Below are positions 1-64,000 of a stretch of 64,000 nt of DNA, in pieces. The position numbers were made by a program, and so were the translations under genes. The stretch spans positions 1 through 64,000 of the forward strand of contig NZ_MJAT01000037.1 of the NCBI RefSeq assembly GCF_001742305.1, in the 5' to 3' direction. How positions within the stretch are numbered: position 1 is the stretch's first letter; each line of letters opens with the position of its first letter. Below the pieces are notes generated by a model, which was not told the origin of the DNA, ran no database searches, and was given only the letters and a program-made list of their open reading frames with translations. Source of the stretch: Desulfuribacillus stibiiarsenatis. Its GTDB lineage: Bacteria; Bacillota; Bacilli; Desulfuribacillales; Desulfuribacillaceae.

Positions 1-188
1 ATAGCTGGGTAGCCAAGTTTGGAAGGGATAAGCGCTGAAAGCATCTAAGCGCAAAGCCCCCCTCAAGATAAGATTTCCCATAGCATAAGCTAGTAAGACC
101 CCTTGGAGATGACGAGGTAGATAGGTCTGGAGTGTAAGCATAGTGATATGTTAAGCGGACAGATACTAATCGGTCGAGGGCTTAACCA
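1..188 (+). rRNA. 23S ribosomal RNA, 3' end (partial)
   Basis: The first ~188 bases match the conserved 3' end of bacterial 23S rRNA: the 'ctgaaagcatctaagc' segment and the closing 'gatactaatcggtcgaggg' segment are diagnostic. The gene begins outside the window. It is followed by 5S rRNA and tRNAs, so the window starts inside an rrn operon. The exact 3' end is approximate. Confidence 0.95.
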
Positions 189-271
189 AAAGGGTTAACC
201 CAAAAACGCACACACAAAAAGAACAAAGCAAAGTTTCGATGTCGATAGTTGGTTTTAACGTGTAGTTGAAT

Positions 272-389
272 GTCTGGTGGCGATAGCGGAGGGGACACAC
301 CCGTTCCCATACCGAACACGATCGTTAAGCCCTCCAGCGCCAATGGTACTTAGGACGTAGGTCCTTGGGAGAGTAGGACGTTGCCAGGC
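272..389 (+). rRNA. 5S ribosomal RNA
   Basis: About 118 bases whose ends pair (gtctggtgg near the 5' end, ttgccaggc at the 3' end). The core contains the universal 5S segments 'acacccgttcccataccgaac' (split by the usual loop) and 'gggagagtaggacg'. It lies in the normal place between 23S rRNA and the first tRNA. Confidence 0.95.
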
Positions 390-400
390 ATACAATATTA

Positions 401-433
401 CAGTGACACTGTGCTTATAGTGTAGAGTCACTG
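401..433 (+). other. Spacer hairpin between 5S rRNA and tRNA-fMet
   Basis: CAGTGAC (401-407) pairs with GTCACTG (427-433) and encloses further short complementarity. It lies in the transcribed spacer and has no T-run, so an RNA-processing hairpin is more likely than a terminator. This is inferred from sequence pairing only. Confidence 0.4.
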
Positions 434-439
434 CAATGA

Positions 440-515
<76 letters not shown>

Positions 516-519
516 TAAA

Positions 520-594
520 GGCCCGTTGGTCAAGCGGTTAAGACACCGCCCTTTCACGGCGGTAACAGGGGTTCGATTCCCCTACGGGTCACCA
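520..594 (+). tRNA. tRNA-Glu (TTC)
   Basis: Seventy-five bases with acceptor stem GGCCCGT/ACGGGTC, anticodon TTC in the loop CTTTCAC, T-loop TTCGATT and encoded CCA. It follows tRNA-fMet by four bases, so the two are cotranscribed with the rRNA operon. Confidence 0.95.
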
Positions 595-600
595 AATGAT

Positions 601-627
601 AGAGGTTAGACTAATAGTCTAGCCTCT
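601..627 (+). other. Hairpin between tRNA-Glu and tRNA-Ile
   Basis: AGAGGTTAGACT and AGTCTAGCCTCT form a 12-bp stem with one wobble and a 3-base loop. The 3' flank is A-rich rather than T-rich, so it is a poor intrinsic terminator on the + strand and may instead serve RNA processing. Confidence 0.45.
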
Positions 628-704
628 ATAAAAATAATAGAGTAGATTATAATAGTTTAATAGATTCATTCTACTAATTAGCTATAAATTACTTTATATT
701 TAAT

Positions 705-781
<77 letters not shown>

Positions 782-784
782 AAA

Positions 785-814
785 AAACTTGCTCATAAGA
801 GGCAAGTTTTTTTT
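785..814 (+). terminator. Rho-independent terminator of the rRNA/tRNA operon
   Basis: AAACTTGC and GCAAGTTT form an 8-bp stem with a 9-base loop and run into eight T residues. It ends the 23S-5S-fMet-Glu-Ile transcript. Confidence 0.85.
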
Positions 815-900
815 ATTAGTGTAATCTACAAATAAAATAAAATAAAATAAAAATACATACTTACTAGATATACTGTTAACAAATTATTGGAAATGAAACA

Positions 901-929
901 TTATACATGTGTTTTACGTATACTATAAT
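901..929 (+). promoter_or_regulatory. Putative sigma-A promoter of the small membrane protein gene
   Basis: TTATAC (901-906), a 17-base spacer and TATAAT (924-929), about 56 bases before the ATG at 985. Matches the SigA consensus well at -10 and partly at -35. Confidence 0.45.
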
Positions 930-984
930 GATGTCAACCGATGACTAGTAGAGTATCAAGTATAATATAAGGAGATTTTATAAA

Positions 985-1197
985 ATGGAGCTAATAGGTA
1001 TTTCTTTAGTAGGCGCGCTATTTATATTTATGATTGTTATTGGACTATTTATCTTAAATATTGCGACTAGTATATGGGCTTATAGAGATGCGAAAAGAAA
1101 AGGGAAGAGTAATGAATACTCGTTAATTGTTTTAGTAGCTACAATAGTTTTTCCGATTATTGGATTGATTATTTATTTTATAATTCGGAACGACTAG
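985..1197 (+). CDS. Small two-TM membrane protein, function unknown
   Basis: A 70-residue protein with a hydrophobic segment at ~3-31, a short basic stretch (YRDAKRKGKS, ~36-45) and a second hydrophobic segment at ~47-66. The layout resembles short proteins of the PLDc_N/SHOCT-neighbour type, in which an aromatic-basic loop joins two helices, but I cannot assign a function. The start is supported by AAGGAG ten bases upstream. It is monocistronic: its own promoter lies upstream and a terminator at 1211-1241. Confidence 0.7.
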   Translation: MELIGISLVGALFIFMIVIGLFILNIATSIWAYRDAKRKGKSNEYSLIVLVATIVFPIIGLIIYFIIRND

Positions 1198-1210
1198 AGT
1201 AAATTCTCGT

Positions 1211-1241
1211 AACCAATACCTAATCCAGGTATTGGTTTTTT
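1211..1241 (+). terminator. Rho-independent terminator
   Basis: Perfect 11-bp stem AACCAATACCT/AGGTATTGGTT with a 5-base loop, followed by T residues; it ends the small membrane protein gene. Confidence 0.88.
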
Positions 1242-1384
1242 CTATATTGTCTATACTAAGCAAAAGGTAATAACTATTGGATAACTATTGGATGTATATG
1301 ATTACATGTCAAAGTCATACTACTATTTTGTATTTGATAAAATTTGATTGTGCTTCAAAATTAGAAAAAGGATGTGATCTATTA

Positions 1385-2716
1385 ATGTTCAACACACTTA
1401 ATAAACGTCAACAATTGATTAGGATATTACAGCTTTGTATTATATTACTTGTTTTTACTACATTAATAGGCTGTGGTATTTTTAAAAGAGATGCCCAACA
1501 ACCTCCAGCGAACGATGAAGCGGTGGAACCAACAGTGGTATTTGATCCAGGGTCTTTTGAAGATCCTACGGTATGTAAAACATGTCATGGTGACATATAT
1601 AAAGCTTGGGAAGGTTCTATGCACGCTTATGCTTGGACAAGTAATTTTTATCAGCATGACTATCAGCAAGGAAACTCAGAGACAAATGGTGGTACTGAAT
1701 TCTTCTGCGGGGCTTGTCATGCGCCAATAGCTGCTAGAACAGGACTATTACCGCCAGCCGATGCAAGTAAATTTGATGAAGTTTCACACAAGGGTGTTTC
1801 TTGTGATTTTTGCCATACCATTTCAGATGTTTTAGCTACCCATAATATGAACAGTGTATCAGAGCCAGGCAATACGAAGTTAGGCCCTAATGGTGATGGA
1901 CAATCTGGTTATCATCAAATTCAAGGTTCGCAGTTATATCGCTCGGCAGAGTTTTGTGGTGCTTGTCATAATGTGGATCATCCAACAACAAATGTCGGCG
2001 TAATAACGACTTTTGATGAATGGCAGGCTAGTAGCTATGCTGCAGACGGTATTGTTTGTCAGGATTGTCATATGACACCAACTCCTGGTGTAGCCAAAAA
2101 TCCTGGAAAAGCTGCTATAATGGGGCCAAATCGGGAACATGTAGCTACCCACTATTTCGAAGGTGGCAGTACATACTCGTTCATGCAACAAGGGAGCGAC
2201 CAGCATGCGCAAATGGCAAGTGAACGGTTAAAAGCTGCAGCTACCGTGGATTTAGACGCTACTAGAAATGATAAAGGTATTGAACTTACTGTAAACGTTA
2301 CGAATGTTGGTGCGGGACACAATATTCCTACTGGAGTCTCTTACATTCGGAAAATGTGGTTGGAGGTTACACTCTCAGATAATAAAGGCCAGATTGTGTA
2401 TCGCTCAGGACATCCCGATGATAATAACTTTATTGATCCTGATGCTGTCTTCTATCGTAAAGTCTTTAAAGATGCCAGTGGTAATTTAACAAGTAAAAGC
2501 TGGTTAGCAGAAGGTATTGGTTACAATCGTACGATTCCTCCTAAGGGGACAGATTCGGAAGTATATCAAATCCCAGTAGAAGGAAATAACTTCAATGCAC
2601 AGGTTCGTTTAATGTATCGTTCATTCTCTCAAGACAATATGGTACGAGTTATGGGAGAAGATGCACCGCATATAGATAGTATAGAAATGGCAAAAGCAAA
2701 TATTACAATCCAATAG
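1385..2716 (+). CDS. Multiheme (five CXXCH) c-type cytochrome lipoprotein
   Basis: Reading from the ATG at 1385 (AAAGGATG upstream) gives 443 residues. An earlier in-frame ATG at 1277 adds 36 residues with no signal character and is unlikely. Residues ~10-30 form a lipoprotein signal ending in the lipobox LIGC, so the mature protein would be tethered at Cys30 outside the membrane. Five heme-c sites lie at about residues 64 (CKTCH), 108 (CGACH), 140 (CDFCH), 191 (CGACH) and 225 (CQDCH). Additional His residues between them could be distal ligands. The C-terminal ~200 residues lack hemes and contain GHNIPTG, a motif I associate with the beta-rich C-terminal part of cytochrome c554-like multiheme proteins. 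It probably moves electrons at the cell surface; donor and acceptor are unknown. No quinol oxidase (NapC/NrfH) partner or reductase is adjacent. Confidence 0.85.
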   Translation: MFNTLNKRQQLIRILQLCIILLVFTTLIGCGIFKRDAQQPPANDEAVEPTVVFDPGSFEDPTVCKTCHGDIYKAWEGSMHAYAWTSNFYQHDYQQGNSETNGGTEFFCGACHAPIAARTGLLPPADASKFDEVSHKGVSCDFCHTISDVLATHNMNSVSEPGNTKLGPNGDGQSGYHQIQGSQLYRSAEFCGACHNVDHPTTNVGVITTFDEWQASSYAADGIVCQDCHMTPTPGVAKNPGKAAIMGPNREHVATHYFEGGSTYSFMQQGSDQHAQMASERLKAAATVDLDATRNDKGIELTVNVTNVGAGHNIPTGVSYIRKMWLEVTLSDNKGQIVYRSGHPDDNNFIDPDAVFYRKVFKDASGNLTSKSWLAEGIGYNRTIPPKGTDSEVYQIPVEGNNFNAQVRLMYRSFSQDNMVRVMGEDAPHIDSIEMAKANITIQ

Positions 2717-2742
2717 TAACAAATGAAAACATATGCTAATAA

Positions 2743-2776
2743 AAATACAGCCAACGTTGGGTTTGGCTGTATTTTT
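2743..2776. terminator. Bidirectional terminator between convergent genes
   Basis: AAATACAGCCAA pairs with TTTGGCTGTATTT, with T-runs on both strands. It separates the cytochrome gene (+) from the ferredoxin gene (-). Confidence 0.85.
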
Positions 2777-2827
2777 ATTGTATTGTTTAGTTTAGTGGCA
2801 TTTACAGTTAAGGTAATTATGGGGAAT

Positions 2828-3613
2828 TTATCTTCTGAGTTGTCCATCGACACTAATGATTGCTTCATGATACGGAATATTCTTACCTGATTGCTGTAAC
2901 GCTTGTTGTACTGCACCTACGATACCACCACAGCACGGGACTTCCATTCGTACGACGGTGACACTTTGGATGGAGCCGGTAGAGAACATATGGGTGAACT
3001 TTTCTGTGTAAAACTGATTGTCATCTAGTTTAGGACAGCCAATCATAGTGACTTTGTCTTTCATAAAGTCTTTATGGAAATCGCCGTAAGCAAAAGCTAC
3101 ACAGTCAGCTGCTACTAGTAGATGTGCATTGACTAAATAATCCGCAGCAGGATTGATTAACTTAATTTGAATCGGCCACTGACGTAATTCAGATGGTCTT
3201 TGTTTTGTATCTGTTGCATGAGTAGCACTATTGTCACTCGTAGTATTAGCCAGCTTTTTCGCTTGCATTCCCGGACAACCGCCAAAGCTAGGAGCAGCAG
3301 GTTGTGCATGAGAAGTGCTTTGTGCCTGATGTTTGTTATGATTCTCTAGCATAGCTTCAGGAATTTCTCTCCCTAGAGAAGTTAATAATTCGACAACAGC
3401 TGATTCATCATAATCAACTGCTTCTCTTTCGATAATTTCAATTGCGTTCGTAGGACAGGCTGGTAAACAATCTCCTAAGCCATCACAATAGCGGTCATGT
3501 AATAATTTAGCTTTCCCGTTGACCATTTGAATGGCACCTTCATGACAAGCCTGTACACATAATTCACAACCATTGCATAAGTCTTCATGTATATGAACGA
3601 TTTTTCTTAACAT
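2828..3613 (-). CDS. Dicluster 4Fe-4S ferredoxin-domain protein with C-terminal CCG motif
   Basis: Start chosen at the ATG at 3613, preceded on the minus strand by AAGGAAGG; 261 residues. The N-terminus carries two 4Fe-4S cluster motifs: CNGCELCVQAC (residues ~13-23) and CDGLGDCLPACP (~42-53). The middle (~90-135) is polar with a CPG motif. The C-terminal ~110 residues contain a second cysteine set, including GCPK and a VPCCGG motif like the CCG motifs of heterodisulfide-reductase-type subunits. I know similar ~260-residue proteins from anaerobes, annotated only as 4Fe-4S binding proteins. It is convergent with the multiheme cytochrome, so a shared redox role is possible but unproven. Confidence 0.8.
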   Translation of the reverse strand: MLRKIVHIHEDLCNGCELCVQACHEGAIQMVNGKAKLLHDRYCDGLGDCLPACPTNAIEIIEREAVDYDESAVVELLTSLGREIPEAMLENHNKHQAQSTSHAQPAAPSFGGCPGMQAKKLANTTSDNSATHATDTKQRPSELRQWPIQIKLINPAADYLVNAHLLVAADCVAFAYGDFHKDFMKDKVTMIGCPKLDDNQFYTEKFTHMFSTGSIQSVTVVRMEVPCCGGIVGAVQQALQQSGKNIPYHEAIISVDGQLRR

Positions 3614-3719
3614 TATTGAATCAACCTTCCTTTTCTTTATTCTATGTAACTTATTATACATAAGGACGACTGAAAGCCATATGAGTTATATCACAATTAT
3701 ATGTATTTCTTTACATAGG

Positions 3720-3757
3720 AAAGTCCTTTTAGATATGATTACTAAAAGGACCTTTAA
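3720..3757 (-). terminator. Terminator after the Cu-Zn SOD gene
   Basis: GTCCTTTTAG (3723-3732) pairs perfectly with CTAAAAGGAC (3742-3751); AAA/TTT flanks extend the stem. On the minus strand it lies just downstream of the SOD stop and ends in TTT. Confidence 0.7.
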
Positions 3758-3774
3758 TTAAGTTTTTATGAGTC

Positions 3775-4287
3775 TTAGTAACGATATACAGGACAAACGT
3801 TACATGTTTCCCATTGGATTACTCCACATGCAAGTCTTTTTCCAGCATCGCCTGCAGGTTGAGAGCGATAGTCATCAGGGTTTTGATGGATAATTACGGC
3901 TTTACCGATTGCTTCGGATACTTCGAACTTATTGCTAAAAAAACTCATGCGGGAATATCCGTTGTTTGAAAACAACACGGGGAAGTCGCCAGCATGATTG
4001 CCATGAGGTTGGTTCCTTGGATTCCAGTGTCCTCCTGCTGCTTGAAATGGATCTGCTGGATTGCCTATCTCGCAAGTTCCATGATCGTGTATATGAAATC
4101 CGTGTGGTCCGATGGGGTCTTGGTCGTTTGTAGCTGGTTGAAACGGTGGTAAACCTTGCACTTCTACTGTGATTTCTGTACCGCCAGGAACACTGTCAAA
4201 ATAGACAATTCCTTGGATATTAGGTGCTAAGGGCCCCCCTTTAATATAGGCTACTGCTCTTTGTTGGTTGTAAATATAGGAATACAT
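3775..4287 (-). CDS. sodC: Superoxide dismutase [Cu-Zn] family protein, no signal peptide
   Basis: The start is the ATG at 4287 with GGAGG upstream; a TTG six codons earlier overlaps that ribosome site. The 170-residue protein has the full Cu-Zn SOD ligand set: HIH in GFHIHDHG, the bridging His in GGHWNP, His/His/Asp in PHGNHAGD, and the last copper His in VIIHQNP. It also has the two disulfide cysteines (GTCE, LACGV) and the active-site Arg in GKRLACG. Bacterial SodC is normally exported, and Bacillus subtilis YojM lacks copper ligands. This protein keeps all ligands but begins MYSYIYNQQRAV with no signal peptide, so it is either cytoplasmic or packaged another way, for example in the spore coat. 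It would convert superoxide to oxygen and hydrogen peroxide. A cysteine pair near the C-terminus (CNVC) is extra. Confidence 0.85.
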   Translation of the reverse strand: MYSYIYNQQRAVAYIKGGPLAPNIQGIVYFDSVPGGTEITVEVQGLPPFQPATNDQDPIGPHGFHIHDHGTCEIGNPADPFQAAGGHWNPRNQPHGNHAGDFPVLFSNNGYSRMSFFSNKFEVSEAIGKAVIIHQNPDDYRSQPAGDAGKRLACGVIQWETCNVCPVYRY

Positions 4288-4312
4288 GGTGTGAATAACC
4301 TCCAAGTAATTT

Positions 4313-4375
4313 TTTATCTCAGCGGCGTTTACTAATATTCCAGTAAAAACTCCATCTGAACTAAGTTTTCTTTAT
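4313..4375 (-). repeat. Internally deleted copy of the ATAAAGAAAACTT repeat family (inverted)
   Basis: Read on the minus strand, this stretch begins ATAAAGAAAACTTAGTTCAG and ends GTAAACGCCGCTGAGATAAA, the two termini of the ~123-bp repeat units at 5012 and 19894, but the middle ~60 bases are missing. It lies between the divergent SOD and SGNH hydrolase genes. Like all other copies it is bounded by ATAAA at both ends. Confidence 0.8.
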
Positions 4376-4444
4376 GGTGCATTATATTATATGTTAAAGT
4401 TAAAATTAGGTAAGTGAAAAGATAATATTTTTGGAGCTGATTCG

Positions 4445-4999
4445 ATGAAAATCATAGGTTTAGGGGATTCCATTACGGGTGGTTATCCGTATTCACAAAA
4501 TGACTCTTGGTTTAATCTTGTTTGTGAAAAACTTAATGTGGAGTTTGTTAACATGGGAGTGAATGGGGACTTAACGAGTGGTATGTTAAAACGACTACCT
4601 GATGCTCTTCTGAATAACCCTGATATGGTGATTATTCTTGGAAGTACAAATGATGCATTTCATCATATTCCATTGGAAGAGGTAATAGAAACATTCAAAA
4701 GAATGGTAGATATGCTTAAAACTGCGGATCCTAATTTAGTAGTGATTTTGGGGATTCCCATACCAATTGATAATTACGAAGAAGAACAAATTCTTGATTT
4801 ATATCGCCAATGGATTCAAACTTATGCAGCGAAGCAAGAGATTCCAACTATTGATTTCTACTCCGCTATTACAAGTCCTAACACTCATAGAATTTGTGAA
4901 GAGTATGACGAAGATGGCTGTCATCCAAACCTATTTGGTCATAAAAAGATGGCGGAGGTTGCAGAGGTAGTTCTGCTAAAATTCTGCAAATCCATATAG
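4445..4999 (+). CDS. SGNH/GDSL-type hydrolase
   Basis: A 184-residue protein with the SGNH blocks: GDS with nucleophile Ser9 near the N-terminus, Gly in GVNGD (block II), GSTND (block III Asn), and DGCHPN with the Asp/His of block V near the C-terminus. This family hydrolyses esters or acyl groups on lipids, cell-wall sugars or small molecules; the substrate is not predictable. No signal peptide is seen, so it should act in the cytoplasm. The start ATG follows TTTTGGAG. It is flanked on both sides by copies of the same repeat family (4313 and 5012). Confidence 0.85.
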   Translation: MKIIGLGDSITGGYPYSQNDSWFNLVCEKLNVEFVNMGVNGDLTSGMLKRLPDALLNNPDMVIILGSTNDAFHHIPLEEVIETFKRMVDMLKTADPNLVVILGIPIPIDNYEEEQILDLYRQWIQTYAAKQEIPTIDFYSAITSPNTHRICEEYDEDGCHPNLFGHKKMAEVAEVVLLKFCKSI

Positions 5000-5011
5000 T
5001 ACAATTGACAT

Positions 5012-5140
5012 GATAAAGAAAACTTAGTTCAGATGGAGATTTAACTCCACCTGAACTTTAGTTGGCACTTATTTCGAAGCTTGGCGGCACTTATCTCCCA
5101 CTTATAGAAGTGGGAGTATTAGTAAACGCCGCTGAGATAA
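5012..5140 (+). repeat. Full-length ATAAAGAAAACTT repeat element
   Basis: Single complete unit (5012-5135 plus the trailing ATAAA). It starts GATAAAGAAAACTTAG and ends AAACGCCGCTGA. Stem I: AGTTCAG(A)TGGAG with CTCCA(C)CTGAACT. Linker: TAGTTGGCACTTATTTCGAAG. Stem II: CTCCCACTT/AAGTGGGAG, enclosed by GGCGGC/GCCGC. The 3' end abuts the GTG start of the histidine kinase at 5148, and a stop codon lies one codon upstream of that start. Confidence 0.85.
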
Positions 5141-5147
5141 ATAGGGA

Positions 5148-6545
5148 GTGGTTAGAATCAGAATCTCTTATAAACTGACGCTGCTCTTTCTAATATTCGT
5201 AATCTTAATTCAATCGGCTCATTTCTTCTTTTTATATTCTGGTCTTTATAATCAGAGAATTGAGGAAGAGGTACAAGTTGCTTTTGATAGGGCAAAGAAT
5301 TATCGCGATATGTTAGAAGATTCTTATAATCAGGAAACAATTGACTTTATCATGAGGCTAGAAAAGCATCCTAGCAACATACTGATTCTTATGGATGACA
5401 ATCATAAGCTAATTCATTCTTCCAATGAATTACTGTTCGAACACCTTGAAATTGCAAATGAGATGATGATTGAGAGGAATTGTCCTGACAACTATCAAGA
5501 TGAGATACTATTGAGGGAACCTTATTTTGTCTTTTTGTCTCCCTTGATCAGTAACAATAGCTTTCAAGGATGTATTATTATGATTACAGATATGGAACAC
5601 ATACACCTTGTAGCCGATAAATTTAAGACATATTTTATGATGGTTGCAGTTGTCACAGCGTTCTTGTTCCTAATAACGATTTATGTATTATCGCAATTCA
5701 TATCGCTTCCCTTAACAAGGATGAATGAAGCTGCAAAACAATTACGATTAGGAAACTATCAAGTGAAACTAAATATGCATCGGGATGATGAGTTGGGTGA
5801 ACTGGCCTCTTCTATTCAATCTCTTTCTAATAATCTTGAGAAAGTACAACGCGAAAGATCAGAGTTTTTAGCAAGCATTTCCCATGAACTACGAACACCG
5901 CTTACATATTTAAGAGGGTATGCGGATGTTGCTCAGAGAAAGATTAGTGAGGAAGAAAGAGAGAAATACTTAAAGATTATCCACGAAGAATCTAAGCGAC
6001 TTACGACGTTAGTGGAGAATTTGTTTGATTTAGCGCAGGCTGACCGACATCAACTTACAATTCAAAAAGAATGTGTGAATATCGGATCATTATCCGCAAA
6101 TATTCTGCAGAAATTTGAGTTAGTTGCTCGTGAAAGAGGCATTATGATAGAATTCCAATCTGCAGATGATGTATTTGTGAACGTAGATCCATTGCGATTT
6201 GGCCAAGTCATCATGAATGTAGTAGATAACGCTATTAAATATTCACCCAATCAATCAAAAATTATATTCTCAATAAAACAAGTCAATACAAAAGTGATAA
6301 TTAGCGTGCAAGACTTTGGCCAAGGGATACCTGATGATCAAATTACAAATGTATTTGAACGTTTCTATCGAGTGGATCTATCGCGGGCTCGAGAAACTGG
6401 AGGAACAGGGCTAGGTTTAGCTATTACTAAAGAAATCGTAGATCTTCATCACGCCACTATTAACATTTCTAGTACCCTTGGGATTGGAACAACAGTTACC
6501 ATAGAATTGGAGAGTGAAATCCATGAAAAGAGTTCTAATCGTTGA
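5148..6545 (+). CDS. Two-component sensor histidine kinase
   Basis: A 465-residue membrane kinase. TM1 at ~10-28, an extracytoplasmic sensor of ~135 residues with no recognised fold, TM2 at ~165-187, HAMP (~190-240), HisKA with phospho-acceptor His246 in SISHELRTPL, then HATPase_c with N-box DNAIKYSP, G1 DFGQGIP and G2 GGTGLGLAI. The start is GTG: a stop codon lies two codons upstream and no other good start follows before TM1. The ribosome site is poor (GGGA directly against the GTG) because the repeat element at 5012-5140 ends there. The cognate response regulator overlaps the 3' end. Signal unknown; the downstream exported proteins suggest envelope or metal stress. Confidence 0.9.
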   Translation: MVRIRISYKLTLLFLIFVILIQSAHFFFLYSGLYNQRIEEEVQVAFDRAKNYRDMLEDSYNQETIDFIMRLEKHPSNILILMDDNHKLIHSSNELLFEHLEIANEMMIERNCPDNYQDEILLREPYFVFLSPLISNNSFQGCIIMITDMEHIHLVADKFKTYFMMVAVVTAFLFLITIYVLSQFISLPLTRMNEAAKQLRLGNYQVKLNMHRDDELGELASSIQSLSNNLEKVQRERSEFLASISHELRTPLTYLRGYADVAQRKISEEEREKYLKIIHEESKRLTTLVENLFDLAQADRHQLTIQKECVNIGSLSANILQKFELVARERGIMIEFQSADDVFVNVDPLRFGQVIMNVVDNAIKYSPNQSKIIFSIKQVNTKVIISVQDFGQGIPDDQITNVFERFYRVDLSRARETGGTGLGLAITKEIVDLHHATINISSTLGIGTTVTIELESEIHEKSSNR

Positions 6546-7209
6546 TGACGAAGAGCGCATGCAAGAATTACTAAAGCTATATTTAACCCCCCATCGTTAT
6601 GTCTGTGATTCTGCATCGACTGCTGGCGATGCCCTTGAATTGTTAAAACGCAGTGCTTATGATTTAGCATTATTAGATGTGATGATGCCAGGTATTAGCG
6701 GGTGGGAATTGTGTCAGGTGATTAGAGAGCAATATAAGATTCCTGTCATCATGATAACTGCTAGAAGTGCGAAAGAGGATATTGTAAAGGGATTCAAGCT
6801 AGGTAGTGACGATTATATTATTAAGCCATTCGATGAAGATGTTCTGATCGCTAGAATAGATGCGGTGTTACGTCGTTCAATTCCCCAGACTACGGCAACA
6901 ACTACTAATGAATCATTTGTCATCGATGAAGAATCGCATGAAATTACGTATAAAGGCATTTCGATTCCACTTACTGCGAAGGAGTTCAATCTGATACATT
7001 TGTTAGCGAAACATCCTAAACGGGTATATAAAAGAGAACAATTGATGGACATAATATGGGGGTATGACACCGATACGGAAGATCGTACGATTGATTCCCA
7101 TATAAGGAATATTCGAGAAAAATTTCGAAAAGCGGGCTTTCCTATAGACGAATATCTAAAAACAATATGGGGCATAGGTTATCGCTGGGAGAAGGAGGTT
7201 GCGAAATGA
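6523..7209 (+). CDS. OmpR/PhoB-family response regulator
   Basis: Start placed at the ATG at 6523 (TTGGAGAG upstream) rather than the GTG at 6514; 228 residues. The receiver domain has the acidic pair DD at 8-9, phospho-acceptor Asp52 in LLDVMMPG, Thr in MITARS and Lys in IIKPFDED. The C-terminal winged helix (~130-225) has the pattern of OmpR-type DNA-binding domains (TAKEFNLIHLLAKHP ... DSHIRNIREKF). It overlaps the kinase gene by 23 bases and the next gene by four (ATGA), so the three are translationally coupled. Confidence 0.93.
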   Translation: MKRVLIVDDEERMQELLKLYLTPHRYVCDSASTAGDALELLKRSAYDLALLDVMMPGISGWELCQVIREQYKIPVIMITARSAKEDIVKGFKLGSDDYIIKPFDEDVLIARIDAVLRRSIPQTTATTTNESFVIDEESHEITYKGISIPLTAKEFNLIHLLAKHPKRVYKREQLMDIIWGYDTDTEDRTIDSHIRNIREKFRKAGFPIDEYLKTIWGIGYRWEKEVAK

Positions 7210-7442
7210 TGGGATATGGACATATGGGCGGCGTCTATGGCTTCCCTTGGATGATGGTAGGAATGATGATATTTTGGGCATTGCTAATTCTAGCTGGTAT
7301 CTTTATGCTGAAAAGCTTTATTTCAGGTAAACATAGCTCCCTAGCTTCACCAGATTCTTTGGAAATTTTAAAAATTCGTTTAGTAAAAGGAGAAATTAAC
7401 GAAGAAGAATATTTAAAACTTAAAGAACTGATCACAAAATAA
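7206..7442 (+). CDS. Small SHOCT-domain membrane protein
   Basis: Start ATG at 7206 overlaps the response regulator stop (ATGA) and has AAGGAGG upstream; 78 residues. The N-terminus is rich in Met, Gly and His (MMGYGHMGG), one TM spans ~14-35, and the C-terminal ~30 residues (LEILKIRLVKGEINEEEYLKLKELI) match the SHOCT motif, a short domain found at the ends of many bacterial membrane proteins. The Met/His-rich head could bind copper or another soft metal, but this is inference. Expected to be made with the upstream two-component system. Confidence 0.75.
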   Translation: MMGYGHMGGVYGFPWMMVGMMIFWALLILAGIFMLKSFISGKHSSLASPDSLEILKIRLVKGEINEEEYLKLKELITK

Positions 7443-7529
7443 TAACAATTTATCCATAGATTCTGCAAATTTGTTGGTTAAGCTATAATTGTAGGAAAGT
7501 ATAAAGAAAAATACAAAGGAGGTGTCTTA

Positions 7530-7898
7530 ATGAAAAAGTCGTTAATTGTTTTCGCAGCACTTGCAGTCATTATTGCTTTTGCTGTTCCTGGAGTTTTTGC
7601 AGCAACTACTCCACAACAACAAGAGATTGATGCGATTCAAAAGCAAATGATTGAGCTTCGCAAACAACTGGTAGATCAGTATGTTGCCGCAGGGCAAATC
7701 ACTAAGGAGCAAGCGGATTTAATGAAACAACGCTTAGATGCAGCGCCACAAACTTCTGGTGAGCTTCAGCGTGGTTTTGGTCGTGGTATGGGTAGAGGTG
7801 GCTGCGGGCAAGCTGGTCCTGGTGTAGCAGGTGGATGCGGTGGACCTGGAAGTTGCGGTGTTCAAACAGAAGTAGCTCCATCGAACACGAATTTGTAG
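7530..7898 (+). CDS. Exported DUF2680-like protein with Gly/Cys-rich tail
   Basis: A 122-residue protein with a clear Sec signal (MKKSLIVFAALAVIIAFAVPGVFA, cut after residue ~24). The mature part begins with a helical segment including QLVDQYVAAGQITKEQADLMKQRLD, the pattern of DUF2680 (B. subtilis YckD-like) proteins. The tail (~82-112) is glycine-rich with Arg (RGFGRGMGRGG) and three spaced cysteines, unusual for an exported Firmicutes protein and suggestive of metal binding or cross-linking. AAAGGAGG precedes the ATG. It lies 87 bases after the SHOCT gene and may belong to the same stimulon. A terminator follows. Confidence 0.7.
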   Translation: MKKSLIVFAALAVIIAFAVPGVFAATTPQQQEIDAIQKQMIELRKQLVDQYVAAGQITKEQADLMKQRLDAAPQTSGELQRGFGRGMGRGGCGQAGPGVAGGCGGPGSCGVQTEVAPSNTNL

Positions 7899-7953
7899 GA
7901 TACAAAAAATTCCTATAGAATCTAATTTTTAAAACTAAATACTAATAATTTCT

Positions 7954-7990
7954 AAAAAGACAGATCTCACAAAAGATTTGTCTTTTTTTT
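7954..7990 (+). terminator. Rho-independent terminator
   Basis: AAAGACAGATCT pairs with AGATTTGTCTTT (one mismatch) and is followed by a long T-run; ends the kinase-regulator-SHOCT-DUF2680 group. Confidence 0.85.
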
Positions 7991-8012
7991 TCAAAAAAAA
8001 TTCAAAATCGTA

Positions 8013-8041
8013 TTGACAGTATAGGCAAGATGATTTATATT
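8013..8041 (+). promoter_or_regulatory. Sigma-A promoter P1 upstream of rrf2-cyd
   Basis: TTGACA (8013-8018), 17-base spacer, TATATT (8036-8041). It is followed 23 bases later by a 26-base motif (8064-8089) that recurs after the second promoter at 8257-8282 with 22 of 26 identities. The ~500-base gap 7899-8402 holds this promoter, P2, the operator and a terminator, but no gene. Confidence 0.7.
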
Positions 8042-8063
8042 TAAATCAAACAGCACCAATTAA

Positions 8064-8089
8064 GTGTACTTTCAAGATTTATTCATAAT
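8064..8089 (+). repeat. Leader motif, copy 1
   Basis: GTGTACTTTCAAGATTTATT followed by CATAAT; copy 2 at 8257-8282 differs at four positions. Each lies ~24 bases downstream of its own sigma-A promoter, so the promoter-leader block looks duplicated with a ~192-base period. Could be a regulator site or an mRNA 5' end element. Confidence 0.6.
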
Positions 8090-8203
8090 ACTTAAGAGAT
8101 TGCGACAATTTGCAAAGAAATATCTAGCATTAAACAATTAATAACCTATTGATTTTATTGATTTTATTGGTTTAATAGGATTAGTAAAGTATATTTAAAA
8201 TGA

Positions 8204-8232
8204 TTGACAATGATTAGTCGTTGTCATATATT
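8204..8232 (+). promoter_or_regulatory. Sigma-A promoter P2 upstream of rrf2-cyd
   Basis: TTGACA (8204-8209), exactly 17-base spacer, TATATT (8227-8232). The spacer is filled by a 22-bp palindrome (8205-8226), an ideal place for a repressor. Confidence 0.75.
8205..8226. promoter_or_regulatory. 22-bp palindromic operator between -35 and -10 of P2
   Basis: TGACAATGATT and AGTCGTTGTCA are inverted repeats matching at 9 of 11 positions. The GACAATGATT half resembles Fur-family boxes. Alternatively the downstream Rrf2 protein may bind it. Binding would block RNA polymerase. Confidence 0.55.
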
Positions 8233-8256
8233 TAAGGCGTAAACATCACTGCTTTG

Positions 8257-8282
8257 GTATACTTTCAAAATAAATTCATAAT
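8257..8282 (+). repeat. Leader motif, copy 2
   Basis: GTATACTTTCAAAATAAATT followed by CATAAT; see copy 1 at 8064-8089. Lies 24 bases after the P2 -10 box. Confidence 0.6.
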
Positions 8283-8402
8283 TAACACTGAAAAATGAAT
8301 AATAATAAATAGAATCAATCATGTTTAATAGTGCAAAACGTAGAGTATAGATATTGAGTATAGATAGATTCAGGATTCAGAGAAAGAAGGAGGAGCACTG
8401 TC

Positions 8403-8861
8403 GTGATATTAAATCAAGCTACTGATTATGGATTTCGCATCGTATTATTCTTATCAAGACAGGGTATCGGGGTTCGAACAGAAGCGCAACAAATTAGTGA
8501 ACATGAGAATATACCAGAAAGATTTTTGTTCAAAATCATGAGGAAACTAACGAAGACGGGAATTGTAAAATCTTATAGAGGAGCGAATGGTGGTTTTACA
8601 GTAGGTCGCGCTCCAGAAGATATTACGTTATTGAATATAGTAGAAGCAATTGAAGGTCCTATTTGTGTCAATGTTTGCTTTAAAGGGGCAAATCATTGCA
8701 ACAAGAGCTTTACTAAGCATTGTGTAGTGCATCAAGAGTTAGCAAAGTTAAGGCAGGATATTACTGCCCGACTTAGCAATATAGATTTCAAATCTCTTCT
8801 TGAGAAAGAAAATACTTTGAAAGAAGGTGATCAAGTCTTTTGTTGTAACAGTGTGAGTTAA
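8403..8861 (+). CDS. Rrf2-family transcriptional regulator
   Basis: A 152-residue protein with GTG start, AAGGAGGAG nine bases before it. The N-terminal winged helix-turn-helix has the Rrf2 signature (YGFRIVLFLS, ISEHENIPERFLFKIMRKLTKTGIVKSYRGANGGF). The C-terminal part has Cys88, Cys92, Cys99 and Cys107, a spacing compatible with an iron-sulfur cluster as in NsrR/IscR/RsrR relatives. It sits 34 bases before cydA, so it probably senses oxygen, nitric oxide or iron-sulfur status and controls cytochrome bd. It is likely self-regulated through P1/P2. Which family member it equals cannot be told from sequence alone. Confidence 0.88.
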   Translation: MILNQATDYGFRIVLFLSRQGIGVRTEAQQISEHENIPERFLFKIMRKLTKTGIVKSYRGANGGFTVGRAPEDITLLNIVEAIEGPICVNVCFKGANHCNKSFTKHCVVHQELAKLRQDITARLSNIDFKSLLEKENTLKEGDQVFCCNSVS

Positions 8862-8895
8862 AGTTTTTATTTAAAAATTTAGGAGGTGTTTTTTC

Positions 8896-10260
8896 GTGTT
8901 AGATGTATTATTACTATCTAGACTGCAATTTACATTCACTGCAATCGTTCACTACTTTTTTATACCACTAACTTTAGGTTTAGCTGTTTTAATCGCTTAT
9001 ATGGAATACAAGTATTGGAGAACTAATAGCCCTTTATATGATAAAATGTCCCGCTTCTGGACAAAATTGTTCCTAGTAAACTTTGCAATAGGTGTTGCGA
9101 CAGGTATTACAATGGAATTCCAATTTGGAACAAACTGGGCAGCATATTCACGTTATGTAGGTGATATTTTCGGTGCGCCACTTGCTGCTGAAGGAGTATT
9201 TGCTTTCTTCTTAGAATCTACTTTTATAGGGTTACTTGTATTTGGTAGAGATAAGATTTCAAGAGGCATGAGATTTTTTGCAGCACTAATGGTAGCATTC
9301 GGAACGAACCTTTCGGCGTTCTGGATTCTAGCTGCGAACTCTTGGCAACAAACTCCTGCAGGATACAAAATTAATGAAGAGTTGAATCGTGCAGAAATGA
9401 CAAGCTTTTTTGATGCAGTATTTAACCCATCTACATTAGTTCGTTTTTCTCACGTTCTTGAAGGAGCATATATTACAGCTGCGTTCTTCATCATGGCTGT
9501 AAGTGCATACTACTTATTGAAAAAGAAAAATGTAGAGTTAGCAAAAGAATCTATGAAAATTGCTGTAGTATTTGGTCTTGTATTCGCATTGTTACAACCC
9601 ATTTCTGGACACTCTCACGCAACACAAGTAGCGGAGCTACAACCTGCAAAGCTCGCTGCTTATGAAGCACATTGGGAAACAAGAGAAAATGCGCCACTTT
9701 TACTATTCGCAATCCCTGATTACGCAAACGAGACAAACAAATTTGAAATCGGAATTCCTGGAATGCTAAGTTTCTTAACTTACTTAGATGCAAGTCAACC
9801 AGTTACTGGACTAAAGGATATACCTGCAGAAGAAAGACCACCTGTATTAAGTACATTTTTATCCTTTAGAATCATGGTCGGTATAGGGATGTTTATGATT
9901 GCATGGATGATCTACTTAGCAATTTTGGCGAGGAAAGGTACATTATACACGAATCAATTTGCGTTAAAGTATGCATTGTATTTCTTACCATTACCGATTA
10001 TCGCAAACTCATTTGGTTGGGTTGTTACGGAGCTAGGGAGACAGCCTTGGACAGTATACGGTCTCATCACAACTGCTGAAAGTGTATCACATTTAACAGC
10101 AATTGAAGTGTTAATTTCTCTAGTGTTATTCATGGGGATTTATACATTCCTTGGATATTTAATGGTGTACTTAATGGTGAAAGAAATTAAGAAGTTTAAC
10201 ATGGATACAGATATTACATCTGATACACCTGTAGGTCCTGCAAAGGGGGTTACTGTATAA
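8896..10260 (+). CDS. cydA: Cytochrome bd ubiquinol/menaquinol oxidase subunit I
   Basis: A 454-residue polytopic protein starting at GTG with AGGAGGTG upstream. Heme ligand His19 lies in AIVHYFF, a second conserved His in RFSHVLEGAY, and GRQPWTVYG is the CydA signature near residue ~380. At 454 residues with a short loop after SGHSHATQVAELQPAK it is the short Q-loop type. With CydB it reduces oxygen to water with quinol electrons and high oxygen affinity, without pumping protons. First gene of cydABDC; the stop overlaps the cydB start by one base. Confidence 0.95.
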   Translation: MLDVLLLSRLQFTFTAIVHYFFIPLTLGLAVLIAYMEYKYWRTNSPLYDKMSRFWTKLFLVNFAIGVATGITMEFQFGTNWAAYSRYVGDIFGAPLAAEGVFAFFLESTFIGLLVFGRDKISRGMRFFAALMVAFGTNLSAFWILAANSWQQTPAGYKINEELNRAEMTSFFDAVFNPSTLVRFSHVLEGAYITAAFFIMAVSAYYLLKKKNVELAKESMKIAVVFGLVFALLQPISGHSHATQVAELQPAKLAAYEAHWETRENAPLLLFAIPDYANETNKFEIGIPGMLSFLTYLDASQPVTGLKDIPAEERPPVLSTFLSFRIMVGIGMFMIAWMIYLAILARKGTLYTNQFALKYALYFLPLPIIANSFGWVVTELGRQPWTVYGLITTAESVSHLTAIEVLISLVLFMGIYTFLGYLMVYLMVKEIKKFNMDTDITSDTPVGPAKGVTV

Positions 10261-11276
10261 TGGATTTAAATGCGATTTGGTTCTTACTTGTTGGTGTTTT
10301 AATCATTGGATATGCAATTCTTGATGGATTTGATTTAGGAATCGGTAGCTTATTCTATCTTCTTGGAAAAACAGAAGATGAGAAGAAAACGTTAATTAAC
10401 TCAATTGGTCCAGTATGGGACGGTAATGAGGTTTGGTTATTAACTGGTGGTGGAGCGTTATTTGCAGCTTTCCCATTCGTTTACGCAACTGTATTCAGTG
10501 GTTTCTACCTAGCAATGATGCTAGTACTATTTGGCTTAATCTTCCGTGCAATTGGAATAGAGTATTATTTCAAGTCGGACGATGATAAGCAAATACAAGG
10601 TCTTTTGGGTAAAATGTTCTTTATCGGCAGTTTCTTACCAGCACTTCTATTCGGTGTTGCAGTAGGTAACGTAGTAGTAGGGATTCCTTTAGATGAAGCA
10701 CAGAACTATGCTGGTAATTTCTTCGGATTATTAAATCCGTATGCATTATGCTTAGGGATTGTAGGGTTACTTGGATTCTTACTACAAGGTTCAACTTACA
10801 CTGCAATTAAAACAGAAGGTGCTTTACAGAAACGTGCCGTTGGTTTTGCTAATACATTCTGCTGGTCATTATTGGTAGCTTGGATTCTAGGTGGAGTGGC
10901 AACTTATCTATTTGCTCCGCATATGTTCACAAACTATAGTGCAATGCCTGTATTGTATGCTCTTCCAATTTTAACACTAGTATGTATGGCGTCTATTCCA
11001 TTCTTCCTAAAGGCTGCAGCATATGGTAAAGCATTCATTGCTAGTTCCCTAGTGATTGCAACAAAGGTTCTCACAATTGCAGGTGGATTATTCCCGAACT
11101 TAGTAATTTCTACAAACACAGAACACTTGACTATCTATAATGCTTCTTCAACTGAACTTACATTAACAGTAATGTTAATTATCGCAGTCATCGGAGTACC
11201 TATCGTCTTAGTTTACACTGGCTATGTGTACTATGTATTCCGTGGAAAAGCTACTCCAGAGCGTCAAGGATACTAA
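10260..11276 (+). CDS. cydB: Cytochrome bd oxidase subunit II
   Basis: A 338-residue membrane protein beginning MDLNAIWFLLVGVLIIGYAI, with the CydB signature DGFDLGIG and GPVWDGNEVWLLTGGGA. It has about eight transmembrane helices and is the normal length. It forms the heterodimer with CydA. The start codon overlaps the cydA stop (TAATG), so translation is coupled. cydD follows after 7 bases. Confidence 0.95.
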   Translation: MDLNAIWFLLVGVLIIGYAILDGFDLGIGSLFYLLGKTEDEKKTLINSIGPVWDGNEVWLLTGGGALFAAFPFVYATVFSGFYLAMMLVLFGLIFRAIGIEYYFKSDDDKQIQGLLGKMFFIGSFLPALLFGVAVGNVVVGIPLDEAQNYAGNFFGLLNPYALCLGIVGLLGFLLQGSTYTAIKTEGALQKRAVGFANTFCWSLLVAWILGGVATYLFAPHMFTNYSAMPVLYALPILTLVCMASIPFFLKAAAYGKAFIASSLVIATKVLTIAGGLFPNLVISTNTEHLTIYNASSTELTLTVMLIIAVIGVPIVLVYTGYVYYVFRGKATPERQGY

Positions 11277-11283
11277 GAATTAA

Positions 11284-13011
11284 ATGATTGATAAAAGATT
11301 AAACCAGGAGGCAAAAATTCGAGGGCGGATTCTTGTCCTCCTGGTTTGCTTTGCTATAGCAAGTGGAGCTCTGGCGATAGGGCAAGCATATTCTATAGCA
11401 ACGATAGTGGATCAAGTGTTTCTAAAAGGGTTGCAACTATCATCTATGTACGGCATGTTAGGGACTTTATTGGCTATATTTATTGGTCGTGGATTACTTA
11501 TGTATTGGAATGCGAAAGTTGGAGTGTCACTCGCTGGGGCTGTCAAGAATAGTATCCGTGAAAAACTTGTGCAGAAACTTACGAAGAGTGCACCACATTA
11601 TCTTCTTTCACGTAAGACAGGGCAATTAATTAGTGTGTTAGCAGATGCGATCGATCAGATTGAAGGATATTATAGTCGTTATTTGCCGCAGTTGATTCAA
11701 GCGGCCATCATTCCTTTGATGGTTTTAATAATCGTTTTTACGTTTAATATTTACTCCGCGCTTATTATGCTGATAACGGCACCGTTAATCCCCGTATTTA
11801 TGGTATTGATTGGGAAGATGGCGGATAGTAAATCGCGCGAGCAAATGGATATTTTAATGAGGTTTTCTGGTCATTTCTTAGATGTACTTCATGGATTCAC
11901 AACGTTAAAGATTTTTGGGCAGAGTCGTGCTCAACGTAGAGAAATTGTAGAAATCAGTAATAATTTCCGTGATACCACAATGGAAGTTTTGAAAATTGCT
12001 TTTTTATCAGCGTTAATGCTAGAAATCTTAGCTACAATTAGTACAGCGATGATTGCAGTAGAGGTTGGACTACGTTTAGTGTATGATCATTTAAGCTTTC
12101 ACACGGCATTCTTTATTCTACTGCTTGCACCTGAGCTATACCTTCCGTTGAAAAACCTAGGAAGTGGATTCCATACAGGGAGAAATGCGATTGCAGCAGG
12201 GGAGAAGATATGGGAAGTCTTAGATGAAAAAGAGTTGAAAACAAATTGGGGAAATCAAGAGCTTTCATTATTAGCACCACCTCAAATGACTATAGAAAAT
12301 GTTTCTTTTCATTATCAAGAAAACAGGGAAATATTAAAGAAAATTTGCGTTGCAATCCGTGCCGGGGAGCAAGTGGCGATTGTCGGAAGAAGCGGTTCTG
12401 GAAAAACGACCTTACTAAAATTACTTCTAGGTTTATTACCGCCGACCCAGGGCCGAATCCTTGTGAATGGAATTAATTTATCAGATGTCAAAGAAGATTC
12501 ATGGTTATCGAATGTCGCTTATGTGTCACAAGAGCCATATCTATTCGCAGGGACCATTGCCGACAATATTGTTATGAGCAATGTAAAAGCTACCCGTCCT
12601 GATATCGAACATGCGGGAAAACTTGCTGGCGTTGATCTTGTTGTCGAACATTTATTCCTAGGGTATGATACGGTTGTTGGCGAAGGTGCACGGGGGATTT
12701 CCGGCGGGGAAAAGCAACGGATTGCGTTAGCGCGTGCATTTTTGAAACAAGCTCCTGTAGTTATCCTTGATGAGCCGACGGCGGGTCTCGATTTAGAAAC
12801 AGAGCATTTTATGAAACAAGCGATGGAGAAACTGCGTGAACATGCAACGGTATTTACTGTGGCCCACCGATTACAAACGATTATTGGAGCTGACAAGATT
12901 TTACTGCTATCAGATGGAGAAGTAATAGGGTGTGGTTCCCATGATCAGTTACTCCGTGAGTCTGAGCAATATCGTGATATAGTGTCGGTATATAGAGGTG
13001 AACATCTATGA
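11284..13011 (+). CDS. cydD: Thiol reductant ABC exporter subunit CydD
   Basis: A 575-residue half-transporter: about six TM helices in residues ~15-300, then a nucleotide-binding domain with Walker A GRSGSGKTT, Q-loop, signature SGGEKQR, Walker B VVILDEP and H-loop AHR. With CydC it exports cysteine or other low-molecular-weight thiols, which is needed for assembly of cytochrome bd. The ribosome site is weak (AAGGA, ~12 bases before the ATG), so coupling to cydB is likely. Ends with an ATGA overlap into cydC. Confidence 0.92.
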   Translation: MIDKRLNQEAKIRGRILVLLVCFAIASGALAIGQAYSIATIVDQVFLKGLQLSSMYGMLGTLLAIFIGRGLLMYWNAKVGVSLAGAVKNSIREKLVQKLTKSAPHYLLSRKTGQLISVLADAIDQIEGYYSRYLPQLIQAAIIPLMVLIIVFTFNIYSALIMLITAPLIPVFMVLIGKMADSKSREQMDILMRFSGHFLDVLHGFTTLKIFGQSRAQRREIVEISNNFRDTTMEVLKIAFLSALMLEILATISTAMIAVEVGLRLVYDHLSFHTAFFILLLAPELYLPLKNLGSGFHTGRNAIAAGEKIWEVLDEKELKTNWGNQELSLLAPPQMTIENVSFHYQENREILKKICVAIRAGEQVAIVGRSGSGKTTLLKLLLGLLPPTQGRILVNGINLSDVKEDSWLSNVAYVSQEPYLFAGTIADNIVMSNVKATRPDIEHAGKLAGVDLVVEHLFLGYDTVVGEGARGISGGEKQRIALARAFLKQAPVVILDEPTAGLDLETEHFMKQAMEKLREHATVFTVAHRLQTIIGADKILLLSDGEVIGCGSHDQLLRESEQYRDIVSVYRGEHL

Positions 13012-14780
13012 GAGAACTAGGACATTTAATTCGCCTAATGGCATCAGAGAAGAAAGCTATTTTATTATCTGTACTTTTAGGTTTTATAGCTGCGGTTAGC
13101 TCTGTAGGCTTAATGGGTACAGGTGGTTATTTAATTTCTAAAGCTGCCCTTCATCCACCATTACACACATTGACACTGATTATTGTAACGGTCAGATTTT
13201 TTGGTCTTGCGCGTGCTGCGGCCCGTTATGCTGAACGATTTTTTTCACATCAAGCGACTTTTTCGATTTTAGGACAAATTCGTGTATTTTTTTACGATAA
13301 GCTTGAACCGTTAGCTCCTGCGATTTTCATGAAATATCGTAGTGGTGATTTATTAACTCGTATTGTTTCAGATGTGGAAAGTTTACAGTACTTCTTTTTA
13401 CGGGTTGTATATCCACCACTGGTAATGGTATTTGTATTCTTAGCTACTGGCTTGTTGTTACTAGCATTTTCTTGGCAAATGGCAATCACTCTGATGATGG
13501 GTCTTCTAGTTGTCGGGTTTTTGATTCCTGTCATTTTTGCCTATATCGGACAGAATAATGGCTACCATTTACGCCAAAAACGCTCAGAGTTCTCGAATCA
13601 AGCGACGGAATTGCTTTTTGGTTTTGTTGATTTGAAGACAAGCCTTCAGTTAGAAAAGAAGACCGAAGAATTGAACCATGCATCCAAGGGTTTAATACAA
13701 GAGCAAAACCGTTCTGGGATATTAGCGGGTATGGGAGAAAGTCTAGCGATGGTAGGGGCGTTTTTAACTGCATGGGTTGTTCTTTTTGTGGGAGTCATTG
13801 CTGTCAGTGCTGGTGAAATGAACGGAGTGTTCTTAGCGCTACTTGTCTTAGCAACTCTTACGGTGTTTGAAGCTGCAACACCTGTAGCAGTTATCCCAGG
13901 ACATCTGGAAGAAAGTCGGGTCGCGGCTGGTAGACTCTTTGGGTTAACAAAGTCAAGTATAGGATCAAAAGATGTGCATGTGTCGAATACCTCTTATGGC
14001 AGCTTGTCAATACAAGAGTCTGAACGACTCAATGAAGAAGTAGTATTTCCACCAGTCGATGTTGTTCCTATTCAATTTCAGTATGTGAACTTTTCTTATC
14101 CTGATGAGGAACGTCAAGCGTTAAATGCCTTGAACTTACATTTAGCAGTGGGTAAGAAGATTGCTATTGTAGGTCAAAGTGGATCTGGGAAAAGCACGAT
14201 ATTAAATTTACTCTTAAAGTTTTACGAGTACCAAGAAGGTGAGATTTATTTAGGTGAACGAGAGTTGTCAACGTATTCCCCTGAAGAGGCAAGAAGGTAC
14301 TTTGGGGTTGTATCGCAGTCGAATCATTTCTTTCATGATACGGTAAGGGCGAACCTATTGATCGCTAAACCTGATGCTACGGATGCCGAGCTTTCCAAGA
14401 TTTTAGATGAAGTATCGCTTGCATATATATCGTTAGATGATGTACTGGGGGAGAAGGGCCTTGGCTTGTCTGGTGGAGAAAGGCAACGTTTGGCAATTGC
14501 TCGCATGATCTTGAAAGATGCGCCAATCCTTTTACTTGACGAACCAACGACAGGACTAGATTCAATCACAGAAAGAGAAATATTGGCACTTCTATGGCCA
14601 ATTGTTACAGATAAATCGATTCTATATGTGACGCACCGTCTTGTTGGCTTAGAGAAGATGGATGAGATTGTCGTAATGAGTCAGGGGCGTATCGTAGAAC
14701 AGGGTACTTTTGAGGAATTGATGAAGCGTCAGGGACATTTTTATCAACTGAAACAATTGGAAAAAGAGAAAATTAATTAA
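13008..14780 (+). CDS. cydC: Thiol reductant ABC exporter subunit CydC
   Basis: A 590-residue half-transporter with TM domain ~15-300 and a nucleotide-binding domain with Walker A GQSGSGKST, signature LSGGERQR, Walker B ILLLDEP and H-loop THR. A linker of ~35 polar residues (~320-350) precedes the ATPase. Partner of CydD; the start overlaps the cydD stop. The transcript ends at a hairpin (14792-14840) that is also the SOS promoter of the next gene. Confidence 0.92.
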   Translation: MRELGHLIRLMASEKKAILLSVLLGFIAAVSSVGLMGTGGYLISKAALHPPLHTLTLIIVTVRFFGLARAAARYAERFFSHQATFSILGQIRVFFYDKLEPLAPAIFMKYRSGDLLTRIVSDVESLQYFFLRVVYPPLVMVFVFLATGLLLLAFSWQMAITLMMGLLVVGFLIPVIFAYIGQNNGYHLRQKRSEFSNQATELLFGFVDLKTSLQLEKKTEELNHASKGLIQEQNRSGILAGMGESLAMVGAFLTAWVVLFVGVIAVSAGEMNGVFLALLVLATLTVFEAATPVAVIPGHLEESRVAAGRLFGLTKSSIGSKDVHVSNTSYGSLSIQESERLNEEVVFPPVDVVPIQFQYVNFSYPDEERQALNALNLHLAVGKKIAIVGQSGSGKSTILNLLLKFYEYQEGEIYLGERELSTYSPEEARRYFGVVSQSNHFFHDTVRANLLIAKPDATDAELSKILDEVSLAYISLDDVLGEKGLGLSGGERQRLAIARMILKDAPILLLDEPTTGLDSITEREILALLWPIVTDKSILYVTHRLVGLEKMDEIVVMSQGRIVEQGTFEELMKRQGHFYQLKQLEKEKIN

Positions 14781-14784
14781 AATC

Positions 14785-14814
14785 TTGCATAAAAGAACAT
14801 TTGTTTGATAAGAT
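14785..14814 (+). promoter_or_regulatory. Promoter of the Y-family polymerase gene, embedded in the cyd terminator
   Basis: TTGCAT (14785-14790), 18-base spacer, TAAGAT (14809-14814). The spacer contains the left LexA box, so LexA would occlude the promoter. Confidence 0.6.
14795..14806. promoter_or_regulatory. LexA (DinR) box, left
   Basis: GAAC-ATTT-GTTT matches the Bacillus SOS box GAACN4GTTC at all but the last base. It lies between the -35 and -10 of the polymerase promoter. Confidence 0.65.
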
Positions 14815-14822
14815 AGCATTAT

Positions 14823-14835
14823 CGAACGAATGTTC
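14823..14835. promoter_or_regulatory. LexA (DinR) box, right
   Basis: CGAAC-GAAT-GTTC is a perfect GAACN4GTTC core, 29 bases from the left box, placed just after the predicted transcription start. Confidence 0.75.
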
Positions 14836-14857
14836 TTTTTGTTGGGGGGAATTAGGA

Positions 14858-16078
14858 ATGGAGACGGTGTTATTAGCTGACATGAACTCATTTTTCGCAT
14901 CTGTAGAACAGGCGGACCAGCCAGAATTGCTAGGGAAACCGGTAATAGTTTGTGGTGATCCAGCGAAGCGGCATGGTATCACGTTGGCAGCAAGTCGAGA
15001 AGCGAAGAAATATGGGATTAAGACAGCGATGCCATGCTGGGAAGCATTGAGCTTATGTCCAGAGGCTATTGTTGTAAGGCCGCGTATGGCACGATATGTA
15101 GAAACGTCTCTAGTCATTGTCGAGATTGCCAAGGAATTCTCTCCTTTAGTTGAGCCATTTTCTATTGATGAATTATTTATTGATACACAAGGCACGGAAA
15201 AGTTGTTTGGGAGTAGTGTGGATGTGGCAAGTTTATTTCGGAAAACCGTGTATGAGCGAATCGGTGTACCTTGCTCAGTAGGGATTGCCCCAAATAAATT
15301 ATTAGCGAAAATATGCTGTGATGTAGAAGCCAAAAAGTCTTTATCCGGTATTTCGAAATGGTCCTACGAAGATATACCAGTCAAGCTGTGGCCAAGACCC
15401 GTGAAAGATTTATTTGGCGTTGGGAAAAGAATGGAGAAAAACTTCAAAAACATGGGGATTACAACGATTGGGACACTCGCACAATATCCAGTTCCTATCC
15501 TGAAAAAGAAATTCGGGATTCTTGGTGAGGTGTATCATTTATCAGCGAATGGCATTGATAACTCGCAAGTGACACCCCATTCCCATGATGATGTCAAAGG
15601 GATTGGGCATTCGATTACCCTGCCACGGGACTATTATCGTTGGGAGGAAATCCAAGTTGTTCTGAGGGAAATTACAGAAGAAGTATGTTGTAGGGCTAGA
15701 AGGAAAGGGAAGATTGGAAAGACAATCTCTTTATATGTCCGCGGTATCGATCTGATATCCAGTGTTCAGCGTTCGAAATTGCTAGCTAGCTATAGCAATT
15801 TATCTACGGATATATGCCCTTTGGTAGAATGGTTATTTCAGCAGCATTGGGGAAGTCAGCCTGTCCGTGCGATTACTATTTCTTTATCAAATTTAATGGA
15901 TGATGAAGCGTTACAGCTTGAAGTGTTCGCTGATCGGGTAGCAGAACGTTCCTTGGCTTATACAATTGATAATATTCGTTACCGTTATGGAAAGACAGCA
16001 ATCTTTAAGGCATCCTCCCTAAGTGAAGGAGGAGTTTACCACGAACGATCAACGTTAATAGGCGGACATAAGGCATAG
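14858..16078 (+). CDS. Y-family DNA polymerase (UvrX/DinB-like), SOS-regulated
   Basis: Start chosen at the ATG at 14858 (GGGGGG upstream), giving 406 residues; an upstream in-frame ATG at 14801 lies in the terminator hairpin. Polymerase motifs: ADMNSFFASVEQ with the first metal Asp, FSIDELFIDTQG with the second acidic pair, and CSVGIAPNKLLAKICCD. The helix-hairpin-helix and little-finger regions follow. It copies past damaged template bases. Two LexA boxes and the following YolD-like gene give the same arrangement as B. subtilis uvrX-yolD and the SOS gene yqjW, so it is more likely of the UvrX/YqjW group than housekeeping DinB. Confidence 0.88.
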   Translation: METVLLADMNSFFASVEQADQPELLGKPVIVCGDPAKRHGITLAASREAKKYGIKTAMPCWEALSLCPEAIVVRPRMARYVETSLVIVEIAKEFSPLVEPFSIDELFIDTQGTEKLFGSSVDVASLFRKTVYERIGVPCSVGIAPNKLLAKICCDVEAKKSLSGISKWSYEDIPVKLWPRPVKDLFGVGKRMEKNFKNMGITTIGTLAQYPVPILKKKFGILGEVYHLSANGIDNSQVTPHSHDDVKGIGHSITLPRDYYRWEEIQVVLREITEEVCCRARRKGKIGKTISLYVRGIDLISSVQRSKLLASYSNLSTDICPLVEWLFQQHWGSQPVRAITISLSNLMDDEALQLEVFADRVAERSLAYTIDNIRYRYGKTAIFKASSLSEGGVYHERSTLIGGHKA

Positions 16079-16096
16079 TGAGTAGGAGGAAACAGC

Positions 16097-16555
16097 ATGA
16101 ACCACATAGGGAAATTCACAAGTAAGCAGATTAGCGATTGTACACGTGGAATGAATCGAGGAAATAAATTATATGAGGGGCATCGAATGGTACTCCCGGA
16201 GCATAAAGAGAAAATTATCGAACAAAAGCGCCGCGAATACTATGTTCATGAGGATGAGTGCTTCGTTCAAGAAGATGAGGAGAAGAATCTGATTCTCGAA
16301 CAAGCAATGCAAAATCAAGAGATGGTTGAGATTTGCTGGCAAGAGGTCATCAATCCTATGAAACTGCCACCAGAGGAATATGCGCAATACCTTCATCAGG
16401 CGTTTGACCCAAAAGCAATAAAGGAAATGAAGATTCGTACTGAAGTAGGGAAAATTGCTGGCGTTGTATCTGCCCAAACGATGTTAAAATGCAAAATGCA
16501 GTCAGGAAACCACTTGATTGCCTTACAAGACATTATCTCAATTCGAAAACTGTAG
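16097..16555 (+). CDS. YolD-like family protein
   Basis: A 152-residue soluble protein 18 bases after the polymerase gene, with AGGAGGAAAC before its ATG. The N-terminal part (RGNKLYEGHRMVLPEHKEKI) has the start pattern of YolD-like proteins (GMKW/..MMLPEH), followed by a Glu-rich helix and a C-terminal beta region ending LIALQDIISI. YolD-like proteins commonly accompany Y-family polymerases in Firmicutes; their biochemical role in translesion synthesis is not settled. Cotranscription from the SOS promoter is expected. Confidence 0.75.
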   Translation: MNHIGKFTSKQISDCTRGMNRGNKLYEGHRMVLPEHKEKIIEQKRREYYVHEDECFVQEDEEKNLILEQAMQNQEMVEICWQEVINPMKLPPEEYAQYLHQAFDPKAIKEMKIRTEVGKIAGVVSAQTMLKCKMQSGNHLIALQDIISIRKL

Positions 16556-16558
16556 GTG

Positions 16559-16582
16559 ATGCCTGATTGACAGGTATTTTTT
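16559..16582 (+). terminator. Rho-independent terminator
   Basis: ATGCCTG/CAGGTAT stem (7 bp, one wobble), 5-base loop and six T residues; ends the polymerase-YolD operon. Confidence 0.75.
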
Positions 16583-16684
16583 GACTCAGTATGATGAATT
16601 GAGTGGAATTTATCATTGCTAAACATCTAAGCAATTGATAAGGTGGAATAGTAACGAACGCGTATTTGCTAAAGGAGAATTAAT

Positions 16685-17179
16685 GTGCGTATTATAGGGA
16701 TAGATCCAGGCACAGCTATATTAGGATATGGGATTATAGAAAGTGTGGCAAACAAACTTAAGCCGATAGATTTTGGTTGCATACGCACAGAGTCAAACAT
16801 AGATATGCCTATACGGTTAGGGCAAATCTACGAAGATTTAACGTATTTGATAGACAAGTATAAGCCTGACGTGATGGCTGTAGAAGAGTTGTTTTTTAAT
16901 AGAAACGTCTCTACTGCTTTAACAGTCGGTCAGGCTCGTGGAGTTGTGCTATTAGCTGGGGTACGAGCAGGCATTTCCGTATATGAATATACGCCTTTAC
17001 AAGTAAAACAAGCGATTTGCGGCTATGGGAGAGCAGAGAAGAATCAAGTCCAAGAGATGGTGCGCATGTTCTTAAACCTTAAAGTGATACCGAAACCGGA
17101 TGATGCCGCAGATGCATTGGCGGTAAGTATATGTCATGCCCATTCTGCTACCATGCTTAGTAAACTAGCAGAAAAATAA
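16685..17179 (+). CDS. ruvC: Crossover junction endodeoxyribonuclease RuvC
   Basis: A 164-residue protein from GTG (AAAGGAG upstream). Catalytic acids: Asp7 in GIDPGTAILGYG, Glu in AVEELFF (~66), and the Asp pair in KPDDAADALAVSICH near ~140. RuvC resolves Holliday junctions by symmetrical cleavage with RuvAB. Gene order ruvC-ruvA-ruvB is usual in anaerobic Firmicutes, whereas B. subtilis itself uses RecU instead of RuvC. Confidence 0.95.
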   Translation: MRIIGIDPGTAILGYGIIESVANKLKPIDFGCIRTESNIDMPIRLGQIYEDLTYLIDKYKPDVMAVEELFFNRNVSTALTVGQARGVVLLAGVRAGISVYEYTPLQVKQAICGYGRAEKNQVQEMVRMFLNLKVIPKPDDAADALAVSICHAHSATMLSKLAEK

Positions 17180-17216
17180 AAGAGATAAGATACATAGCAA
17201 TAAAAGAGATAAGATA
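17177..17216 (+). repeat. Short direct repeat between ruvC and ruvA
   Basis: TAAAAGAGATAAGATA occurs at 17177-17192 and again at 17201-17216 (24-base period). The first copy begins at the ruvC stop codon. A small local duplication without evident function. Confidence 0.6.
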
Positions 17217-17270
17217 ATATAGTAGATAAGAAGGCAAGAAAGTTCTAGTATTACAGAGAAGAGGGGACCC

Positions 17271-17912
17271 ATGATTGCGTTTATTGAAGGTATTGTAGAG
17301 GAAGTAGATATTGATCATATTGTAGTGTTAACTGGTGGGCTTGGCTATTATATTAATACACCAGGGAACGTGTACGGGAAATTAAAAGTAGGCGAATCCA
17401 AAAGGATTTATACCTACCAAAGTGTCCGCGAAGATGATATATCCCTCTTTGGTTTCTTGGAGAAAGCAGAGAAGAAGATGTTTCAACTTCTTTTGCAAGT
17501 TTCAGGAATCGGGCCTAGAGTGGCAATTAATATTATAGGAGCGGGAGAACTAGATCGACTCTACCAATCAATAAAATTTGAAGATCTAGCGTTCTTAACG
17601 AAACTTCCTGGAGTAGGTAAGAAGACAGCGCAACGTATGATTCTGGATTTGAAAGATAAGATTAAAGATATGGATATCCATTCTGATTTCAATGGGATAA
17701 GTGCCAAACAATCTCTGACATCTAATTGTTTTGGCTCATCATCAATTTTGCAAGATACCATCGGCGCATTAGAATCCTTAGGGTATTCCCTGCGAGAGGC
17801 AGAACGAGTGATTCAGGAAGTAATGTCTAATAACGGCGAAGAGGAACGACAAAGCTGGTCAGTAGACACATATATCCGTAAATGTCTGTATATTCTCTCA
17901 AAAGAGCAATAA
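17271..17912 (+). CDS. ruvA: Holliday junction DNA helicase subunit RuvA
   Basis: A 213-residue protein with N-terminal OB-fold (MIAFIEGIVEEVDIDHIVV), two helix-hairpin-helix motifs (LLQVSGIGPRVAINII, LTKLPGVGKKTAQRMILDLKDK) and a C-terminal domain III that binds RuvB. Length slightly above the usual ~200 because the linker is longer. It binds four-way junctions and loads RuvB rings. Confidence 0.95.
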   Translation: MIAFIEGIVEEVDIDHIVVLTGGLGYYINTPGNVYGKLKVGESKRIYTYQSVREDDISLFGFLEKAEKKMFQLLLQVSGIGPRVAINIIGAGELDRLYQSIKFEDLAFLTKLPGVGKKTAQRMILDLKDKIKDMDIHSDFNGISAKQSLTSNCFGSSSILQDTIGALESLGYSLREAERVIQEVMSNNGEEERQSWSVDTYIRKCLYILSKEQ

Positions 17913-17973
17913 TAGGCTATATCATTCCTATACTAGCCATATCTGAATACATACGTAGTTAGGAGAAATACTA

Positions 17974-18972
17974 ATGGAAGAAAGAATTATATCGGCAAGA
18001 CTCACAGAGGAAGACGGGGAAGTTGAATACAGTCTTCGACCGCGCTATCTTGCTGAATATATTGGTCAAACACGAGCAAAAGAGAATCTAAAAGTGTTCA
18101 TAGAGGCAGCGAAAATGCGCAATGAAGCGCTCGACCATGTATTGCTATATGGTCCTCCGGGTCTCGGAAAAACAACTCTTTCTAATATCATTGCGAATGA
18201 GCTCGGTGTGAATATTCGTACAACGTCAGGACCTGCAATCGAGCGTCCAGGGGACTTAGCGGCAATTCTCACGAATCTTCAAGAGAATGATGTGTTATTT
18301 ATTGATGAGATTCACCAGCTACACCGAAGTGTAGAAGAAGTATTGTATCCGGCAATGGAAGACTTTGCATTAGATATTATTCTTGGAAAAGGACCGAGTG
18401 CTCGCTCTGTTCGTCTAGAATTAGCTCCATTTACACTCATTGGGGCGACGACGAGAGCTGGTAAACTTTCTTCTCCATTAAGGGATCGATTTGGTGTAGT
18501 CAGTCGCTTAGAGTATTACTCTGTGGAAGAATTATATCAAATCGTTATCCGTGCAGCGGAGATATTAAATGTACCAATTGAACAATATGGAGCATTAGAA
18601 ATTGCACGACGTTCACGGGGAACCCCGCGAATTGCCAACCGCATGTTAAAAAGGGTAAGGGACGTTGCGCAAGTCCGCGGAGAAGGGATCATAACGAAAG
18701 AAATTGCCAATCTCGCACTACAAATGATTCAAGTCGATGATATCGGCTTAGATCATGTCGATCACAGACTACTACATACCATTATAACGAAGTTTGCTGG
18801 TGGGCCAGTAGGCTTGGATACGATTGCGGCAACGATAGGCGAAGAATCGGATACAATCGAAGATGTGTATGAACCATATTTATTACAAATAGGATTTTTG
18901 CAAAGGACACCTAGGGGTCGCGTTGTTACACCACTTGCCTATGAGCATTTCGGCATACCTATACCAGAATAA
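17974..18972 (+). CDS. ruvB: Holliday junction branch migration ATPase RuvB
   Basis: A 332-residue AAA+ ATPase with Walker [11 protein letters not shown], Walker [10 protein letters not shown], sensor 1 GATTRAG, arginine finger region SPLRDRFG, and a C-terminal winged helix. Drives branch migration with RuvA. AGGAG precedes the ATG. Followed within 26 bases by the DUF2905 gene. Confidence 0.97.
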
Positions 18973-18998
18973 CGCAGAAGTAAAGGGGTATCGAATGT

Positions 18999-19220
18999 AT
19001 GAATGATTTTGGGAAGGTTCTCATTACTGTTGGGATCATATTCGTTGTAGTAGGTATTGTCTGGCAGTTTGGGGGACGGTTTGTTTCCTTTGGTAGACTT
19101 CCAGGTGATATTGTAGTAGAAAAGGAAAACTTTAAGTTCTACTTCCCAGTGGTCACATCAATCGTATTAAGTATTGTACTATCATTGGTTCTGTGGGTTA
19201 TATCTTCACTCCGAAATTAA
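18999..19220 (+). CDS. DUF2905 membrane protein
   Basis: A 73-residue protein with TM helices at ~6-24 and ~47-70 and the conserved centre GRLPGDIVVEKENFKFYFPV that defines DUF2905. Such genes often follow ruvB in Firmicutes. Function unknown. Ends the ruv cluster; a terminator follows. Confidence 0.88.
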   Translation: MNDFGKVLITVGIIFVVVGIVWQFGGRFVSFGRLPGDIVVEKENFKFYFPVVTSIVLSIVLSLVLWVISSLRN

Positions 19221-19242
19221 AAATCAGGATTTTAAATATTGG

Positions 19243-19273
19243 AAACACTAACGAAAAAAAGTTAGTGTTTTTT
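19243..19273 (+). terminator. Rho-independent terminator after the ruv cluster
   Basis: AAACACTAAC/GTTAGTGTTT, perfect 10-bp stem with A-rich loop and T-run. Confidence 0.88.
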
Positions 19274-19430
19274 AGTGTAATTCTTCACAAATCATGATAA
19301 AATCATAAAAATATATTCTGAATATTGATACAAATGGAAATCAACACTATAATGACAATAATACTAAAGGGAATGAGAGTAGTGTTCGCGTCTGTAGTGT
19401 TTAGCTCAATGAGTATTCTGAGGTGAAATC

Positions 19431-19898
19431 ATGTTTACAAATATGCGACGCAAAGAAAAGATGATCAGTGAAAATGACACAAAAGAAATTTTAAACCGTT
19501 GCCAACACGGAACATTAGCCACAATAAGTGTCAATGGGTACCCTTATTCCGTACCATTGAATTATGTGTTCGACCAAAATCGTCTGTATTTTCATTCTGC
19601 TACAACAGGGCATAAGTTAGATAATATTCAACATAATCCGTTGGTCTCTTTTACGGTGATTGACTATTATCAATTGATTCCAGAGAAATTTGATGCACAT
19701 TATGATAGTGTGATTGTCTATGGGAAAGCTAGTATTGTTGAAGAAGTAGAAGGGAAGCGGAAAGCCTTACAATTGTTTATTAAAAAATATTCTCCTAATT
19801 ATGTTGAGCAAGGAAATCATTATATTGAAAGGGCAATGAATCATACAACTGTGATACAAATGCAAGTTGAACATATGACCGGCAAGCACGGTAGATAA
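19431..19898 (+). CDS. Pyridoxamine 5'-phosphate oxidase-like flavoprotein (NimA-type)
   Basis: A 155-residue protein of the split-barrel FMN-binding fold: an N-terminal LNRCQHGTLATISVNGYPYSVPLNYVFD strand pair and FHSATTGHKLDNIQHNPLVSFTVI, the pattern of nitroimidazole-resistance (NimA)-like proteins. Probable FMN- or heme-binding reductase of unknown substrate. The ribosome site is only moderate (GAGGTGA). Its stop codon TAA is the first part of the repeat array that follows, so the repeat inserted or grew exactly at the gene end. Confidence 0.8.
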   Translation: MFTNMRRKEKMISENDTKEILNRCQHGTLATISVNGYPYSVPLNYVFDQNRLYFHSATTGHKLDNIQHNPLVSFTVIDYYQLIPEKFDAHYDSVIVYGKASIVEEVEGKRKALQLFIKKYSPNYVEQGNHYIERAMNHTTVIQMQVEHMTGKHGR

Positions 19899-20015
19899 AG
19901 AAAACTTAGTTCAGATGGAGTTATTACGCTAGCTGAACTCTAGTTGCACTTATTTCGAAGCATGGCGGTACTTAGCTCCTACATATAGAAGTGGAGTACT
20001 AGTAAACGCTGCTGA
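19894..20015 (+). repeat. ATAAAGAAAACTT repeat array, unit 1 (122 bp)
   Basis: Starts GATAAAGAAAACTTAG and ends AACGCTGCTGA. Stem I AGTTCAG/CTGAACT, linker TAGTTGCACTTATTTCGAAG, stem II CTCC(T)AC/GTGGAG, outer stem GCGGT/GCTGC (pairs through wobbles). About 95% identical to unit 2. Confidence 0.9.
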
Positions 20016-20137
20016 GATAAAGAAAACTTAGTTTAGATGGAGTTATTACTCTAGTTGAACTCTAGTTGCACTTATTTCGAAGCATGGCGGTACTTAGCTC
20101 CTACATATAGAAGTGGAGTACTAGTAAACGCCGCTGA
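20016..20137 (+). repeat. ATAAAGAAAACTT repeat array, unit 2 (122 bp)
   Basis: Same layout as unit 1. Stem I reads AGTTTAG/TTGAACT: the base changes leave G-T pairs in place of Watson-Crick pairs, so the fold is kept. Outer stem GCGGT/GCCGC. Confidence 0.9.
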
Positions 20138-20260
20138 GATAAAGAAAACTTAGTTCAGATGGAGTTATTACGCTAGCTGAACTCTAGTTGCACTTATTTC
20201 GAAGCATGGCGGCAGTTATCTCTCACATAAAGAAGTGGGAGTATTAGTAAACGCCGCTGA
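20138..20260 (+). repeat. ATAAAGAAAACTT repeat array, unit 3 (123 bp)
   Basis: Stem I as in unit 1; its 3' half resembles the 5012 copy (outer stem GCGGC/GCCGC, stem II CTCTCAC/GTGGGAG with one wobble). A mosaic of the two subtypes, suggesting recombination or conversion between units. Confidence 0.88.
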
Positions 20261-20305
20261 GATAAAGAAAACTTAGGGAGTATTAGTAAACGCCGCTGAG
20301 ATAAA
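20261..20305 (+). repeat. ATAAAGAAAACTT repeat array, internally deleted unit 4
   Basis: Only the ends remain: GATAAAGAAAACTTAG joined directly to GGAGTATTAGTAAACGCCGC, then TGAGATAAA. Similar end-only derivative as at 4313-4375. The array stops 22 bases before the ilvE ATG. Confidence 0.85.
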
Positions 20306-20327
20306 ATTAGAAAAGGGGATATTGGAT

Positions 20328-21389
20328 ATGGAAATCACAATTGAAAAAACAACAAGCCCAAAAACAAAACCTGATCAAAATGCACTGGGCTTTGGAAAAT
20401 ATTTTACAGACCACATGTTTATCATGGATTACGAAAAGAATATTGGCTGGCATAACGCCAAAATTATTCCATATCAACCAATCCCTCTTGATCCTGCTAC
20501 TGCAGTTTTTCATTATGGACAAGCAATATTCGAAGGATTAAAGGCTTATCGAACAGATGATAATCGAATTTTATTGTTTAGACCGAGTAAAAATATGGAG
20601 CGTATCAACATAACCAACCAAAGAATGTGCATGCCGGATGTGGATGTTGATTTTTGTGTCAATGCCATTAAGGAGATTGTAAGAATTGATCAAGACTGGA
20701 TTCCTTCTGCTCCAGGAACAGCTCTATATATTCGGCCGTTCATTATTGCAACAGATCCATACTTAGGTGTGCGTGCGTCGCAAACATATAAATTCATGAT
20801 TATTCTATCACCAGTGGGTGCTTATTACCCACAAGGTATGAATCCAGTTAATATTTATGTCGAACCTGATTATGTTCGCGCTGTTCGAGGCGGAACAGGG
20901 GATGCGAAGACTTGTGGAAATTATGCTGCGAGTTTAAAAGCTCAAGAGCGTGCTGCTGAAAAGGGTTATGTCCAAGTATTGTGGTTAGATGGGGTAGAGA
21001 AGAAATATATTGAAGAAGTTGGCTCCATGAACGTGTTCTTCAAAATCAATGGTGAGATTATCACTCCTGCCTTAGGGGGGAGCATTCTGCCAGGAATCAC
21101 AAGAGCATCTGTGATTCATCTCCTAAAAGCGTGGGGTCTGACTGTTACGGAACGTAAGATTTCTATGGATGAATTGTACCAAGCCTACCAATCAGGTATC
21201 TTAGAAGAAGCTTTTGGTACTGGTACTGCAGCTGTTATTTCACCGATTGGTGAATTAAGCTGGAATGGTGAAAACATTGAGCTAGGAAAAGAAGTGGGCG
21301 AGTTAGCGAAGAAAGTATACGATACAATAACAGGCATCCAAACTGGTAAAGTAGAAGATGCTTTCGGCTGGATAGTGGAGGTAGAGTAA
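20328..21389 (+). CDS. ilvE: Branched-chain amino acid aminotransferase
   Basis: A 353-residue fold-type IV PLP enzyme of the eukaryote-like BCAT class (length ~350). Start ATG 20328 with AAGGGG nine bases upstream. Recognisable segments: YGQAIFEGLKAYR, RPSKNMERI, the PLP lysine in NYAASLKAQ, VGSMNVFF, LPGITRASV and EEAFGTGTAAVISPIG. Transfers amino groups between Leu/Ile/Val and 2-oxoglutarate. The upstream 430 bases are filled by the repeat array; no T-box leader is seen, so control may come from sequence within or before the repeats. Confidence 0.95.
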   Translation: MEITIEKTTSPKTKPDQNALGFGKYFTDHMFIMDYEKNIGWHNAKIIPYQPIPLDPATAVFHYGQAIFEGLKAYRTDDNRILLFRPSKNMERINITNQRMCMPDVDVDFCVNAIKEIVRIDQDWIPSAPGTALYIRPFIIATDPYLGVRASQTYKFMIILSPVGAYYPQGMNPVNIYVEPDYVRAVRGGTGDAKTCGNYAASLKAQERAAEKGYVQVLWLDGVEKKYIEEVGSMNVFFKINGEIITPALGGSILPGITRASVIHLLKAWGLTVTERKISMDELYQAYQSGILEEAFGTGTAAVISPIGELSWNGENIELGKEVGELAKKVYDTITGIQTGKVEDAFGWIVEVE

Positions 21390-21391
21390 TC

Positions 21392-22324
21392 ATGCACGTT
21401 CTTATTTCTGGCGGTACAGGTTTTATCGGAAAGCATTTAGTTGAAGAATTGCTTCTACATCGTTATCAAGTGACTGTACTTACTAGAAATAGCAATAAGA
21501 TTACTCTTGGAGCTTCCAATCATAATATGCAGAAGGGTTATCGTGTAGTAGATTGGAAATACCTTGCAGAAAATCAGGAGTTTGCTCAAACCGTTGATTG
21601 TATTGTTAACCTGTCTGGGGAAACGATTAATGGCAGATGGACAAAAGCAAAGAAAACAAGAATATTAGAAAGTCGTGTATCTACCACACAGAAAATTATC
21701 GATGCGATAGCTACAGGACGCGTAACTCCTAAGCTCCTAATTAATGGTTCAGCAATTGGAATCTATGGCGATAGAGATGACGAGAAAGTTACGGAAGAAT
21801 CCCAATTAGGATACGGTTTTCTATCAGAGATTTGTAAAACTTGGGAACAGCTTGCATGTAAAGCTCAGGCATATAATGTAAGGGTAGTATTATTACGTAC
21901 TGGTGTTGTACTTGGCAAAAATGGCGGCGCTTTAGAAAAGCTAGTGCTTCCTTATAGATTACATGTTGGAGGAACACTTGGAAACGGAAGCCAATGGAGC
22001 TCGTGGATTCACCTTAAAGATTTAGTAGGTCTAATAAGATTTGCAATCGAGAATGATCAACTACAGGGGCCATTGAACGGTACAAGTCCAAATCCAGTAA
22101 CAATGCATTCTTTTGGCAGGATGATTGGAAAGACGATAAAGACCCATTCGTTGTTTCAAGTGCCCGGTTTATTGTTGCGCGTAATACTTGGAGAAATGGC
22201 CGACTTAATATTGCACAGTCAAAGAGTTATACCGAAGAAAGCTATAGAGCAAGGTTATGTGTTTCAATATCCAGAATTAGAGACTGCACTGCAAAATATT
22301 TTAATTGACACTCCGTCTTCCTGA
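21392..22324 (+). CDS. TIGR01777-family NAD(P)-dependent epimerase (YfcH-like)
   Basis: A 310-residue atypical short-chain dehydrogenase starting 3 bases after the ilvE stop. N-terminal Rossmann motif SGGTGFIGKHL, NLSGETINGRWT, GSAIGIYGDR with the Tyr region, and RTGVVLGKNGGALEKL are hallmarks of the YfcH/SDR39U1 family. Substrate unknown. Likely cotranscribed with ilvE. The 3' end of its coding sequence forms the 5' arm of the transcription terminator. Confidence 0.88.
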   Translation: MHVLISGGTGFIGKHLVEELLLHRYQVTVLTRNSNKITLGASNHNMQKGYRVVDWKYLAENQEFAQTVDCIVNLSGETINGRWTKAKKTRILESRVSTTQKIIDAIATGRVTPKLLINGSAIGIYGDRDDEKVTEESQLGYGFLSEICKTWEQLACKAQAYNVRVVLLRTGVVLGKNGGALEKLVLPYRLHVGGTLGNGSQWSSWIHLKDLVGLIRFAIENDQLQGPLNGTSPNPVTMHSFGRMIGKTIKTHSLFQVPGLLLRVILGEMADLILHSQRVIPKKAIEQGYVFQYPELETALQNILIDTPSS

Positions 22325-22335
22325 CGGGGTTTTTT
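22311..22335 (+). terminator. Terminator overlapping the yfcH-like stop codon
   Basis: CTCCGTC (22311-22317) pairs with GACGGGG (22323-22329), one wobble, then six T. The stop TGA (22322-22324) is inside the hairpin. Confidence 0.85.
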
Positions 22336-22347
22336 CTTGGAGGGAAT

Positions 22348-23649
22348 ATGAGAAAGAGTATCTTGCTAATCACACCAGAGAATAAAGAAATCAATCAATT
22401 TCGAAAAAGGCAATTTAACAATTTTATTCAAATTACAATGCCCTATTTAGCTGCTTTCATTGACGAGAGTCAATACAAAATCGTTCTCATTGATGAATAT
22501 AATCAGAAAATACCTTATCGTGAGAATTTTGATTTGGTTGCAATTACTGTTAATACACCGAACGCCATGCATTGTTATGAGATAGCAAAACGTTTCCGCC
22601 AGAAGGGTTCAAAGGTTGTATTTGGTGGACCACATGTAACGTTACTCCCAGAAGAAGCAATTCACCATTGCGACTATTTAATAATTGGCGAAGCTGAACA
22701 TACATGGCCGAAGTTTTTAGAAGAATTTTATCATGATAAGCTGATGCATCAACAAAAAGTATATAAAAGTGATTGCGTCCCGTCATTAGAAAATATTCCA
22801 ATACCGAAAAGAGAACTTGGTTATCGTCGGTATTTTACGAGCGGTGCAGTAATCGCTTCTAGAGGATGTCCATATCATTGCAGCTATTGTAATTTAAAAC
22901 AAATATATTTTGATCAGTATCGAACTCGACCGATTGATCAGGTCATAGTAGATGTTGCAAATATTAAGGGTAGGTATTTTGTGTTTTGGGATGATAATTT
23001 CTTTGGGGACATAGAATATGCTAAGAAATTGATGATAAAGTTGAAGAAACTAAACAAGAAGTGGGCAGCTCAAGTTACCATTGATCGTTGTAATGATGTG
23101 GAGTTATTACGCTTAGCTAAAGAAGCTGGATGTGTTTATTTTTTTGTTGGGTTAGAATCCTTTTCTAGCAATAGCCTTAATAGCGTGGGGAAAGGTATCA
23201 ATAAAGTTGACACGTATCAGCATATGATAGAATTAATTCATAAACATGGTATTTCGGTTCAAGCGGGCATCATTTTTGGTTTTGACACAGATACCAAAGA
23301 AGTATTTAAGAATACCCTTGACACGTGTATTCAATTGGGGATCGATGGGGTCACAGTCAGTGTATTAACACCATTGCCAAAGACACCTATTTATAAGAAA
23401 TTTAAACGCGAGGGAAGGCTATTAACGGAAGATTGGAGCGAATACAATGGTAAAACTAGAGTTGCATTTCAACCACAAAACATGACTCCACAAGAACTTT
23501 TTGATGGGTATATGTGGTTTCGAAAGGAATTTTACTCACTTTCATCAATTACAAGAAGAGTTATGAAGTCAAAGACCAATGTGTTTCATAATCTAATGAT
23601 GAATTTAGGATACCGCATAAGCTTACGTTCGAGTAATAAAACATTATGA
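22348..23649 (+). CDS. B12-binding-domain radical SAM protein
   Basis: A 433-residue protein. Residues ~1-150 form a Rossmann-like cobalamin-binding domain (LLITPENKEI ... LVAITVNTPNA ... VVFGGPHVTLLPEEA). The radical SAM core follows, with the cluster motif CPYHCSYC in ASRGCPYHCSYC near ~170, and an Elp3-type barrel. Family members do methylations, ring contractions or C-C bond chemistry using SAM. The substrate cannot be named; no biosynthetic cluster surrounds it. Start ATG follows TTGGAGGG, just after the previous terminator. Confidence 0.85.
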   Translation: MRKSILLITPENKEINQFRKRQFNNFIQITMPYLAAFIDESQYKIVLIDEYNQKIPYRENFDLVAITVNTPNAMHCYEIAKRFRQKGSKVVFGGPHVTLLPEEAIHHCDYLIIGEAEHTWPKFLEEFYHDKLMHQQKVYKSDCVPSLENIPIPKRELGYRRYFTSGAVIASRGCPYHCSYCNLKQIYFDQYRTRPIDQVIVDVANIKGRYFVFWDDNFFGDIEYAKKLMIKLKKLNKKWAAQVTIDRCNDVELLRLAKEAGCVYFFVGLESFSSNSLNSVGKGINKVDTYQHMIELIHKHGISVQAGIIFGFDTDTKEVFKNTLDTCIQLGIDGVTVSVLTPLPKTPIYKKFKREGRLLTEDWSEYNGKTRVAFQPQNMTPQELFDGYMWFRKEFYSLSSITRRVMKSKTNVFHNLMMNLGYRISLRSSNKTL

Positions 23650-23659
23650 TGTGGATAGG

Positions 23660-24232
23660 ATGAAAAAAATGAGACGTGTATTTGCAATTTTTCTTAAGGG
23701 AATATTTATATTAGCTCCGATTGTATTAACATTTTACATTATTTATAATGTGTATTTTTTTACTGATGGATTATTTAAAGGCCTACTAGAAAAAGCTGGT
23801 TTTTACTATCCAGGGTTAGGGGCAGTCGTAACGCTTGCGACAATCTTTCTCGTTGGATTACTAGCATCCAACTGGATTACCAATAGCATCATTCGGTACA
23901 CAGAAAAAGCGATTATTGTAACACCATTAATCGGTAAGATCTATAGTATTATTAAAGATACCATTCATTCTTTCTCTAATAATCGTAAAGGCTTTACACG
24001 TTTGGTCTTAGTAAGTATGCCAAACGATATCAAGCTACTCGGATTTTTGACTAACGATGACGACCAAGTATTTATACCAAAAGGTTATGTAGCCGTCTAT
24101 CTAATGCAATCGATGCAAGTAGCGGGGAATTTAATCTTAGTTCCAGAACATACGGTGGAGCCTGTTGAAGCTTCTCCAGAGGATGCCCTTAAATTCATAG
24201 CTTCAGCAGGCATGTTAAAAGGGAGTCGATAA
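23660..24232 (+). CDS. DUF502 membrane protein
   Basis: About 190 residues from the ATG at 23660 (GTG 23651 and ATG 23669 are alternatives; the ribosome site is poor and translation may be coupled to the radical SAM gene 11 bases upstream). TM helices at ~8-30 and ~48-70, then a soluble domain with TPLIGKIYSIIKDT and the closing P-EHTVEPVEASPEDALKFIASAG, typical of DUF502. Related to plant COV proteins; role unknown. Its stop codon sits in the loop of the terminator. Confidence 0.85.
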   Translation: MKKMRRVFAIFLKGIFILAPIVLTFYIIYNVYFFTDGLFKGLLEKAGFYYPGLGAVVTLATIFLVGLLASNWITNSIIRYTEKAIIVTPLIGKIYSIIKDTIHSFSNNRKGFTRLVLVSMPNDIKLLGFLTNDDDQVFIPKGYVAVYLMQSMQVAGNLILVPEHTVEPVEASPEDALKFIASAGMLKGSR

Positions 24233-24246
24233 TTCGGCTCCCTTTT
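24217..24246. terminator. Bidirectional terminator overlapping the DUF502 stop codon
   Basis: AAAAGGGAG (24217-24225) and CTCCCTTTT (24238-24246) form a perfect 9-bp stem; TAA (24230-24232) is in the loop. It serves both the DUF502 gene and the convergent lipoprotein gene. Confidence 0.85.
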
Positions 24247-24258
24247 CAATTCATATTC

Positions 24259-24564
24259 TTAATGTTTTTCTATAACAAGACCATCTTGTATAAGATAAAG
24301 ATTACCACTAGGGCATTTTGGGATAAATTCTAAAACTGGTCCTTTACCATCCAAAGGTTCTGCAAGTACATCAAGCTCTGTAGGAAATGATCCAGTCATT
24401 TCTTTATATACATTGACGCCTTCTTGAAGATATACAATATTTTCTCCGCAGTTCTTCCCGGTAGGTGCTTTCATAGAAACTAAAGGTGTTACTTGTTCGT
24501 TTGAACATCCGCTTATAGCAAGTAATAGAACAAAAGCTAAAAATATTATGGCATACTTTCTCAT
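24259..24564 (-). CDS. Small lipoprotein with pseudopilin-like C-terminal pattern
   Basis: A 101-residue protein with a signal peptide and lipobox AISGC (Cys20). The mature part contains [27 protein letters not shown] and [14 protein letters not shown], which resemble the folded C-terminal part of type II pseudopilins without the pilin helix. Three cysteines in all. AGGAGG precedes the ATG. Function unknown; anchored to the outer face of the membrane. Confidence 0.7.
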
Positions 24565-24700
24565 GCTGTACCTCCTAGGTTATTTTTGCACAAATTTAAT
24601 TTTATATCATATTTGTAGTGATGACAATCAGAAAAGATATAGTTGTAATTTCATGAAATATGATATACTTACCCATATTATATTTTTGGAGGTTTCGATA

Positions 24701-25015
24701 ATGGATCAATTTGAAAACGTGACAGTAGTAAAAAAGGCAAACGTATATTTTGATGGAAAGGTAACGAGTAGAACCATCTTATTCCCATCAGGAGAAAAGA
24801 AAACCCTTGGGATTATGATGCCAGGTGAGTACGAGTTTGGAACTGCTGATAAAGAAATTATGGAGATATTAGCAGGAAAATTAGATGTACTATTACCAGG
24901 AAACGACGAATGGATTGCAATTGCTGGAGGTCAAGCATTTGAAGTACCTGCAAACGCTAGTTTTAAAATGAGAGTTAGCGAGATCTCTGATTACTGCTGT
25001 TCTTTTATTAAATAA
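24701..25015 (+). CDS. ppnP: Pyrimidine/purine nucleoside phosphorylase PpnP
   Basis: A 104-residue single-domain cupin. Start ATG 24701 with TTGGAGG upstream; a longer frame from 24548 has no support. Matches the DUF1255/YaiE family: [37 protein letters not shown] and the closing [13 protein letters not shown]. PpnP phosphorolyses several nucleosides to base and ribose-1-phosphate. Unusual ending CCSFIK; otherwise standard length. Monocistronic with a terminator at 25039. Confidence 0.9.
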
Positions 25016-25038
25016 AAATACCAATCGTAATTAGAAAT

Positions 25039-25062
25039 AGGCGCCGAACTTCGGTGCCTTTT
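25039..25062 (+). terminator. Rho-independent terminator after ppnP
   Basis: AGGCGCCGAA pairs with TTCGGTGCCT (one wobble), followed by TTTT. Confidence 0.75.
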
Positions 25063-25130
25063 CATATTCCTATCAAAACCTAAATCATGATATAATATAT
25101 CTACTATTATTAAGTCAAAGGAGAAGTTCC

Positions 25131-25397
25131 GTGGATTGCAGAACAGAATGTGGAGCATGTTGCGTTGCCCTATCAATATCATCACCTATTCCGGGGATGC
25201 CTAATGGCAAACCAGCAGGTGTCGCTTGTATTCATCTTGCAACAAATAAAAGATGTAACATCTTTAACGATTCAGGAAGACCTAAAGTATGTGATGCATT
25301 AAAACCCTCTAAGGAAATGTGTGGAACTTCTATGGATGAGGCTCTACATTATTTAAATCATTTAGAAAAGGCAACAGCACCGAAATTGAATTCATAA
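25131..25397 (+). CDS. YkgJ-family cysteine cluster protein
   Basis: An 88-residue protein from GTG (AAGGAG upstream). The N-terminus CRTECGACC and later Cys34, Cys42, Cys54 and Cys64 give the CxxxCxxC...C pattern of YkgJ (CxxCxxCC) proteins, thought to bind zinc or an iron-sulfur cluster. Function unknown. First of three short genes (with 25408 and 25703) that may form an operon. Confidence 0.82.
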   Translation: MDCRTECGACCVALSISSPIPGMPNGKPAGVACIHLATNKRCNIFNDSGRPKVCDALKPSKEMCGTSMDEALHYLNHLEKATAPKLNS

Positions 25398-25407
25398 GGG
25401 TGATACT

Positions 25408-25668
25408 ATGATAGGCAAACCAATCGAGGATTATTTGGTGAAGATTAGACTCTATCAAGCTGGATATAAAACTACTATGATTGGCACAATTCAAAGCTGG
25501 GAAGGTGCGAAAATAGTAGTCTATGATATTGCGAGAAGAAAATATACAATATCCTTACATCAAGTTATTCGCATTGAGCCAATCAGAACTATTGTCCCAG
25601 ATACAGAGGGTGACAATAGAAATCAACAATCATCGTTGTTTGAATTTATGAACAAAGACGATGATTAA
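25408..25668 (+). CDS. Hypothetical protein
   Basis: An 86-residue protein with no family I recognise. It is predicted mainly beta (VKIRLYQAGYKTTMIGTIQSWEGAKIVVYDIARRKYTISLHQVIRIEP), a small barrel-like pattern, then an acidic polar tail. The ATG at 25408 has AAGGGTG upstream and lies 10 bases after the YkgJ-like stop, so coexpression is likely. Confidence 0.6.
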   Translation: MIGKPIEDYLVKIRLYQAGYKTTMIGTIQSWEGAKIVVYDIARRKYTISLHQVIRIEPIRTIVPDTEGDNRNQQSSLFEFMNKDDD

Positions 25669-25702
25669 TATATTTCTTATTTATAAAAAGTGAGGTGTTA
25701 CA

Positions 25703-26038
25703 ATGAATCTAGCAACATTTGATGATTTTCTTAAAGTTGATATTCGAGTCGGAGAAATTGTGCAAGCTGAAGAATACCCAGAGGCTAGAAGGCCTGCGTA
25801 TAAGTTGTGGGTAGACTTTGGTGAGGAAATAGGGATTAAGAAGACTAGCGCACAGATTACGGAATGCTATAGTGTAGAGAGTTTAGTAGGGCGGCAAGTT
25901 CTGGGTGTTGTAAATTTCCCGCCAAAACAAGTAGGGAAATTTATTTCTGAAGTACTAGTTTTAGGTACATATTCAGCGCAGGGTGTAGTATTAATACAAC
26001 CAGAACAGCAAGTAAATAAAGGTGATAAACTAGGGTAG
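25703..26038 (+). CDS. csaA: tRNA-binding-domain protein CsaA
   Basis: A 111-residue OB-fold protein with the EMAPII/CsaA signature: FLKVDIRVGEIVQAEEYPEARRPAYKLWVDFG and QVLGVVNFPPKQVGKFISEVLVLG. Full family length (~110). CsaA is described as a chaperone-like protein that binds tRNA-like ligands and export substrates. GAGGTG precedes the ATG. Confidence 0.93.
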   Translation: MNLATFDDFLKVDIRVGEIVQAEEYPEARRPAYKLWVDFGEEIGIKKTSAQITECYSVESLVGRQVLGVVNFPPKQVGKFISEVLVLGTYSAQGVVLIQPEQQVNKGDKLG

Positions 26039-26133
26039 ATTGTAAGAATTTTATGATTCTAAGATTATCTAGCAGGATTTTTCATACGGTAAGAGAAATA
26101 GGGTAGGGAGAAAGAAGTAATCGGGGGAGTCAA

Positions 26134-28662
26134 ATGAGAAGTCTAAAAGGTTTTCTTTTATATGGTGCTATCATAGGAACAGTTATAATGTCCCTCCTTG
26201 TCTTTACTGGGGTATCATTTGGATATGGAGCTTATGTTAAGAAACAAACAATTGAACGAGCTGAGAAAACAGCTGAGATCACGTTTAACTCTTTGTATGT
26301 TCTTATGAAAAAAGGATGGGATAAAGAACAAATCACATCGTTTTTAGAGGCCAATGAAGAGTCTTATAAAGCGAATCATATCACCGTTGATTTCTATAGT
26401 AGGGATATGCAGTTTAACGGGAAAGTAAAAGATGTTTTCGCTGATGGAATTCCAAAACAGAAACTAGAGAATAATATCATTACCTACTATTATCCGAAAA
26501 CAATTGAACAGGACTGCTTAGTTTGTCACATCGATAATCAAGTAGGGGATGTATTAGGTGTTCTACAACTATCGGAAGATATACAACCGATTATTGATGA
26601 AGCAAAGCAAGATACGTTGTTATATTTGCTATTCTTATTCCCTCTACCTGTGTTAGGGGCATATATACTATCGCGCTTTCTAGTAGGTCGCTTAGAAAAA
26701 TCAATCAGTGTATTACATAATAAAATTGAAAATGTGAATAAGACTGATGATTTACAACTTTTTGAAGATACAAATATAGACTTAACGTTTTCAGAAATTA
26801 ATGTCATTTATGATGAATTGAAAGCGCTTTCAAAAAGGATTCGAAGTATTAGTGTCGATAAAGACATTCTAGAATTTGAAGTGAAGTTACTGGAAAAATT
26901 TATTATCACATCTGAAGTAGTTAAGGATTGGAAGGAGCATGTCAATGTTCTTCTGATTGAAATTAACAAGATTATGGATGTGCATCTCATCTTCTCATTA
27001 TTTAAGGTTGAAGATGAAGATTACGTCTTAGAAGTTTTCTGGCTTTTAGAACCAAATGAAGAAACAAAAGCATCTTTTGAACAGATGATTAAAGAGAAAA
27101 TTGGACAAACGAATGCACATAAGGATGTGGAGATGTTTGCCCTAGAAATCTATCACAACGTTGCGGATCCTACGAGTGGTTTTGATGATTTAGACGATGA
27201 TAATATCAACTTCCAAACGAAATCTTTGTTCCTAGAAACACCTCGAATCGGTGGAATCGTTGGTATTGGCGTGAATTCTAATCTGTCTTCGGATGCAACT
27301 CGTTCGTTGGTAGTAGAGAGTATTCTCACTACACTATTAAACGTGATTGGTTCAGTGAAAGCCGTATATAAATATACGAAAGAGCTAGAATATTTTGCGA
27401 CACGAGATCCATTAACGAATTTATATACGCAACGTGTCTACTGGGAGATGTTGAACTATGAAGTGCTTAGGGCCAATAGACATGGTTATAAATTTGGAGT
27501 CATTGTCATTGACTTAGACGACTTCAAGCTTATCAATGATTTGCACGGTCACCTGTTTGGAGATAAATTCCTACAACAAGTAGCTCAAGTAATAAAAGGT
27601 AGCTTGCGAGAAGGTGATATTTTAGCCCGTTATGGTGGAGATGAGTATGCAATCGTACTACCTTTTGCCGATGTGGAGCAAGTGCATTTTGTAGGAACAA
27701 GAATTATGGACGAATTAAAGAAATTTACACTAGAGGCACCGAATGGTGCAACGGTAAGAGTTTCCGCTTCTATTGGTGCAGCAGTGTATCCGGACCATGC
27801 CGAAGATTCGAAGAACCTATTCCTAATCGCTGATAATATGATGTATAAAGCAAAGGGTAGAGGTAAAGATCAAATTGGTCTACCTTCATCGGATGATGTC
27901 ATAGAAATATTCAAAACGATTGAAGATAAGAATACATTAATCCTTAAAGCCTTAGAAGAGAATCGAGTCATACCATTCTTCCAACCGATTAAACGAACAA
28001 GTGATGGGCAAATATTAGCGAATGAAGTGTTGATGCGGATTGATTTGCCGGAGCAAATTATGGTTGCAAGCGATTTTGTTGAAATTGCTGAGAGCATGGG
28101 AATCATTAGTAAGCTGGACTATATGTTGATAGAGAAGGCATTACACAAGGCTAACGCGGAAAACTATACGGGTTTACTATTCTTAAATCTTTCTCCGAAA
28201 GCACTAATTGTAAGTGACTTCTTGAAAAACGTAAGAAAACTAGTGAAGCAATATAAAATACCTCATTCACAGATTGTCTTTGAAATTACGGAGCGAGACA
28301 CTGTAAAGAACTTAACTGTTTTAAGTAAGTTTGTCCTTGAATTGAAACGGGAAGGATTTAAATTTGCTATTGACGATTTTGGGTCTGGTTTCTCATCATA
28401 CCAATATATCAAGCGTTTACCAATTGACTATATTAAGATTGAAGGAGAATTTATTCGCAGTTTAACAACCGACGATGAAACAGATCGCGCAATCGTATTA
28501 AGTATCGTTACATTAGCACGTGAGTTGGGAATTGTAACAATCGGGGAGTTTGTCGAAGACGAGGAAACATATCAATATATTAAAGAGATAGGCATAACAT
28601 ATGCACAGGGATATCATATTGGCCGTCCATCTCCTAACTTACATCTAGATAAAGTCAGATAA
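26134..28662 (+). CDS. Heme-c-type sensor GGDEF/EAL cyclic-di-GMP protein
   Basis: An 842-residue membrane protein. TM1 (~7-30), an extracytoplasmic sensor (~31-155) like DUF3365/Tll0287 sensors, TM2 (~160-180), a cytoplasmic linker with a GAF-like region (~240-420), then GGDEF and EAL domains. The sensor contains CLVCH at residues 128-132, a covalent heme-c motif. The GGDEF active site is GGDEY (501-505) with an intact inhibitory RxxD site (Arg492-Asp495), so cyclase activity is plausible. The EAL motif reads EVL (Glu631), with FLNLSP, FEITERD, AIDDFGSG and IKIEGEF preserved, so phosphodiesterase activity is also plausible. It probably links redox state or a gas ligand to cyclic-di-GMP. Confidence 0.9.
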   Translation: MRSLKGFLLYGAIIGTVIMSLLVFTGVSFGYGAYVKKQTIERAEKTAEITFNSLYVLMKKGWDKEQITSFLEANEESYKANHITVDFYSRDMQFNGKVKDVFADGIPKQKLENNIITYYYPKTIEQDCLVCHIDNQVGDVLGVLQLSEDIQPIIDEAKQDTLLYLLFLFPLPVLGAYILSRFLVGRLEKSISVLHNKIENVNKTDDLQLFEDTNIDLTFSEINVIYDELKALSKRIRSISVDKDILEFEVKLLEKFIITSEVVKDWKEHVNVLLIEINKIMDVHLIFSLFKVEDEDYVLEVFWLLEPNEETKASFEQMIKEKIGQTNAHKDVEMFALEIYHNVADPTSGFDDLDDDNINFQTKSLFLETPRIGGIVGIGVNSNLSSDATRSLVVESILTTLLNVIGSVKAVYKYTKELEYFATRDPLTNLYTQRVYWEMLNYEVLRANRHGYKFGVIVIDLDDFKLINDLHGHLFGDKFLQQVAQVIKGSLREGDILARYGGDEYAIVLPFADVEQVHFVGTRIMDELKKFTLEAPNGATVRVSASIGAAVYPDHAEDSKNLFLIADNMMYKAKGRGKDQIGLPSSDDVIEIFKTIEDKNTLILKALEENRVIPFFQPIKRTSDGQILANEVLMRIDLPEQIMVASDFVEIAESMGIISKLDYMLIEKALHKANAENYTGLLFLNLSPKALIVSDFLKNVRKLVKQYKIPHSQIVFEITERDTVKNLTVLSKFVLELKREGFKFAIDDFGSGFSSYQYIKRLPIDYIKIEGEFIRSLTTDDETDRAIVLSIVTLARELGIVTIGEFVEDEETYQYIKEIGITYAQGYHIGRPSPNLHLDKVR

Positions 28663-28696
28663 TTGAAACGAACTACAGAAAAGAAACGTCTATGTG

Positions 28697-28741
28697 AAGA
28701 AAAGAAGGAGGCTAATTTAATCTTAGCCTCCTTCTTTTCTT
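28697..28741. terminator. Bidirectional terminator
   Basis: Nineteen-base perfect inverted repeat (AAGAAAAGAAGGAGGCTAA) with a 7-base loop between convergent genes; T-rich on both outputs. Confidence 0.9.
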
Positions 28742-28767
28742 GAGGGATGTTTTTGTGGGTATTAATA

Positions 28768-29409
28768 TTATCTTATTGGTGCTGGCATTCCATTGAATGG
28801 ATAATCATATGCGATTTCTTCATCAAACTCAACGTAATCTAGGTATACCATAAGCAGTAAATAACGTCTTCCGGTTTCTGGTTCACTGATGATAATATGG
28901 TCTCGACCAGCAGCTTCGATAATACCTTCAAATACCCTAACATTGTTCTCGCGTCTTCCTTCAAAAGTCATATGCACCCTAGCGAGTTTACCACGGTTTA
29001 GTCGTAGAATATTCTCGATATAAGACATTTCTAAAGGTAATTGGCCAGGAGCTGGTACCTGTGGTAAAGAAGGAGCTGGCATTCCAATCGGCATGGACGG
29101 CATTCCAGGGACGATAGGCATTTGAGGTTGCCCAATCGGTGGCATACCTGGCATTGAAGGCATACCTGGCGTTCCTGGCATTCCTGGCATAGTAGGTATA
29201 CCAGGTGAAAAAGGCATATCAGCAGGGATTTGTGGGCGACCTGGTAATGGCATTGGCATTTGAGGAAATGGAGATGGCATCATTGGATATTGTCTTGGAA
29301 TTTGTACTGGCATACAGTTTTTAGTCTCCGCTACAAACTGATTATTGTCCTTTTGGTTAACACTAGCCTCTTTTGAGGCCATGTAAGGGATATATTGTGG
29401 AACAAACAT
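28768..29409 (-). CDS. gerQ: Spore coat protein GerQ
   Basis: A 213-residue protein. The C-terminal ~90 residues (SYIENILRLNRGKLARVHMTFEG ... IEAAGRDHIIISEPETGRRYLLLMVYLDYVEFDEEI) are the GerQ domain. The N-terminal half is a low-complexity Pro-Met-Gly run (repeats of MPGMPGTPGMPS type, ~45-115), longer than I know from B. subtilis. In Bacillus, GerQ is cross-linked by transglutaminase and is needed to hold CwlJ in the coat for germination with calcium-dipicolinate. It lies directly downstream of cwlJ, as in B. subtilis. Good AGGAGTG ribosome site. Confidence 0.93.
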   Translation of the reverse strand: MFVPQYIPYMASKEASVNQKDNNQFVAETKNCMPVQIPRQYPMMPSPFPQMPMPLPGRPQIPADMPFSPGIPTMPGMPGTPGMPSMPGMPPIGQPQMPIVPGMPSMPIGMPAPSLPQVPAPGQLPLEMSYIENILRLNRGKLARVHMTFEGRRENNVRVFEGIIEAAGRDHIIISEPETGRRYLLLMVYLDYVEFDEEIAYDYPFNGMPAPIR

Positions 29410-29459
29410 TTTTTAACACTCCTATTTATGTGATATATTGGATTTTGTGCTTTCGCACG

Positions 29460-29891
29460 TTAGAAAGTTGTATAGACTTGTGGACACTCTCCAGCAAGTG
29501 GTGTATAGAAACAATGTAGCTTATAGCGCCCAGAATTCCATTGACCCCACCATTGCTCTGGGCAAGCACCAGTTGGTCGGAAGAACCATAAAGCAAATTC
29601 TGCGGGGTGGTGTCTTTCTCCTTTTATTAACTTACGCGCTAAGCGAATTTCATTTTCTCTTGCACGTTGATAAAAGTAACCCTTCTGTACAGCTTCAAAG
29701 CCACCTGGTGATTGAAAAGCCATCTGGGGAACTGTCCTTACATGCACAAAATCTAAGCAGTCTGATCTTACGCGATTTACCATAACATTTCCAGCCATAA
29801 GCATACCTAGCTCTCCTTCACCTTCTGCTTCGGCGCGCAGAAGTCTAGCAAGCATTTGTACATCGTCTTCCGTTGCTTTAATGACCGCCAT
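29460..29891 (-). CDS. cwlJ: Spore cortex-lytic enzyme CwlJ
   Basis: A 143-residue SleB-type hydrolase (Hydrolase_2) without signal peptide, the CwlJ length. Key segments: LARLLRAEAEGEGELGMLMAGNVMVNRV with the catalytic Glu, and ALWFFRPTGACPEQWWGQWNSGRYKLHCFY. It degrades muramic-lactam cortex peptidoglycan during germination. AGAGGTG precedes the ATG; gerQ follows after 50 bases, so the two form an operon, probably under mother-cell control, though I cannot identify a clear SigE promoter. Confidence 0.93.
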   Translation of the reverse strand: MAVIKATEDDVQMLARLLRAEAEGEGELGMLMAGNVMVNRVRSDCLDFVHVRTVPQMAFQSPGGFEAVQKGYFYQRARENEIRLARKLIKGERHHPAEFALWFFRPTGACPEQWWGQWNSGRYKLHCFYTPLAGECPQVYTTF

Positions 29892-30019
29892 TTTTTCACC
29901 TCTTTCGAGTTTACTACACTATAAAATATAAAGAATTTGGTAAAATTGTGCGTTTATCTAGAAAAAATATTTAAAATGGGCGAATAGAGTTATCTATGTA
30001 CATTAGAAAGGATAATCCA

Positions 30020-30460
30020 ATGAAAATTAAGAAGTTTGAACAAAAATATACAAAGGATATCATTGATGTTTGGTATAGAAGTACGACCAAAGGACAAAGC
30101 TTTATCTCGGAGGAGTTCTGGCAAAAGCATAAAGCGACAGTACAAGATGTATATCTACCACAAGCCGAAACATGGCTTATAGTGAATGAAGAGGATCAGT
30201 GTTTAGGTTTTATCTCTTTGCTAGGAAATTTTATAGGTGGACTATTTGTTTCGCCAGAGTTTCAAGGGAGAGGGATTGGAATGAATCTTATTTCTCATGT
30301 GAATCAATTAAAAGGTGAGCTTTCAGTTGATGTTTATCGTAAAAATATGAAAGCTCGAGAATTTTACAAGAAGTGTGGATTTAATGATATTAAGGAGGAA
30401 ATACAAGAGGAGACCGGAGAAGTCTTAATCACAATGATGCAATCAATGAAGAATGTGTAG
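30020..30460 (+). CDS. GNAT-family N-acetyltransferase
   Basis: A 146-residue protein from the ATG at 30020 (AAAGGA upstream; an ATG 24 bases earlier lacks a site). GNAT fold: LGFISLLGNFIGGLFVSPEFQGRGIGMNLI carries the acetyl-CoA motif Q-GRGIG, and VDVYRKNMKAREFYKKCGF is the standard motif B. Closest in pattern to YjaB-like acetyltransferases. Substrate unknown. The next gene starts 28 bases later. Confidence 0.87.
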   Translation: MKIKKFEQKYTKDIIDVWYRSTTKGQSFISEEFWQKHKATVQDVYLPQAETWLIVNEEDQCLGFISLLGNFIGGLFVSPEFQGRGIGMNLISHVNQLKGELSVDVYRKNMKAREFYKKCGFNDIKEEIQEETGEVLITMMQSMKNV

Positions 30461-30487
30461 ACAAAATATAATAGATTGGAGATTACA

Positions 30488-31435
30488 ATGAATAAAGACA
30501 AAATAATCATAGGTTTATTAATATTATCTTTATTATTCCAATGGTTCTCATGGTCAAATATTGCAATACTAGAAAATCAAGTAAACAATCTCCGAAATGA
30601 AATTCATTCCATCAATTCTACTGTGTATAGCGAAACATCAAATGTTCGACAAATCGTTCAAGGAATACGGGAAGATGCACAATGGTGGGGAAAGGATGAA
30701 GTGGAATTTTTAAAGGTCACAAGGGAAAGAAGTACTGTAAAGGTGTCATGGCAACTCAAAGAATACCAAGATGGAGCAAGTGTGCAATTCTATTATCAAC
30801 CGAGTAATCAAGATACATATATAGAATCTAAAGTGACAGAAGTATCCAAAGGGTACTTTTCTACCACCTTTGAATTTGAAAATACTTTGGAGCCTTTTAT
30901 TCATTCTTCCATTCGTCGAGAAACATATGGTCCGAATCAGCGGGATTCTTACTTTCAAGAAGAAGCCATTACGATTATGGACGACATGAAAGGAGGGCAC
31001 CCTAATCAAAGTATTAAATACTATATTTCTTTAACACATGCAGGAAATGCTCAATTTACAGATGTTCGTTATATAGATCACGGGGAAATTCAACATCAAT
31101 TATTTAAGAGCTTAAGTGTTCACGGCCATATAGGTAAGGATAACTTTCACTTTTCTCTTTTTGAAGAGGGCAAGCAAAACACTCAATATAATCTAGTAGA
31201 GGCTTGGGTGGAAAATAGAGATGAAGAATTTCAATTGTTAGAACGGTGGGAGTTTGAGTTGCAAGACAACTATACATCCTCTGGGAAAAAGGTAGTAAAT
31301 CAAAGCGAAAATGGCTATCATCCAAGAAACTTTCAATTCAATCAATCGATTCCACAAGATCAGTTAAATCAATTGTATCTAGTGATTCAGTACCCGGATA
31401 ATATTAAAGTAGAACGACGGATTTTCACTAAATAG
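30488..31435 (+). CDS. Membrane-anchored hypothetical protein
   Basis: A 315-residue protein with one N-terminal TM (~6-24), a coiled-coil-like stretch (LENQVNNLRNEIHSINSTV) and a large beta-rich external domain with many aromatic and charged residues and no cysteine pattern. No family recognised. Start at ATG 30488 with TTGGAG upstream. It may be cotranscribed with the acetyltransferase gene. Confidence 0.65.
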   Translation: MNKDKIIIGLLILSLLFQWFSWSNIAILENQVNNLRNEIHSINSTVYSETSNVRQIVQGIREDAQWWGKDEVEFLKVTRERSTVKVSWQLKEYQDGASVQFYYQPSNQDTYIESKVTEVSKGYFSTTFEFENTLEPFIHSSIRRETYGPNQRDSYFQEEAITIMDDMKGGHPNQSIKYYISLTHAGNAQFTDVRYIDHGEIQHQLFKSLSVHGHIGKDNFHFSLFEEGKQNTQYNLVEAWVENRDEEFQLLERWEFELQDNYTSSGKKVVNQSENGYHPRNFQFNQSIPQDQLNQLYLVIQYPDNIKVERRIFTK

Positions 31436-31498
31436 TAGTCATAGCACATAAAGAAATAATCCATGTATTGTTTTAGTGTAAATAAAACATATTAAATG

Positions 31499-31526
31499 TT
31501 GACTGTATTGGTATACTTATGATAAT
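31499..31526 (+). promoter_or_regulatory. Promoter of the peroxiredoxin gene
   Basis: TTGACT (31499-31504), 16-base spacer, GATAAT (31521-31526); an overlapping TAATAT would give an 18-base spacer. Confidence 0.6.
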
Positions 31527-31537
31527 ATTTTGTTAGT

Positions 31538-31552
31538 TTACAATGATTCTAA
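31538..31552. promoter_or_regulatory. Putative PerR box
   Basis: TTACAATGATTCTAA matches the PerR consensus TTATAATNATTATAA at 12 of 14 defined positions and lies about 12 bases after the -10 box, over the likely transcription start of the peroxiredoxin gene. Confidence 0.65.
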
Positions 31553-31584
31553 ATAACATTTAATTATGAGGAGGAAATTATAGT

Positions 31585-32106
31585 ATGGCAGAGAGATTAA
31601 TTGGAAAAGCGGCACCAAAATTCACGATGGAAGCAGTTATGGCAAACGGCGAGTTCGGTAAGGTATCACTTGACGAATTAAAAGGAAAATGGGTTGTATT
31701 ATTCTTTTATCCGTTAGATTTCACTTTTGTTTGCCCAACAGAAATTCGTGGGTTTAATGATTATTATGAGAAATTCCAAGAATTAAATTGCGAAGTGATT
31801 GGTGCTTCAACTGACTCTAAGTTCAGCCACAAGGCTTGGATTGAAAATGGACTAGGAGCTTTAAAGTTTCCATTAGCTCAAGACTTAACACATGCAGTAT
31901 CAAGTGATTATGGTGTGTTAATTGAAGAAGAAGGTATTACTTTACGTGGGTTATTCATTATCGATCCAGATGGAGTATTAAAATACGGTGTAGTTCAAGA
32001 TAACAATGTGGGACGTTCTGTTGATGAAACTATCCGTGTGCTTGAAGCATTCCAAAGTGGTGGACTTTGCCCGATTAACTGGAAACCAGGCCAAGCTACT
32101 CTATAA
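31585..32106 (+). CDS. 2-Cys peroxiredoxin (AhpC/Prx1 type)
   Basis: A 173-residue thioredoxin-fold peroxidase. The peroxidatic Cys is in DFTFVCPTE (~52) and the resolving Cys in GGLCPINW (~164), so it is a typical 2-Cys enzyme; conserved Thr and Arg of the active site are present. It reduces hydrogen peroxide and organic peroxides; no AhpF is adjacent, so thioredoxin or another reductase must recycle it. GAGGAGG precedes the ATG and a PerR box covers the promoter. Confidence 0.93.
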   Translation: MAERLIGKAAPKFTMEAVMANGEFGKVSLDELKGKWVVLFFYPLDFTFVCPTEIRGFNDYYEKFQELNCEVIGASTDSKFSHKAWIENGLGALKFPLAQDLTHAVSSDYGVLIEEEGITLRGLFIIDPDGVLKYGVVQDNNVGRSVDETIRVLEAFQSGGLCPINWKPGQATL

Positions 32107-32140
32107 TTTACACATATAAACGTTAATAAAAACAGTTTAG

Positions 32141-32170
32141 AAAAAGCTTATCCAATAGGATAGGCTTTTT
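32141..32170 (+). terminator. Rho-independent terminator
   Basis: AAAAAGC(T)TATCC / GGATA(G)GCTTTTT, 4-base loop; ends the peroxiredoxin gene. Confidence 0.88.
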
Positions 32171-32280
32171 CTATTCTATCTTAACAGCTTACCGAGATGC
32201 TCAATTTTATACGAAGTATCATTATAACACTAATAGGACTGTAGATTTAAAGTAGTGTATAATTATAGTTGATGATTTGA

Positions 32281-33456
32281 ATGGTGGTGAGAGGATTGAA
32301 TGCACAAAGAGAAAATCAACACTTAGTGTTTGTTTACGGGACATTAAGAGCTGGTCAAGAAAATCACAGTCTATTGAAAGATGCTATGTTAATTGACGCA
32401 GATGCCTGGGCGCATGGAATTATGTATAACACAACTTTGGGATATCCAGCTGTATATGATGATTTTGAGAATTTTGTTTATGGTGAGCTATATCAAGTAT
32501 CTGATTCAGAGCTACAGGTATTAGATGAACTGGAAGATTATCATGGGGATTCTCAATATAATGAATATATGAGAGTGAAGAAAGATATTTACACAAAACA
32601 GGGAATTCAAGAAGGCTATGTTTACTTGTATAACCTGCCAGTGACAACGGAGATGCATCGCATTGACACAGGGGATTGGCTTTTGCAAGAGGAAAGTCAA
32701 GATTCTCATGAGGAAAGTAATGATTGGCTAAAAGAGAACAGAAAAAGATTTTTGATTCGAACGATTGCTGTAGTATTGTCGTTCGTATTATTGTTTAGTG
32801 TGGTTGGGCCATGGTTTCGTATCTTTGCCATACCTTCATTAGATTTATTAAGTACGTCTAGAGAATTAGGGAAAGACCCGATGATTCAGTTATGGAAAAA
32901 GTCAATTGTGACAGTGAATACATCAACAGGTAAAGGCACTGGTTTCAACATTCATTCGAGTGGTGTGATTATCACCAATGCACACGTCGTTGATGGTGCG
33001 AAGTCAGCGTATGTTGGTTTTGATACAGGTAAAATTTATGATGGCTCCATTAGACAAACGTTCTCTGATATTGATATAGCTATACTCGATATTGAAGGTA
33101 AAGACTTACCAGCATTGACATTGGCATTATCGAGCAATTTGAAGATTCACGATAAGGTGATTATTATTGGTAATCCACTAGGATTTTTCCAAATCGTGAT
33201 GGAAGGGACGTTTCTAGGTATTTCCAAAATAGATAACTGGGAGAAACCGATTCTAGTATTTAATAGCCCTATTGTAAAAGGTACGAGCGGAAGCCCTGTA
33301 ATCAACCATGATGGTCAAGTTGTTGGAGTGATTTTTGCCCATATTCGGGATAAACAAGCAAACGGTAAAGAGGTAATCTATGGATTAGCAGTGCCGATTG
33401 ACTATTTAAACGAGCAGGAGATTTCTTCTTACATGTCGAATATAGACAATAACTGA
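32281..33456 (+). CDS. Fusion: gamma-glutamylcyclotransferase-like domain + TM + trypsin-like serine protease
   Basis: A 391-residue protein with an unusual architecture. Residues ~14-130 are a GGCT/AIG2-like domain (FVYGTLRAG, GYPAV, VYGELYQV, LDELEDY). One TM spans ~157-180. Residues ~205-385 are a trypsin-like (HtrA-type) protease with catalytic His235 (TNAHVV), Asp265 (DIDIAILD) and Ser336 (GTSGSP). No PDZ domain follows. Topology predicts the GGCT part inside and the protease outside. ATG 32281 has no ribosome site; a TTG at 32296 with GGTGGTGA just upstream is a reasonable alternative and keeps both domains. It precedes the SpoIID/LytB gene by 26 bases, so a cell-envelope or sporulation role is possible. 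Confidence 0.85.
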   Translation: MVVRGLNAQRENQHLVFVYGTLRAGQENHSLLKDAMLIDADAWAHGIMYNTTLGYPAVYDDFENFVYGELYQVSDSELQVLDELEDYHGDSQYNEYMRVKKDIYTKQGIQEGYVYLYNLPVTTEMHRIDTGDWLLQEESQDSHEESNDWLKENRKRFLIRTIAVVLSFVLLFSVVGPWFRIFAIPSLDLLSTSRELGKDPMIQLWKKSIVTVNTSTGKGTGFNIHSSGVIITNAHVVDGAKSAYVGFDTGKIYDGSIRQTFSDIDIAILDIEGKDLPALTLALSSNLKIHDKVIIIGNPLGFFQIVMEGTFLGISKIDNWEKPILVFNSPIVKGTSGSPVINHDGQVVGVIFAHIRDKQANGKEVIYGLAVPIDYLNEQEISSYMSNIDNN

Positions 33457-33482
33457 CTATTTTCGACACAAAGGAGATTCAT

Positions 33483-35639
33483 ATGATATTAACCTATAAA
33501 AAGTTATCAATTGTGATACTTTGCTTCGTTGTAATGACAAGCTTTATAGTTACACCTTTTTTCATACAAACTGCTGAGGCAAATGAAAGGATATCTGAGC
33601 GATTGATTCGCGTGGGCTTATTAATGCTGCAAGGTGGCCACAATGAAGTAGTGTCTTATGTAACGCTTTCGTCACAGAACGGAATGGAAATAACTCAACC
33701 TCAACAGTCGACTCCGATTATGACGCTAGCTGCCAATGAAGAGATGTTGTTTCATTTAGATAACTTCTATCTGTTGTTTGAGGAAACTACAGATCTTAAA
33801 CGAGCGCAAACGGTTCATTCTGCGTTGGTAGCTGGGAACTATAAACCAGTAATTATTGAAGAAAGTGTATTAGGGGAAAGTAAGTACCAAGTGATTCTTG
33901 GGGCGTATGCTTCTATTGCTGACGCACAAACGATGAGAAATAAAATTCAGACAGAATTATCCTATGTTTCCACGATACGAGGGGCCTTTCGTTTACAATC
34001 AGGTGCGTACAATGATATCCAAACCGCTCAATCTATGATTTCTAATCTTAGGGTTAAAGGTTTTGAAGCATACTTAGTGACAAGTAGACAAAATGGAAAT
34101 TTTGTCTACCGTGTCTGGATTGGCAATGAAGAATCAGCGGCAGCAAGGGAAGTACTGTTAACTAAACTGAAATTAGCGTTTGTTGGACAAGAATTTATAA
34201 ATGCACAATCCACTGAAGGATATTTATTACAGAAACAAGCCAATATTGCTGGGAAGTCTAGCAAAGTGGGCATTATTCCAGTGAATACTAGTAAAATTAT
34301 TACTCGTCCACTCCTAAATGGCAATGTTCCTACTATTAAAGTCAATGAGAGATTTAACCGCCAATATAGAGGTTTAATAGAGTTAACTGCGCATAATCAG
34401 CAATTAGCAGTAATCAATGAATTGCCAATGGATCAATATCTATATGGGGTTGTACCTAGAGAAATGGCTACTGGTTGGCCGATGGAGGCTCTCAAAACAC
34501 AAGCAGTTATAGCACGAACCTTTGCGATGGGGAGAAATGGGTATGTCATTGCTCATGTAGTTGATGATGTTAAGGATCAAGCCTACTGGGGCTTCTCTAT
34601 TGAAGCGACAGATACGAATCTAGCAGTTGATCAAACACGTGGACAAGTATTACGTACGGCGACTGGTGCATTAGCCCAAACTTTCTATTCATCCAATGCA
34701 GGTGGAATGTCAGCACAAGGGGTTGAAGTTTGGGGTAATAATATAGCATATTTAAATCCTGTGGATAGTTCATTTGATTCGGTAGTATTAGATAGGATTT
34801 CTAAGTGGTATCGAGTGATGCTTTCCAATGGTATGACTGGCTACATTCATGCGAACTATGTAAATCCGACGGGTGAAGTCAATCAAGCCGGGTTCCGACG
34901 TGCTACTATTAATGGGATGAATGTGAATGTAAGAGCCAATGCTGATATATATCACGAATCTCTTACACGGGTGAATACTGGAGAAAAAGTTGTTATATTT
35001 GATGAAGTCTATGAAAATAACGCATATCAGTGGAGTAAGGGACCCTATACTCCTATTCAAATGCGAGATATGATTAATGCAAATCAAAGATCGACCAATC
35101 CAATGATTCAAAATCCAGTGACATCTTTAGTCGTATCACAACGTGGCCCATCTGGCCGAGTTATGCAAGTCCGTGCGAATGGGAACGTTGTGAGTGTTTC
35201 CAGTCCAGACGCCCACCGTTCTTTGTTTAGAGATCAAAATGGTAGTTTGCGAAGTACTAGATTTGAGATTGATGCTCGAGGATCATATTCTATTTTAGGT
35301 GCTAATGGACAGAAAATGTCCTACCCGCAATCCGATACTCCAGCGGTTTTATATGCGATTGATCAATCATCCATCAATGCAACAGTACAACCGAAATTAG
35401 TGAATAATAATTCCAATGATTTTCTTATACTGAATAAAGAAAAGAAGATTCGGGTCGCAACCAAGCGACAAGACTATGTATTTAATGGATTTGGTTTTGG
35501 TCACGGGTTTGGTTTATCCCAATGGGGTGCCTATGGAATGGCAATGGCCAAAAACTCTCAAGGACAGCCACTGTATACGTATCAAGATATTTTGCATCAT
35601 TATTATTCTAGGGATGTATACTTGAGTCCAATTGAGTAA
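33483..35639 (+). CDS. SpoIID/LytB-domain protein with SPOR repeats
   Basis: A 718-residue exported protein (signal ~1-33, cut near AEA). Two SPOR-like repeats occupy ~133-225 (YQVILGAYASIADAQTM; FRLQSGAYNDIQTAQSM). The SpoIID domain starts ~290 with catalytic-type Glu327 in VVPREMATGWPMEALKTQAVIARTFA, includes SSNAGG, is interrupted at ~435-620 by an SH3-like insert (WYRVMLSNGMTGYIHANYV, MNVNVRANAD), and resumes with GFGFGHGFGLSQWGAYGMA. SpoIID proteins are lytic transglycosylases active on stripped glycan; SPOR domains bind such glycan. The position upstream of queA is common in spore-forming Firmicutes. Confidence 0.88.
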   Translation: MILTYKKLSIVILCFVVMTSFIVTPFFIQTAEANERISERLIRVGLLMLQGGHNEVVSYVTLSSQNGMEITQPQQSTPIMTLAANEEMLFHLDNFYLLFEETTDLKRAQTVHSALVAGNYKPVIIEESVLGESKYQVILGAYASIADAQTMRNKIQTELSYVSTIRGAFRLQSGAYNDIQTAQSMISNLRVKGFEAYLVTSRQNGNFVYRVWIGNEESAAAREVLLTKLKLAFVGQEFINAQSTEGYLLQKQANIAGKSSKVGIIPVNTSKIITRPLLNGNVPTIKVNERFNRQYRGLIELTAHNQQLAVINELPMDQYLYGVVPREMATGWPMEALKTQAVIARTFAMGRNGYVIAHVVDDVKDQAYWGFSIEATDTNLAVDQTRGQVLRTATGALAQTFYSSNAGGMSAQGVEVWGNNIAYLNPVDSSFDSVVLDRISKWYRVMLSNGMTGYIHANYVNPTGEVNQAGFRRATINGMNVNVRANADIYHESLTRVNTGEKVVIFDEVYENNAYQWSKGPYTPIQMRDMINANQRSTNPMIQNPVTSLVVSQRGPSGRVMQVRANGNVVSVSSPDAHRSLFRDQNGSLRSTRFEIDARGSYSILGANGQKMSYPQSDTPAVLYAIDQSSINATVQPKLVNNNSNDFLILNKEKKIRVATKRQDYVFNGFGFGHGFGLSQWGAYGMAMAKNSQGQPLYTYQDILHHYYSRDVYLSPIE

Positions 35640-35712
35640 AAAATTGTTAATAATCAATAGATTGAATGCTAAGAAAGATTGGATGACCAAAGCATGAGGA
35701 ACGGAGATAAAG

Positions 35713-37859
<2,147 letters not shown>

Positions 37860-37930
37860 TCTTCTAATTATGTTGATAGAATAGGACAAAAACTATATAA
37901 TATAAATATTGTGAAAGGAGGCATACATAT

Positions 37931-38191
37931 ATGGATCAAATCGTTGGATTTTTACCTCTTATTATTATGTTTGCAATATTCTACTTTTTGTTAATCCGTC
38001 CTCAACAAAAACGTCAAAAAGAGCGTAACGTAATGTTAGACAACCTTAAAAAAGGCGATAAAGTTGTTACACTTGGCGGTTTACATGGAGTAATTGCAGA
38101 ACTAAATGATGATTCTATGGTAGTAAAAGCAGGGGAAACGAAACTTACATTTGAACGTTCTGCTGTTTCTTACGTGAAAAACGAAGAATAA
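37931..38191 (+). CDS. yajC: Sec translocon accessory subunit YajC
   Basis: An 86-residue protein: one TM (~5-23), LLIRPQQKRQKER, then the cytoplasmic LKKGDKVVTLGGLHGVIAEL domain. Partner of SecDF. AAAGGAGG precedes the ATG. In B. subtilis the order continues yrzE-yrbG-spoVB-yrzD-secDF; here other genes are inserted between these members. Confidence 0.95.
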   Translation: MDQIVGFLPLIIMFAIFYFLLIRPQQKRQKERNVMLDNLKKGDKVVTLGGLHGVIAELNDDSMVVKAGETKLTFERSAVSYVKNEE

Positions 38192-38204
38192 TAATTGCAC
38201 ATAT

Positions 38205-38240
38205 AAAAACGGAAAAGTGATATAAACTTTTCCGTTTTTT
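38205..38240 (+). terminator. Rho-independent terminator after yajC
   Basis: AAAAACGGAAAAGT/ACTTTTCCGTTTTTT, 14-bp stem; ends the queA-tgt-yajC operon. Confidence 0.9.
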
Positions 38241-38329
38241 AATTTAATTGGCACATCAGAAATATAATTGAGCTATATACAGAGATCACGTCAACTATAT
38301 AATTTCTACTTGCTCATTTAAATACTATT

Positions 38330-40030
38330 CTATTTATAATAGTAGAACCACGCAATATCAGGGAATAATTGTTGACCAAATAATGTGACCTGGTCTTCTG
38401 TATACGGTAACTTGTTCTTAATTTTCTGGGCTTGTAAGAGATACTTTCTATATTGTCTTGCATAGTTCTTCCTCTTCGTTTTGAGGCTTCCACGCTTAAG
38501 GCGAATCGCATCCAAAAAACTTAAGGTTACAGGTTTCCTTGTTGTTTCGTTTCTATGTGTCCAACAGCCTGTTGTCGGGTTGAGAAGATATTCTTGTAAG
38601 AATTGGTGACCATACACCGCCACGAACTGAATTGCCGCAATCATATAATCAAATGTCGCTTGATCGAGAGTATAGTGGAAATTGACCCTAGTCCAACCAG
38701 GCTTCATAGCTCCATGACCTAAATGAATCGCCTCTCTAATCCTTTCTAGTTTCTTATAACTAAGATTAAGCAGCTTAGCGCCATACGGACCAGCGCAATC
38801 ACAACCAGCGCGTGATTGGATTCCGAACAAGTCACTCAACAATTTGGATACAAAACCGTGGTGCAAAAATCCGTTCTTATATCGAATGAGAAAAGACATA
38901 ATCGCAATTCTGTTTATCGGGTTTTGATTTCCGAGAATTACAATATTATCAAACTTGCTTAATTCAGCAAATGCTTTTTTTATATATACAGACTCAATGT
39001 CTTCTATTTTTCCCTCACCGATTTGATGTTTCAATTCTAGTGCCATTGCTGCACGGATTCCCTGCATAATTCCAGGTGTGCCTGCCGTTTCCCGCCGTTC
39101 TAAGTCATCTAAGTATTCCTGATCATAATTTGTCACGAACCGAACCGTGCCACCACCAGCAGTAGTTGGGGAATTCTGATTATTATAAATTGCGTTATTT
39201 ATGATCAATATTCCGCTTGAGTTTGGACCGCCAAGGAATTTATGCATTGATAAGTAGATACCATCGAAATAGCAGTTGTTGTCTTTGGTCATGTGAATCT
39301 CGACGTAAGGTCCGCTAGCAGCAAAGTCAAAGAATACATATCCACCATATTGATGCATGATTCTAGCAATCTCATACATCGGAGACTTAATACCCGTAAC
39401 ATTGGAAGCAGCAGAAAAAGAGCCAATCTTCATTCGGTGTTTATATAGTGGATTACTTACGTGCTTTTTTAAAGCGTTGAGATCAAAGAGACCATTGGTA
39501 TCAAGGCCAATTTTTACAACTTCAGCATGACCTTCGCGCCATTGAAGCTCATTCGAGTGATGCTCGTATGCACTAATAAATACAACGGGTCTATTTGCAT
39601 CGAATTTCTTATCAAACGCTTGGACAATTGCCTTTTCTTTGGCACTCAAATTAGGTTTTTCGAAAAAGTCGCTACGGCGTCTCCAGTATTCGGGAGTTTT
39701 GTAGATACCTAAAATTTTCGAGAGTTTATCTATAGCGCCAGTCGCTCCTGTACCCGTAGCAATGATACTGTAGTTCGTACCTGCTCGTACCAGTTTTCTA
39801 ATTTTATTGATGGCGTCGTTATACAATTCCGTCGTGTACTTACCTGTATAGTCATCCTCAGTATGGGTATTCGCATAACTTTCACTGATATTCCAATAGT
39901 AATTTTCTAGAAAACGTAAGCATTTACCCGACGCAGTATAATCGGCGTAGGTTATCAAACGTTTGCCAAAAGGTCCTATCATAAAGCTTCCATAACCTAA
40001 AGTCTCATAGCGGAAAAAATCTATATCCAC
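38330..40030 (-). CDS. Class V aminotransferase / cysteine desulfurase-like PLP enzyme
   Basis: About 566 residues from GTG 40030 (GAAGG eight bases upstream); GTG 40039 is an alternative. Fold-type I class V pattern: ITYADYTASGKCLRF, THTEDDYTGKYTTELYNDA, ATGTGATGAID, VFISAYEHHSN, YVFFDFAASGPY, PLP Lys in YLSMHKFLGGP, RETAGTPGIMQG, and a SufS-like cysteine loop RAGCDCAGPYG. It is ~150 residues longer than SufS, with a C-terminal extension of unknown role ending in a basic helix. Not part of a suf operon. Related proteins are usually just labelled class V aminotransferase; the reaction is unproven. Confidence 0.85.
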   Translation of the reverse strand: MDIDFFRYETLGYGSFMIGPFGKRLITYADYTASGKCLRFLENYYWNISESYANTHTEDDYTGKYTTELYNDAINKIRKLVRAGTNYSIIATGTGATGAIDKLSKILGIYKTPEYWRRRSDFFEKPNLSAKEKAIVQAFDKKFDANRPVVFISAYEHHSNELQWREGHAEVVKIGLDTNGLFDLNALKKHVSNPLYKHRMKIGSFSAASNVTGIKSPMYEIARIMHQYGGYVFFDFAASGPYVEIHMTKDNNCYFDGIYLSMHKFLGGPNSSGILIINNAIYNNQNSPTTAGGGTVRFVTNYDQEYLDDLERRETAGTPGIMQGIRAAMALELKHQIGEGKIEDIESVYIKKAFAELSKFDNIVILGNQNPINRIAIMSFLIRYKNGFLHHGFVSKLLSDLFGIQSRAGCDCAGPYGAKLLNLSYKKLERIREAIHLGHGAMKPGWTRVNFHYTLDQATFDYMIAAIQFVAVYGHQFLQEYLLNPTTGCWTHRNETTRKPVTLSFLDAIRLKRGSLKTKRKNYARQYRKYLLQAQKIKNKLPYTEDQVTLFGQQLFPDIAWFYYYK

Positions 40031-40120
40031 ATTTAACACCTTCTATCTCATTTCATCTAATATAAAAGCCTATTACTTATTGCTATAGCTAATATATGAT
40101 GATTCTCAAACAGGTGTACC

Positions 40121-40215
40121 AATAAAGAAAACTTGGCATTCGCCAAACCTCAGGCGATGAGAATGCCTTAGTTGCACTTATGTACATCAGATAAAATTTA
40201 TAAATTCTGATGTAC
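40121..40215 (+). repeat. Divergent copy of the ATAAAGAAAACTT repeat family
   Basis: Conserved head ATAAAGAAAACTT (40122-40134) and linker TTAGTTGCACTTAT (40168-40181). Both stems have unrelated sequence but still pair: stem I GGCATTCGCC ... GGCG/GAATGCC (40135-40167), stem II GTACATCAG/CTGATGTAC (40182-40215) with ATAAA directly after the 5' arm. This preserves the architecture of the copies at 5012 and 19894. Confidence 0.75.
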
Positions 40216-40216
40216 T

Positions 40217-40244
40217 AAAAAAACCACCCCAAATGGTGGCTTTT
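40217..40244 (-). terminator. Terminator of the HAD phosphatase gene
   Basis: On the minus strand, GCCACC/GGTGGT with a 6-base loop and seven T residues, touching the stop codon of the gene ending at 40243. Confidence 0.85.
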
Positions 40245-40863
40245 AAAAATCAGTTGCGATAATATCTTGAAAATTCTGAAACGGGAGATAGGATATCCCG
40301 TTTTTTTGACAATGGATTGCCAGCTTATCTTTAGCAAAGACACGGTCAGCAGTTTCGGCAGCTTGATAGTCGGTATATCCATCTCCTATGAATGTCACAT
40401 GGTCTAATTTCTGATACTTCTTAATAATATCTCGTTTACTAACGCCAAGATTTGGCGTACTCATTGAATGGTAGGGAAATGATGCTTTCCAAATACCGTT
40501 GTCAAAATACAATTCGTTAGCATAGACTTGAATATCTTCTATCATATACTGTTTGAGAATTGAATGAATCAGTAAAGAATAGCCATCACTTACGATCGCT
40601 ATTCTTTTTTGATGCCTTATGCAGTGGTTGAAAAATGCAGGGAAGTAAGGATCGATTTCAATTCCTTTGATGACTTGTAATAGCGTTTCTTCCGTCATAT
40701 CTAAGATGGATAGCATCTTATCCGTCATCTGAGGAGTAGAGAGACGACCAGATTCCCATTCTTGTTCTAAAATTGTAGTATCCGCCGTTGCGAAATGATC
40801 AATCATCGTAGCGCAACTACACTGCTTACTAATTGTTTTATCAAAATCAACGAGATATATCAT
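40243..40863 (-). CDS. MtnX-like HAD-IB phosphatase
   Basis: About 206 residues from ATG 40863 (GGTG upstream). HAD motif I is DFDKTI (residues ~6-11), motif II Ser in AIVSDGYS, motif III Lys in GVSKRD, and motif IV GDGYTDYQAA. The pattern matches MtnX-like phosphatases, which dephosphorylate 2-hydroxy-3-keto-5-methylthiopentenyl-1-phosphate in methionine salvage. No other mtn gene is near, so the substrate is uncertain. Confidence 0.85.
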   Translation of the reverse strand: MIYLVDFDKTISKQCSCATMIDHFATADTTILEQEWESGRLSTPQMTDKMLSILDMTEETLLQVIKGIEIDPYFPAFFNHCIRHQKRIAIVSDGYSLLIHSILKQYMIEDIQVYANELYFDNGIWKASFPYHSMSTPNLGVSKRDIIKKYQKLDHVTFIGDGYTDYQAAETADRVFAKDKLAIHCQKNGISYLPFQNFQDIIATDF

Positions 40864-40928
40864 GTTTGTCACCTATTTGTTGGATGGAAATACGTTATTT
40901 ATCCATAGTATAACACGAGAATAGGCTC

Positions 40929-41297
40929 CTAACTATCACTAAAATTAACTCCAATAATTCCTCCAATCACACCTATCAGTAATGTAATGATCGATTGCGT
41001 GAGAGCAGTTACGTTAAATGTAACATCAGAGAATAGAAGGCTGCCCGTGACGAAAATGAATAATATGTAACTTAGAGCAGTTAAGCCTCCGTAGTACCAC
41101 CCCTTTTTCCCAGCACTAAAACCAGCTTTCATAGAGCCAACAATCACCCCGAGAATATGAATGGCATAGGTAACGCTTTGAATTGCAGTTTCTGGAATAC
41201 CGGTGAAATTTACTACTAAGATTAAAATGAATAATAGACTTAAAGATACTAAAAATGTCCACATAAAGCCCAGTGAAATAGGATGTTTCATAGACAT
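40929..41297 (-). CDS. TIGR04086-family membrane protein (YrzE-like)
   Basis: About 122 residues from ATG 41297 (GGGAGGC seven bases upstream). Four hydrophobic segments; the pattern HILGVIVGSMKAGFSAGKKGWYYGGLTALSYI is typical of the TIGR04086/YrzE family, normally next to yajC. Here the gene is on the opposite strand and ~2.7 kb from yajC, separated by two unrelated genes. Function unknown. Confidence 0.85.
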   Translation of the reverse strand: MSMKHPISLGFMWTFLVSLSLLFILILVVNFTGIPETAIQSVTYAIHILGVIVGSMKAGFSAGKKGWYYGGLTALSYILFIFVTGSLLFSDVTFNVTALTQSIITLLIGVIGGIIGVNFSDS

Positions 41298-41447
41298 TAT
41301 AACGCCTCCCAAAAAACAAATTCTTTTTTAAAAACTATGTTGGACATCAATAAACTATGAGTTTTTTTTATTTTTATAAAAAATCTTTGTATTGGTTTTT
41401 TTATCGTTTTTCTTTCATATGTTTTTAGTGAAGGGGGACGAGGCGAA

Positions 41448-42434
41448 ATGATTTTTGTGGAATTTGCTGTTGCATTGTTTTTCATCTTGTTAGGTGCTGA
41501 ATTATTCACAAATGGTGTAGAGTGGCTTGGGAAGAAGCTGAATCTTTCAGAAGGCGCCGTTGGTAGTGTGTTAGCGGCTGTTGGGACGGCGATGCCCGAA
41601 GCGATAATCCCTGTCATTGCGTTAGTTTCTAATAAAGGAGATGCTGCGTTAGAGATTGGAACTGGGGCTATTTTAGGAGCGCCACTAATGCTCAGCACAA
41701 TTGCTATGTTTGTGGCTGGTGTATCTGTAGTTATTTTTTCTAAAAGGCGAAAAACTAATAAATTTCAGCTCAATTCACTCATTATTCGAAGAGATTTGCG
41801 TTTCTTTGTCATAGTTTATGTTTTTGCGATGTTGGCCGGGGTAATCCCTTCGCAGCTAGCTAAATATATCATTGCGATAGGATTAGTTACTGTATATATC
41901 TATTATGTGTTCCAAACTATTCGCTGTGAATCACCGTTAGATGGGTCAGATATTCCTCCATTGACATTTGCGAGAAAAATGAAGAATCCTCCGACATGGA
42001 TTGTGTTGAGTCAAGTACTCGGTGCACTTGGAATCATTATTGTAGGTGGACATTTGTTTGTCGATGCTATAGAAAATGGTGCTCTATTACTCGGGATTTC
42101 GTATTTCGTGTTAGCTACATTGATTATTCCGATTGCAACCGAATTACCAGAGAAATTTAATAGCGTAATTTGGATTCGTCAAAAGAAAGACACCCTAGCT
42201 CTAGGGAATATTACAGGCGCAATGGTTTTCCAAAGCTCGATTATCCCAGCGATAGGTATAACACTAAGTCCTTGGAAACTAGAAGGATTGGCACTACTAA
42301 CAGGGCTATTAACTTTATTTGCAGGTTTTATATTATTGGCTCAAATCTCCATAAAAAAAGAAATTACTCCTAAAATGCTTATGCTGAATGGTCTATTATA
42401 CCTAATTTTTATTGTCGTAGTTTTACAATATTAA
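41448..42434 (+). CDS. CaCA-family Na+/Ca2+ antiporter-like protein
   Basis: A 328-residue protein with about ten TM helices in two inverted halves. The alpha-repeats are AAVGTAMPEAIIPVIALVSN (first) and IPIATELPEKFNSVIWI with GNITGAMVFQSSI (second), each with the key acidic residue after Pro. It probably exchanges cations across the membrane; ion unknown. AAGGGGGA upstream. Confidence 0.88.
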   Translation: MIFVEFAVALFFILLGAELFTNGVEWLGKKLNLSEGAVGSVLAAVGTAMPEAIIPVIALVSNKGDAALEIGTGAILGAPLMLSTIAMFVAGVSVVIFSKRRKTNKFQLNSLIIRRDLRFFVIVYVFAMLAGVIPSQLAKYIIAIGLVTVYIYYVFQTIRCESPLDGSDIPPLTFARKMKNPPTWIVLSQVLGALGIIIVGGHLFVDAIENGALLLGISYFVLATLIIPIATELPEKFNSVIWIRQKKDTLALGNITGAMVFQSSIIPAIGITLSPWKLEGLALLTGLLTLFAGFILLAQISIKKEITPKMLMLNGLLYLIFIVVVLQY

Positions 42435-42521
42435 TAATTAAAAGAGTCGTTATTTTTGGACTATTTTTTGTCAGTGTTCAATATATTGATAGCGATAAGG
42501 GGACAGGGGGGAACTTCATAG

Positions 42522-43829
42522 ATGTTCGATGTATTTCAAGAACTTGCTAATTTCCAAGTTCATATCGCTATTATTATCTTTTTACTAACGTATGCATTGA
42601 TTATAACTGAGAAAATGAATCGCGCCATTACTGCATTACTAGGTGCAGTTTTAATGATTATCTTTGGTATTATCAACCAAGAAAATGCACTTCGACATAT
42701 TGAATGGGGTACCATTGGCTTACTTATGGGTATGATGATTATTGTTGGTATCACGCAACAAACGGGCCTATTCTCATATATTGCAATTAAAGCGGCGAAA
42801 CTAGTCAATGGCGAACCGCTGTACATTTTAATATCATTGGCCACATTGACAGCAGTGTTTTCCGCGTTATTAGATAATGTAACTACAGTTCTATTAATCG
42901 TACCCGTTACACTTTCAATTACCCGCGTATTGAAAATTGACCCAATACCGTTTTTAATGACAGAAATTATTGCTTCTAATATCGGTGGAACAGCTACATT
43001 AATTGGTGATCCACCAAATATTATGATAGGGCCAGCCGCAAACCTTGACTTTAATGCTTTTTTAGTAAATTTAGGACCAATTAGCTTAATGATTTATTTA
43101 GTTGTAATCACTTGTATATGTTTCATCTATAGAAAACAGTTAAGAATATCTACGGCAGATAAAATGCAGATACATAAAATCAATGAAAAATTATATTTAC
43201 AAAACATACCATTGCTAATAAAATCTGTTGTCGTATTACTCCTTACCATTATAGGCTTTGTATTTCATCATAGTCTAGGACTAGAGGCAGCTACGATTGC
43301 TATGGCCGGAGCAGTCTTACTCATGTGTATAGGTCTAGGTGAAAAAGAAATTCATGATGCGTTTCAAAAGATTGAATGGGTCACAATATTTTTCTTTGTA
43401 GGACTATTTATCCTAGTAGGAGCCTTGGTAGAAATAGGACTAATTAAGCAATTAGCACTCTATGCCATTGATTTAACGAAAGGTGACGTAGTTTTCACTT
43501 CCATTTTACTCATTTGGATGTCTGGAATTTTCTCAGCCATTATAGATAACATTCCATTTGTTGCAACTATGATACCTTTGATTCAGACGATTGGGAGTCT
43601 AGGGGGGATATCAGACCTAGAGCCGTTATGGTGGTCGTTAGCTTTAGGAGCGTGTTTAGGTGGCAACGGATCACTCATTGGTGCCTCTGCAAACGTGATT
43701 GTAGCAGGCATGGCTTTAAAAGATGGTAAGGAAATTACCTATCTTGGATTTCTTAAGTTAGGCGCTCCCCTGACATTACTATCACTTGTCATGGCAACAA
43801 TCTATGTATATCTAATGTTTTTGACTTAG
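42522..43829 (+). CDS. ArsB/NhaD-family anion/ion transporter
   Basis: A 435-residue protein with ~11 TM helices. Ion-transporter-superfamily signatures: SALLDNVTTVLLIVPVT, IIASNIGGTATLIGDPPNIMIG and SAIIDNIPFVATMIPLI ... LGACLGGNGSLIGASANVI. Resembles ArsB/P-protein/NhaD exporters; without ars genes nearby the substrate is open. Its stop codon lies inside the terminator hairpin. Confidence 0.88.
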   Translation: MFDVFQELANFQVHIAIIIFLLTYALIITEKMNRAITALLGAVLMIIFGIINQENALRHIEWGTIGLLMGMMIIVGITQQTGLFSYIAIKAAKLVNGEPLYILISLATLTAVFSALLDNVTTVLLIVPVTLSITRVLKIDPIPFLMTEIIASNIGGTATLIGDPPNIMIGPAANLDFNAFLVNLGPISLMIYLVVITCICFIYRKQLRISTADKMQIHKINEKLYLQNIPLLIKSVVVLLLTIIGFVFHHSLGLEAATIAMAGAVLLMCIGLGEKEIHDAFQKIEWVTIFFFVGLFILVGALVEIGLIKQLALYAIDLTKGDVVFTSILLIWMSGIFSAIIDNIPFVATMIPLIQTIGSLGGISDLEPLWWSLALGACLGGNGSLIGASANVIVAGMALKDGKEITYLGFLKLGAPLTLLSLVMATIYVYLMFLT

Positions 43830-43856
43830 GTCTTTAGTGAAGACCTAAGTTTTTTT
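43824..43856 (+). terminator. Terminator overlapping the ArsB-like stop codon
   Basis: ACTTAGGTCTT/AAGACCTAAGT, perfect 11-bp stem with 5-base loop and T7; TAG (43827-43829) is in the 5' arm. Confidence 0.92.
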
Positions 43857-43956
43857 ATGTCTTTAGTAGGTAGTAGAAAATGAAACCTTATGCTGATTTC
43901 ATCGTGATTTTATTTGCCATACAATGTAAGAAAGGATCTTTCTAGGAGGTGCAAAT

Positions 43957-45027
43957 ATGAGTCAAAAAATCTATGATCACTCAATCAAACCTATAGATTT
44001 CTGTGATGATGGAGATGTGTTAGGAGAAGATATATTCTCTGACCATGGTAAATTAATATTGGCCCAAGGCACGGAGCTCAATAAAGATCTTATTCGTAAA
44101 TTAAAGAGTATGGGAATATTTGCAATACAGATTCGTTTTTCAACAGAAAATAAAAATAGTGACACGGTGTATTATAATACCGCTCATAAACAAATTATTA
44201 CCGATGCGTATCGTGCCATAGAAACTATACTATCCGTGCTTTGGAACAGAAAGACGATTTCTGTCAAAGAGCATGAGCAGCATTTAGTGAATCTCGTGCA
44301 AACGACTATGTCTTCAGGAGACATATTAGACATCATTCAACAAATTCAAGTGTACGATGATTATACATGTAAGCATTCACTGGCAGTAGGCACTTATGCT
44401 ACACTGCTCGCTACTTGGTTAGGATATGGTGAAAGTGACGTAAAGACAATTGGACTTGCAGGGTTACTTCATGACATAGGAAAGACAAAAGTGGATTTGG
44501 AGATTATCAATAAGAAGGACTCATTAAATTTTAGTCAATGGGACAAGGTACATCGTCATCCTGTGTATAGCCATGATATTATTAAGTTTAACGGTTTTCA
44601 TGATCAGCATTTATTAAAAGCGATTGCTCAGCATCACGAACGAAATGATGGAAGTGGTTATCCTAAGGGACTAAGGGCAAAGGATATCCACCCGTACGCA
44701 CAAATTATTGCTGTAGCAGACTCTTATCATGCAATGACAACAGACAAAAGTTACGGAAAAAAGAAATCTCATGTGGATGCTTTAAAGGATTTATGGAATG
44801 ACGCATTTTGCAAACTCGATCCAGAAATTGTGCTGGTGTTCATTAACGGTATGATGGGGAAATATATGGGTAGAATATGTCAGCTAACGAATGGCGAGGC
44901 AGGGAAAGTCGTATTTATTCATCGCGATGAACCGACGAGTCCGATTGTAAGGGTTGGTCGTGGGGAACAAGCGAAGTATTTAGACTTGCGCTACGAAAAG
45001 CGAATAAAAATAAAAGAAATATTATAG
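43957..45027 (+). CDS. HD-GYP-domain cyclic-di-GMP phosphodiesterase-like protein
   Basis: A 356-residue soluble protein. The HD-GYP domain (~125-300) has LAGLLHDIGKTKV (HD pair), HRHPVYS, AQHHERNDGSGYPKGL (GYP motif) and AVADSYHAMTTDKSY. The N-terminal ~110 residues are a DUF3391-like region with no TM. Metal-dependent hydrolysis of cyclic di-GMP is expected. It could oppose the GGDEF/EAL protein encoded at 26134. AGGAGGTG precedes the ATG. Confidence 0.9.
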   Translation: MSQKIYDHSIKPIDFCDDGDVLGEDIFSDHGKLILAQGTELNKDLIRKLKSMGIFAIQIRFSTENKNSDTVYYNTAHKQIITDAYRAIETILSVLWNRKTISVKEHEQHLVNLVQTTMSSGDILDIIQQIQVYDDYTCKHSLAVGTYATLLATWLGYGESDVKTIGLAGLLHDIGKTKVDLEIINKKDSLNFSQWDKVHRHPVYSHDIIKFNGFHDQHLLKAIAQHHERNDGSGYPKGLRAKDIHPYAQIIAVADSYHAMTTDKSYGKKKSHVDALKDLWNDAFCKLDPEIVLVFINGMMGKYMGRICQLTNGEAGKVVFIHRDEPTSPIVRVGRGEQAKYLDLRYEKRIKIKEIL

Positions 45028-45089
45028 TAAAACGCAATAAGTTTTGTTACACTATCTGTATACCTGAGTAAAGGTGGAGATAAGGTAAT

Positions 45090-45773
45090 ATGTTTCAACA
45101 ATTGCGCCAAATTCCTGTAATGAATGAGCTTTCAGATATTACATTAGAGGAAATTATGAATAATATAATTATAAAAGACTATCGTGCAGACGAGATGATT
45201 TATGTAGAAGGTGAACCATCTCAGTATGTATTTTTAGTTGTGAGTGGAAGGATTAAAATCACGAAAGTAAGTTCCACTGGCAGAGAGAAAATCCTGCATA
45301 TTATCCGTGAAAATGAGATGTTTGGTGAACAAGCGATTTTTGAAGATGGAATGAATCCCGCTTCCGCGAAAACAATCGAAAAATCGGTGATATTCCTGAT
45401 CCGCTTAGAGACAGTGAAAAAGCTGATGATAGAAGATAATCGGTTCTCAAAAATGTTATTACAGGTTATGAACTTGAAATTAAAACAAGCATATAGACAG
45501 ATCATTAATTTGTCATTTAAAGACACGTATAGTAGATTAGCTAGTCGTATATTTAAGCTTTCAAGGGACCATGGAGTTCGCCATGAATACGGACTTTTTA
45601 TTAAAGCGAAGCTAACACAACAAGAGTTAGCAGATTATGTGGGTACTTCACGGGAAACAATCAGTAGAATTCTATCGGATTTAGTTCAAAAGGAAATTCT
45701 GCATGTCGATCGCCATAAGATTTATGTGAAAGACGTGGATGCATTAAAAGAACTAGCGCTTGGAAGTGTGTAG
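45090..45773 (+). CDS. Crp/Fnr-family transcriptional regulator
   Basis: A 227-residue protein: cyclic-nucleotide-binding beta-barrel (~20-120, with VSGRIKITKVSSTGREKIL and FGEQAIFEDG), dimer helix and a Crp-type winged helix with TQQELADYVGTSRETISRILSDL. It lacks the N-terminal Cys cluster of FNR, so iron-sulfur oxygen sensing is unlikely. Ligand unknown. It starts 62 bases after the HD-GYP gene. Confidence 0.92.
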   Translation: MFQQLRQIPVMNELSDITLEEIMNNIIIKDYRADEMIYVEGEPSQYVFLVVSGRIKITKVSSTGREKILHIIRENEMFGEQAIFEDGMNPASAKTIEKSVIFLIRLETVKKLMIEDNRFSKMLLQVMNLKLKQAYRQIINLSFKDTYSRLASRIFKLSRDHGVRHEYGLFIKAKLTQQELADYVGTSRETISRILSDLVQKEILHVDRHKIYVKDVDALKELALGSV

Positions 45774-45794
45774 CATAGTATAAAATTGGATAAG

Positions 45795-45860
45795 CCTTCA
45801 CTGCATATAGGGCAGACCATACGGTCAAAATACCTATAGCTAAGCAGTGGAGGTTTTTTT
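45795..45860 (+). promoter_or_regulatory. Three-tier hairpin: crp terminator that buries the SD of the DUF421 gene
   Basis: Helix 1 pairs CCTTCACTGC (45795-45804) with GCAGTGGAGG (45844-45853), 10 bp with one wobble; helix 2 pairs TATAGG (45806-45811) with CCTATA (45833-45838); helix 3 pairs GACC with GGTC around an ATAC loop (45815-45826). Seven T follow, and the next ATG begins at 45861. The 3' arm contains GTGGAGG, the only Shine-Dalgarno of that gene, so the fold would both end the upstream transcript and block translation. Confidence 0.7.
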
Positions 45861-46667
45861 ATGGAGGAGCTTATAACAAGTTTATCGAGAACTTTGTTTA
45901 TCTATTTCTTCATATTAGTTGTTATGAGGGTTATGGGGAAAAGAGAACTTGCTAAGTTGTCAATTTTTGACTTAGTGGTCTTTATCATGATTGCTGAACT
46001 AGCTGCAGTAGCAATCGAAGACGTGAGTAAACCTTTATTACAAATGCTAAGTCCGATTATTCTTGTAATGGCTTTACAAATTGTAATTTCCTATGTAAGT
46101 CTCAAACAGATTAGTTTCAGAAATATGATTGAAGGTAAGCCTGTCATGATTATAGAGAATGGTAAGATCAACGATAAGGAAATGCAGAAACAACGATATG
46201 ATATTAATGATTTACTCTTGCAATTACATGAGCAAAAAGTGAAAAATGTTGGAGATGTTGAATTTGCAATATTAGAAACATCAGGAAAACTTACGGTTTT
46301 TACCAAAGAATCGAATTCAAAACAAAGTGACAACAGTAATGGTAAAAACAATAATTCCAAGAAGCAAGAAGATGCTAAAGAAGCCCAAGAGGATAAATAT
46401 ATACAAGCAATAGAGATTGGTGATTATGTGCAAGACCAAAAATTCCAAACCTCTCTTCAGACAGACATTCGTTTTCTAGGTTTGCCTTTGACTTTAATAT
46501 CTGACACTAGGGTGCAGGACGATAATTTAGAGAAAATACAACAGACACGGTTTTGGTTAAAGAATATGATTCAAGAAGCAGGTTTTAAAGAATTTAAGGA
46601 TATTTATTACATGAGCATTGATGAAGATGGTAAAATTTACATAGATGCCCGCGAATATGATACTTAA
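45861..46667 (+). CDS. DUF421 (YetF/YrbG-like) membrane protein
   Basis: A 268-residue protein with three TM helices at ~7-85 (LFIYFFILVVMRVMGKRELAKLSIFDLVVFIMIAELAAVAIED is the family signature) and a cytoplasmic DUF421 domain (MIEGKPVMIIENGKI, DINDLLLQLHEQKVKNVGDVEFAILETSGKLTVF). A polar Asn/Lys/Ser-rich insert sits at ~155-180. In B. subtilis the relative yrbG lies between yrzE and spoVB, the same place. Function unclear. The start codon directly follows the T-run of the upstream hairpin. Confidence 0.88.
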   Translation: MEELITSLSRTLFIYFFILVVMRVMGKRELAKLSIFDLVVFIMIAELAAVAIEDVSKPLLQMLSPIILVMALQIVISYVSLKQISFRNMIEGKPVMIIENGKINDKEMQKQRYDINDLLLQLHEQKVKNVGDVEFAILETSGKLTVFTKESNSKQSDNSNGKNNNSKKQEDAKEAQEDKYIQAIEIGDYVQDQKFQTSLQTDIRFLGLPLTLISDTRVQDDNLEKIQQTRFWLKNMIQEAGFKEFKDIYYMSIDEDGKIYIDAREYDT

Positions 46668-46683
46668 AATTCTAAGGATATTA

Positions 46684-48231
46684 TTATTTGCGGTTAATGA
46701 TTTTAAAGCGTATAAGGTCTTCCGTGGATAATAATTTCATTCCTAATAAAAATAGGATATAAACGACGAGTGAGCAGAAGCTTACAAGAGATACATGTAA
46801 CCAATCCTTGCTGTTACTGAATAAGTGATTTCCGATAACAGTTGAAAGAATTAATACGACAGTAATAAAACAGAATTTTAAAATATCAGAAATAGGATAC
46901 TGAACCTTAATATATTTTAACGTACTACGTAAATGTAATAATGTTACAGAAACGAAACTAATCCCGATGGCAATAACGGCTCCTATAATACCTAAAGATG
47001 GTTGCGTTGCAAGAAAATATACAGCGGCAAGTTTAATGATAGCTCCAAATAAACTGTTATACATCGTTTCGTTTGCTTTTCCTAGTCCTTGAAGAATTCC
47101 TGCTAACGGTGATTGTAAATATAAGAAGATCCCCAGTGGTGCTAATATCTGTAATGCCGTTTTTATTTCAGGCTGATTATATAGAACTTTCCCTAATAGT
47201 TCTGCTTGTGTGAATAATATTACGGAAAAATATACACTGATAATTAAACTGAAGTGGATGGATTGTCGTACACGAGTAGTGATAGACTTGCTTTGTTCTA
47301 ATGCATTGGCCTCAGAAATAGAAGGAATTAGTGTGACTGACAATGAGTAAGTGAACACCGTAGGAAATAATAATAGTGGAATCACCATCCCCGCTAATTG
47401 TCCATAATACGCCGTAGCTGCATAGGTTGCAACGCCAGCAATGGCAAGACTTTTAGCAATTACTATCGGCTCGAGTGCATACGTCAATGAGCCGATTGCG
47501 CGGCTAAACGTGATGGGTATAGCAGTTTGGGCGATGCTGTATAATACTTGACGGCGCGATTGTTTCTTTACTTTTTGTACGATAGGAGTGTCAAAGGGAC
47601 GATTTCGAAAGCGAAGATAATACGCGAATAATATAATTAACCCCATCAACTCGCCACAAACCATTCCAACCATTGCTCCTGCAGTGGCATACTCTACACC
47701 TTTTGGAAGCCATAAATTAGCAAAGTAGATTACGGCAGATATTCTTAGAATCTGTTCGAAAATTTGCGATACTGCCGTTGGATTCATATTTTGTAAGCCC
47801 TGGAAGTAACCACGCAATATAGCGGATAATGCGGCAATTGTAATAATCGGAGACATAGCAACTAATGCATAATAGGATCGTTCATCTTGTAGGAACGTAG
47901 TAGAAATCATAGGTGCATAATATATTAATAGCACTGTAAATATTGCACTAAGGACTGTGACGATTAAGAAAGATAAATATAGGATTCTGCGCACTCTACG
48001 ACGTGTATTCTCCACAACAGCTTCTGCAACTAACTTGGAGATTGCAACAGGTAAGCCAGCAGTTACAATTGTAATAATCAGTATAAGGATGGGGAAGGCC
48101 ATCTGAAACAAGCCCATACCTTCCGCACCTATAATCCTTGATAAAAAGATTCTATACACAAAGCCCAATACTCTAGAAATTAAGCTAGCAGCAATCAATA
48201 TTAATGTACCTTTTATAAAGGTTTGTTTCAT
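46684..48231 (-). CDS. spoVB: Stage V sporulation protein B (MOP-superfamily flippase)
   Basis: About 515 residues from ATG 48231 (GATGAGG upstream); 14 predicted TM helices. MKQTFIKGTLILIAASLISRVLGFVYRIFLSRIIGAEGMGLFQMAFP and TAGLPVAISKLVAEA are the SpoVB/polysaccharide-flippase pattern. Needed for spore cortex formation in Bacillus, probably by flipping a lipid-linked precursor. Oriented opposite to its conserved neighbours. Confidence 0.93.
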   Translation of the reverse strand: MKQTFIKGTLILIAASLISRVLGFVYRIFLSRIIGAEGMGLFQMAFPILILIITIVTAGLPVAISKLVAEAVVENTRRRVRRILYLSFLIVTVLSAIFTVLLIYYAPMISTTFLQDERSYYALVAMSPIITIAALSAILRGYFQGLQNMNPTAVSQIFEQILRISAVIYFANLWLPKGVEYATAGAMVGMVCGELMGLIILFAYYLRFRNRPFDTPIVQKVKKQSRRQVLYSIAQTAIPITFSRAIGSLTYALEPIVIAKSLAIAGVATYAATAYYGQLAGMVIPLLLFPTVFTYSLSVTLIPSISEANALEQSKSITTRVRQSIHFSLIISVYFSVILFTQAELLGKVLYNQPEIKTALQILAPLGIFLYLQSPLAGILQGLGKANETMYNSLFGAIIKLAAVYFLATQPSLGIIGAVIAIGISFVSVTLLHLRSTLKYIKVQYPISDILKFCFITVVLILSTVIGNHLFSNSKDWLHVSLVSFCSLVVYILFLLGMKLLSTEDLIRFKIINRK

Positions 48232-48298
48232 AAGAAACCTCATCCTCTTCGACAGTTTGTACATTTTATTCGATAACTTAATCTTCTATGCTAGATTG

Positions 48299-48327
48299 TT
48301 TACGGACGGAATCGTGTGTGCTATACT
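48299..48327 (+). promoter_or_regulatory. Promoter of the SCIFF operon
   Basis: TTTACG (48299-48304), 17-base spacer, TATACT (48322-48327), 33 bases before the scfA ATG. Confidence 0.55.
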
Positions 48328-48360
48328 GTTTATGTTACATAGCCAATAGGAGGGGAATTT

Positions 48361-48510
48361 ATGAAACACATCAAGATATTAAGTAGGAATACATTACAAG
48401 ATTCAATTCATACAGGTGCTTGTGGCGAATGCCAGACTTCATGCCAATCCGCATGTAAGACATCAGTAACTATTGGAAATCAAGTGTGCCTACAAAAAGA
48501 ACAGAAATAA
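48361..48510 (+). CDS. scfA: SCIFF ranthipeptide precursor (five-cysteine variant)
   Basis: A 49-residue peptide starting MKHIKILSRNTLQDS with AGGAGG upstream. The core is ACGECQTSCQSACKTSVTIG followed by NQVC, matching the 'six cysteines in forty-five residues' family nearly exactly. Cysteines: 21, 24, 28, 32 and 43. The canonical fifth Cys (position 36, in KTSC) is Val here. Cys32 and Thr37, the reported thioether donor and acceptor in characterised SCIFF peptides, are kept with identical numbering. The radical SAM/SPASM maturase gene follows after a weak terminator. The biological role of SCIFF is not settled. Confidence 0.93.
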   Translation: MKHIKILSRNTLQDSIHTGACGECQTSCQSACKTSVTIGNQVCLQKEQK

Positions 48511-48513
48511 TAA

Positions 48514-48540
48514 AGGACCCAATGGCTGGGTCTCTTTTTT
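48514..48540 (+). terminator. Attenuator-type terminator between scfA and scfB
   Basis: GACCCA/TGGGTC with a 5-base loop, extended by AAAG/CTTT with bulges, and T6. It should reduce readthrough so that more precursor than maturase is made. The scfB ribosome site lies beyond it. Confidence 0.75.
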
Positions 48541-48571
48541 CGTAATTCAGAGGAATCAATTTGGAGGGTTT

Positions 48572-49945
48572 ATGGATAATTCAATACATCAATTTCGTGT
48601 GAAAGATAAATTCCTGGTTTTTGATATAGCAAGCAATACATTATTAGAGTTTGACGCATTAAGCTATCGAGTATTAGAGTTGTTCCGATGCGGGCATGAT
48701 ATAGATTCAATTATACAAACGATGAAAACAGAAGGTTTTACAGAGTCTTCTGAAGAAATATCGGATACCTATCAAGATATACTAACATTGAAAAGTGACA
48801 AAGTTATTTTTACTAAAGAAGTCGTGCCAAGCCACTCGCTATTCGGGAATGACACGATTATTAAAGCTATGTGTCTGCATATTGCACATGACTGTAATTT
48901 GCGCTGTAAATATTGCTTTGCTGCTAGTGGACATTTTGGCGGCAATCGAACAATGATTGATGTGGAAACAGGGAAAGCAGCCATCGATTTTTTAATTGAG
49001 CACTCGAAAGGGCGTCAACATATCGAAATCGACTTTTTTGGTGGAGAACCTCTGATGAATATGGAGGTAGTAAAAGAGCTTGTCGATTACGCTAAACAGC
49101 AAGAGAAACAACATCATAAGATTTTCAAACTTACATTAACGACGAATGGACTCCTGTTGAACGAAGAGATACGTGATTATTTAAATGAGCAAGGAATTAG
49201 TTTAGTTCTGAGTCTTGATGGTCGCAAGGAAATAAACGATAAAATGAGACATACATTGGATGGAGAAAGCTGTTACGATGTCATTGTCCCAAATTTGAAA
49301 GAGACTGTAAAAGGCAGAAATCACGATAATTACTATCTACGAGGTACCTATACCAGCGAGAACTTAGATTTTGCGGCAGATGTATTACACATGAGGGATT
49401 TAGGCTTTGAATATATATCTGTTGAGCCAGTTGTTGCACCTGAGAACTTGAGCTATGCATTAACGGAAGAACATGTCGATACAATTCGCAACGAATATCG
49501 AAAGCTTGCGGATGAATATATTGCTTCTAAAGGAACAAATCGAGAGTTCTCTTTCTTTCACTTCGATGTAGATTTAGAAAATGGACCATGTGTCGCTAAG
49601 AGACTTTCAGGTTGTGGTGCAGGTCATCATTATGTGGCAGTTACCCCTGAGGGAGATATATATCCTTGCCATCAATTTGTTGGTAGACAAGAGTTTTTAC
49701 TTGGAAACGTAACCGAAGGCATTACGCAACATCAGTTAATTGAGCAATTTAAGAACAACAATGTATACACGAAAGTAAAGTGTAGAGAATGCTGGGCACG
49801 CTATATGTGTGCTGGTGGTTGCCATGCAAATGCCTATGCGTTTAATCAAGATTTATTAGAACCTTATGAAACAACTTGTGCGATTACGAAAGACCGCTTA
49901 GAAACAGCTTTATATATTAAAGCACTAGAATTAGCTGAAGAGTAA
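48572..49945 (+). CDS. scfB: SCIFF maturase, radical SAM/SPASM protein
   Basis: A 457-residue protein from ATG 48572 (TTGGAGGG upstream). The N-terminal ~90 residues form the RiPP recognition region (HQFRVKDKFLVFDIASNTLLEFD...). The radical SAM cluster motif is CNLRCKYC (~114-121), and the SPASM region includes CGAGHHYVAVTPEGDIYPCHQFVG and CRECWARYMCAGGCHANA for auxiliary clusters. It forms the thioether cross-link in the scfA product. Confidence 0.95.
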   Translation: MDNSIHQFRVKDKFLVFDIASNTLLEFDALSYRVLELFRCGHDIDSIIQTMKTEGFTESSEEISDTYQDILTLKSDKVIFTKEVVPSHSLFGNDTIIKAMCLHIAHDCNLRCKYCFAASGHFGGNRTMIDVETGKAAIDFLIEHSKGRQHIEIDFFGGEPLMNMEVVKELVDYAKQQEKQHHKIFKLTLTTNGLLLNEEIRDYLNEQGISLVLSLDGRKEINDKMRHTLDGESCYDVIVPNLKETVKGRNHDNYYLRGTYTSENLDFAADVLHMRDLGFEYISVEPVVAPENLSYALTEEHVDTIRNEYRKLADEYIASKGTNREFSFFHFDVDLENGPCVAKRLSGCGAGHHYVAVTPEGDIYPCHQFVGRQEFLLGNVTEGITQHQLIEQFKNNNVYTKVKCRECWARYMCAGGCHANAYAFNQDLLEPYETTCAITKDRLETALYIKALELAEE

Positions 49946-49978
49946 TCTACATTAGAATATAGAAAGTAAGGTGATAAA

Positions 49979-50464
49979 TTGAAAGATTACATTTTACTAA
50001 TCGTTGATATGTTATCATCATTACCTAACGAATTGATAGTAGTTATCATCGCGGCATTACCAATTATTGAGTTGCGAGGGGCTATTCCAGTGGGGGTAGA
50101 ACTTGGCTTGCCGATTTTTCAGGCATGGTATTTAAGTATTCTTGGGAATTTACTGCCAATTCTCCCTATCCTTTATTTCTTTCAGCCATTATCGAATTAT
50201 CTTATGCGATATCGAATCTACCAGAAATTCTATGATTGGTTATACAATCGTACGATGAGAAAAAGTGATAAGGTTCAGCAATGGGGAGCGTTGGGATTAG
50301 TACTTTTTACAGCAGTACCATTACCGACAACAGGGGCTTGGACCGCCTGTTTTGCAGCAATACTTTTCCGTATTCCCGTACGTTTATCTTTCTCTGCCAT
50401 AAGTCTTGGTGTAGTACTTGCAGGGTTTATCGTAGCGTTTTTGAGTAATATGCTTCTAGGTTGA
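49979..50464 (+). CDS. COG2426 small multidrug-export-type membrane protein
   Basis: A 161-residue protein from TTG (AAGGTGA upstream) with about four TM helices. IIELRGAIPVGVELGLPIFQAWYLSILGNLLPI and TAVPLPTTGAWTACFAAILFRIP are the signature of this family, annotated as small multidrug export proteins though the activity is little documented. It lies 33 bases after scfB and could be cotranscribed; it might handle the SCIFF product, but no evidence shows this. Confidence 0.82.
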   Translation: MKDYILLIVDMLSSLPNELIVVIIAALPIIELRGAIPVGVELGLPIFQAWYLSILGNLLPILPILYFFQPLSNYLMRYRIYQKFYDWLYNRTMRKSDKVQQWGALGLVLFTAVPLPTTGAWTACFAAILFRIPVRLSFSAISLGVVLAGFIVAFLSNMLLG

Positions 50465-50587
50465 AGGACTATTTTTTCTGTTGTGGAATTATAGGGGAAG
50501 TAGCTATACGATAAGGTACAATGGAGATATGACAGATAACGATGAGACATAACGAAGAAATATATCCTGTTAACTGGGAGGATTACG

Positions 50588-51127
50588 ATGCAGAAGCATG
50601 ATGTAAACGAGTTTGAAATGGACACTACTTTGCGCCAACAATTAGAACAAACAGAAGAAACACCTCTAAAAGAAACAGAAGTAGATATTAAAATCATAGA
50701 TAAAATTGCTGACGAAGAAATAGTAGAAGAAAATAAAGAAGAAGTTGAGGACGAAGAAGTAATAGAAGAAACAAAAGATGAAATTGCAGACGGAGAAGTA
50801 ACAGAAGAAACAAAAGATGAAGTTGCAGACGAAGAAATAAAAGAAGAAGTTGCTATGGAAGAAACAGTGGAAATAGAAGAGGATGTTCTGAGTCCAGAGG
50901 AAAGAGACAGAATTAAGAAGGCTTTGGAAGATATGTGTAAAATGAAGTCGGAGGAATTTCTTTTATTGGGGATTCAGACAACACCAGAACAGATATGGTC
51001 ATGTGTTTCTCATCAGTATAAGAAGGAATATCCGGAATTACACCAAATCGTAAACGACATCCTATCTTTGAAGACATCAAAATTCATGAACTGGTTAATC
51101 ATCCAGAACCAACGTGGACTTTTATAG
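50588..51127 (+). CDS. comN: ComN-like post-transcriptional regulator with acidic repeat N-terminus
   Basis: A 179-residue protein. The C-terminal ~75 residues (IKKALEDMCKMKSEEFLLLGIQTTPEQIWSCV ... YPELHQIVNDILSLKTSKFMNWL) match the Post_transc_reg family (B. subtilis ComN/YrzD), and the location between spoVB and secD is the same. Ahead of it is a ~100-residue Glu/Asp-rich region made of 13-residue repeats (DEEVIEETKDEIA type), which I do not know from ComN. In B. subtilis ComN acts on comE mRNA. GGGAGG precedes the ATG. Confidence 0.75.
   Translation: MQKHDVNEFEMDTTLRQQLEQTEETPLKETEVDIKIIDKIADEEIVEENKEEVEDEEVIEETKDEIADGEVTEETKDEVADEEIKEEVAMEETVEIEEDVLSPEERDRIKKALEDMCKMKSEEFLLLGIQTTPEQIWSCVSHQYKKEYPELHQIVNDILSLKTSKFMNWLIIQNQRGLL
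50711..50854 (+). repeat. 39-bp in-frame tandem repeats in comN
   Basis: Three full units (50711-50749, 50750-50788, 50789-50827) and a shortened fourth. Each encodes 13 residues, mostly Glu, Asp and Val/Ile. Confidence 0.8.
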
Positions 51128-51143
51128 CCCTTAGGGCTTTTTT
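51126..51143 (+). terminator. Small terminator overlapping the comN stop codon
   Basis: AGCCC/GGGCT with a TTA loop and T6; the stop TAG (51125-51127) is at its base. Confidence 0.75.
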
Positions 51144-51255
51144 GTTTTTGTTTGACTTTTTATTTTTATTATCAGTATAATAGTTTTATTGCTTTTTACC
51201 TGAAGAAGGTATCATTTGATTGATTATAGAAATCCTTAGAGGAGGACATAGCAAC

Positions 51256-52479
51256 ATGGTGAAATGGAACAAGCTCATACTCTTTGTCCTAGTAACAGTA
51301 TTGATTTTTGGTATTACATTGTTCAACGGTGTAGAAAAAGCCAAGGAGATTACACTAGGTCTAGATTTGCAGGGTGGATTTGAAATTCTTTATCAAGCAG
51401 TAGCAACGACAGATACAGAGTTAACGAATGAAAATTTACAAAACACTGTAGCAGCCATTGATGAGCGTATTAATCGCCTAGGTGTTGCAGAGCCAAGTAT
51501 AGATATTGAAGCGAATCATAGAATTCGTGTGCAATTGGCAGGGATTGAGAATCAAGATGAAGCAAGAGCAATTATTGGTACTACTGCGAAATTAGAATTT
51601 GTTACGGAAGATGGACAAGTTGTGATGACTGGTCATGATTTACGTAGTAATGCGAAATACGTACCAGATGAAATTAATCGTCCAACAGTATCCATCTCTT
51701 TTAAAGAACCAAGTTTGTTCGCAGAAGTTACAAGGGTAAATAAAGGCAAAGTCATTGCTATTATGTTAGATGGTGATGTCATTAGTGCACCTGTAGTAAA
51801 CGACGTAATTATTAATGGAGATGCAGTAATCACTGGCATGGAGTCGATTGCAGAGGCAAATCGTTTAGCATTATTGTTAAACTCGGGAGCACTGCCTTTA
51901 GAATTACAAGAAATTAATTCGACTAGCGTCGGTGCTACGCTAGGGCAGATTGCATTAGAGAAGGGTGTTTATGCAGTAATGATAGGTGCAATTATAATTG
52001 TGCTCTACATGATGCTGTACTATAGAGTGCCAGGTGTTGTAGCTGTTATTTCTTTAGTGGCTTATATTTATCTAATTATCAATCTGTTTGTGATTATGGA
52101 ATTCACTTTAACATTACCTGGGATAGCAGCGATTATCCTTGGTATTGGTATGGCAGTAGACGCGAACATCATTACCTATGAACGTGTTAAGGAAGAGATA
52201 CGGAATGGTAAGACAATATTGTCATCTGTGTTAACAGGTTCGAAGAAGTCACTTTCTACAATCTTAGATGCGAATATTACTACTATTTTAGCAGCTGCTA
52301 TATTATTTATATTCGGAACGGGGCCGATTAAAGGTTTCGCTTTAACACTGATTGTAAGTATTGTTGTAAGCTTACTTACAGCCGTATTGTTATCTCGTTG
52401 GCTATTAGTGTTACTTGCTCAAAGCAATTTCTTTAAAAAGACAGAGTTATTTGGCGCGAAGGGAGGCGAATTGAAATAA
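51256..52479 (+). CDS. secD: Protein translocase subunit SecD
   Basis: A 407-residue protein from ATG 51256 (GGAGG ten bases before; an upstream ATG at 51220 adds an unlikely leader). One TM at the N-terminus, a large external domain (LGLDLQGGFEILYQ, INRLGVAEPSI) and five more TM helices with LGIGMAVDANIITYERVKEEI. With SecF it uses the proton motive force to help protein export. In B. subtilis SecDF is one fused polypeptide; here two genes overlap by one base. Confidence 0.95.
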   Translation: MVKWNKLILFVLVTVLIFGITLFNGVEKAKEITLGLDLQGGFEILYQAVATTDTELTNENLQNTVAAIDERINRLGVAEPSIDIEANHRIRVQLAGIENQDEARAIIGTTAKLEFVTEDGQVVMTGHDLRSNAKYVPDEINRPTVSISFKEPSLFAEVTRVNKGKVIAIMLDGDVISAPVVNDVIINGDAVITGMESIAEANRLALLLNSGALPLELQEINSTSVGATLGQIALEKGVYAVMIGAIIIVLYMMLYYRVPGVVAVISLVAYIYLIINLFVIMEFTLTLPGIAAIILGIGMAVDANIITYERVKEEIRNGKTILSSVLTGSKKSLSTILDANITTILAAAILFIFGTGPIKGFALTLIVSIVVSLLTAVLLSRWLLVLLAQSNFFKKTELFGAKGGELK

Positions 52480-53381
52480 TGAAGTGGAATTATGACCTCG
52501 TTTCTCATCGTAAGTTATATTTTATTATTTCTCTTGTCATTGTTCTGATTGGTGTCGGCTCTTTGCTTGTCCAAGGCTTAAACCTAGGGGTGGATTTTGT
52601 AAGCGGTTCGCGTATTACTGCTCATCTTGGAGAACCATTCGACGGTCAAGAAGTTCAGGAAATTTATACGGAGTTAGGCCTTACACCAAGTGTGATTCGA
52701 TCAGCTGGAGACGATAATGACATTGCTATCGCGCGATTTGACACGACTTTAGATAACGAATTGTTACCACAAATAAAAGCGGCATTTCAGCAACAGTTCC
52801 CAAATTTCCAAGGAATTGAAGAGAGTAGTGTATCGCCTCAAGTTGGTAAGGAATTAGCGCAAAAAGCAATCTATTCTGTACTAATTGCATCCATCTTTAT
52901 TATAATTTATGTGGCATTCCGATTTGAATATCGTTTTGCGATTGCAGGAATTATAGCGTTATTACATGATGCCTTTGTGGTTATCACAATCTTTTCTTTA
53001 TTCCAATTGGAAGTGAATCTTCCATTTATTGCTGCAGTCTTAACAATCATCGGTTATTCAATCAATGATACGATTGTAGTCTTTGACCGTATAAGAGAAA
53101 ATCTAAAGTATGCAAAAATCAAACAACCTAGCGATTTAGCTCAAGTAGCAAACGATAGTTTAATGCAAACCATGACTCGTTCCATTAATACGGTAGTAAC
53201 TGTATTGTTTGGTGCCATTGCACTTGTAATTTTTGGTGGAGAAAGCTTGCGTTACTTCTCAATTGCTTTGACAATTGGATTAGTCGCTGGTGCTTATTCA
53301 TCGATCTTTTTAGCAACTCAGATTTGGCTTTCTTGGAAGATTAGAGACTTTCATAAAATTAAAGAAAATCAAGCAAATTAA
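52479..53381 (+). CDS. secF: Protein translocase subunit SecF
   Basis: A 300-residue protein with six TM helices and the SecF motifs GVDFVSGSRI and TIIGYSINDTIVVFDRIRENLK. Start codon overlaps the secD stop (TAATG). Its stop codon begins the terminator hairpin at 53380. Confidence 0.95.
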   Translation: MKWNYDLVSHRKLYFIISLVIVLIGVGSLLVQGLNLGVDFVSGSRITAHLGEPFDGQEVQEIYTELGLTPSVIRSAGDDNDIAIARFDTTLDNELLPQIKAAFQQQFPNFQGIEESSVSPQVGKELAQKAIYSVLIASIFIIIYVAFRFEYRFAIAGIIALLHDAFVVITIFSLFQLEVNLPFIAAVLTIIGYSINDTIVVFDRIRENLKYAKIKQPSDLAQVANDSLMQTMTRSINTVVTVLFGAIALVIFGGESLRYFSIALTIGLVAGAYSSIFLATQIWLSWKIRDFHKIKENQAN

Positions 53382-53402
53382 CCGCGATTCTGCGGTTTTT
53401 TT
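53380..53402 (+). terminator. Terminator overlapping the secF stop codon
   Basis: AACCGC/GCGGTT with 6-base loop and T7; TAA 53379-53381 overlaps the 5' arm. Confidence 0.85.
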
Positions 53403-53465
53403 CTTTTCAAAATATTGTAATATCATTATAATATCTCTATATGATTACAAAGGGGCGCGTACGGT

Positions 53466-53798
53466 ATGCAATGGAATATTATTTTGTTTTTGGCTTTTGC
53501 GTTAGTGATAGCTGCGTTTGCGGTTGTCAATATGGATACGGTCACAATTAATTATCTTTTCGGGGACACGACAGTTCCTTTAATTTTAATTATTATAGGT
53601 TCAGCACTGGCAGGCTCATTGATGATTGCTTCCTTTAATATCATGACTCAAATGTCCAACTATCGTAAAATTAAAGAGTTAAAAGAAAGAATTATGTTTT
53701 TAGAGTCAGAACTAGCAGATTATAAACAAGAAAAAGAGCAGCAAGACATAACGCATTTCTCTTTTGATGATAATGTAATAATAGATGAAAAGAATTAG
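53466..53798 (+). CDS. LapA-domain (DUF1049) membrane protein, YrvD-like
   Basis: A 110-residue protein with two TM helices (~4-21 and ~38-60; AFAVVNMDTVTINYLFG between them is the LapA signature) and a cytoplasmic coiled coil (KIKELKERIMFLESELADYKQEKEQQ). In B. subtilis yrvD has the same position between secDF and recJ. Function unknown; E. coli LapA assists lipopolysaccharide control, not relevant here. Confidence 0.85.
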   Translation: MQWNIILFLAFALVIAAFAVVNMDTVTINYLFGDTTVPLILIIIGSALAGSLMIASFNIMTQMSNYRKIKELKERIMFLESELADYKQEKEQQDITHFSFDDNVIIDEKN

Positions 53799-53865
53799 CA
53801 AGAAGAGAATCAACAATAACCGAATCAACATGAACGTATCAACATGAATCGAATCAGCAAGAACC

Positions 53866-53896
53866 TTAATAAGAGCCCTGAGGCTCTTTATTAATT
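53866..53896 (+). terminator. Hairpin/terminator before recJ
   Basis: TTAATAAGAGCC pairs with GGCTCTTTATTAA (one bulge) around a 4-base loop. T-run is short, so termination may be partial. The 60 bases before it are short imperfect repeats of GAATCAACA type. Confidence 0.6.
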
Positions 53897-53940
53897 TAGT
53901 GATTACACTTATAATGGAAAGGTTGAAAGGTAGTGGTTTA

Positions 53941-56139
53941 ATGTTAAGGAGTAAGAAACGTTGGATACTTCCAGATGCTTATTTCCAATCTGGGAGTTTC
54001 GTTGAATATATAATGAAGAACAGAGGATTTTCGATAGAAAAACTGCAAAAATTTTTATCACGAGATGAGTCGCAGCTTTTTTCACCTTTTACTATGAAAG
54101 GGATGAAAAAGGCTGTTTCACGGATTGTAACGGCGATTGAAAATGAAGAAAGAGTTTTAATATATGGCGATTATGACGCTGATGGGGTGACGGCAACGAG
54201 TATACTATTGCTGACCCTGCGCTCTATGAAAGCGTTAGTAGAATTCTATATACCGAATCGATTTTCAGAAGGGTACGGACTGCATGCAGAGGCGATTGAA
54301 CAAGCTCATAATCGAGGCGTACGTTTAATCATAACGGTTGATACAGGAATATCCGCTATAAAAGAAGTAGAGTTAGCAAATGATTATGGTATCGACGTCA
54401 TTATAACGGATCATCATGAACCAGGAATAGAAATACCGAATGCATATGCAATCTTGAATCATAAATATGCCCTGTGTGAGTATCCTGAACAGTACCTAGC
54501 AGGGGTCGGTGTAGCTGTAAAACTAGCTTCAGCTTTGTTGTTCAGGCTACCATACGAATACCTTGATATTGCTGCCTTAGGCACTGTGGCCGATTTAGTA
54601 CCACTTTTGGGTGAGAATCGAATCATCGTATCCAAGGGACTAGAGAAGATAAATAGTGATCCGTGTATAGGAATAAGCGCTTTAATCGAAATAGCCGGAC
54701 TAAAGGATAAACCGATATCCACAGGTCATCTGGGATTTCAATTAGGCCCAAGGATTAACGCAGGCGGTAGATTGGATACAGCAGAAATTGCAGTTAAACT
54801 ATTAACTACTACGGATCCACTGGAAGCTCAGACACTTGCGAAGACGCTAGATGAGATTAATGTTAGAAGACAAGAACTAGTGGAGCAAACGTATCAACAG
54901 GCAGAAGAAGTACTGCTTCAAGGAGATTATTTAAATAACAATCAAGTTATTGTATTAGCAGATGAAAGATGGAACCATGGAGTCATAGGGATTGTGGCAT
55001 CTCGATTGCTAGAAAGATATTATCGACCAGTATTACTGATTGCGTTAGAGGACGAAATTGGGAAAGGCTCGGCTCGTAGTATAGAGAACTACCATATGTT
55101 TGAGGTATTACAGGAATGTCAGCATCTCCTTTTAAAATATGGTGGGCACGCTATGGCAGCTGGTTTTTCGATTCAAAAGACCCAAATTGCTCATTTGCAA
55201 GATGCTTGTAATGAGCTTGCGAATCAGCGTTTAAAACGGGAAGATTATATACAAACATCGTCAATTGATATTCTATTAAATATCCCGGAAGTTGCCAAAC
55301 GGCAGGACGAGATACCTTCTATTGAAAACTTAGCGCCATTTGGCATTGGTCATTCGCAACCGAAATGTATGATAAGCGGAGCAATTCTGCAGCAAATTCA
55401 GTGGCTAGGAAAAGATAAACAACATGTAAAAATTACAGTGGGTAATCAACGAGAGAAGTTAGACGCTATTGGATTCCACTGGAGAAATCGAGTGGACGAT
55501 TTTATCAATCATTGTTTGTCGATGCAAATCCGTTTCGAGTTAATCGGGGAACTTACCATCAATGAGTGGAATGGCAATCGCAATACACAGCTCGTACTTC
55601 ACGATTGTTCTGTTTCTCCGATACAGTTTTTACGTGATAAAGAACATATTGATCAATTGAAAGGTTTTTTGGAGAAGTATGATTTCCGTGTAGAAGTTAT
55701 TTCGATAGAAGATATTGAGTTAGAACAGCTAGCTAACACTTGTTCCAAGATATATAATGAACATACGTATGCTCATCCGCTTATATATGATACAGTATAT
55801 CTTGTTATAAGTAATTCTAGTGGGAAAACAAATGAATTACTAGCACAGTATTACGAGGTTCCGGAGCGGGAGCAATTTGCTATTGTCTACAAGGTTATTA
55901 AACAAAATAAAGGAACAATACTGTATGAAACACTTCGTCAGCAGCTTGAGGAGGTTGGGATCTCTGAGAGAAGCTGTAGAACTATATTGCATGTGTTTCA
56001 AGAACTATCATTTATCTCAATCAATCATGAACAAATAGAAATTATAGAAAGTCCTGAAAAACGGAACTTAGAAGAATCGAAATTTTACTCAGATTTACTA
56101 TTGAATTATCAAATATATCTTAAACATATCTACCACTAG
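53941..56139 (+). CDS. recJ: Single-stranded-DNA-specific exonuclease RecJ
   Basis: A 732-residue protein from ATG 53941 (AAAGG upstream; earlier in-frame ATGs overlap no ribosome site). DHH-family motifs: YGDYDADGVTATS, ITDHHEPG, GTVADLVPLLGENR, and DHHA1 GGHAMAAGFSI. The C-terminal ~150 residues are the Bacillus-type extension. It degrades single strands 5' to 3' in recombination and repair. Confidence 0.94.
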   Translation: MLRSKKRWILPDAYFQSGSFVEYIMKNRGFSIEKLQKFLSRDESQLFSPFTMKGMKKAVSRIVTAIENEERVLIYGDYDADGVTATSILLLTLRSMKALVEFYIPNRFSEGYGLHAEAIEQAHNRGVRLIITVDTGISAIKEVELANDYGIDVIITDHHEPGIEIPNAYAILNHKYALCEYPEQYLAGVGVAVKLASALLFRLPYEYLDIAALGTVADLVPLLGENRIIVSKGLEKINSDPCIGISALIEIAGLKDKPISTGHLGFQLGPRINAGGRLDTAEIAVKLLTTTDPLEAQTLAKTLDEINVRRQELVEQTYQQAEEVLLQGDYLNNNQVIVLADERWNHGVIGIVASRLLERYYRPVLLIALEDEIGKGSARSIENYHMFEVLQECQHLLLKYGGHAMAAGFSIQKTQIAHLQDACNELANQRLKREDYIQTSSIDILLNIPEVAKRQDEIPSIENLAPFGIGHSQPKCMISGAILQQIQWLGKDKQHVKITVGNQREKLDAIGFHWRNRVDDFINHCLSMQIRFELIGELTINEWNGNRNTQLVLHDCSVSPIQFLRDKEHIDQLKGFLEKYDFRVEVISIEDIELEQLANTCSKIYNEHTYAHPLIYDTVYLVISNSSGKTNELLAQYYEVPEREQFAIVYKVIKQNKGTILYETLRQQLEEVGISERSCRTILHVFQELSFISINHEQIEIIESPEKRNLEESKFYSDLLLNYQIYLKHIYH

Positions 56140-56171
56140 AAAATTAAGCTCGCACAATAGGAGGCGCTCAT

Positions 56172-56684
56172 ATGGATCTAAAAGAATGTATTCGACTGAT
56201 TCCAAACTACCCAAAGGAAGGTATCCTTTTTAAGGACATTACCCCATTGTTGAAAAATAGTGATGCGTTACAGTATACAATAAAACAAATGGTGAAATTC
56301 TGTGAAAATAAACAGCCAGATATCGTTGTCGGACCAGAATCAAGAGGGTTTATTTTTGGAACACCATTAGCGTACGAATTAGGTGCAGGTTTTGTACCAG
56401 TAAGAAAGCCAGGGAAGCTACCAGCTGAAGTGGAAAGAGTAGAGTATGAGTTAGAATACGGGACAGATGCCCTAGAAATCCATAAAGACTCGATTATGCC
56501 AGGGCAAAAAGTAGTCATCTGCGACGATTTATTAGCAACTGGAGGGACTGTACAATCAGCGATTCAACTAATTGAAAAGCTTGGTGGTGAAGTCGTCGGT
56601 ATTTGCTTCTTAATTGAATTGACATTTCTAAATGGTGCGGATAAATTAAAAGGATATGATGTCCAAAGTTTAATCAAATACTAG
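56172..56684 (+). CDS. apt: Adenine phosphoribosyltransferase
   Basis: A 170-residue protein; FKDITPLL near the N-terminus, GPESRGFIFG, and the PRPP-binding motif VVICDDLLATGGT (~112-124). Converts adenine and PRPP to AMP. AGGAGGCGC precedes the ATG. Order recJ-apt-relA is the conserved Firmicutes order. Confidence 0.97.
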   Translation: MDLKECIRLIPNYPKEGILFKDITPLLKNSDALQYTIKQMVKFCENKQPDIVVGPESRGFIFGTPLAYELGAGFVPVRKPGKLPAEVERVEYELEYGTDALEIHKDSIMPGQKVVICDDLLATGGTVQSAIQLIEKLGGEVVGICFLIELTFLNGADKLKGYDVQSLIKY

Positions 56685-56715
56685 TTGAAAATCCTTTAGA
56701 TGGGTGCGTACCAAA

Positions 56716-58875
56716 ATGAACATACAAGCATTACTAGTAAAAATTAAAGATTACCCTCAACAGGATATTGAGCGCATAACGTCCGCATATGAAGAAGCGG
56801 CTAGAGCTCATGAAGGTCAGAAACGTATTTCTGGCGAGGATTATATTATCCACCCATTATCAGTCGCGATCATTACTGCAGAATTAAAGCTCGATGCAGT
56901 AACAATTATGGCGGCTCTTTTGCATGACGTTGTAGAAGACACACCAGTCACAACCGAAGAAATCGAAAAAAAGTTTGGCAAAGATGTGGCCATGTTAGTC
57001 GATGGTGTCACGAAACTCTCGAAGATCAAATATCAGACAAAAGAAGAGCAGCAAGCCGAAAACTTGCGCAAAATGTTTATGGCAATGGCTAAAGATATTC
57101 GCGTGTTATTAATTAAATTAGCAGACCGCTTAAATAATATACGTACATTAAAACCACTTCCTCCAGAAAAGCAAAAGAGAATTGCACAAGAGACATTAGA
57201 GATTTTCGCTCCTCTTGCTCATCGTCTAGGGATATCTACTGTTAAATGGGAATTGGAAGATATTGCGTTCCGATACATTGAACCGTCACAATATTATCGT
57301 ATAGTCAATTTAATGACACAGAAGCGTAGAGACCGTGAACAATTTATCGATCAGATTAATCTGGAATTAAGAACACGATTAGACCAAATGGAAATATCAG
57401 CAGATATCTCTGGAAGACCGAAACACATCTATAGTATTCATCGGAAAATGGTATCGCAGAATAAGCGATTTGATGAGATATATGACCTATTAGCAGTTCG
57501 TGTTATTGTGGAGAACATTAAAGATTGCTATGCAGTCTTAGGTGTTGTGCATACCATATGGAAACCGATGCCAGGTCGTTTTAAGGATTACATTGCGATG
57601 CCAAAGGTTAATATGTATCAGTCGTTGCATACAACTGTCATAGGTCCTCAAGGTAAGCCGTTTGAGATTCAAATTAGAACTTTAGACATGCATCAAACAG
57701 CGGAGCTCGGAATTGCTGCGCACTGGGCGTACAAAGAGAATAAGAAAATTCATAATAATAACTATGAACAAAAGCTTGGCTGGTTTAAAGAGATTCTCGA
57801 TTGGCAACATGATGTAGGAGATGCCAATGAATTTGTTGAAAACATCAAATATGATTTATACGCAGAAGACGTATTCGTATTTACACCGAAAGGCGATGTT
57901 TTCGAATTACCAGCTGGATCTGTGCCAATCGACTTTGCTTATAGGGTTCATACGGACGTTGGGAATTCAACGGTAGGGGCAAAAATAAATGGTCGAATTG
58001 TCACATTAGACTACCGTTTGAAAACTGGTGACATTATTGAAATCTTAACATCGAAGCAAAGTTTTGGACCAAGCCGAGATTGGTTGAAAATCGCTCAATC
58101 CAGTCAAGCAAAAGCGAAAATTAGAAACTGGTTTAAGAAGCAAAAACGTGATGAGAATATTCAAAAAGGTCGAGAAATGCTCGAAAAAGAGCTGCGCAAG
58201 TTAAACTTTGAACCTGGAGATTTTCTCGGACATCAGCAATTGCAGGAAATGATCAAGAAGTTTAATTTCTCTCATGAAAGCGATTTATATGCGGCAATTG
58301 GTTACAATGGCATTAGTGCGCACCAAATTGCAATGCGATTAACAGAAAAGCAACGTCATGACCAAGCTAGAGATAATCATCTAACGGCTCTTTTAGAAGC
58401 GAAACCTGTCTTAAAGCACAAAAAGAAACAGCCTTTAGGTGTAAGGGTAAAGGGAGTAGATAATTTACTTGTTCGTTTTTCTAAATGCTGTAGCCCTGTT
58501 CCAGGTGATGATATTGTTGGATATATAACAAAAGGGCGAGGTGTCTCTGTCCATCGCTTAGACTGTCCAAATGTACAGAATGAAGAAAACGCCCAACGTT
58601 TAATTCCTGTAGAATGGGAAAGTGATGTAGAGACCTCCTATACAGTTGAACTAGAAATTACTGGGCTAGATCGTCCACTACTTTTAAATGAGGTTATGCA
58701 GGCCGTATCAGAAACAAAAACAGACATTAACGCAGCCTCAGGTAAAGGGGACAGAAATAAGCGAGCCATTATATTACTCACAATCTCTATACGTAACGTA
58801 GAACATTTACGTACGATTGTAGAGCGTATCAAAAGGGTACGTGATATTTACACAGTACGTAGGGTAATGCAATAA
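56716..58875 (+). CDS. relA: Bifunctional (p)ppGpp synthetase/hydrolase RelA/Rel
   Basis: A 719-residue protein. HD hydrolase domain (~25-175; IHPLSVA, LLHDVVEDT, KLADRLNNIRTLK), synthetase domain (~235-345; GRPKHIYSIHRKM, RFKDYIAMPKVNMYQSLHTTV), TGS (~390-450; VFVFTPKGDVFELPAGSVPIDFAYRVHT), zinc-finger region RFSKCCSPVPGDDIVG and C-terminal ACT. Both catalytic halves look intact, so it should be the Firmicutes Rel enzyme of the stringent response. A GTG at 56704 is an alternative start. dtd, which usually follows in Bacillus, is absent here. Confidence 0.95.
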   Translation: MNIQALLVKIKDYPQQDIERITSAYEEAARAHEGQKRISGEDYIIHPLSVAIITAELKLDAVTIMAALLHDVVEDTPVTTEEIEKKFGKDVAMLVDGVTKLSKIKYQTKEEQQAENLRKMFMAMAKDIRVLLIKLADRLNNIRTLKPLPPEKQKRIAQETLEIFAPLAHRLGISTVKWELEDIAFRYIEPSQYYRIVNLMTQKRRDREQFIDQINLELRTRLDQMEISADISGRPKHIYSIHRKMVSQNKRFDEIYDLLAVRVIVENIKDCYAVLGVVHTIWKPMPGRFKDYIAMPKVNMYQSLHTTVIGPQGKPFEIQIRTLDMHQTAELGIAAHWAYKENKKIHNNNYEQKLGWFKEILDWQHDVGDANEFVENIKYDLYAEDVFVFTPKGDVFELPAGSVPIDFAYRVHTDVGNSTVGAKINGRIVTLDYRLKTGDIIEILTSKQSFGPSRDWLKIAQSSQAKAKIRNWFKKQKRDENIQKGREMLEKELRKLNFEPGDFLGHQQLQEMIKKFNFSHESDLYAAIGYNGISAHQIAMRLTEKQRHDQARDNHLTALLEAKPVLKHKKKQPLGVRVKGVDNLLVRFSKCCSPVPGDDIVGYITKGRGVSVHRLDCPNVQNEENAQRLIPVEWESDVETSYTVELEITGLDRPLLLNEVMQAVSETKTDINAASGKGDRNKRAIILLTISIRNVEHLRTIVERIKRVRDIYTVRRVMQ

Positions 58876-58913
58876 AATGAAAATATGAAAAGAAAAGAAT
58901 ATGAGGTGACTAT

Positions 58914-59543
58914 ATGGTTTGGAATATTCGAACACTGCCGATGGGGCCCGTGGAAGCAAATTGTTATGTTATATATGACGAGCAATCAAAGAATGGATTT
59001 ATCGTAGACCCTGGTAGTCTTGATATTCATGACATATTGGAAATCATCGAGAGTGAACAGCTGCAAATCCAATATATCCTATTAACACATGGACATTTTG
59101 ATCATATTTTGGGAATTGATGAATTGCGTAAGGTAATCAATGCGCCAGTGTGTATTCACAAAGATGATCAGATAAAACTCATAAATGCAAAAGAGAACCT
59201 CTCTACCTTCATGGGTAGTGGGTATGAATTTAATGCTGCGGAGCGTGTACTAGAAGATCGAGAAATGCTTCCAATCGCGAATATGAATATTGTTGTTTAC
59301 CATACTCCAGGCCATACGTCAGGAGGAGTATGTTATCACTTGGGAAATTACTTATTTTCTGGAGATACTCTGTTTGCTGGCTCGGTAGGAAGAACTGATT
59401 TTCCAGGTGGCTCTATGGATCAACTGATTGATGGAATCCGTAAGCAATTATTAGTTTTACCTGACGATACTGTTGTATATCCAGGTCATAATGAAGATAC
59501 AACGATAGGTTGGGAAAAAATAAACAATCCGTTTTTAAGATAA
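58914..59543 (+). CDS. MBL-fold hydrolase (glyoxalase II-like, YqgX type)
   Basis: A 209-residue protein with the metal motif THGHFDHILG (HxHxDH), later ligands His in HTPGHTSGG, Asp in LFSGDTLF, and His in YPGHNEDT. Length and pattern match B. subtilis YqgX, described as a glyoxalase II-like enzyme hydrolysing bacillithiol thioesters; the substrate here is not shown. GAGGTGAC precedes the ATG. Confidence 0.88.
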   Translation: MVWNIRTLPMGPVEANCYVIYDEQSKNGFIVDPGSLDIHDILEIIESEQLQIQYILLTHGHFDHILGIDELRKVINAPVCIHKDDQIKLINAKENLSTFMGSGYEFNAAERVLEDREMLPIANMNIVVYHTPGHTSGGVCYHLGNYLFSGDTLFAGSVGRTDFPGGSMDQLIDGIRKQLLVLPDDTVVYPGHNEDTTIGWEKINNPFLR

Positions 59544-59606
59544 AACCATTGATTTAATATTTTATTTATGATACAATTATTTTTGTCGCATTTATATTAT
59601 AGTGTT

Positions 59607-59699
59607 GGAGTGTTGGCCGAGTAGGTCGAAGGCGCTCGCCTGCTAAGCGAGTATACGACTACAATCGTATCGAGAGTTCGAATCTCTCACACTCCGCCA
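59607..59699 (+). tRNA. tRNA-Ser (GCT)
   Basis: Ninety-three-base class II tRNA: acceptor GGAGTGT/ACACTCC, anticodon GCT (CTGCTAA loop), long variable arm (TACGACTACAATCGTA) and encoded CCA. Confidence 0.95.
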
Positions 59700-59710
59700 T
59701 GATATTTTTC

Positions 59711-60103
59711 ATACAAGTATTGTAAGTAGTCGCAGTATCTATTGCGAGATAGATATTGAGGAAAGTCCACGCTCGTCTAGGCTGAGACGCTTAGAGTTTG
59801 GGTGCCTGGCGAAATCATAAGCCAGGGCAGCATGATATGCTGACGGCGGTGAAATGAACTCACTGAGTTCAAAATAGCCTGAAAGTGCCACAGTGACGAA
59901 GTCCTTCTGGCGACAGAAGGAGTGGAACGAGGTAAACCCCACTTGCGAGAAACCTAAATTATGGTAAGGGAGCTATCCAGAGGGAATTCAACTGATGGAT
60001 GGATTAGATAAAGTCTACCGCGACGTATGATTTATCTAATAGATAGATGGCTACTACTTCTTTTTAAGAAGTACAGAACGTGGCTTACAGCAATACTTGT
60101 ATA
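59711..60103 (+). ncRNA. rnpB: RNase P RNA, type B
   Basis: P1 is formed by ATACAAGTATTG (59711-59722) and CAATACTTGTAT (60091-60102). Universal core segments GAGGAAAGTCCACGCTCG and ACAGAACGTGGCTTACAG are present, with GGCGAAATCATAAGCCAGGGCAG and the AGTGCCACAGTGACGAAGTC region of bacterial RNase P. The layout fits the Bacillus type B fold. The RNA processes tRNA 5' ends and lies between tRNA-Ser and tRNA-Phe genes. Confidence 0.95.
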
Positions 60104-60107
60104 CGAT

Positions 60108-60183
60108 GGCTTGGTAGCTCAGTCGGTAGAGCAGTAGACTGAAAATCTACGTGTCGGCGGTTCGATTCCGTCCCAAGCCACCA
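60108..60183 (+). tRNA. tRNA-Phe (GAA)
   Basis: Seventy-six bases, acceptor GGCTTGG/CCAAGCC, anticodon GAA (CTGAAAA loop), T-loop TTCGATT, encoded CCA. Begins 5 bases after the RNase P RNA. Confidence 0.96.
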
Positions 60184-60193
60184 AATTACATAT

Positions 60194-60278
60194 GCGGATG
60201 TGGTGGAATGGCAGACACGCTATCTTGAGGGGGTAGTGCTCTACGAGTGTGCGGGTTCAAATCCCGCCATCCGCACCA
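60194..60278 (+). tRNA. tRNA-Leu (GAG)
   Basis: Eighty-five-base class II tRNA, acceptor GCGGATG/CATCCGC, anticodon GAG in loop TTGAGGG between CTATC and GGTAG, encoded CCA. Confidence 0.93.
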
Positions 60279-60281
60279 TTT

Positions 60282-60358
<77 letters not shown>

Positions 60359-60366
60359 AAAACAAT

Positions 60367-60395
60367 AAAAGTCTACACTTAGGTGTAGGCTTTTT
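60367..60395 (+). terminator. Terminator of the tRNA/rnpB cluster
   Basis: AAAAGTCTACAC/GTGTAGGCTTTTT, 12-bp stem (one wobble) with TTAG loop. Confidence 0.88.
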
Positions 60396-60526
60396 GCTTT
60401 TCATACGTAGAATACTACCATTTAGACATTAATTTACTTATGCTCCTACAAATAAAGTATTATATAAAGTATAGTAAATCAGTAAAAAAACATCCAACAA
60501 TGTATATAATTTCATAATAATAACTA

Positions 60527-60555
60527 TTGTATATTGTACTGTGCAAAAGTATACT
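60527..60555 (+). promoter_or_regulatory. Promoter of the chemoreceptor gene
   Basis: TTGTAT (60527-60532), 17-base spacer, TATACT (60550-60555). The 270-base gap before the gene is AT-rich and otherwise featureless; no SigD-type promoter is seen. Confidence 0.55.
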
Positions 60556-60672
60556 AAAACTATCTAATATAGATAGTTATATAGGTATTTTTAATCATGA
60601 GTCTACATTGATAATTATTACTACATCGTAATAAAAGGGAATATATATAGAAAGAAGTGGAGAGTGAAGAAG

Positions 60673-62403
60673 ATGAACTTGTTTAGTAGTATTCGAGGGA
60701 AGTTAGGAATCATGGTATTTATTCCAATTATTTTGTTTATTCTTTTTAGTGCACTGTACACGATTCCTAAAAGCAAAGAAGACATGTTTCAAGAAAAGCA
60801 ATTACAAACTAAGAATATGGTAGAAATTGGAGTTTCATTACTGAACCATTATTATGAAATGCAGACTGCTGGTGAGTTAACAAAGGAAGAAGCTCAAGCA
60901 AAGGCAATCGAAGCGATTCGTGCAGTACGTTATGGTGTAGGGCAACAGGATTATTTCTGGATTAATGATTTCCAACCGTATATCATCATGCATCCATTTA
61001 GACCTGACTTAGAAGGAACGGATGTGTCGGGTATTAAAGATAAAGAAGGATTATTGTTATTTGTGGAATTTGCGAAAGTAGCGAAAACCCAAGGCGCTGG
61101 ATACGTTCCGTATTATTGGCAATATTATAGCGACAAAGATAGGGTAGAACCAAAGTTATCGTATGTTTCAACGTTTGAACCTTGGCAATGGGTTATTGGT
61201 ACAGGTGTATATACGACTGATGTCAATGAAACGGCTGCCGCTCGAAGAAACACTAGTTTGTTATTTGTCATCGCAATCACAATATTTAGTAGTCTTCTGA
61301 CATTCTTTTATTCGAATAAAGCGTTAATTCAGCCGCTAGAAACAGTTAAGTCACTTGGTACTTTAATGTCTCAAGGAGATTTCACGGCTGAGATACCATC
61401 AAAGCTATTAAATCGTAAAGATGAAATCGGTAAATTAGGGCAAGTGTTCTTGCTTATTAAGACTAACTTAACAGAAGTGCTTCTTAAGGTTCAGCAAAGC
61501 TCAGAACAAGTGGCCAATGCATCCAATGAACTTTCGGCAAGCGCAGAAGAAACTACACAAGCTACTAATAATATGTCGATTGCTATCCAATCAGTTGCTG
61601 ATGGGACTGAAAATCAAGTGGTGAGTTCACAAGAAACCTCTAAGGCAATGGAGGAAATGGCGATTGGTGTAGGTCGAGTAGCAGAGACGTCATCAAACAT
61701 TGCAGATGCTGCTAAGGGTATGCTTGCTCAATCCAATCATGGAAAGTCGTCTGTTTTACAAGCCATTGAAAAAATAGGTGACATTCAAAAAGATTCGCAA
61801 TCGACTGCTTCAATTATCTCGACATTACACAAAGATTCAGAGAAAATCAGTGATTTTATTAAGATTATTGAAGATATCTCGGGGCAAACGAATCTATTAG
61901 CACTGAATGCTGCAATAGAAGCTGCCCGTGCTGGAGAAGCTGGAAGAGGGTTTGCTGTAGTTGCCGATGAAATTCGCAAGCTGGCGGATCAGACTTCTAA
62001 TTCGACAAAAGAAATCTACAGCTTAGTTGGTACGATTCAAGTAAACACGAATCAAGCAGTATCATCAATTAAGAATAGTGAAACAACAGTCAATCATGGA
62101 ATTGAAGCGATAGCGAATGTAGAAAAGCTATTTAGCACCATTATGCAATCTGTCCAAAGTATAACGACAGAGATTCAAGATCTTGCCTCTGTAGCTGAGC
62201 AGATGTCGGCTGGTTCTGAAGAGGTTAGTGCTTCAACTGCAGAGCTTACTACGATAGCACAAAATTCGGGAGCGAGCATACAAAATATTGCCGCTGTATC
62301 GGAAGAACAACTTGCAGCGATGGAAGAAATTTCTAGCTCTGCACAAATGCTTCTAGATATGTCCGAGGATTTAAAAGGCTTAATTTCACGTTTTAAAGTG
62401 TAA
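60673..62403 (+). CDS. Methyl-accepting chemotaxis protein with single Cache domain
   Basis: A 576-residue receptor from ATG 60673 (GTGGAGAG upstream). TM1 ~10-30, an extracytoplasmic sCache_2 domain (~35-190; [28 protein letters not shown] and [15 protein letters not shown]), TM2 ~195-215, HAMP (~215-270), and the signalling hairpin with the tip [35 protein letters not shown]. Ligands of sCache_2 receptors are often small organic acids. Suggests motility, though no flagellar genes are in the window. Confidence 0.93.
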
Positions 62404-62411
62404 GGTTAAAG

Positions 62412-62456
62412 AAAAGGCTATAAATTGTATCCGTAGATACAATTTATAGCCTTTTT
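62412..62456. terminator. Bidirectional terminator
   Basis: Twenty-base stem (AAAAGGCTATAAATTGTATC and its complement) with a CGTA loop and T5, between convergent genes. Confidence 0.92.
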
Positions 62457-62513
62457 CTAACATCTTATTTACGGTCATCATACTCTGTCCTTTGTCATAT
62501 CTCATATCTCACA

Positions 62514-64000
62514 TTACTCATTAAAGTATTTCAGGACACCTTGAAAAATTCCTTCCGCTACTTTATCCTGAAACGTGCGATTTCTAGATACTAACTCATC
62601 ATTATAATTACTAAGAAACGCAGCTTCCACTAGAATTGATAGCTGTGGATTTTCTCGTAATACGTAGAAATTCCCTTGTCTAGCGCCTAAATCCTTAAGG
62701 CCATTTTTTTGGACAATTTCCTGTTGAACCAATTTCGCTAGTTTCACGTCATTCCCTTTAGCATTATAGTGATACACTATCGTGCCGTTCACTGAAGAGC
62801 TATGGTTCGTATTATAATGGACGCTTATAAATGCATCTGCCTTATGTTTCGTTGATAGTGCAACCCGTTGAGGAAGGCTTAGAAATATATCTGTGTTTCT
62901 CGTCATAATCACATTCGAACCAGCGGCCTTTAACTTACTTTCTAATAATAAAGAGGTGGACAAACATAATTCCTTTTCTAAAGTCTTAAAATGTGAACCA
63001 ATAGCCCCTACATCTATGCCACCATGGCCTGGGTCGATTACGATCGTTTTACCTTTTAGCAATCCTGCTATAGAGCGGTTGTTTTCCACATTATCGATAC
63101 CTACAGCTTGGACTACCCATCCGGCCACAAAACCTTTCTTAGAATCTGCCAACGCAATCTCGAACCAATCCCCGTGAGTATTGATAATAGTAAATGTATC
63201 TCCCTGATTAACGCTCATTAGAATGTTGTAGCTAGTTCCTGGACCACTACGGATGTTTATCCCTGTTTTCGGGATGACAACATGAGGAGCTTGGCTAATA
63301 GGACTTGATTCTGGAGAACCAGGTTGACTCGTCTGCCCATCTGGTGGAGCAGTAGTACTATCGTTTACCGGTGGATTCTCTTTTTGTTGCTCAGAACTCG
63401 TATTAGAGTTGGTATCTGTTTGTTGTGCATATTCAGAAGCAATCCATCCTGTGTGTTGGTTTGTTTTTACTTGATACCATCCATCTTGAATTTTCAATAA
63501 ATTCACAACTTGTCCTTTTGTCAATTTATCTAAAATCGTCGAAGAAGTGTTCGGTCCTGAACGCAAGTTCAGGATATTAGCAGTGATCGCTACTGAACGA
63601 CTTACATCTGCTGATGCAGCCTGGGATGGCTTTACTTCTTGGTGTGATGTTACAACTACCCAAGAGGCTACCCAACCAACTGTCTGTGGGTTTAACTGGA
63701 TCTGAATCCATTCTCCGTTATTCTCAAGAATAGGATAGAACTCCTGTTTTTTAATCGACGTTACGACAGGGAACGATAAGCTAGGTCCGGTCCGAACGTT
63801 AATTCCGTTGGACACAGCTTCTACTACCTGAACTTTGACAAGTTGGTTCGATTGTATGGTTTGCTCACTAACTAACCAACTAGCAACCCAGCCGAGTTGG
63901 TTATTATGTAATTGAATTTTATACCAGCGATCTTTATCTTCTAAAACCGAAAATTGCTCACCTTTTTTTACGCTATCGATAATTTGAAACTGTGTACCTG
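62514..64000 (-). CDS. N-acetylmuramoyl-L-alanine amidase with multiple SH3b domains (5' end outside window)
   Basis: The frame stays open to the window edge: on the minus strand 63816-64000 encodes a further SH3b segment (VKKGEQFSVLEDKDRW ... LGWVASWLV), so a GTG at 63815 is not the true start. Visible part is ~494 residues: four SH3b domains (edge partial; NGINVRTGPS..; NILNLRSGPN..; TGINIRSGPG..), a Ser/Pro/Gln linker, then Amidase_3 (IVIDPGHGGIDVGAIG, the zinc His and Glu; ISVHYNTNHSS; LVEAAFLSNYNDE). It cleaves the amide between muramic acid and L-Ala; SH3b domains bind the wall. Probably exported, signal not seen. Confidence 0.92.
   Translation of the reverse strand, partial: GTQFQIIDSVKKGEQFSVLEDKDRWYKIQLHNNQLGWVASWLVSEQTIQSNQLVKVQVVEAVSNGINVRTGPSLSFPVVTSIKKQEFYPILENNGEWIQIQLNPQTVGWVASWVVVTSHQEVKPSQAASADVSRSVAITANILNLRSGPNTSSTILDKLTKGQVVNLLKIQDGWYQVKTNQHTGWIASEYAQQTDTNSNTSSEQQKENPPVNDSTTAPPDGQTSQPGSPESSPISQAPHVVIPKTGINIRSGPGTSYNILMSVNQGDTFTIINTHGDWFEIALADSKKGFVAGWVVQAVGIDNVENNRSIAGLLKGKTIVIDPGHGGIDVGAIGSHFKTLEKELCLSTSLLLESKLKAAGSNVIMTRNTDIFLSLPQRVALSTKHKADAFISVHYNTNHSSSVNGTIVYHYNAKGNDVKLAKLVQQEIVQKNGLKDLGARQGNFYVLRENPQLSILVEAAFLSNYNDELVSRNRTFQDKVAEGIFQGVLKYFNE

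Follow-up and report, generated by a model that had tools for sequence, protein, structure and literature searches.

Tandem Repeats Upstream of ilvE in Desulfuribacillus stibiiarsenatis: Very Probably a bcr1-like Non-autonomous Mobile Element Amplified in Place

The tandem array between the FMN-binding protein gene and ilvE of D. stibiiarsenatis is, with high probability, a bcr1-like non-autonomous mobile element, of which one copy was amplified in place and partly decayed. It is considered a non-autonomous mobile element because its copies are dispersed, intergenic, bounded by ATAAA, and associated with precise empty sites. The evidence points to a gene-less mobile element of the bcr1 kind rather than to a regulator of ilvE. 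All window coordinates given below refer to the whole stretch of 64,000 nucleotides that was analysed (contig NZ_MJAT01000037.1, positions 1 to 64,000).

Structure of the Array

TRF found a repeat with a period of 122 nucleotides (3.1 copies, 94% matches, score 682) from 19893 to 20276, and the ATAAA unit starts were located at 19895, 20017, and 20139, giving spacings of 122, 122, and 123 nucleotides. Both results confirmed the originally predicted layout of three full units (122, 122, and 123 bp) and a reduced fourth. All of the units are present on the + strand. Unit 1, a type-1 element, extends from 19895 to 20021 with both ATAAA ends counted; unit 2 extends from 20017 to 20143, the ATAAA at 20017–20021 being common to units 1 and 2; and unit 3, a mosaic, extends from 20139 to 20266 and likewise has an ATAAA in common with unit 2. 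Unit 4 (20262–20305) is a 44-bp internally deleted mini form which retained both ends, and its sequence, ATAAAGAAAACTTAGGGAGTATTAGTAAACGCCGCTGAGATAAA, has its last base at 20305. The left ATAAA (19895–19899, + strand) is the insertion target sequence and overlaps a stop codon, as the TAA of the FMN-binding protein gene (ORF 19431–19898) lies inside it. The right ATAAA (20301–20305, + strand) forms the terminus of the array, approximately 25 bp upstream of the ilvE start, so that the gap between the two genes is filled by the array.

A core of 29 bases occurred three times with no mismatch, against no occurrence expected in shuffled sequences. The identity among the array units was 91–97%, whereas that with any other copy was at most 93%. 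Unit 3 had been described as a mosaic of the array type and of a copy at 5012; its left half was indeed of the array type, but the right half was nearest to another copy, L072 (93% over the whole unit), and not to the 5012 copy specifically. As copies of the element, the array units have partly decayed. Two other tandem repeats were noted in the window, with periods of 39 bp (50698–50866) and 9/18/27 bp (29140–29202), and both are probably low-complexity coding sequence.

Copies in the Genome of D. stibiiarsenatis

About 42 type-1 copies were detectable by blast in the 3.1-Mb genome (50 blast rows; more than 20 full-length). The window contained a single full-length type-1 copy at 5013–5141 (+ strand) and a 63-bp mini form, ATAAAGAAAACTTAGTTCAGATGGAGTTTTTACTGGAATATTAGTAAACGCCGCTGAGATAAA, at 4313–4375 (− strand). 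With both ends counted, the element ranged from 117 to 130 bp in this genome, the form in the window being 122 bp, and some of the copies were found to contain additional hairpin modules. In an alignment of 24 copies (23 from D. stibiiarsenatis and L044 from the related genus G001), the conservation began at ATAAA and stopped at GAG-ATAAA, and the flanks were unrelated. Most of these copies contained ATAAA at both ends, and a few contained single-base variants of it. No terminal inverted repeats were found in the element.

A pattern made from the constant parts matched 44 copies in both orientations, against none for the reversed control pattern. It also exposed a second subfamily, with at least nine copies in the same 3.1-Mb genome, which shares the start ATAAAGAAAACTT and the linker TTAGTTGCACTTAT with type 1 but has different stems. 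One such copy, with this start, linker, and other stem sequences, was present in the window at 40122–40219 (+ strand); further loci were L331, L339, L342, L345, L352, L357, and L358. The right hairpin of this subfamily terminates at or near ATAAA in several copies. The locus L357 (contig C37 of the same genome, 27917–28160) is a tandem hybrid pair in which the left modules, of subfamily 2, are identical and the right modules, of subfamily 1, differ. Unit 3 of the ilvE array is mosaic in the same manner. Judged from the decayed units, the elements of this genome look old.

The genes upstream of the copies were found on the strand of the element in 16 of 20 cases, and 6 of 21 copies overlapped a stop codon. 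This preference for the strand of the upstream gene and for stop codons is a weak, local trend of D. stibiiarsenatis; the strand preference was not seen in the wider family.

Distribution of the Family

Related elements, mostly of 122–162 bp, were found in 21 of the 145 sampled genera of Bacilli. The model R1, built from A2, matched 21 of 399 Bacilli genomes (16 genera), and R2, built from 32 sequences of the Bacillales form and related ones, matched 39 of 399 genomes (21 of 145 genera). Most of the named Bacillales tested contained from 20 to at least 129 R2 copies per genome, and those rich in nearly identical copies included Cerasibacillus terrae, Domibacillus mangrovi, and Natronobacillus. 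A pattern scan of named genomes yielded at least 120 stretches in more than 20 genera, including Niallia, Sporosarcina, Oceanobacillus, Lysinibacillus, Cytobacillus, Psychrobacillus, Paenibacillus, and Amphibacillus, and it also matched a few Clostridia. The commonest form in the Bacillales was 153–162 bp long, accompanied by mini forms of 52–54 bp and by forms of 200–500 bp with nested hairpins. ATAAA was present at both ends in other genera as well (TTTAT on the opposite strand). None of 63 copies of the wider family was located within a long ORF, and the two orientations were represented 30:33.

The original prediction was to be refuted if the copies were confined to this place and had arisen by plain local duplication. 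The family proved to be dispersed through the genome and through other genera, and local duplication survives only in a restricted sense, as the ilvE array itself duplicates one dispersed copy; it does not explain the family. Mere duplication in tandem of ordinary intergenic sequence, without a mobile element, would agree with the array units being most alike to each other, but it is left with practically no probability by the dozens of copies with the same ends that are dispersed through this genome and through other genera.

Several individual copies were also observed. The mini form of 52–54 bp recurred across several genera (L101, L112, L129, L133, L142, and L147) and looks like the product of a deletion between the matching GTGGGGGT stretches of two hairpins. 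Two copies of exactly the D. stibiiarsenatis subtype were present in Clostridia. One (L131, 148.7 bits) lies on a 4987-bp contig of an Alkaliphilus sp. MAG (JAGXRU010000124.1), for which misbinning is possible, and the other (L167, 107.1 bits) is in the isolate Alkaliphilus pronyensis, where its presence is proposed to be due to transfer. A copy in genome G330 (L081) was located between groES and groEL and begins at the groES stop codon. A 64-base stretch (221561–221624) of the enterobacterial plasmid CP079755.1 (Klebsiella grimontii) matched, at 82%, the left hairpin half in the 155-bp form.

Insertion Sites

Precise empty sites in sister species place the insertion at 5'-ATA/RR. These filled and empty pairs come from another genus or from loci other than the FMN-ilvE region, for which no syntenic match was found in G001. 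For seven copies of genus g60, the two flanks were joined and used as queries against 25 genomes. The filled site of L082 reads ACA-ATAAAGAG...CGGGATAAA-ACCAGG, and its empty counterpart, L224, reads ACA-ATAAA-ACCAGG with a single ATAAA. The site of L084 was empty in 10 genomes among the matches listed. For L098 and L090, the empty relatives contained ATAGG, whereas in the filled sites the left junction was ATAAA and the right one ATAGG; therefore, the insertion point lies after ATA. The left AA is borne by the element at these two sites, and the duplication there is ATA at most. Copies are flanked on both sides by a direct ATAAA or ATA. The site of L005, from the D. stibiiarsenatis family, was empty in the related genus G001 and reads ATAAT. 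Gain is the favoured direction, as a single genome is filled and many are empty, the states being unpolarised by a tree.

Tandem Growth of the Array

Arrays sharing ATAAA between the units recurred in ten or more further genomes (Lysinibacillus, Ornithinibacillus, Psychrobacillus, Cerasibacillus, Domibacillus, G268, G273, G286, G309, and G371). Neighbouring units were almost always more alike than either was to other copies. In the other arrays, 10 of 11 adjacent pairs were 94–100% identical, and the mean identities of non-adjacent units were 87.5% (G422), 93.8% (G423), and 94.8% (G429); one adjacent value of G422 (0.581) reflects a truncated or misparsed unit. Since the units of the ilvE array share private variants, as in the arrays of other genera, one inserted copy appears to have been amplified locally. 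The tandem arrays are read most simply as copies that were duplicated in place or inserted as dimers.

It is unlikely that the array arose from separate elements that inserted one after another into the ATAAA at the end of earlier copies. Such an origin would suit the facts that this end sequence is a target in its own right, that the units abut exactly and share it, and that the C37 units differ in their right halves. However, adjacent units have private loop and stem variants in common in nearly every array tested (the ilvE array, Cerasibacillus, Psychrobacillus, Domibacillus, and Lysinibacillus), and the left module of the C37 units is identical.

Under the favoured course of insertion followed by duplication in place, an enzyme encoded elsewhere would recognise the ends of the folded + strand and insert the element at ATA/AA. 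One copy would have inserted into the ATAAA that overlaps the FMN-binding gene's stop codon and been duplicated head-to-tail in place, the 5-bp ATAAA becoming common to neighbouring units. Unit 3 may then have exchanged modules with another copy, the array units would have decayed, and unit 4 probably arose through internal deletion.

Fold and Covariation

The fold of the family consists of two subterminal hairpins, separated by a conserved linker of the TTAGTTGnACTTAT type whose TTAT(C) is able to form base pairs with the (G)ATAA at the terminus. Each unit had been predicted to fold into two stems. The two hairpins were recovered for the family consensus (z of −8.3 in the consensus-like copy L043), but an array unit folded weakly, with z of −2.3 on the + strand and −0.9 on the − strand.

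In an alignment of 32 Bacillales sequences, 95.9% of the cells pair, and two-sided changes were present in 15 of 35 pairs. The two-sided cells numbered 75, against a mean of 18.1 in shuffles (none of 500 reached 75) and 8–12 in the controls with slid partners. Most of the 32 sequences were selected with a pattern in which part of the left arm of stem I is fixed. For this reason stem II, with two-sided changes in 8 of the 16 pairs of helix 3, provides the cleaner evidence of covariation. Among the 24 copies of the own-genome alignment, covariation was no greater than in shuffles. Covariation across many copies, the proposed check, was therefore obtained for the Bacillales family as a whole but not within the genome, and the latter result agrees with one of the two outcomes that had been named as refuting the prediction. 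The claim that the fold matters is supported for the family, the array and its own genome showing no covariation beyond shuffles. The change from AGTTCAG/CTGAACT to AGTTTAG/TTGAACT, which had been offered as support for the fold, consists of two one-sided wobbles and is not compensatory.

The pairs on the + strand of the own-genome alignment contained 33 G.T cells versus 6 A.C cells, a bias that was absent at unpaired sites. The excess was weaker in the wider alignment (32:16).

A cis-regulatory structured RNA for ilvE, of the leader or riboswitch-like type, would be in agreement with this wobble excess on the + strand, with the covarying fold of the family, and with the position of the array, which fills the intergenic gap almost up to the ilvE start. 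Nevertheless, such a role for the array is very improbable, as the neighbours of the copies are unrelated, no copy of the 63 lies inside a gene, the family has no orientation bias, sister species have empty sites, and the array units are poor folders. Rfam covariance models gave nothing meaningful for the element at gathering or relaxed thresholds. Regulation of ilvE as the main role is rejected on account of the empty sites, the unrelated neighbours, and the lack of orientation bias in the family. Copies lying within transcripts may have an RNA role, the upstream genes in the own genome being mostly on the same strand (16/20). As a mobile element, the family explains structured intergenic repeats of Bacillales which would otherwise be taken for regulatory RNA.

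Search for the Mover

No gene-bearing (autonomous) version was found in the 80 loci tested, nor was any gene present between the ends of three truncated copies of the own genome. A Y1 (HUH) single-strand transposase, of either the IS200/IS605 or the RAYT type, would be compatible with a mobile element; we consider it a rather doubtful mover. The subterminal hairpins and the absence of inverted repeats, the insertion beside a fixed short target with no random duplication, the pairing of the linker with the terminus, the asymmetry of the folded strand (G.T vs. A.C), and the presence of Y1 genes in 21 of 24 tested genomes are in its favour. However, no PF01797 (Y1 transposase) protein was found in the D. 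stibiiarsenatis genome and no Y1 gene in G001, G088, or G428, and R2 detected 23 copies in D. stibiiarsenatis, 7 in G088, and 84 in G428 despite this.

The RAYT type seemed promising at first, since many of the hosts encode long Y1 proteins. RAYT-like genes of 177–266 aa were present in many hosts. RAYT as the mobiliser was rejected, since these genes are flanked by other REPs of their own and almost never by the element: 20 RAYT loci gave two weak element matches, one of them to a copy that lies close to an Alkaliphilus RAYT gene. The RAYT-type Y1 genes L293–L311 of Bacillales and Alkaliphilus are flanked by short repeats such as GTGCCTGTCAC, GGGGTCAGACCCC, and GGGACGGTTC, which are separate REP families. 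IS200 TnpA ends were also rejected as a source, as they had no match to the element; the four best IS200 loci were without its linker and right end.

We put forward tentatively, as a possibility clearly less likely than not, that the element belongs to an ancient superfamily of small single-strand-folding elements, including bcr1 and extending from Bacillales into Clostridia, in which an unrecognised enzyme would act at ATA/AA, the pairing of linker and terminus would serve as a built-in guide, and tandem amplification would occur in place. The base-precise empty sites and the genomes with more than 100 copies provide many systems in which the mover can be sought by genome comparison.

Comparison with Known Repeats

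The element resembles MITEs in being short, non-coding, repeated, dispersed, and presumably moved in trans. It differs from them in that terminal inverted repeats are absent, the ends are direct ATAAA, and a parent insertion sequence was not found. With the IS200/IS605-derived and REP/RAYT (BIME) elements it shares subterminal hairpins, a short fixed target, and the lack of inverted repeats, but the host genome is without Y1, and the RAYT genes elsewhere carry unrelated short REPs. BOX, RUP, and EFAR may be likened to the element in their size, their intergenic position, and their modular or structured build. BOX and RUP (Streptococcus) and EFAR (Enterococcus) are named in PMC2267715 and PMC3733652.

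The closest comparison is with bcr1, which is interspersed, mostly intergenic, structured, and gene-less, with a TTTAT motif, tens of copies, and MITE-like mobility; no mover is named for the bcr repeats in the same reports (PMC6542083, PMC3446304, PMC2267715). The element is like bcr1, and also bcr2–bcr3 (group A), in being dispersed, intergenic, structured, and gene-less with TTTAT/ATAAA ends, a likeness drawn from published descriptions. The length of bcr1 is 147–167 bp (PMC2267715), which is similar to that of the Bacillales form (153–162 bp), whereas the D. stibiiarsenatis form is 117–130 bp (122 bp in the window). Occupied and empty sites, by which the mobility of bcr1 is judged, were found at the family level in genus g60 and G001. 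Searches of plasmids gave no match from the B. cereus group, those of plasmids and phages for bcr1 or its relatives gave few or no matches, and an uncontrolled 16S probe matched no B. cereus-group genome among the 399. The bcr elements have been described as confined to the B. cereus group (PMC6542083). However, in our study, a structured family with TTTAT ends was present in more than 20 genera outside that group, and for this reason the element is filed as bcr1-like and not as bcr1. On the strength of these features, it is judged to be an element of the bcr1 kind.

Follow-up and report, generated by a model that had tools for sequence, protein, structure and literature searches.

A short repeat at 40122–40215 of the window (the whole 64,000-nt stretch of Desulfuribacillus stibiiarsenatis DNA analyzed here) belongs to a dispersed family in which two conserved blocks are joined by stems whose letters change freely while still pairing. 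On balance, we lean toward the family being a non-autonomous transposable element that is mobilized in trans by an enzyme acting on folded single-stranded DNA, in the "peel and paste" manner of IS200/IS605. Because no transposase was found, we infer single-strand transposition from the copies themselves, and favor it since they are inserted precisely after a target, have hairpin ends and no open reading frame (ORF), share the target in arrays, and show a lagging-strand bias in one genome.

Architecture of the window copies

On the (+) strand, the 40122–40215 copy consists of ATAAAGAAAACTT, hairpin I, TTAGTTGCACTTAT and stem II, and on the (–) strand, it reads as stem II, a ATAAGTGCAACTAA linker, hairpin I and a AAGTTTTCTTTAT end (Table 1). 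As single-stranded DNA, stems I and II of this 94-nt copy both fold, at –18.1 kcal/mol (z = –5.8; 0 of 200 shuffles folded equally well), bearing out the observation in the first-pass annotation that the stem letters of this copy are swapped yet still pair. The constant head and linker that it described do recur as blocks; calling the linker "unchanged" was slightly too strong because one base differs in the other window copies, the linker being TTTAGTTGGCACTTAT (one G more) in the 5013 copy and CTAGTTGCACTTAT in the array units that begin at 19895, 20017 and 20139. The further claim that both stems had been swapped needs correction, as the part beyond the linker in the 5013 and 19895 copies (type A, ~125 bp) is not merely another stem; it is a larger, different module ending in GCCGCTGAGATAA, vs. 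the single simple stem of the 40122 copy (type B, ~95 bp). The copy at 5013–5143 also folds as single-stranded DNA (z = –7.3). The element has no ORF and no coding capacity.

Table 1. Coordinates of the element copies in the window, the parts of the type B copy and the adjoining terminator
Feature	Position	Strand	Basis or remark
Type A copy with internal deletion, opposite orientation, upstream of Cu/Zn-SOD gene	4314..4375	(+)	
Type A element, after GDSL-lipase gene	5013..5140	(–)	Target TTTAT on minus strand
Tandem array, three type A units of 122–123 bp	19895..20261	(–)	Junction ATAA/TTAT common to units
Type A unit with internal deletion, at array end	20262..20304	(–)	
Type B element	40122..40215	(–), probable transposed strand	Sequence, block matches, folding
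Conserved head ATAAAGAAAACTT	40122..40134	(+)	Element's right end AAGTTTTCTTTAT on (–)
Hairpin I with ACT/AGT foot	40130..40173	(+)	Folding and family-wide covariation
Conserved linker TTAGTTGCACTTAT	40168..40181	(+)	Reads ATAAGTGCAACTAA on (–); putative guide ATAAG, role proposed
Stem II	40182..40215	(+)	Left end of element on (–); folding z = –4.5
Terminator of HAD-phosphatase gene (gene 40243–40872, minus strand)	40216..40240	(–)	Sequence

Pairing of the hairpin halves was measured over a broad set of inserts. The starting set of 298 inserts (198 distinct), in which some places were represented more than once, was reduced to 42 non-redundant inserts by dropping those with N, those shorter than 26 nt and then redundant ones. 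Halves from the same element had a mean duplex energy of –15.2 kcal/mol, vs. –10.1 kcal/mol when halves were exchanged among elements, and none of 2000 permutations matched the pairing of own halves (P ≤ 0.0005). This covariation confirms the central point of the first-pass annotation, that the stems change freely while pairing.

Type A copies of the D. stibiiarsenatis genome (e.g., L001, L022 and L028) vary by optional extra hairpins inside loops, namely CCTGTACCCCTTGTGGGT and a longer ACGTAATGGTTC..GAACCATT stem, which look as if they were modules gained and lost.

Copy number and spread across Firmicutes

The D. stibiiarsenatis genome (3.12 Mb in 39 contigs) contains 42 exact two-block matches (26 forward and 16 reverse), vs. 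none for the reversed pattern used as a control, and the intervening segments pair and covary, as the first-pass annotation had anticipated for a genome-wide collection. With a shorter pattern, there were 44 matches, whose inserts, read by eye, divide into 36 of type A (stem letters AGTTCAG..CTGAACT) and eight of type B (GGCATTCGCC-like).

At least 120 stretches with both blocks occur in named genomes of other Bacilli and Clostridia, carriers among the matches listed being Bacillus and its relatives, Desulfosporosinus, Alkaliphilus, Natribacillus, Shimazuella, Tissierella and others. The two-block pattern was present in 16 of the 398 genomes of a phylum sample, and all 29 genomes of a Desulfosporosinus-genus sample matched a 2-kb query containing the element, most of them with separate matches to the element part. 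Type A hairpins are letter-identical between D. stibiiarsenatis and Alkaliphilus contigs (e.g., L036 and L100), and this identity across genera suggests horizontal spread of the element. Three plasmid searches returned one, one and no records. A pattern scan of viral contigs returned 26 stretches, which we take to be chance matches because the full TAGTTGCACTTAT block is missing from every one.

In several genera, multiple units follow one another in tandem arrays with a period of ~90–130 bp (L060, L069, L074, L106, L141 and L145). Adjoining an element array in genome G156, a complete 4.93-Mb chromosome assigned by inference to the genus Desulfosporosinus, is a multi-copy sequence of ~750 bp (L197 and L217, query positions 1–756; copies 98–99% identical) that is probably an insertion sequence.

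Insertion sites, terminators and strand bias

On the complement strand, CTCAGCGGCG forms the start of type A, and TTAT stands immediately before it in nearly all copies, with farther bases varying. Across 26 distinct type A junctions in D. stibiiarsenatis, T was found at –4 in 26, T at –3 in 25, A at –2 in 26 and T at –1 in 25; in Alkaliphilus, T at –4 and A at –2 were each found in nine of nine type A junctions. The left flank of type B is a T-run that mostly ends in a purine plus a pyrimidine (T at –4 in 10 of 10 in one Clostridiales genome set), and the G-rich stretch upstream of it probably represents a terminator's 3′ arm. In a Natribacillus set (seven junctions), the final two bases depart from the type B target. 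The G156 logo, whose 36 rows for 28 elements include some false ones from overlapping regex starts, shows a loose left target, and the guide pairing proposed below would be imperfect there. At the right end, most copies have the element's own CTTTAT or CTTTAC on the complement strand, and in tandem arrays each unit begins at the TTAT closing the preceding unit, as would follow if the element's end itself served as a target.

An orthologous intergenic region of Desulfosporosinus includes an insertion site between a terminator and a AAGTATAAC box. Empty alleles (e.g., L222, L223, L226, L227 and L236) have ~8 to 10 bases between terminator and box, and the two clean filled alleles, L230 and L231, carry the element at that site without further duplication. 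The set comprised 20 loci, including L217 with an extra insertion and several with unrelated sequence at the site, and the comparison is between species rather than strains; it provides good, if not strain-level, evidence for insertion without duplication.

Such sites, some with and some without the element, speak against the other reading offered by the first-pass annotation, in which the family is a structured RNA (a cis-regulator or a 3′-UTR/terminator-associated RNA) that has been duplicated around genomes. Covarying stems, unpaired conserved blocks and the frequent position beside terminators would fit such an RNA. We consider it quite unlikely because no Rfam family matched either the window (gathering cut-off) or 10 loci (E up to 10), near-identical copies are dispersed and form arrays with a common TTAT, one hairpin I is joined to differing, unrelated second modules, and the element is present in every orientation class relative to genes (as defined by crude longest-ORF calls, with "type B" standing for copies not matching the type A stem). 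Between the two, single-strand DNA transposition is therefore the reading that we retain.

In the window, the T-tract of the HAD-phosphatase terminator directly abuts the left end of the 40122–40215 copy. Counting as type B whatever did not match the type A stem, a correct-sense terminator lay on the left-end side in 66 of 149 elements from other genomes and 15 of 24 from G156, and on the right-end side in 22 of 149 and 1 of 24, respectively. In D. stibiiarsenatis, one of 20 type A elements had a terminator at the left end, and the 12 elements entered as type B in this count include type A variants. The insertion sites of group IIC introns lie behind terminators and on the lagging-strand template, and a reverse-transcriptase-linked spread of this kind would fit both the abutting T-tracts and the presence of RVT_1 in 24 of 27 genomes, D. 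stibiiarsenatis included. It is nonetheless very improbable, given that three genomes (G154, G204 and G281) carry elements and lack RVT_1, that the element is too short for a group II intron, and that type A in D. stibiiarsenatis shows no terminator preference. A group II intron as such was rejected on the same three genomes and on the lack of an Rfam match on the element.

Using local GC skew as a guide to fork direction, we assigned the complement strand to the lagging-strand template for 26 of the 28 copies listed in G156, vs. 466 of 1004 intergenic TTTAT motifs on that strand (46%; P = 2.7 × 10^–7; intergenic by crude longest-ORF calls). The bias was kept in six of six copies with an antisense upstream gene (same crude calls) and in all 11 copies for which no terminator was detected, both small numbers. 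It was weaker in pooled type B (here, copies outside the type A stem match, with each locus contributing one element per strand and lineage labels entered by hand), at 50 of 68 in Bacilli, 17 of 26 in Desulfosporosinus contigs and 13 of 21 in other Clostridia. Type A in Alkaliphilus lies on the lagging-strand template in five of 10 cases. In D. stibiiarsenatis, type A (separated from "type B" by its stem match) has the opposite bias, in 22 of 28 (P = 0.013 vs. its own null of 0.55, also drawn from crude ORF calls). There, type A copies are oriented in the same sense as genes in 17 cases vs. four in the opposite sense, by the same calls, and orientation selection relative to genes could possibly underlie the reverse bias.

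A mobile element might also acquire the G156 bias as a by-product, by settling in T-rich, neutral intergenic sites after the terminators of mostly leading-strand genes, in which case single strands would not be required. In its favor are the excess of terminators at the left end, the opposite lean of type A in D. stibiiarsenatis, and a G156 sample in which about 80% of the coding bases (by crude longest-ORF calls) run in the direction of replication. We judge it improbable in view of the copies with antisense upstream genes or without terminators, few as they are, and of the lack of visible terminal inverted repeats.

Candidate enzymes, proposed mechanism and related repeats

We found no Y1_Tnp and no tnpB (PF07282) in the D. 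stibiiarsenatis genome, which holds 42 or more copies of the element; a TnpB-associated (omega RNA) element was rejected on the latter result. Y1_Tnp is present in 20 of 27 genomes (absent from D. stibiiarsenatis, G001, G125, G207, G281, G407 and G418), and none of 32 loci with a Y1 gene (12 + 20, a few genes being in both sets) had a canonical element alongside. G281, with 14 copies, has neither Y1 nor reverse transcriptase. A search for an autonomous copy via the type A left end in D. stibiiarsenatis yielded only five extra left ends (L303, L316, L318, L320 and L327), all of them internally varied or truncated short copies, and 800 kb of G156 gave no autonomous copy. Among the gene clusters that recur near elements, we recognized none as a transposase or recombinase from the printed sequences. 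Draft assemblies may lack the mobilizing enzyme, or it may have been lost or be of a different kind.

Integron attC sites act as folded single strands in which the outer boxes are conserved and the stems vary freely. Recombination at folded single-strand sites, of an integron-like or tyrosine-recombinase type, would, by analogy, account for the fixed outer blocks, the free stems and tandem arrays that recall attC arrays, and would suit both a genome without a Y1 enzyme and a TTTAT motif like that of the bcr repeats. The element's units differ in having no cassette genes between them and in being scattered after a 4–5-nt target, and the recurring neighbor clusters, judged from printed sequences, gave no recombinase; this explanation thus has a low probability in our estimation.

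Returning to single-strand transposition, the transposed (complement) strand would carry the target TTTAT, then an element made of the left-end hairpin(s), ATAAGTGCAACTAA, hairpin I and AAGTTTTCTTTAT, with boundaries after the target and after AAGTTTTCTTTAT. The enzyme would read the conserved blocks as single strands. By inspection, ATAAG in the linker may be a guide that pairs, across the hairpins, with the target's TTTAT and the CTTTAT at the element end, an arrangement that would leave the stems free to drift and the blocks not. A single ATAAG would serve both ends in type B, and a second one (GAGATAAG) would serve the left end in type A. An automatic left-end pairing test was noisy, with no clear consensus, and family-specific logos were used in its place. 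If so read, the family would amount to a natural experiment, spanning two bacterial classes, on a protein or guide that seems to recognize only particular fixed bases and leaves the paired ones to drift. The mover of TTTAT-associated repeats in Firmicutes becomes testable, with dozens of ready substrates for cleavage tests. A broader proposal, which we regard as doubtful, is that of a Firmicutes-wide class of single-strand-DNA elements with a conserved recognition end (27 fixed bases and an interchangeable hairpin) and swappable left ends, which would be mobilized by a not-yet-recognized enzyme other than Y1-HUH, would insert at terminator T-tracts too, and would share its system with bcr mobility.

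REPs are dispersed palindromes that are taken to serve a Y1 enzyme as single-strand substrates, and the element resembles REPs and REPINs in being made of dispersed palindromic units. A REP/REPIN-RAYT system was rejected, as D. stibiiarsenatis has no RAYT (Y1_Tnp) and the Y1 genes examined are not flanked by the element. Most REPs are assigned, in PMC3733652, to GTAG- and CGTC-tagged families. PATEs, ends-only derivatives of IS200/IS605, are described in parts of PMC7290912 as short and gene-less, with a hairpin per end and no terminal inverted repeats; like IS200/IS605, they insert 3′ of a short T-rich target, and a lagging-strand bias is expected. The element is likewise short and without genes, with a hairpin at each end, and inserts 3′ of a fixed, T-rich tetra- or pentanucleotide without other target duplication or, by eye, terminal inverted repeats. 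It differs from PATEs in that D. stibiiarsenatis has neither TnpA nor TnpB, one hairpin module is common to two unrelated left ends, hairpin letters vary freely between lineages, and type B favors terminator T-tracts.

The closest published description among those consulted is that of the Bacillus cereus repeats bcr1–bcr3, which are dispersed and intergenic, occur in tens of copies and have TTTAT-linked mobility (PMC6542083, PMC3446304); that mobility is worded in a passage of PMC6542083 as "site-specific recombination-like". The same sources describe bcr1–bcr3 as specific to the B. cereus group, whereas the element is broader. An approximate bcr1-like pattern occurred once each in three of 398 genomes of a class sample, and an approximate bcr1-like query matched Pseudomonas fluorescens and Pseudalkalibacillus hwajinpoensis plasmids with no B. 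cereus match; we regard this as a look-alike. In the open-access papers searched, we found no description of the element's blocks, and their exact letters gave chance matches only.

Other repeats lie near or resemble the element. In Pseudalkalibacillus decolorationis (L124, L132 and L149), it is nested in another dispersed repeat that is longer (..AGGTGCG / GCGCTGGAG..), a copy of which also occurs without the element in L132. On a P. hwajinpoensis plasmid (L356), a different repeat occurs at 1501 and again at 1850, both copies falling within 350 bp; its head, ATAAAGTGAAACTTCC, resembles that of the element and leads into a strong hairpin.

Follow-up and report, generated by a model that had tools for sequence, protein, structure and literature searches.

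The described systems closest to the locus considered here are CteA/CteB (thermocellin) of Clostridium thermocellum and Tte1186a/Tte1186 of Caldanaerobacter subterraneus, with which it shares both its precursor family and its maturase family. In both of these systems, in vitro studies reported a thioether between Cys32 and Thr37 of the precursor (Bruender 2016; Grove 2017, as reviewed in PMC8326336 and PMC8172795), whereas CteA that had been co-expressed with CteB was found to carry a bond from Cys32 to the gamma carbon of Thr34 (Hudson 2019, as reviewed in PMC8326336 and PMC8172795). A further ranthipeptide, freyrasin (PapA/PapB of Paenibacillus polymyxa), is produced by a related QhpD-like radical SAM/SPASM enzyme and contains six Cys-X3-Asp links.

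According to the reviews, CteA and Tte1186a each have six cysteines, the number that, within ~45 residues, gives the SCIFF family its name. The window, by which we mean the whole 64,000-nucleotide stretch of Desulfuribacillus stibiiarsenatis DNA that was analyzed (37.8% G+C, from an assembly of 3.12 Mb in 39 contigs), encodes a precursor with only five, in which Val replaces Cys36.

The precursor gene, its maturase and their surroundings

The original prediction, that this short open reading frame encodes a SCIFF peptide with five cysteines, is borne out by comparison with the family. The peptide (MKHIKILSRNTLQDSIHTGACGECQTSCQSACKTSVTIGNQVCLQKEQK; Table 1) scores 76.9 bits with TIGR03973 (cut-off 50) and 76.4 with the Pfam SCIFF model PF13165 (cut-off 27), and its ATG start codon lies directly downstream of the ribosome-binding site AGGAGGGG. 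An intact maturase gene begins 61 bases past the stop codon, which places it within the 500 bp that PMC5300114 allowed between a precursor and a TIGR03974 radical SAM maturase. Numbered from Met1, the cysteines occupy residues 21, 24, 28, 32 and 43, and the donor Cys32 and the candidate acceptors Thr34 and Thr37 are all present and carry the numbers reported for them in the reviews of CteA and Tte1186a, as had been predicted for Cys32 and Thr37. Because neither of the two family models demands six cysteines, and because 22 of the approximately 307 SCIFFs read in a phylum-wide sample are without Cys36, the six-cysteine count is a descriptive and not a defining feature of the family.

Table 1. 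Coordinates of features at the SCIFF locus (positions within the window)
Feature	Position	Strand	Basis
Candidate SCIFF promoter: TTTACG, 17 nt, TATACT preceded by TG	48299..48327	+	Consensus scan, 9/12
SCIFF (ScfA) precursor peptide, 49 aa, five Cys	48361..48510	+	TIGR03973, PF13165
Codon 36, GTA = Val; TGY = Cys in most SCIFFs	48466..48468	+	Sequence
Possible attenuator: terminator-like hairpin and T run in the SCIFF-maturase interval	48515..48542	+	Scan
SCIFF maturase (ScfB), radical SAM/SPASM, 457 aa; CNLRCKYC and SPASM Cys intact	48572..49945	+	TIGR03974, CteB alignment

The maturase scores 597 bits with TIGR03974 (cut-off 425) and aligns over nearly its full length with CteB, whose structure has been solved (PDB 5wgg; E 7e-153); the CxxxCxxC motif of radical SAM enzymes and the cysteines of the SPASM auxiliary clusters are conserved between the two. 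It does not classify with the freyrasin-type enzymes, in that the PapB model matches it at 272.9, below the cut-off of 340, and the precursor is without any Cys-X3-Asp.

A divergent spoVB-type gene lies upstream of the SCIFF gene, and the maturase is followed by genes for a PF06695 membrane protein and a small acidic protein, secD, secF, a gene for a small membrane protein, and recJ. In the only other genome of the order (G001), the order of genes (spoVB, SCIFF, maturase, PF06695 protein, acidic protein, secD, secF, recJ) is identical, indicating that this is a stable chromosomal locus. Taken alone, the candidate promoter is weak, since the scan returned nine such sites in the region against 7.3 expected; a -10-like element, TGCTATACT, occurs at the matching place 5' of the SCIFF gene in both genomes. 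Both also have a GACCC/GGGTC hairpin with a run of T between precursor and maturase, with different letters in the loop (GACCC...GGGTCTCTTTTTTT in G001). Terminator-like elements occupy this interval in 108 of 239 SCIFF loci, a raw count made without a shuffled control, and, under the same strict scan, in just 4 of the 20 loci whose precursors are without Cys36. Such terminators would fit the production of more precursor than enzyme.

Nothing apart from the departure from consensus itself suggests that the window peptide is a decaying precursor or that codon 36 is a sequencing error. The codon, GTA, mismatches TGT and TGC at all three bases, the corresponding codon of G001 is ATG (Met), and the two SCIFF genes, compared over 47 codons, differ synonymously in 20 and by amino acid in 6, as is typical of a gene that is apparently under purifying selection. 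Together, these three observations exclude sequencing error for practical purposes, and since the maturase is intact and the trait is shared by two further families (f8 and f23), we consider decay or error to be vanishingly improbable. The original prediction had itself named two ways in which it could fail, a misread codon and a second SCIFF gene with six cysteines: The codon comparison removes the first, and a search of the whole genome, which is 99.9% complete, removes the second, having found no further SCIFF, such that the copy in the window is the single one. An alignment across relatives, proposed at the same time as a check, assigns Val36 to a lineage trait that includes Met36 in G001, Ile36 in f8 and Leu36 in f23.

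Residue 36 across the SCIFF family

In a phylum-wide sample, 319 of 398 genomes carry a SCIFF, and by reading 168 of the peptides in full and the cores from 158 genomes by eye, two sets that partly overlap, we covered about 307 genomes. The 22 peptides without Cys36 include those with Ile in ten genomes of family f72, Leu in families f80, f137 and f174, and Val in the window. Families f8 and f23, which are related and belong to the same class as the window, have Ile36 and Leu36, respectively, and a third family of this class (f48) has Ala36. A tally of 263 peptides, which is an uneven sample in that 80 were picked as the nearest matches to the window peptide, returned Cys at position 36 in 240 and Ala, Ile, Leu, Val or Met in the other 23, in agreement with the assertion that Val36 stands where the family has its fifth cysteine.

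The remainder of the peptide is far more constant. Cys24, Cys28, Cys32, Cys43, Lys33 and Ser35 are invariant among the 263 tallied peptides, and Cys21 has a single exception, a His in L012 (genome G128). Thr37 is retained in all 23 of the tallied peptides without Cys36 and likewise in additional Ile36 and Leu36 peptides from beyond the tally, and every peptide without Cys36 retains Cys21, Cys24, Cys28 and Cys43. To judge from these sequences, Cys36 is the one cysteine that evolution discards, the others being almost invariant. Within the open-access literature, we found no paper describing the SCIFFs without Cys36 of families f1, f8, f23, f48, f72, f80, f137 and f174, which resemble the window peptide in having an aliphatic residue 36 alongside the same five cysteines and Thr37, and differ from it in which aliphatic residue (V, M, I, L or A) is present and, in L006, by an additional Ser34. 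L258, one of the 23, still totals six cysteines owing to an additional one in its leader.

How often residue 36 has changed was assessed on maturase trees. The state of this residue changes five times on a tree of 96 maturases and five times on a careful tree of 62 rows, in which a single origin was rejected (p-AU 0.023), and four times on a tree that includes outgroups; because deep branches in these trees are poorly supported, the number of changes is approximate. Outgroup rooting was also tried as a means of telling loss of Cys36 from gain and was set aside, the outgroup branches being far too long. The window's order clusters with f8 and f23 in the 96-maturase tree (99% SH-aLRT), and the Val, Met, Ile and Leu found in these groups may derive from one event, which f48 may or may not share; sampling of these nearer relatives amounts to two genomes for the order and one for f23. 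Thus, the natural variant that had been proposed is real, but it is not an isolated one, Cys36 having been replaced in four to five lineages and always by an aliphatic residue. As for the two consequences that had been drawn from it, the repeated replacement of Cys36 alongside an intact maturase makes it a fair inference that this cysteine would be dispensable for maturation, whereas for the mature molecule the one difference shown is the trivial one of having a thiol fewer.

Wherever residue 36 was not Cys among all of the SCIFFs that we read, it was one of Val, Met, Ile, Leu and Ala, and none had at this position an amino acid whose codons are a single step from those of Cys (Ser, Tyr, Phe, Gly, Arg or Trp). 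Under a null model based on codon shares, the probability that five lineages would all be aliphatic is about 0.003. Because replacement is by aliphatic residues only, the single-step neighbors of Cys, Ser included, being absent, the pattern suggests that it is the hydrophobicity of residue 36, and not a thiol, that these systems need; alternatively, position 36 may serve a role in the mature peptide that is unrelated to hydrophobicity.

Another possible explanation is that Cys36 is structural in six-cysteine SCIFFs, as a disulfide partner or a metal ligand, and that the five-cysteine forms are differently folded and retain four free thiols (21, 24, 28 and 43) once Cys32 has been used. The retention of precisely these four cysteines in all peptides without Cys36 is as this model would have it, as is the replacement of Cys21 by His in L012, a swap that is common at metal sites. 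But Cys36 has repeatedly been lost alone, with no partner cysteine disappearing alongside it, which speaks against an obligatory disulfide pair, and when we searched the maturases for residues that co-vary with Cys36, none exceeded random expectation. Of the five lineages without Cys36, four have lost Glu353, but a column of this kind arose in 72 of 1000 random draws; the corresponding pair test is without power. We therefore regard a structural Cys36 as improbable. Residue 353 itself (49628-49630) is the Glu of a GCGxGHEY motif near a SPASM cysteine, and is His, Gln, Asn or Ser in those four lineages. In the crystal structure of CteB, an auxiliary cluster has its open iron occupied by the cysteine of CteA that is equivalent to Cys21 (PMC8326336, PMC6231123).

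The acceptor of the cross-link

The original prediction treated Cys32 and Thr37 as the reported thioether pair, which is accurate for the Tte1186a and CteA studies, but this assignment is contested by the Cys32-Thr34 bond of Hudson 2019. Since it has both threonines, the window peptide cannot discriminate between them, and the more informative peptides lie elsewhere in the family.

Two kinds of precursor each have only one of the two candidate threonines. Thirteen peptides that combine Thr34 and Cys36 with Gly37 form one clade, which includes members of f4 and f22, families labeled Paenibacillaceae-like by inference from their peptides. On the maturase tree, this clade consists of L004, L007-L012, L126, L146, L147, L170, L175 and L176, and because its members from the window's class nest among Lachnospiraceae-like sequences, its distribution suggests horizontal transfer. 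The second kind is represented by L006 (genome G023, reverse strand; TIGR03973 46.5 against the cut-off of 50), which has Ser34, Leu36 and Thr37 and is the only peptide read from which Thr34 is absent. Glycine cannot take the place of Thr37 as an acceptor, and serine has no gamma carbon; as such, the Gly37 clade excludes the Thr37 bond and L006 excludes a Thr34 gamma-carbon bond, each for itself.

Because Thr34 is more conserved than Thr37, a Cys32-Thr34 bond is favored as the general one, although the lineage of L006, being unable to form it, weighs against Thr34 as a universal acceptor. The converse would be that the window peptide and all five-cysteine forms are cross-linked between Cys32 and Thr37, and that Thr37 is kept as acceptor whenever residue 36 is not Cys. 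This would accord with the in vitro assignments (Bruender 2016 and Grove 2017, as reviewed in PMC8326336 and PMC8172795), with the retention of Thr37 in every peptide without Cys36, Gly37 being found solely alongside Cys36, and with the persistence of Thr37 in L006 despite its Ser34. However, since the Gly37 peptides are a single clade, their coupling to Cys36 counts as one event; Thr34 is retained in all but one peptide, and Thr37 is not retained to this extent; and it was Thr34 that Hudson 2019 identified (per PMC8326336 and PMC8172795). On balance, we view a Thr37 bond in these peptides as unlikely, if somewhat less so than a structural Cys36.

If the Gly37/Thr34 and the Ser34/Thr37 types are both matured, different lineages of the maturase family would have switched to different acceptors, and precursors without Cys36 could represent a simplified core that acts through the four free thiols left to it (21, 24, 28 and 43, all almost invariant), for example as a metal or redox site, a combination to which we would give perhaps one chance in a few.

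A precursor outside of the 263-peptide tally, L247 (genome G462, reverse strand), has Ser32 instead of the donor cysteine and Ser37 (GGCGECQTSCQSASKTSCSIVNQKCEQCQE), along with an extra cysteine near its end, and is adjoined by a gene for a full-length maturase of 462 aa. If this system is real, the published bond would be impossible in it, making it a stranger case than the SCIFF in the window.

A probable hydrophobic position in a five-cysteine SCIFF

The explanation that we consider probable is that the window encodes a SCIFF (ranthipeptide) system of the ordinary sort whose precursor has five cysteines, residue 36 serving as a hydrophobic position and not as a cross-link donor. By homology, the maturase would bind the leader of the precursor (approximately residues 1-18), abstract a hydrogen from a threonine, and join the sulfur of Cys32 to that residue, the acceptor being, family-wide, more likely Thr34, through its gamma carbon, than Thr37. 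Residue 36 would have to be hydrophobic, a need presumably satisfied by Cys in most lineages and elsewhere by Val, Met, Ile, Leu or Ala.

On the strength of its sequence, the window peptide is confirmed as a true SCIFF and as a recurrent variant without Cys36. The five-cysteine form is a modest variant, and it is chiefly informative about the residues that the maturase needs. Variants across the family show which cysteine evolution can spare, this being residue 36, repeatedly, and they also constitute natural test peptides that separate a Cys32-Thr34 from a Cys32-Thr37 bond.
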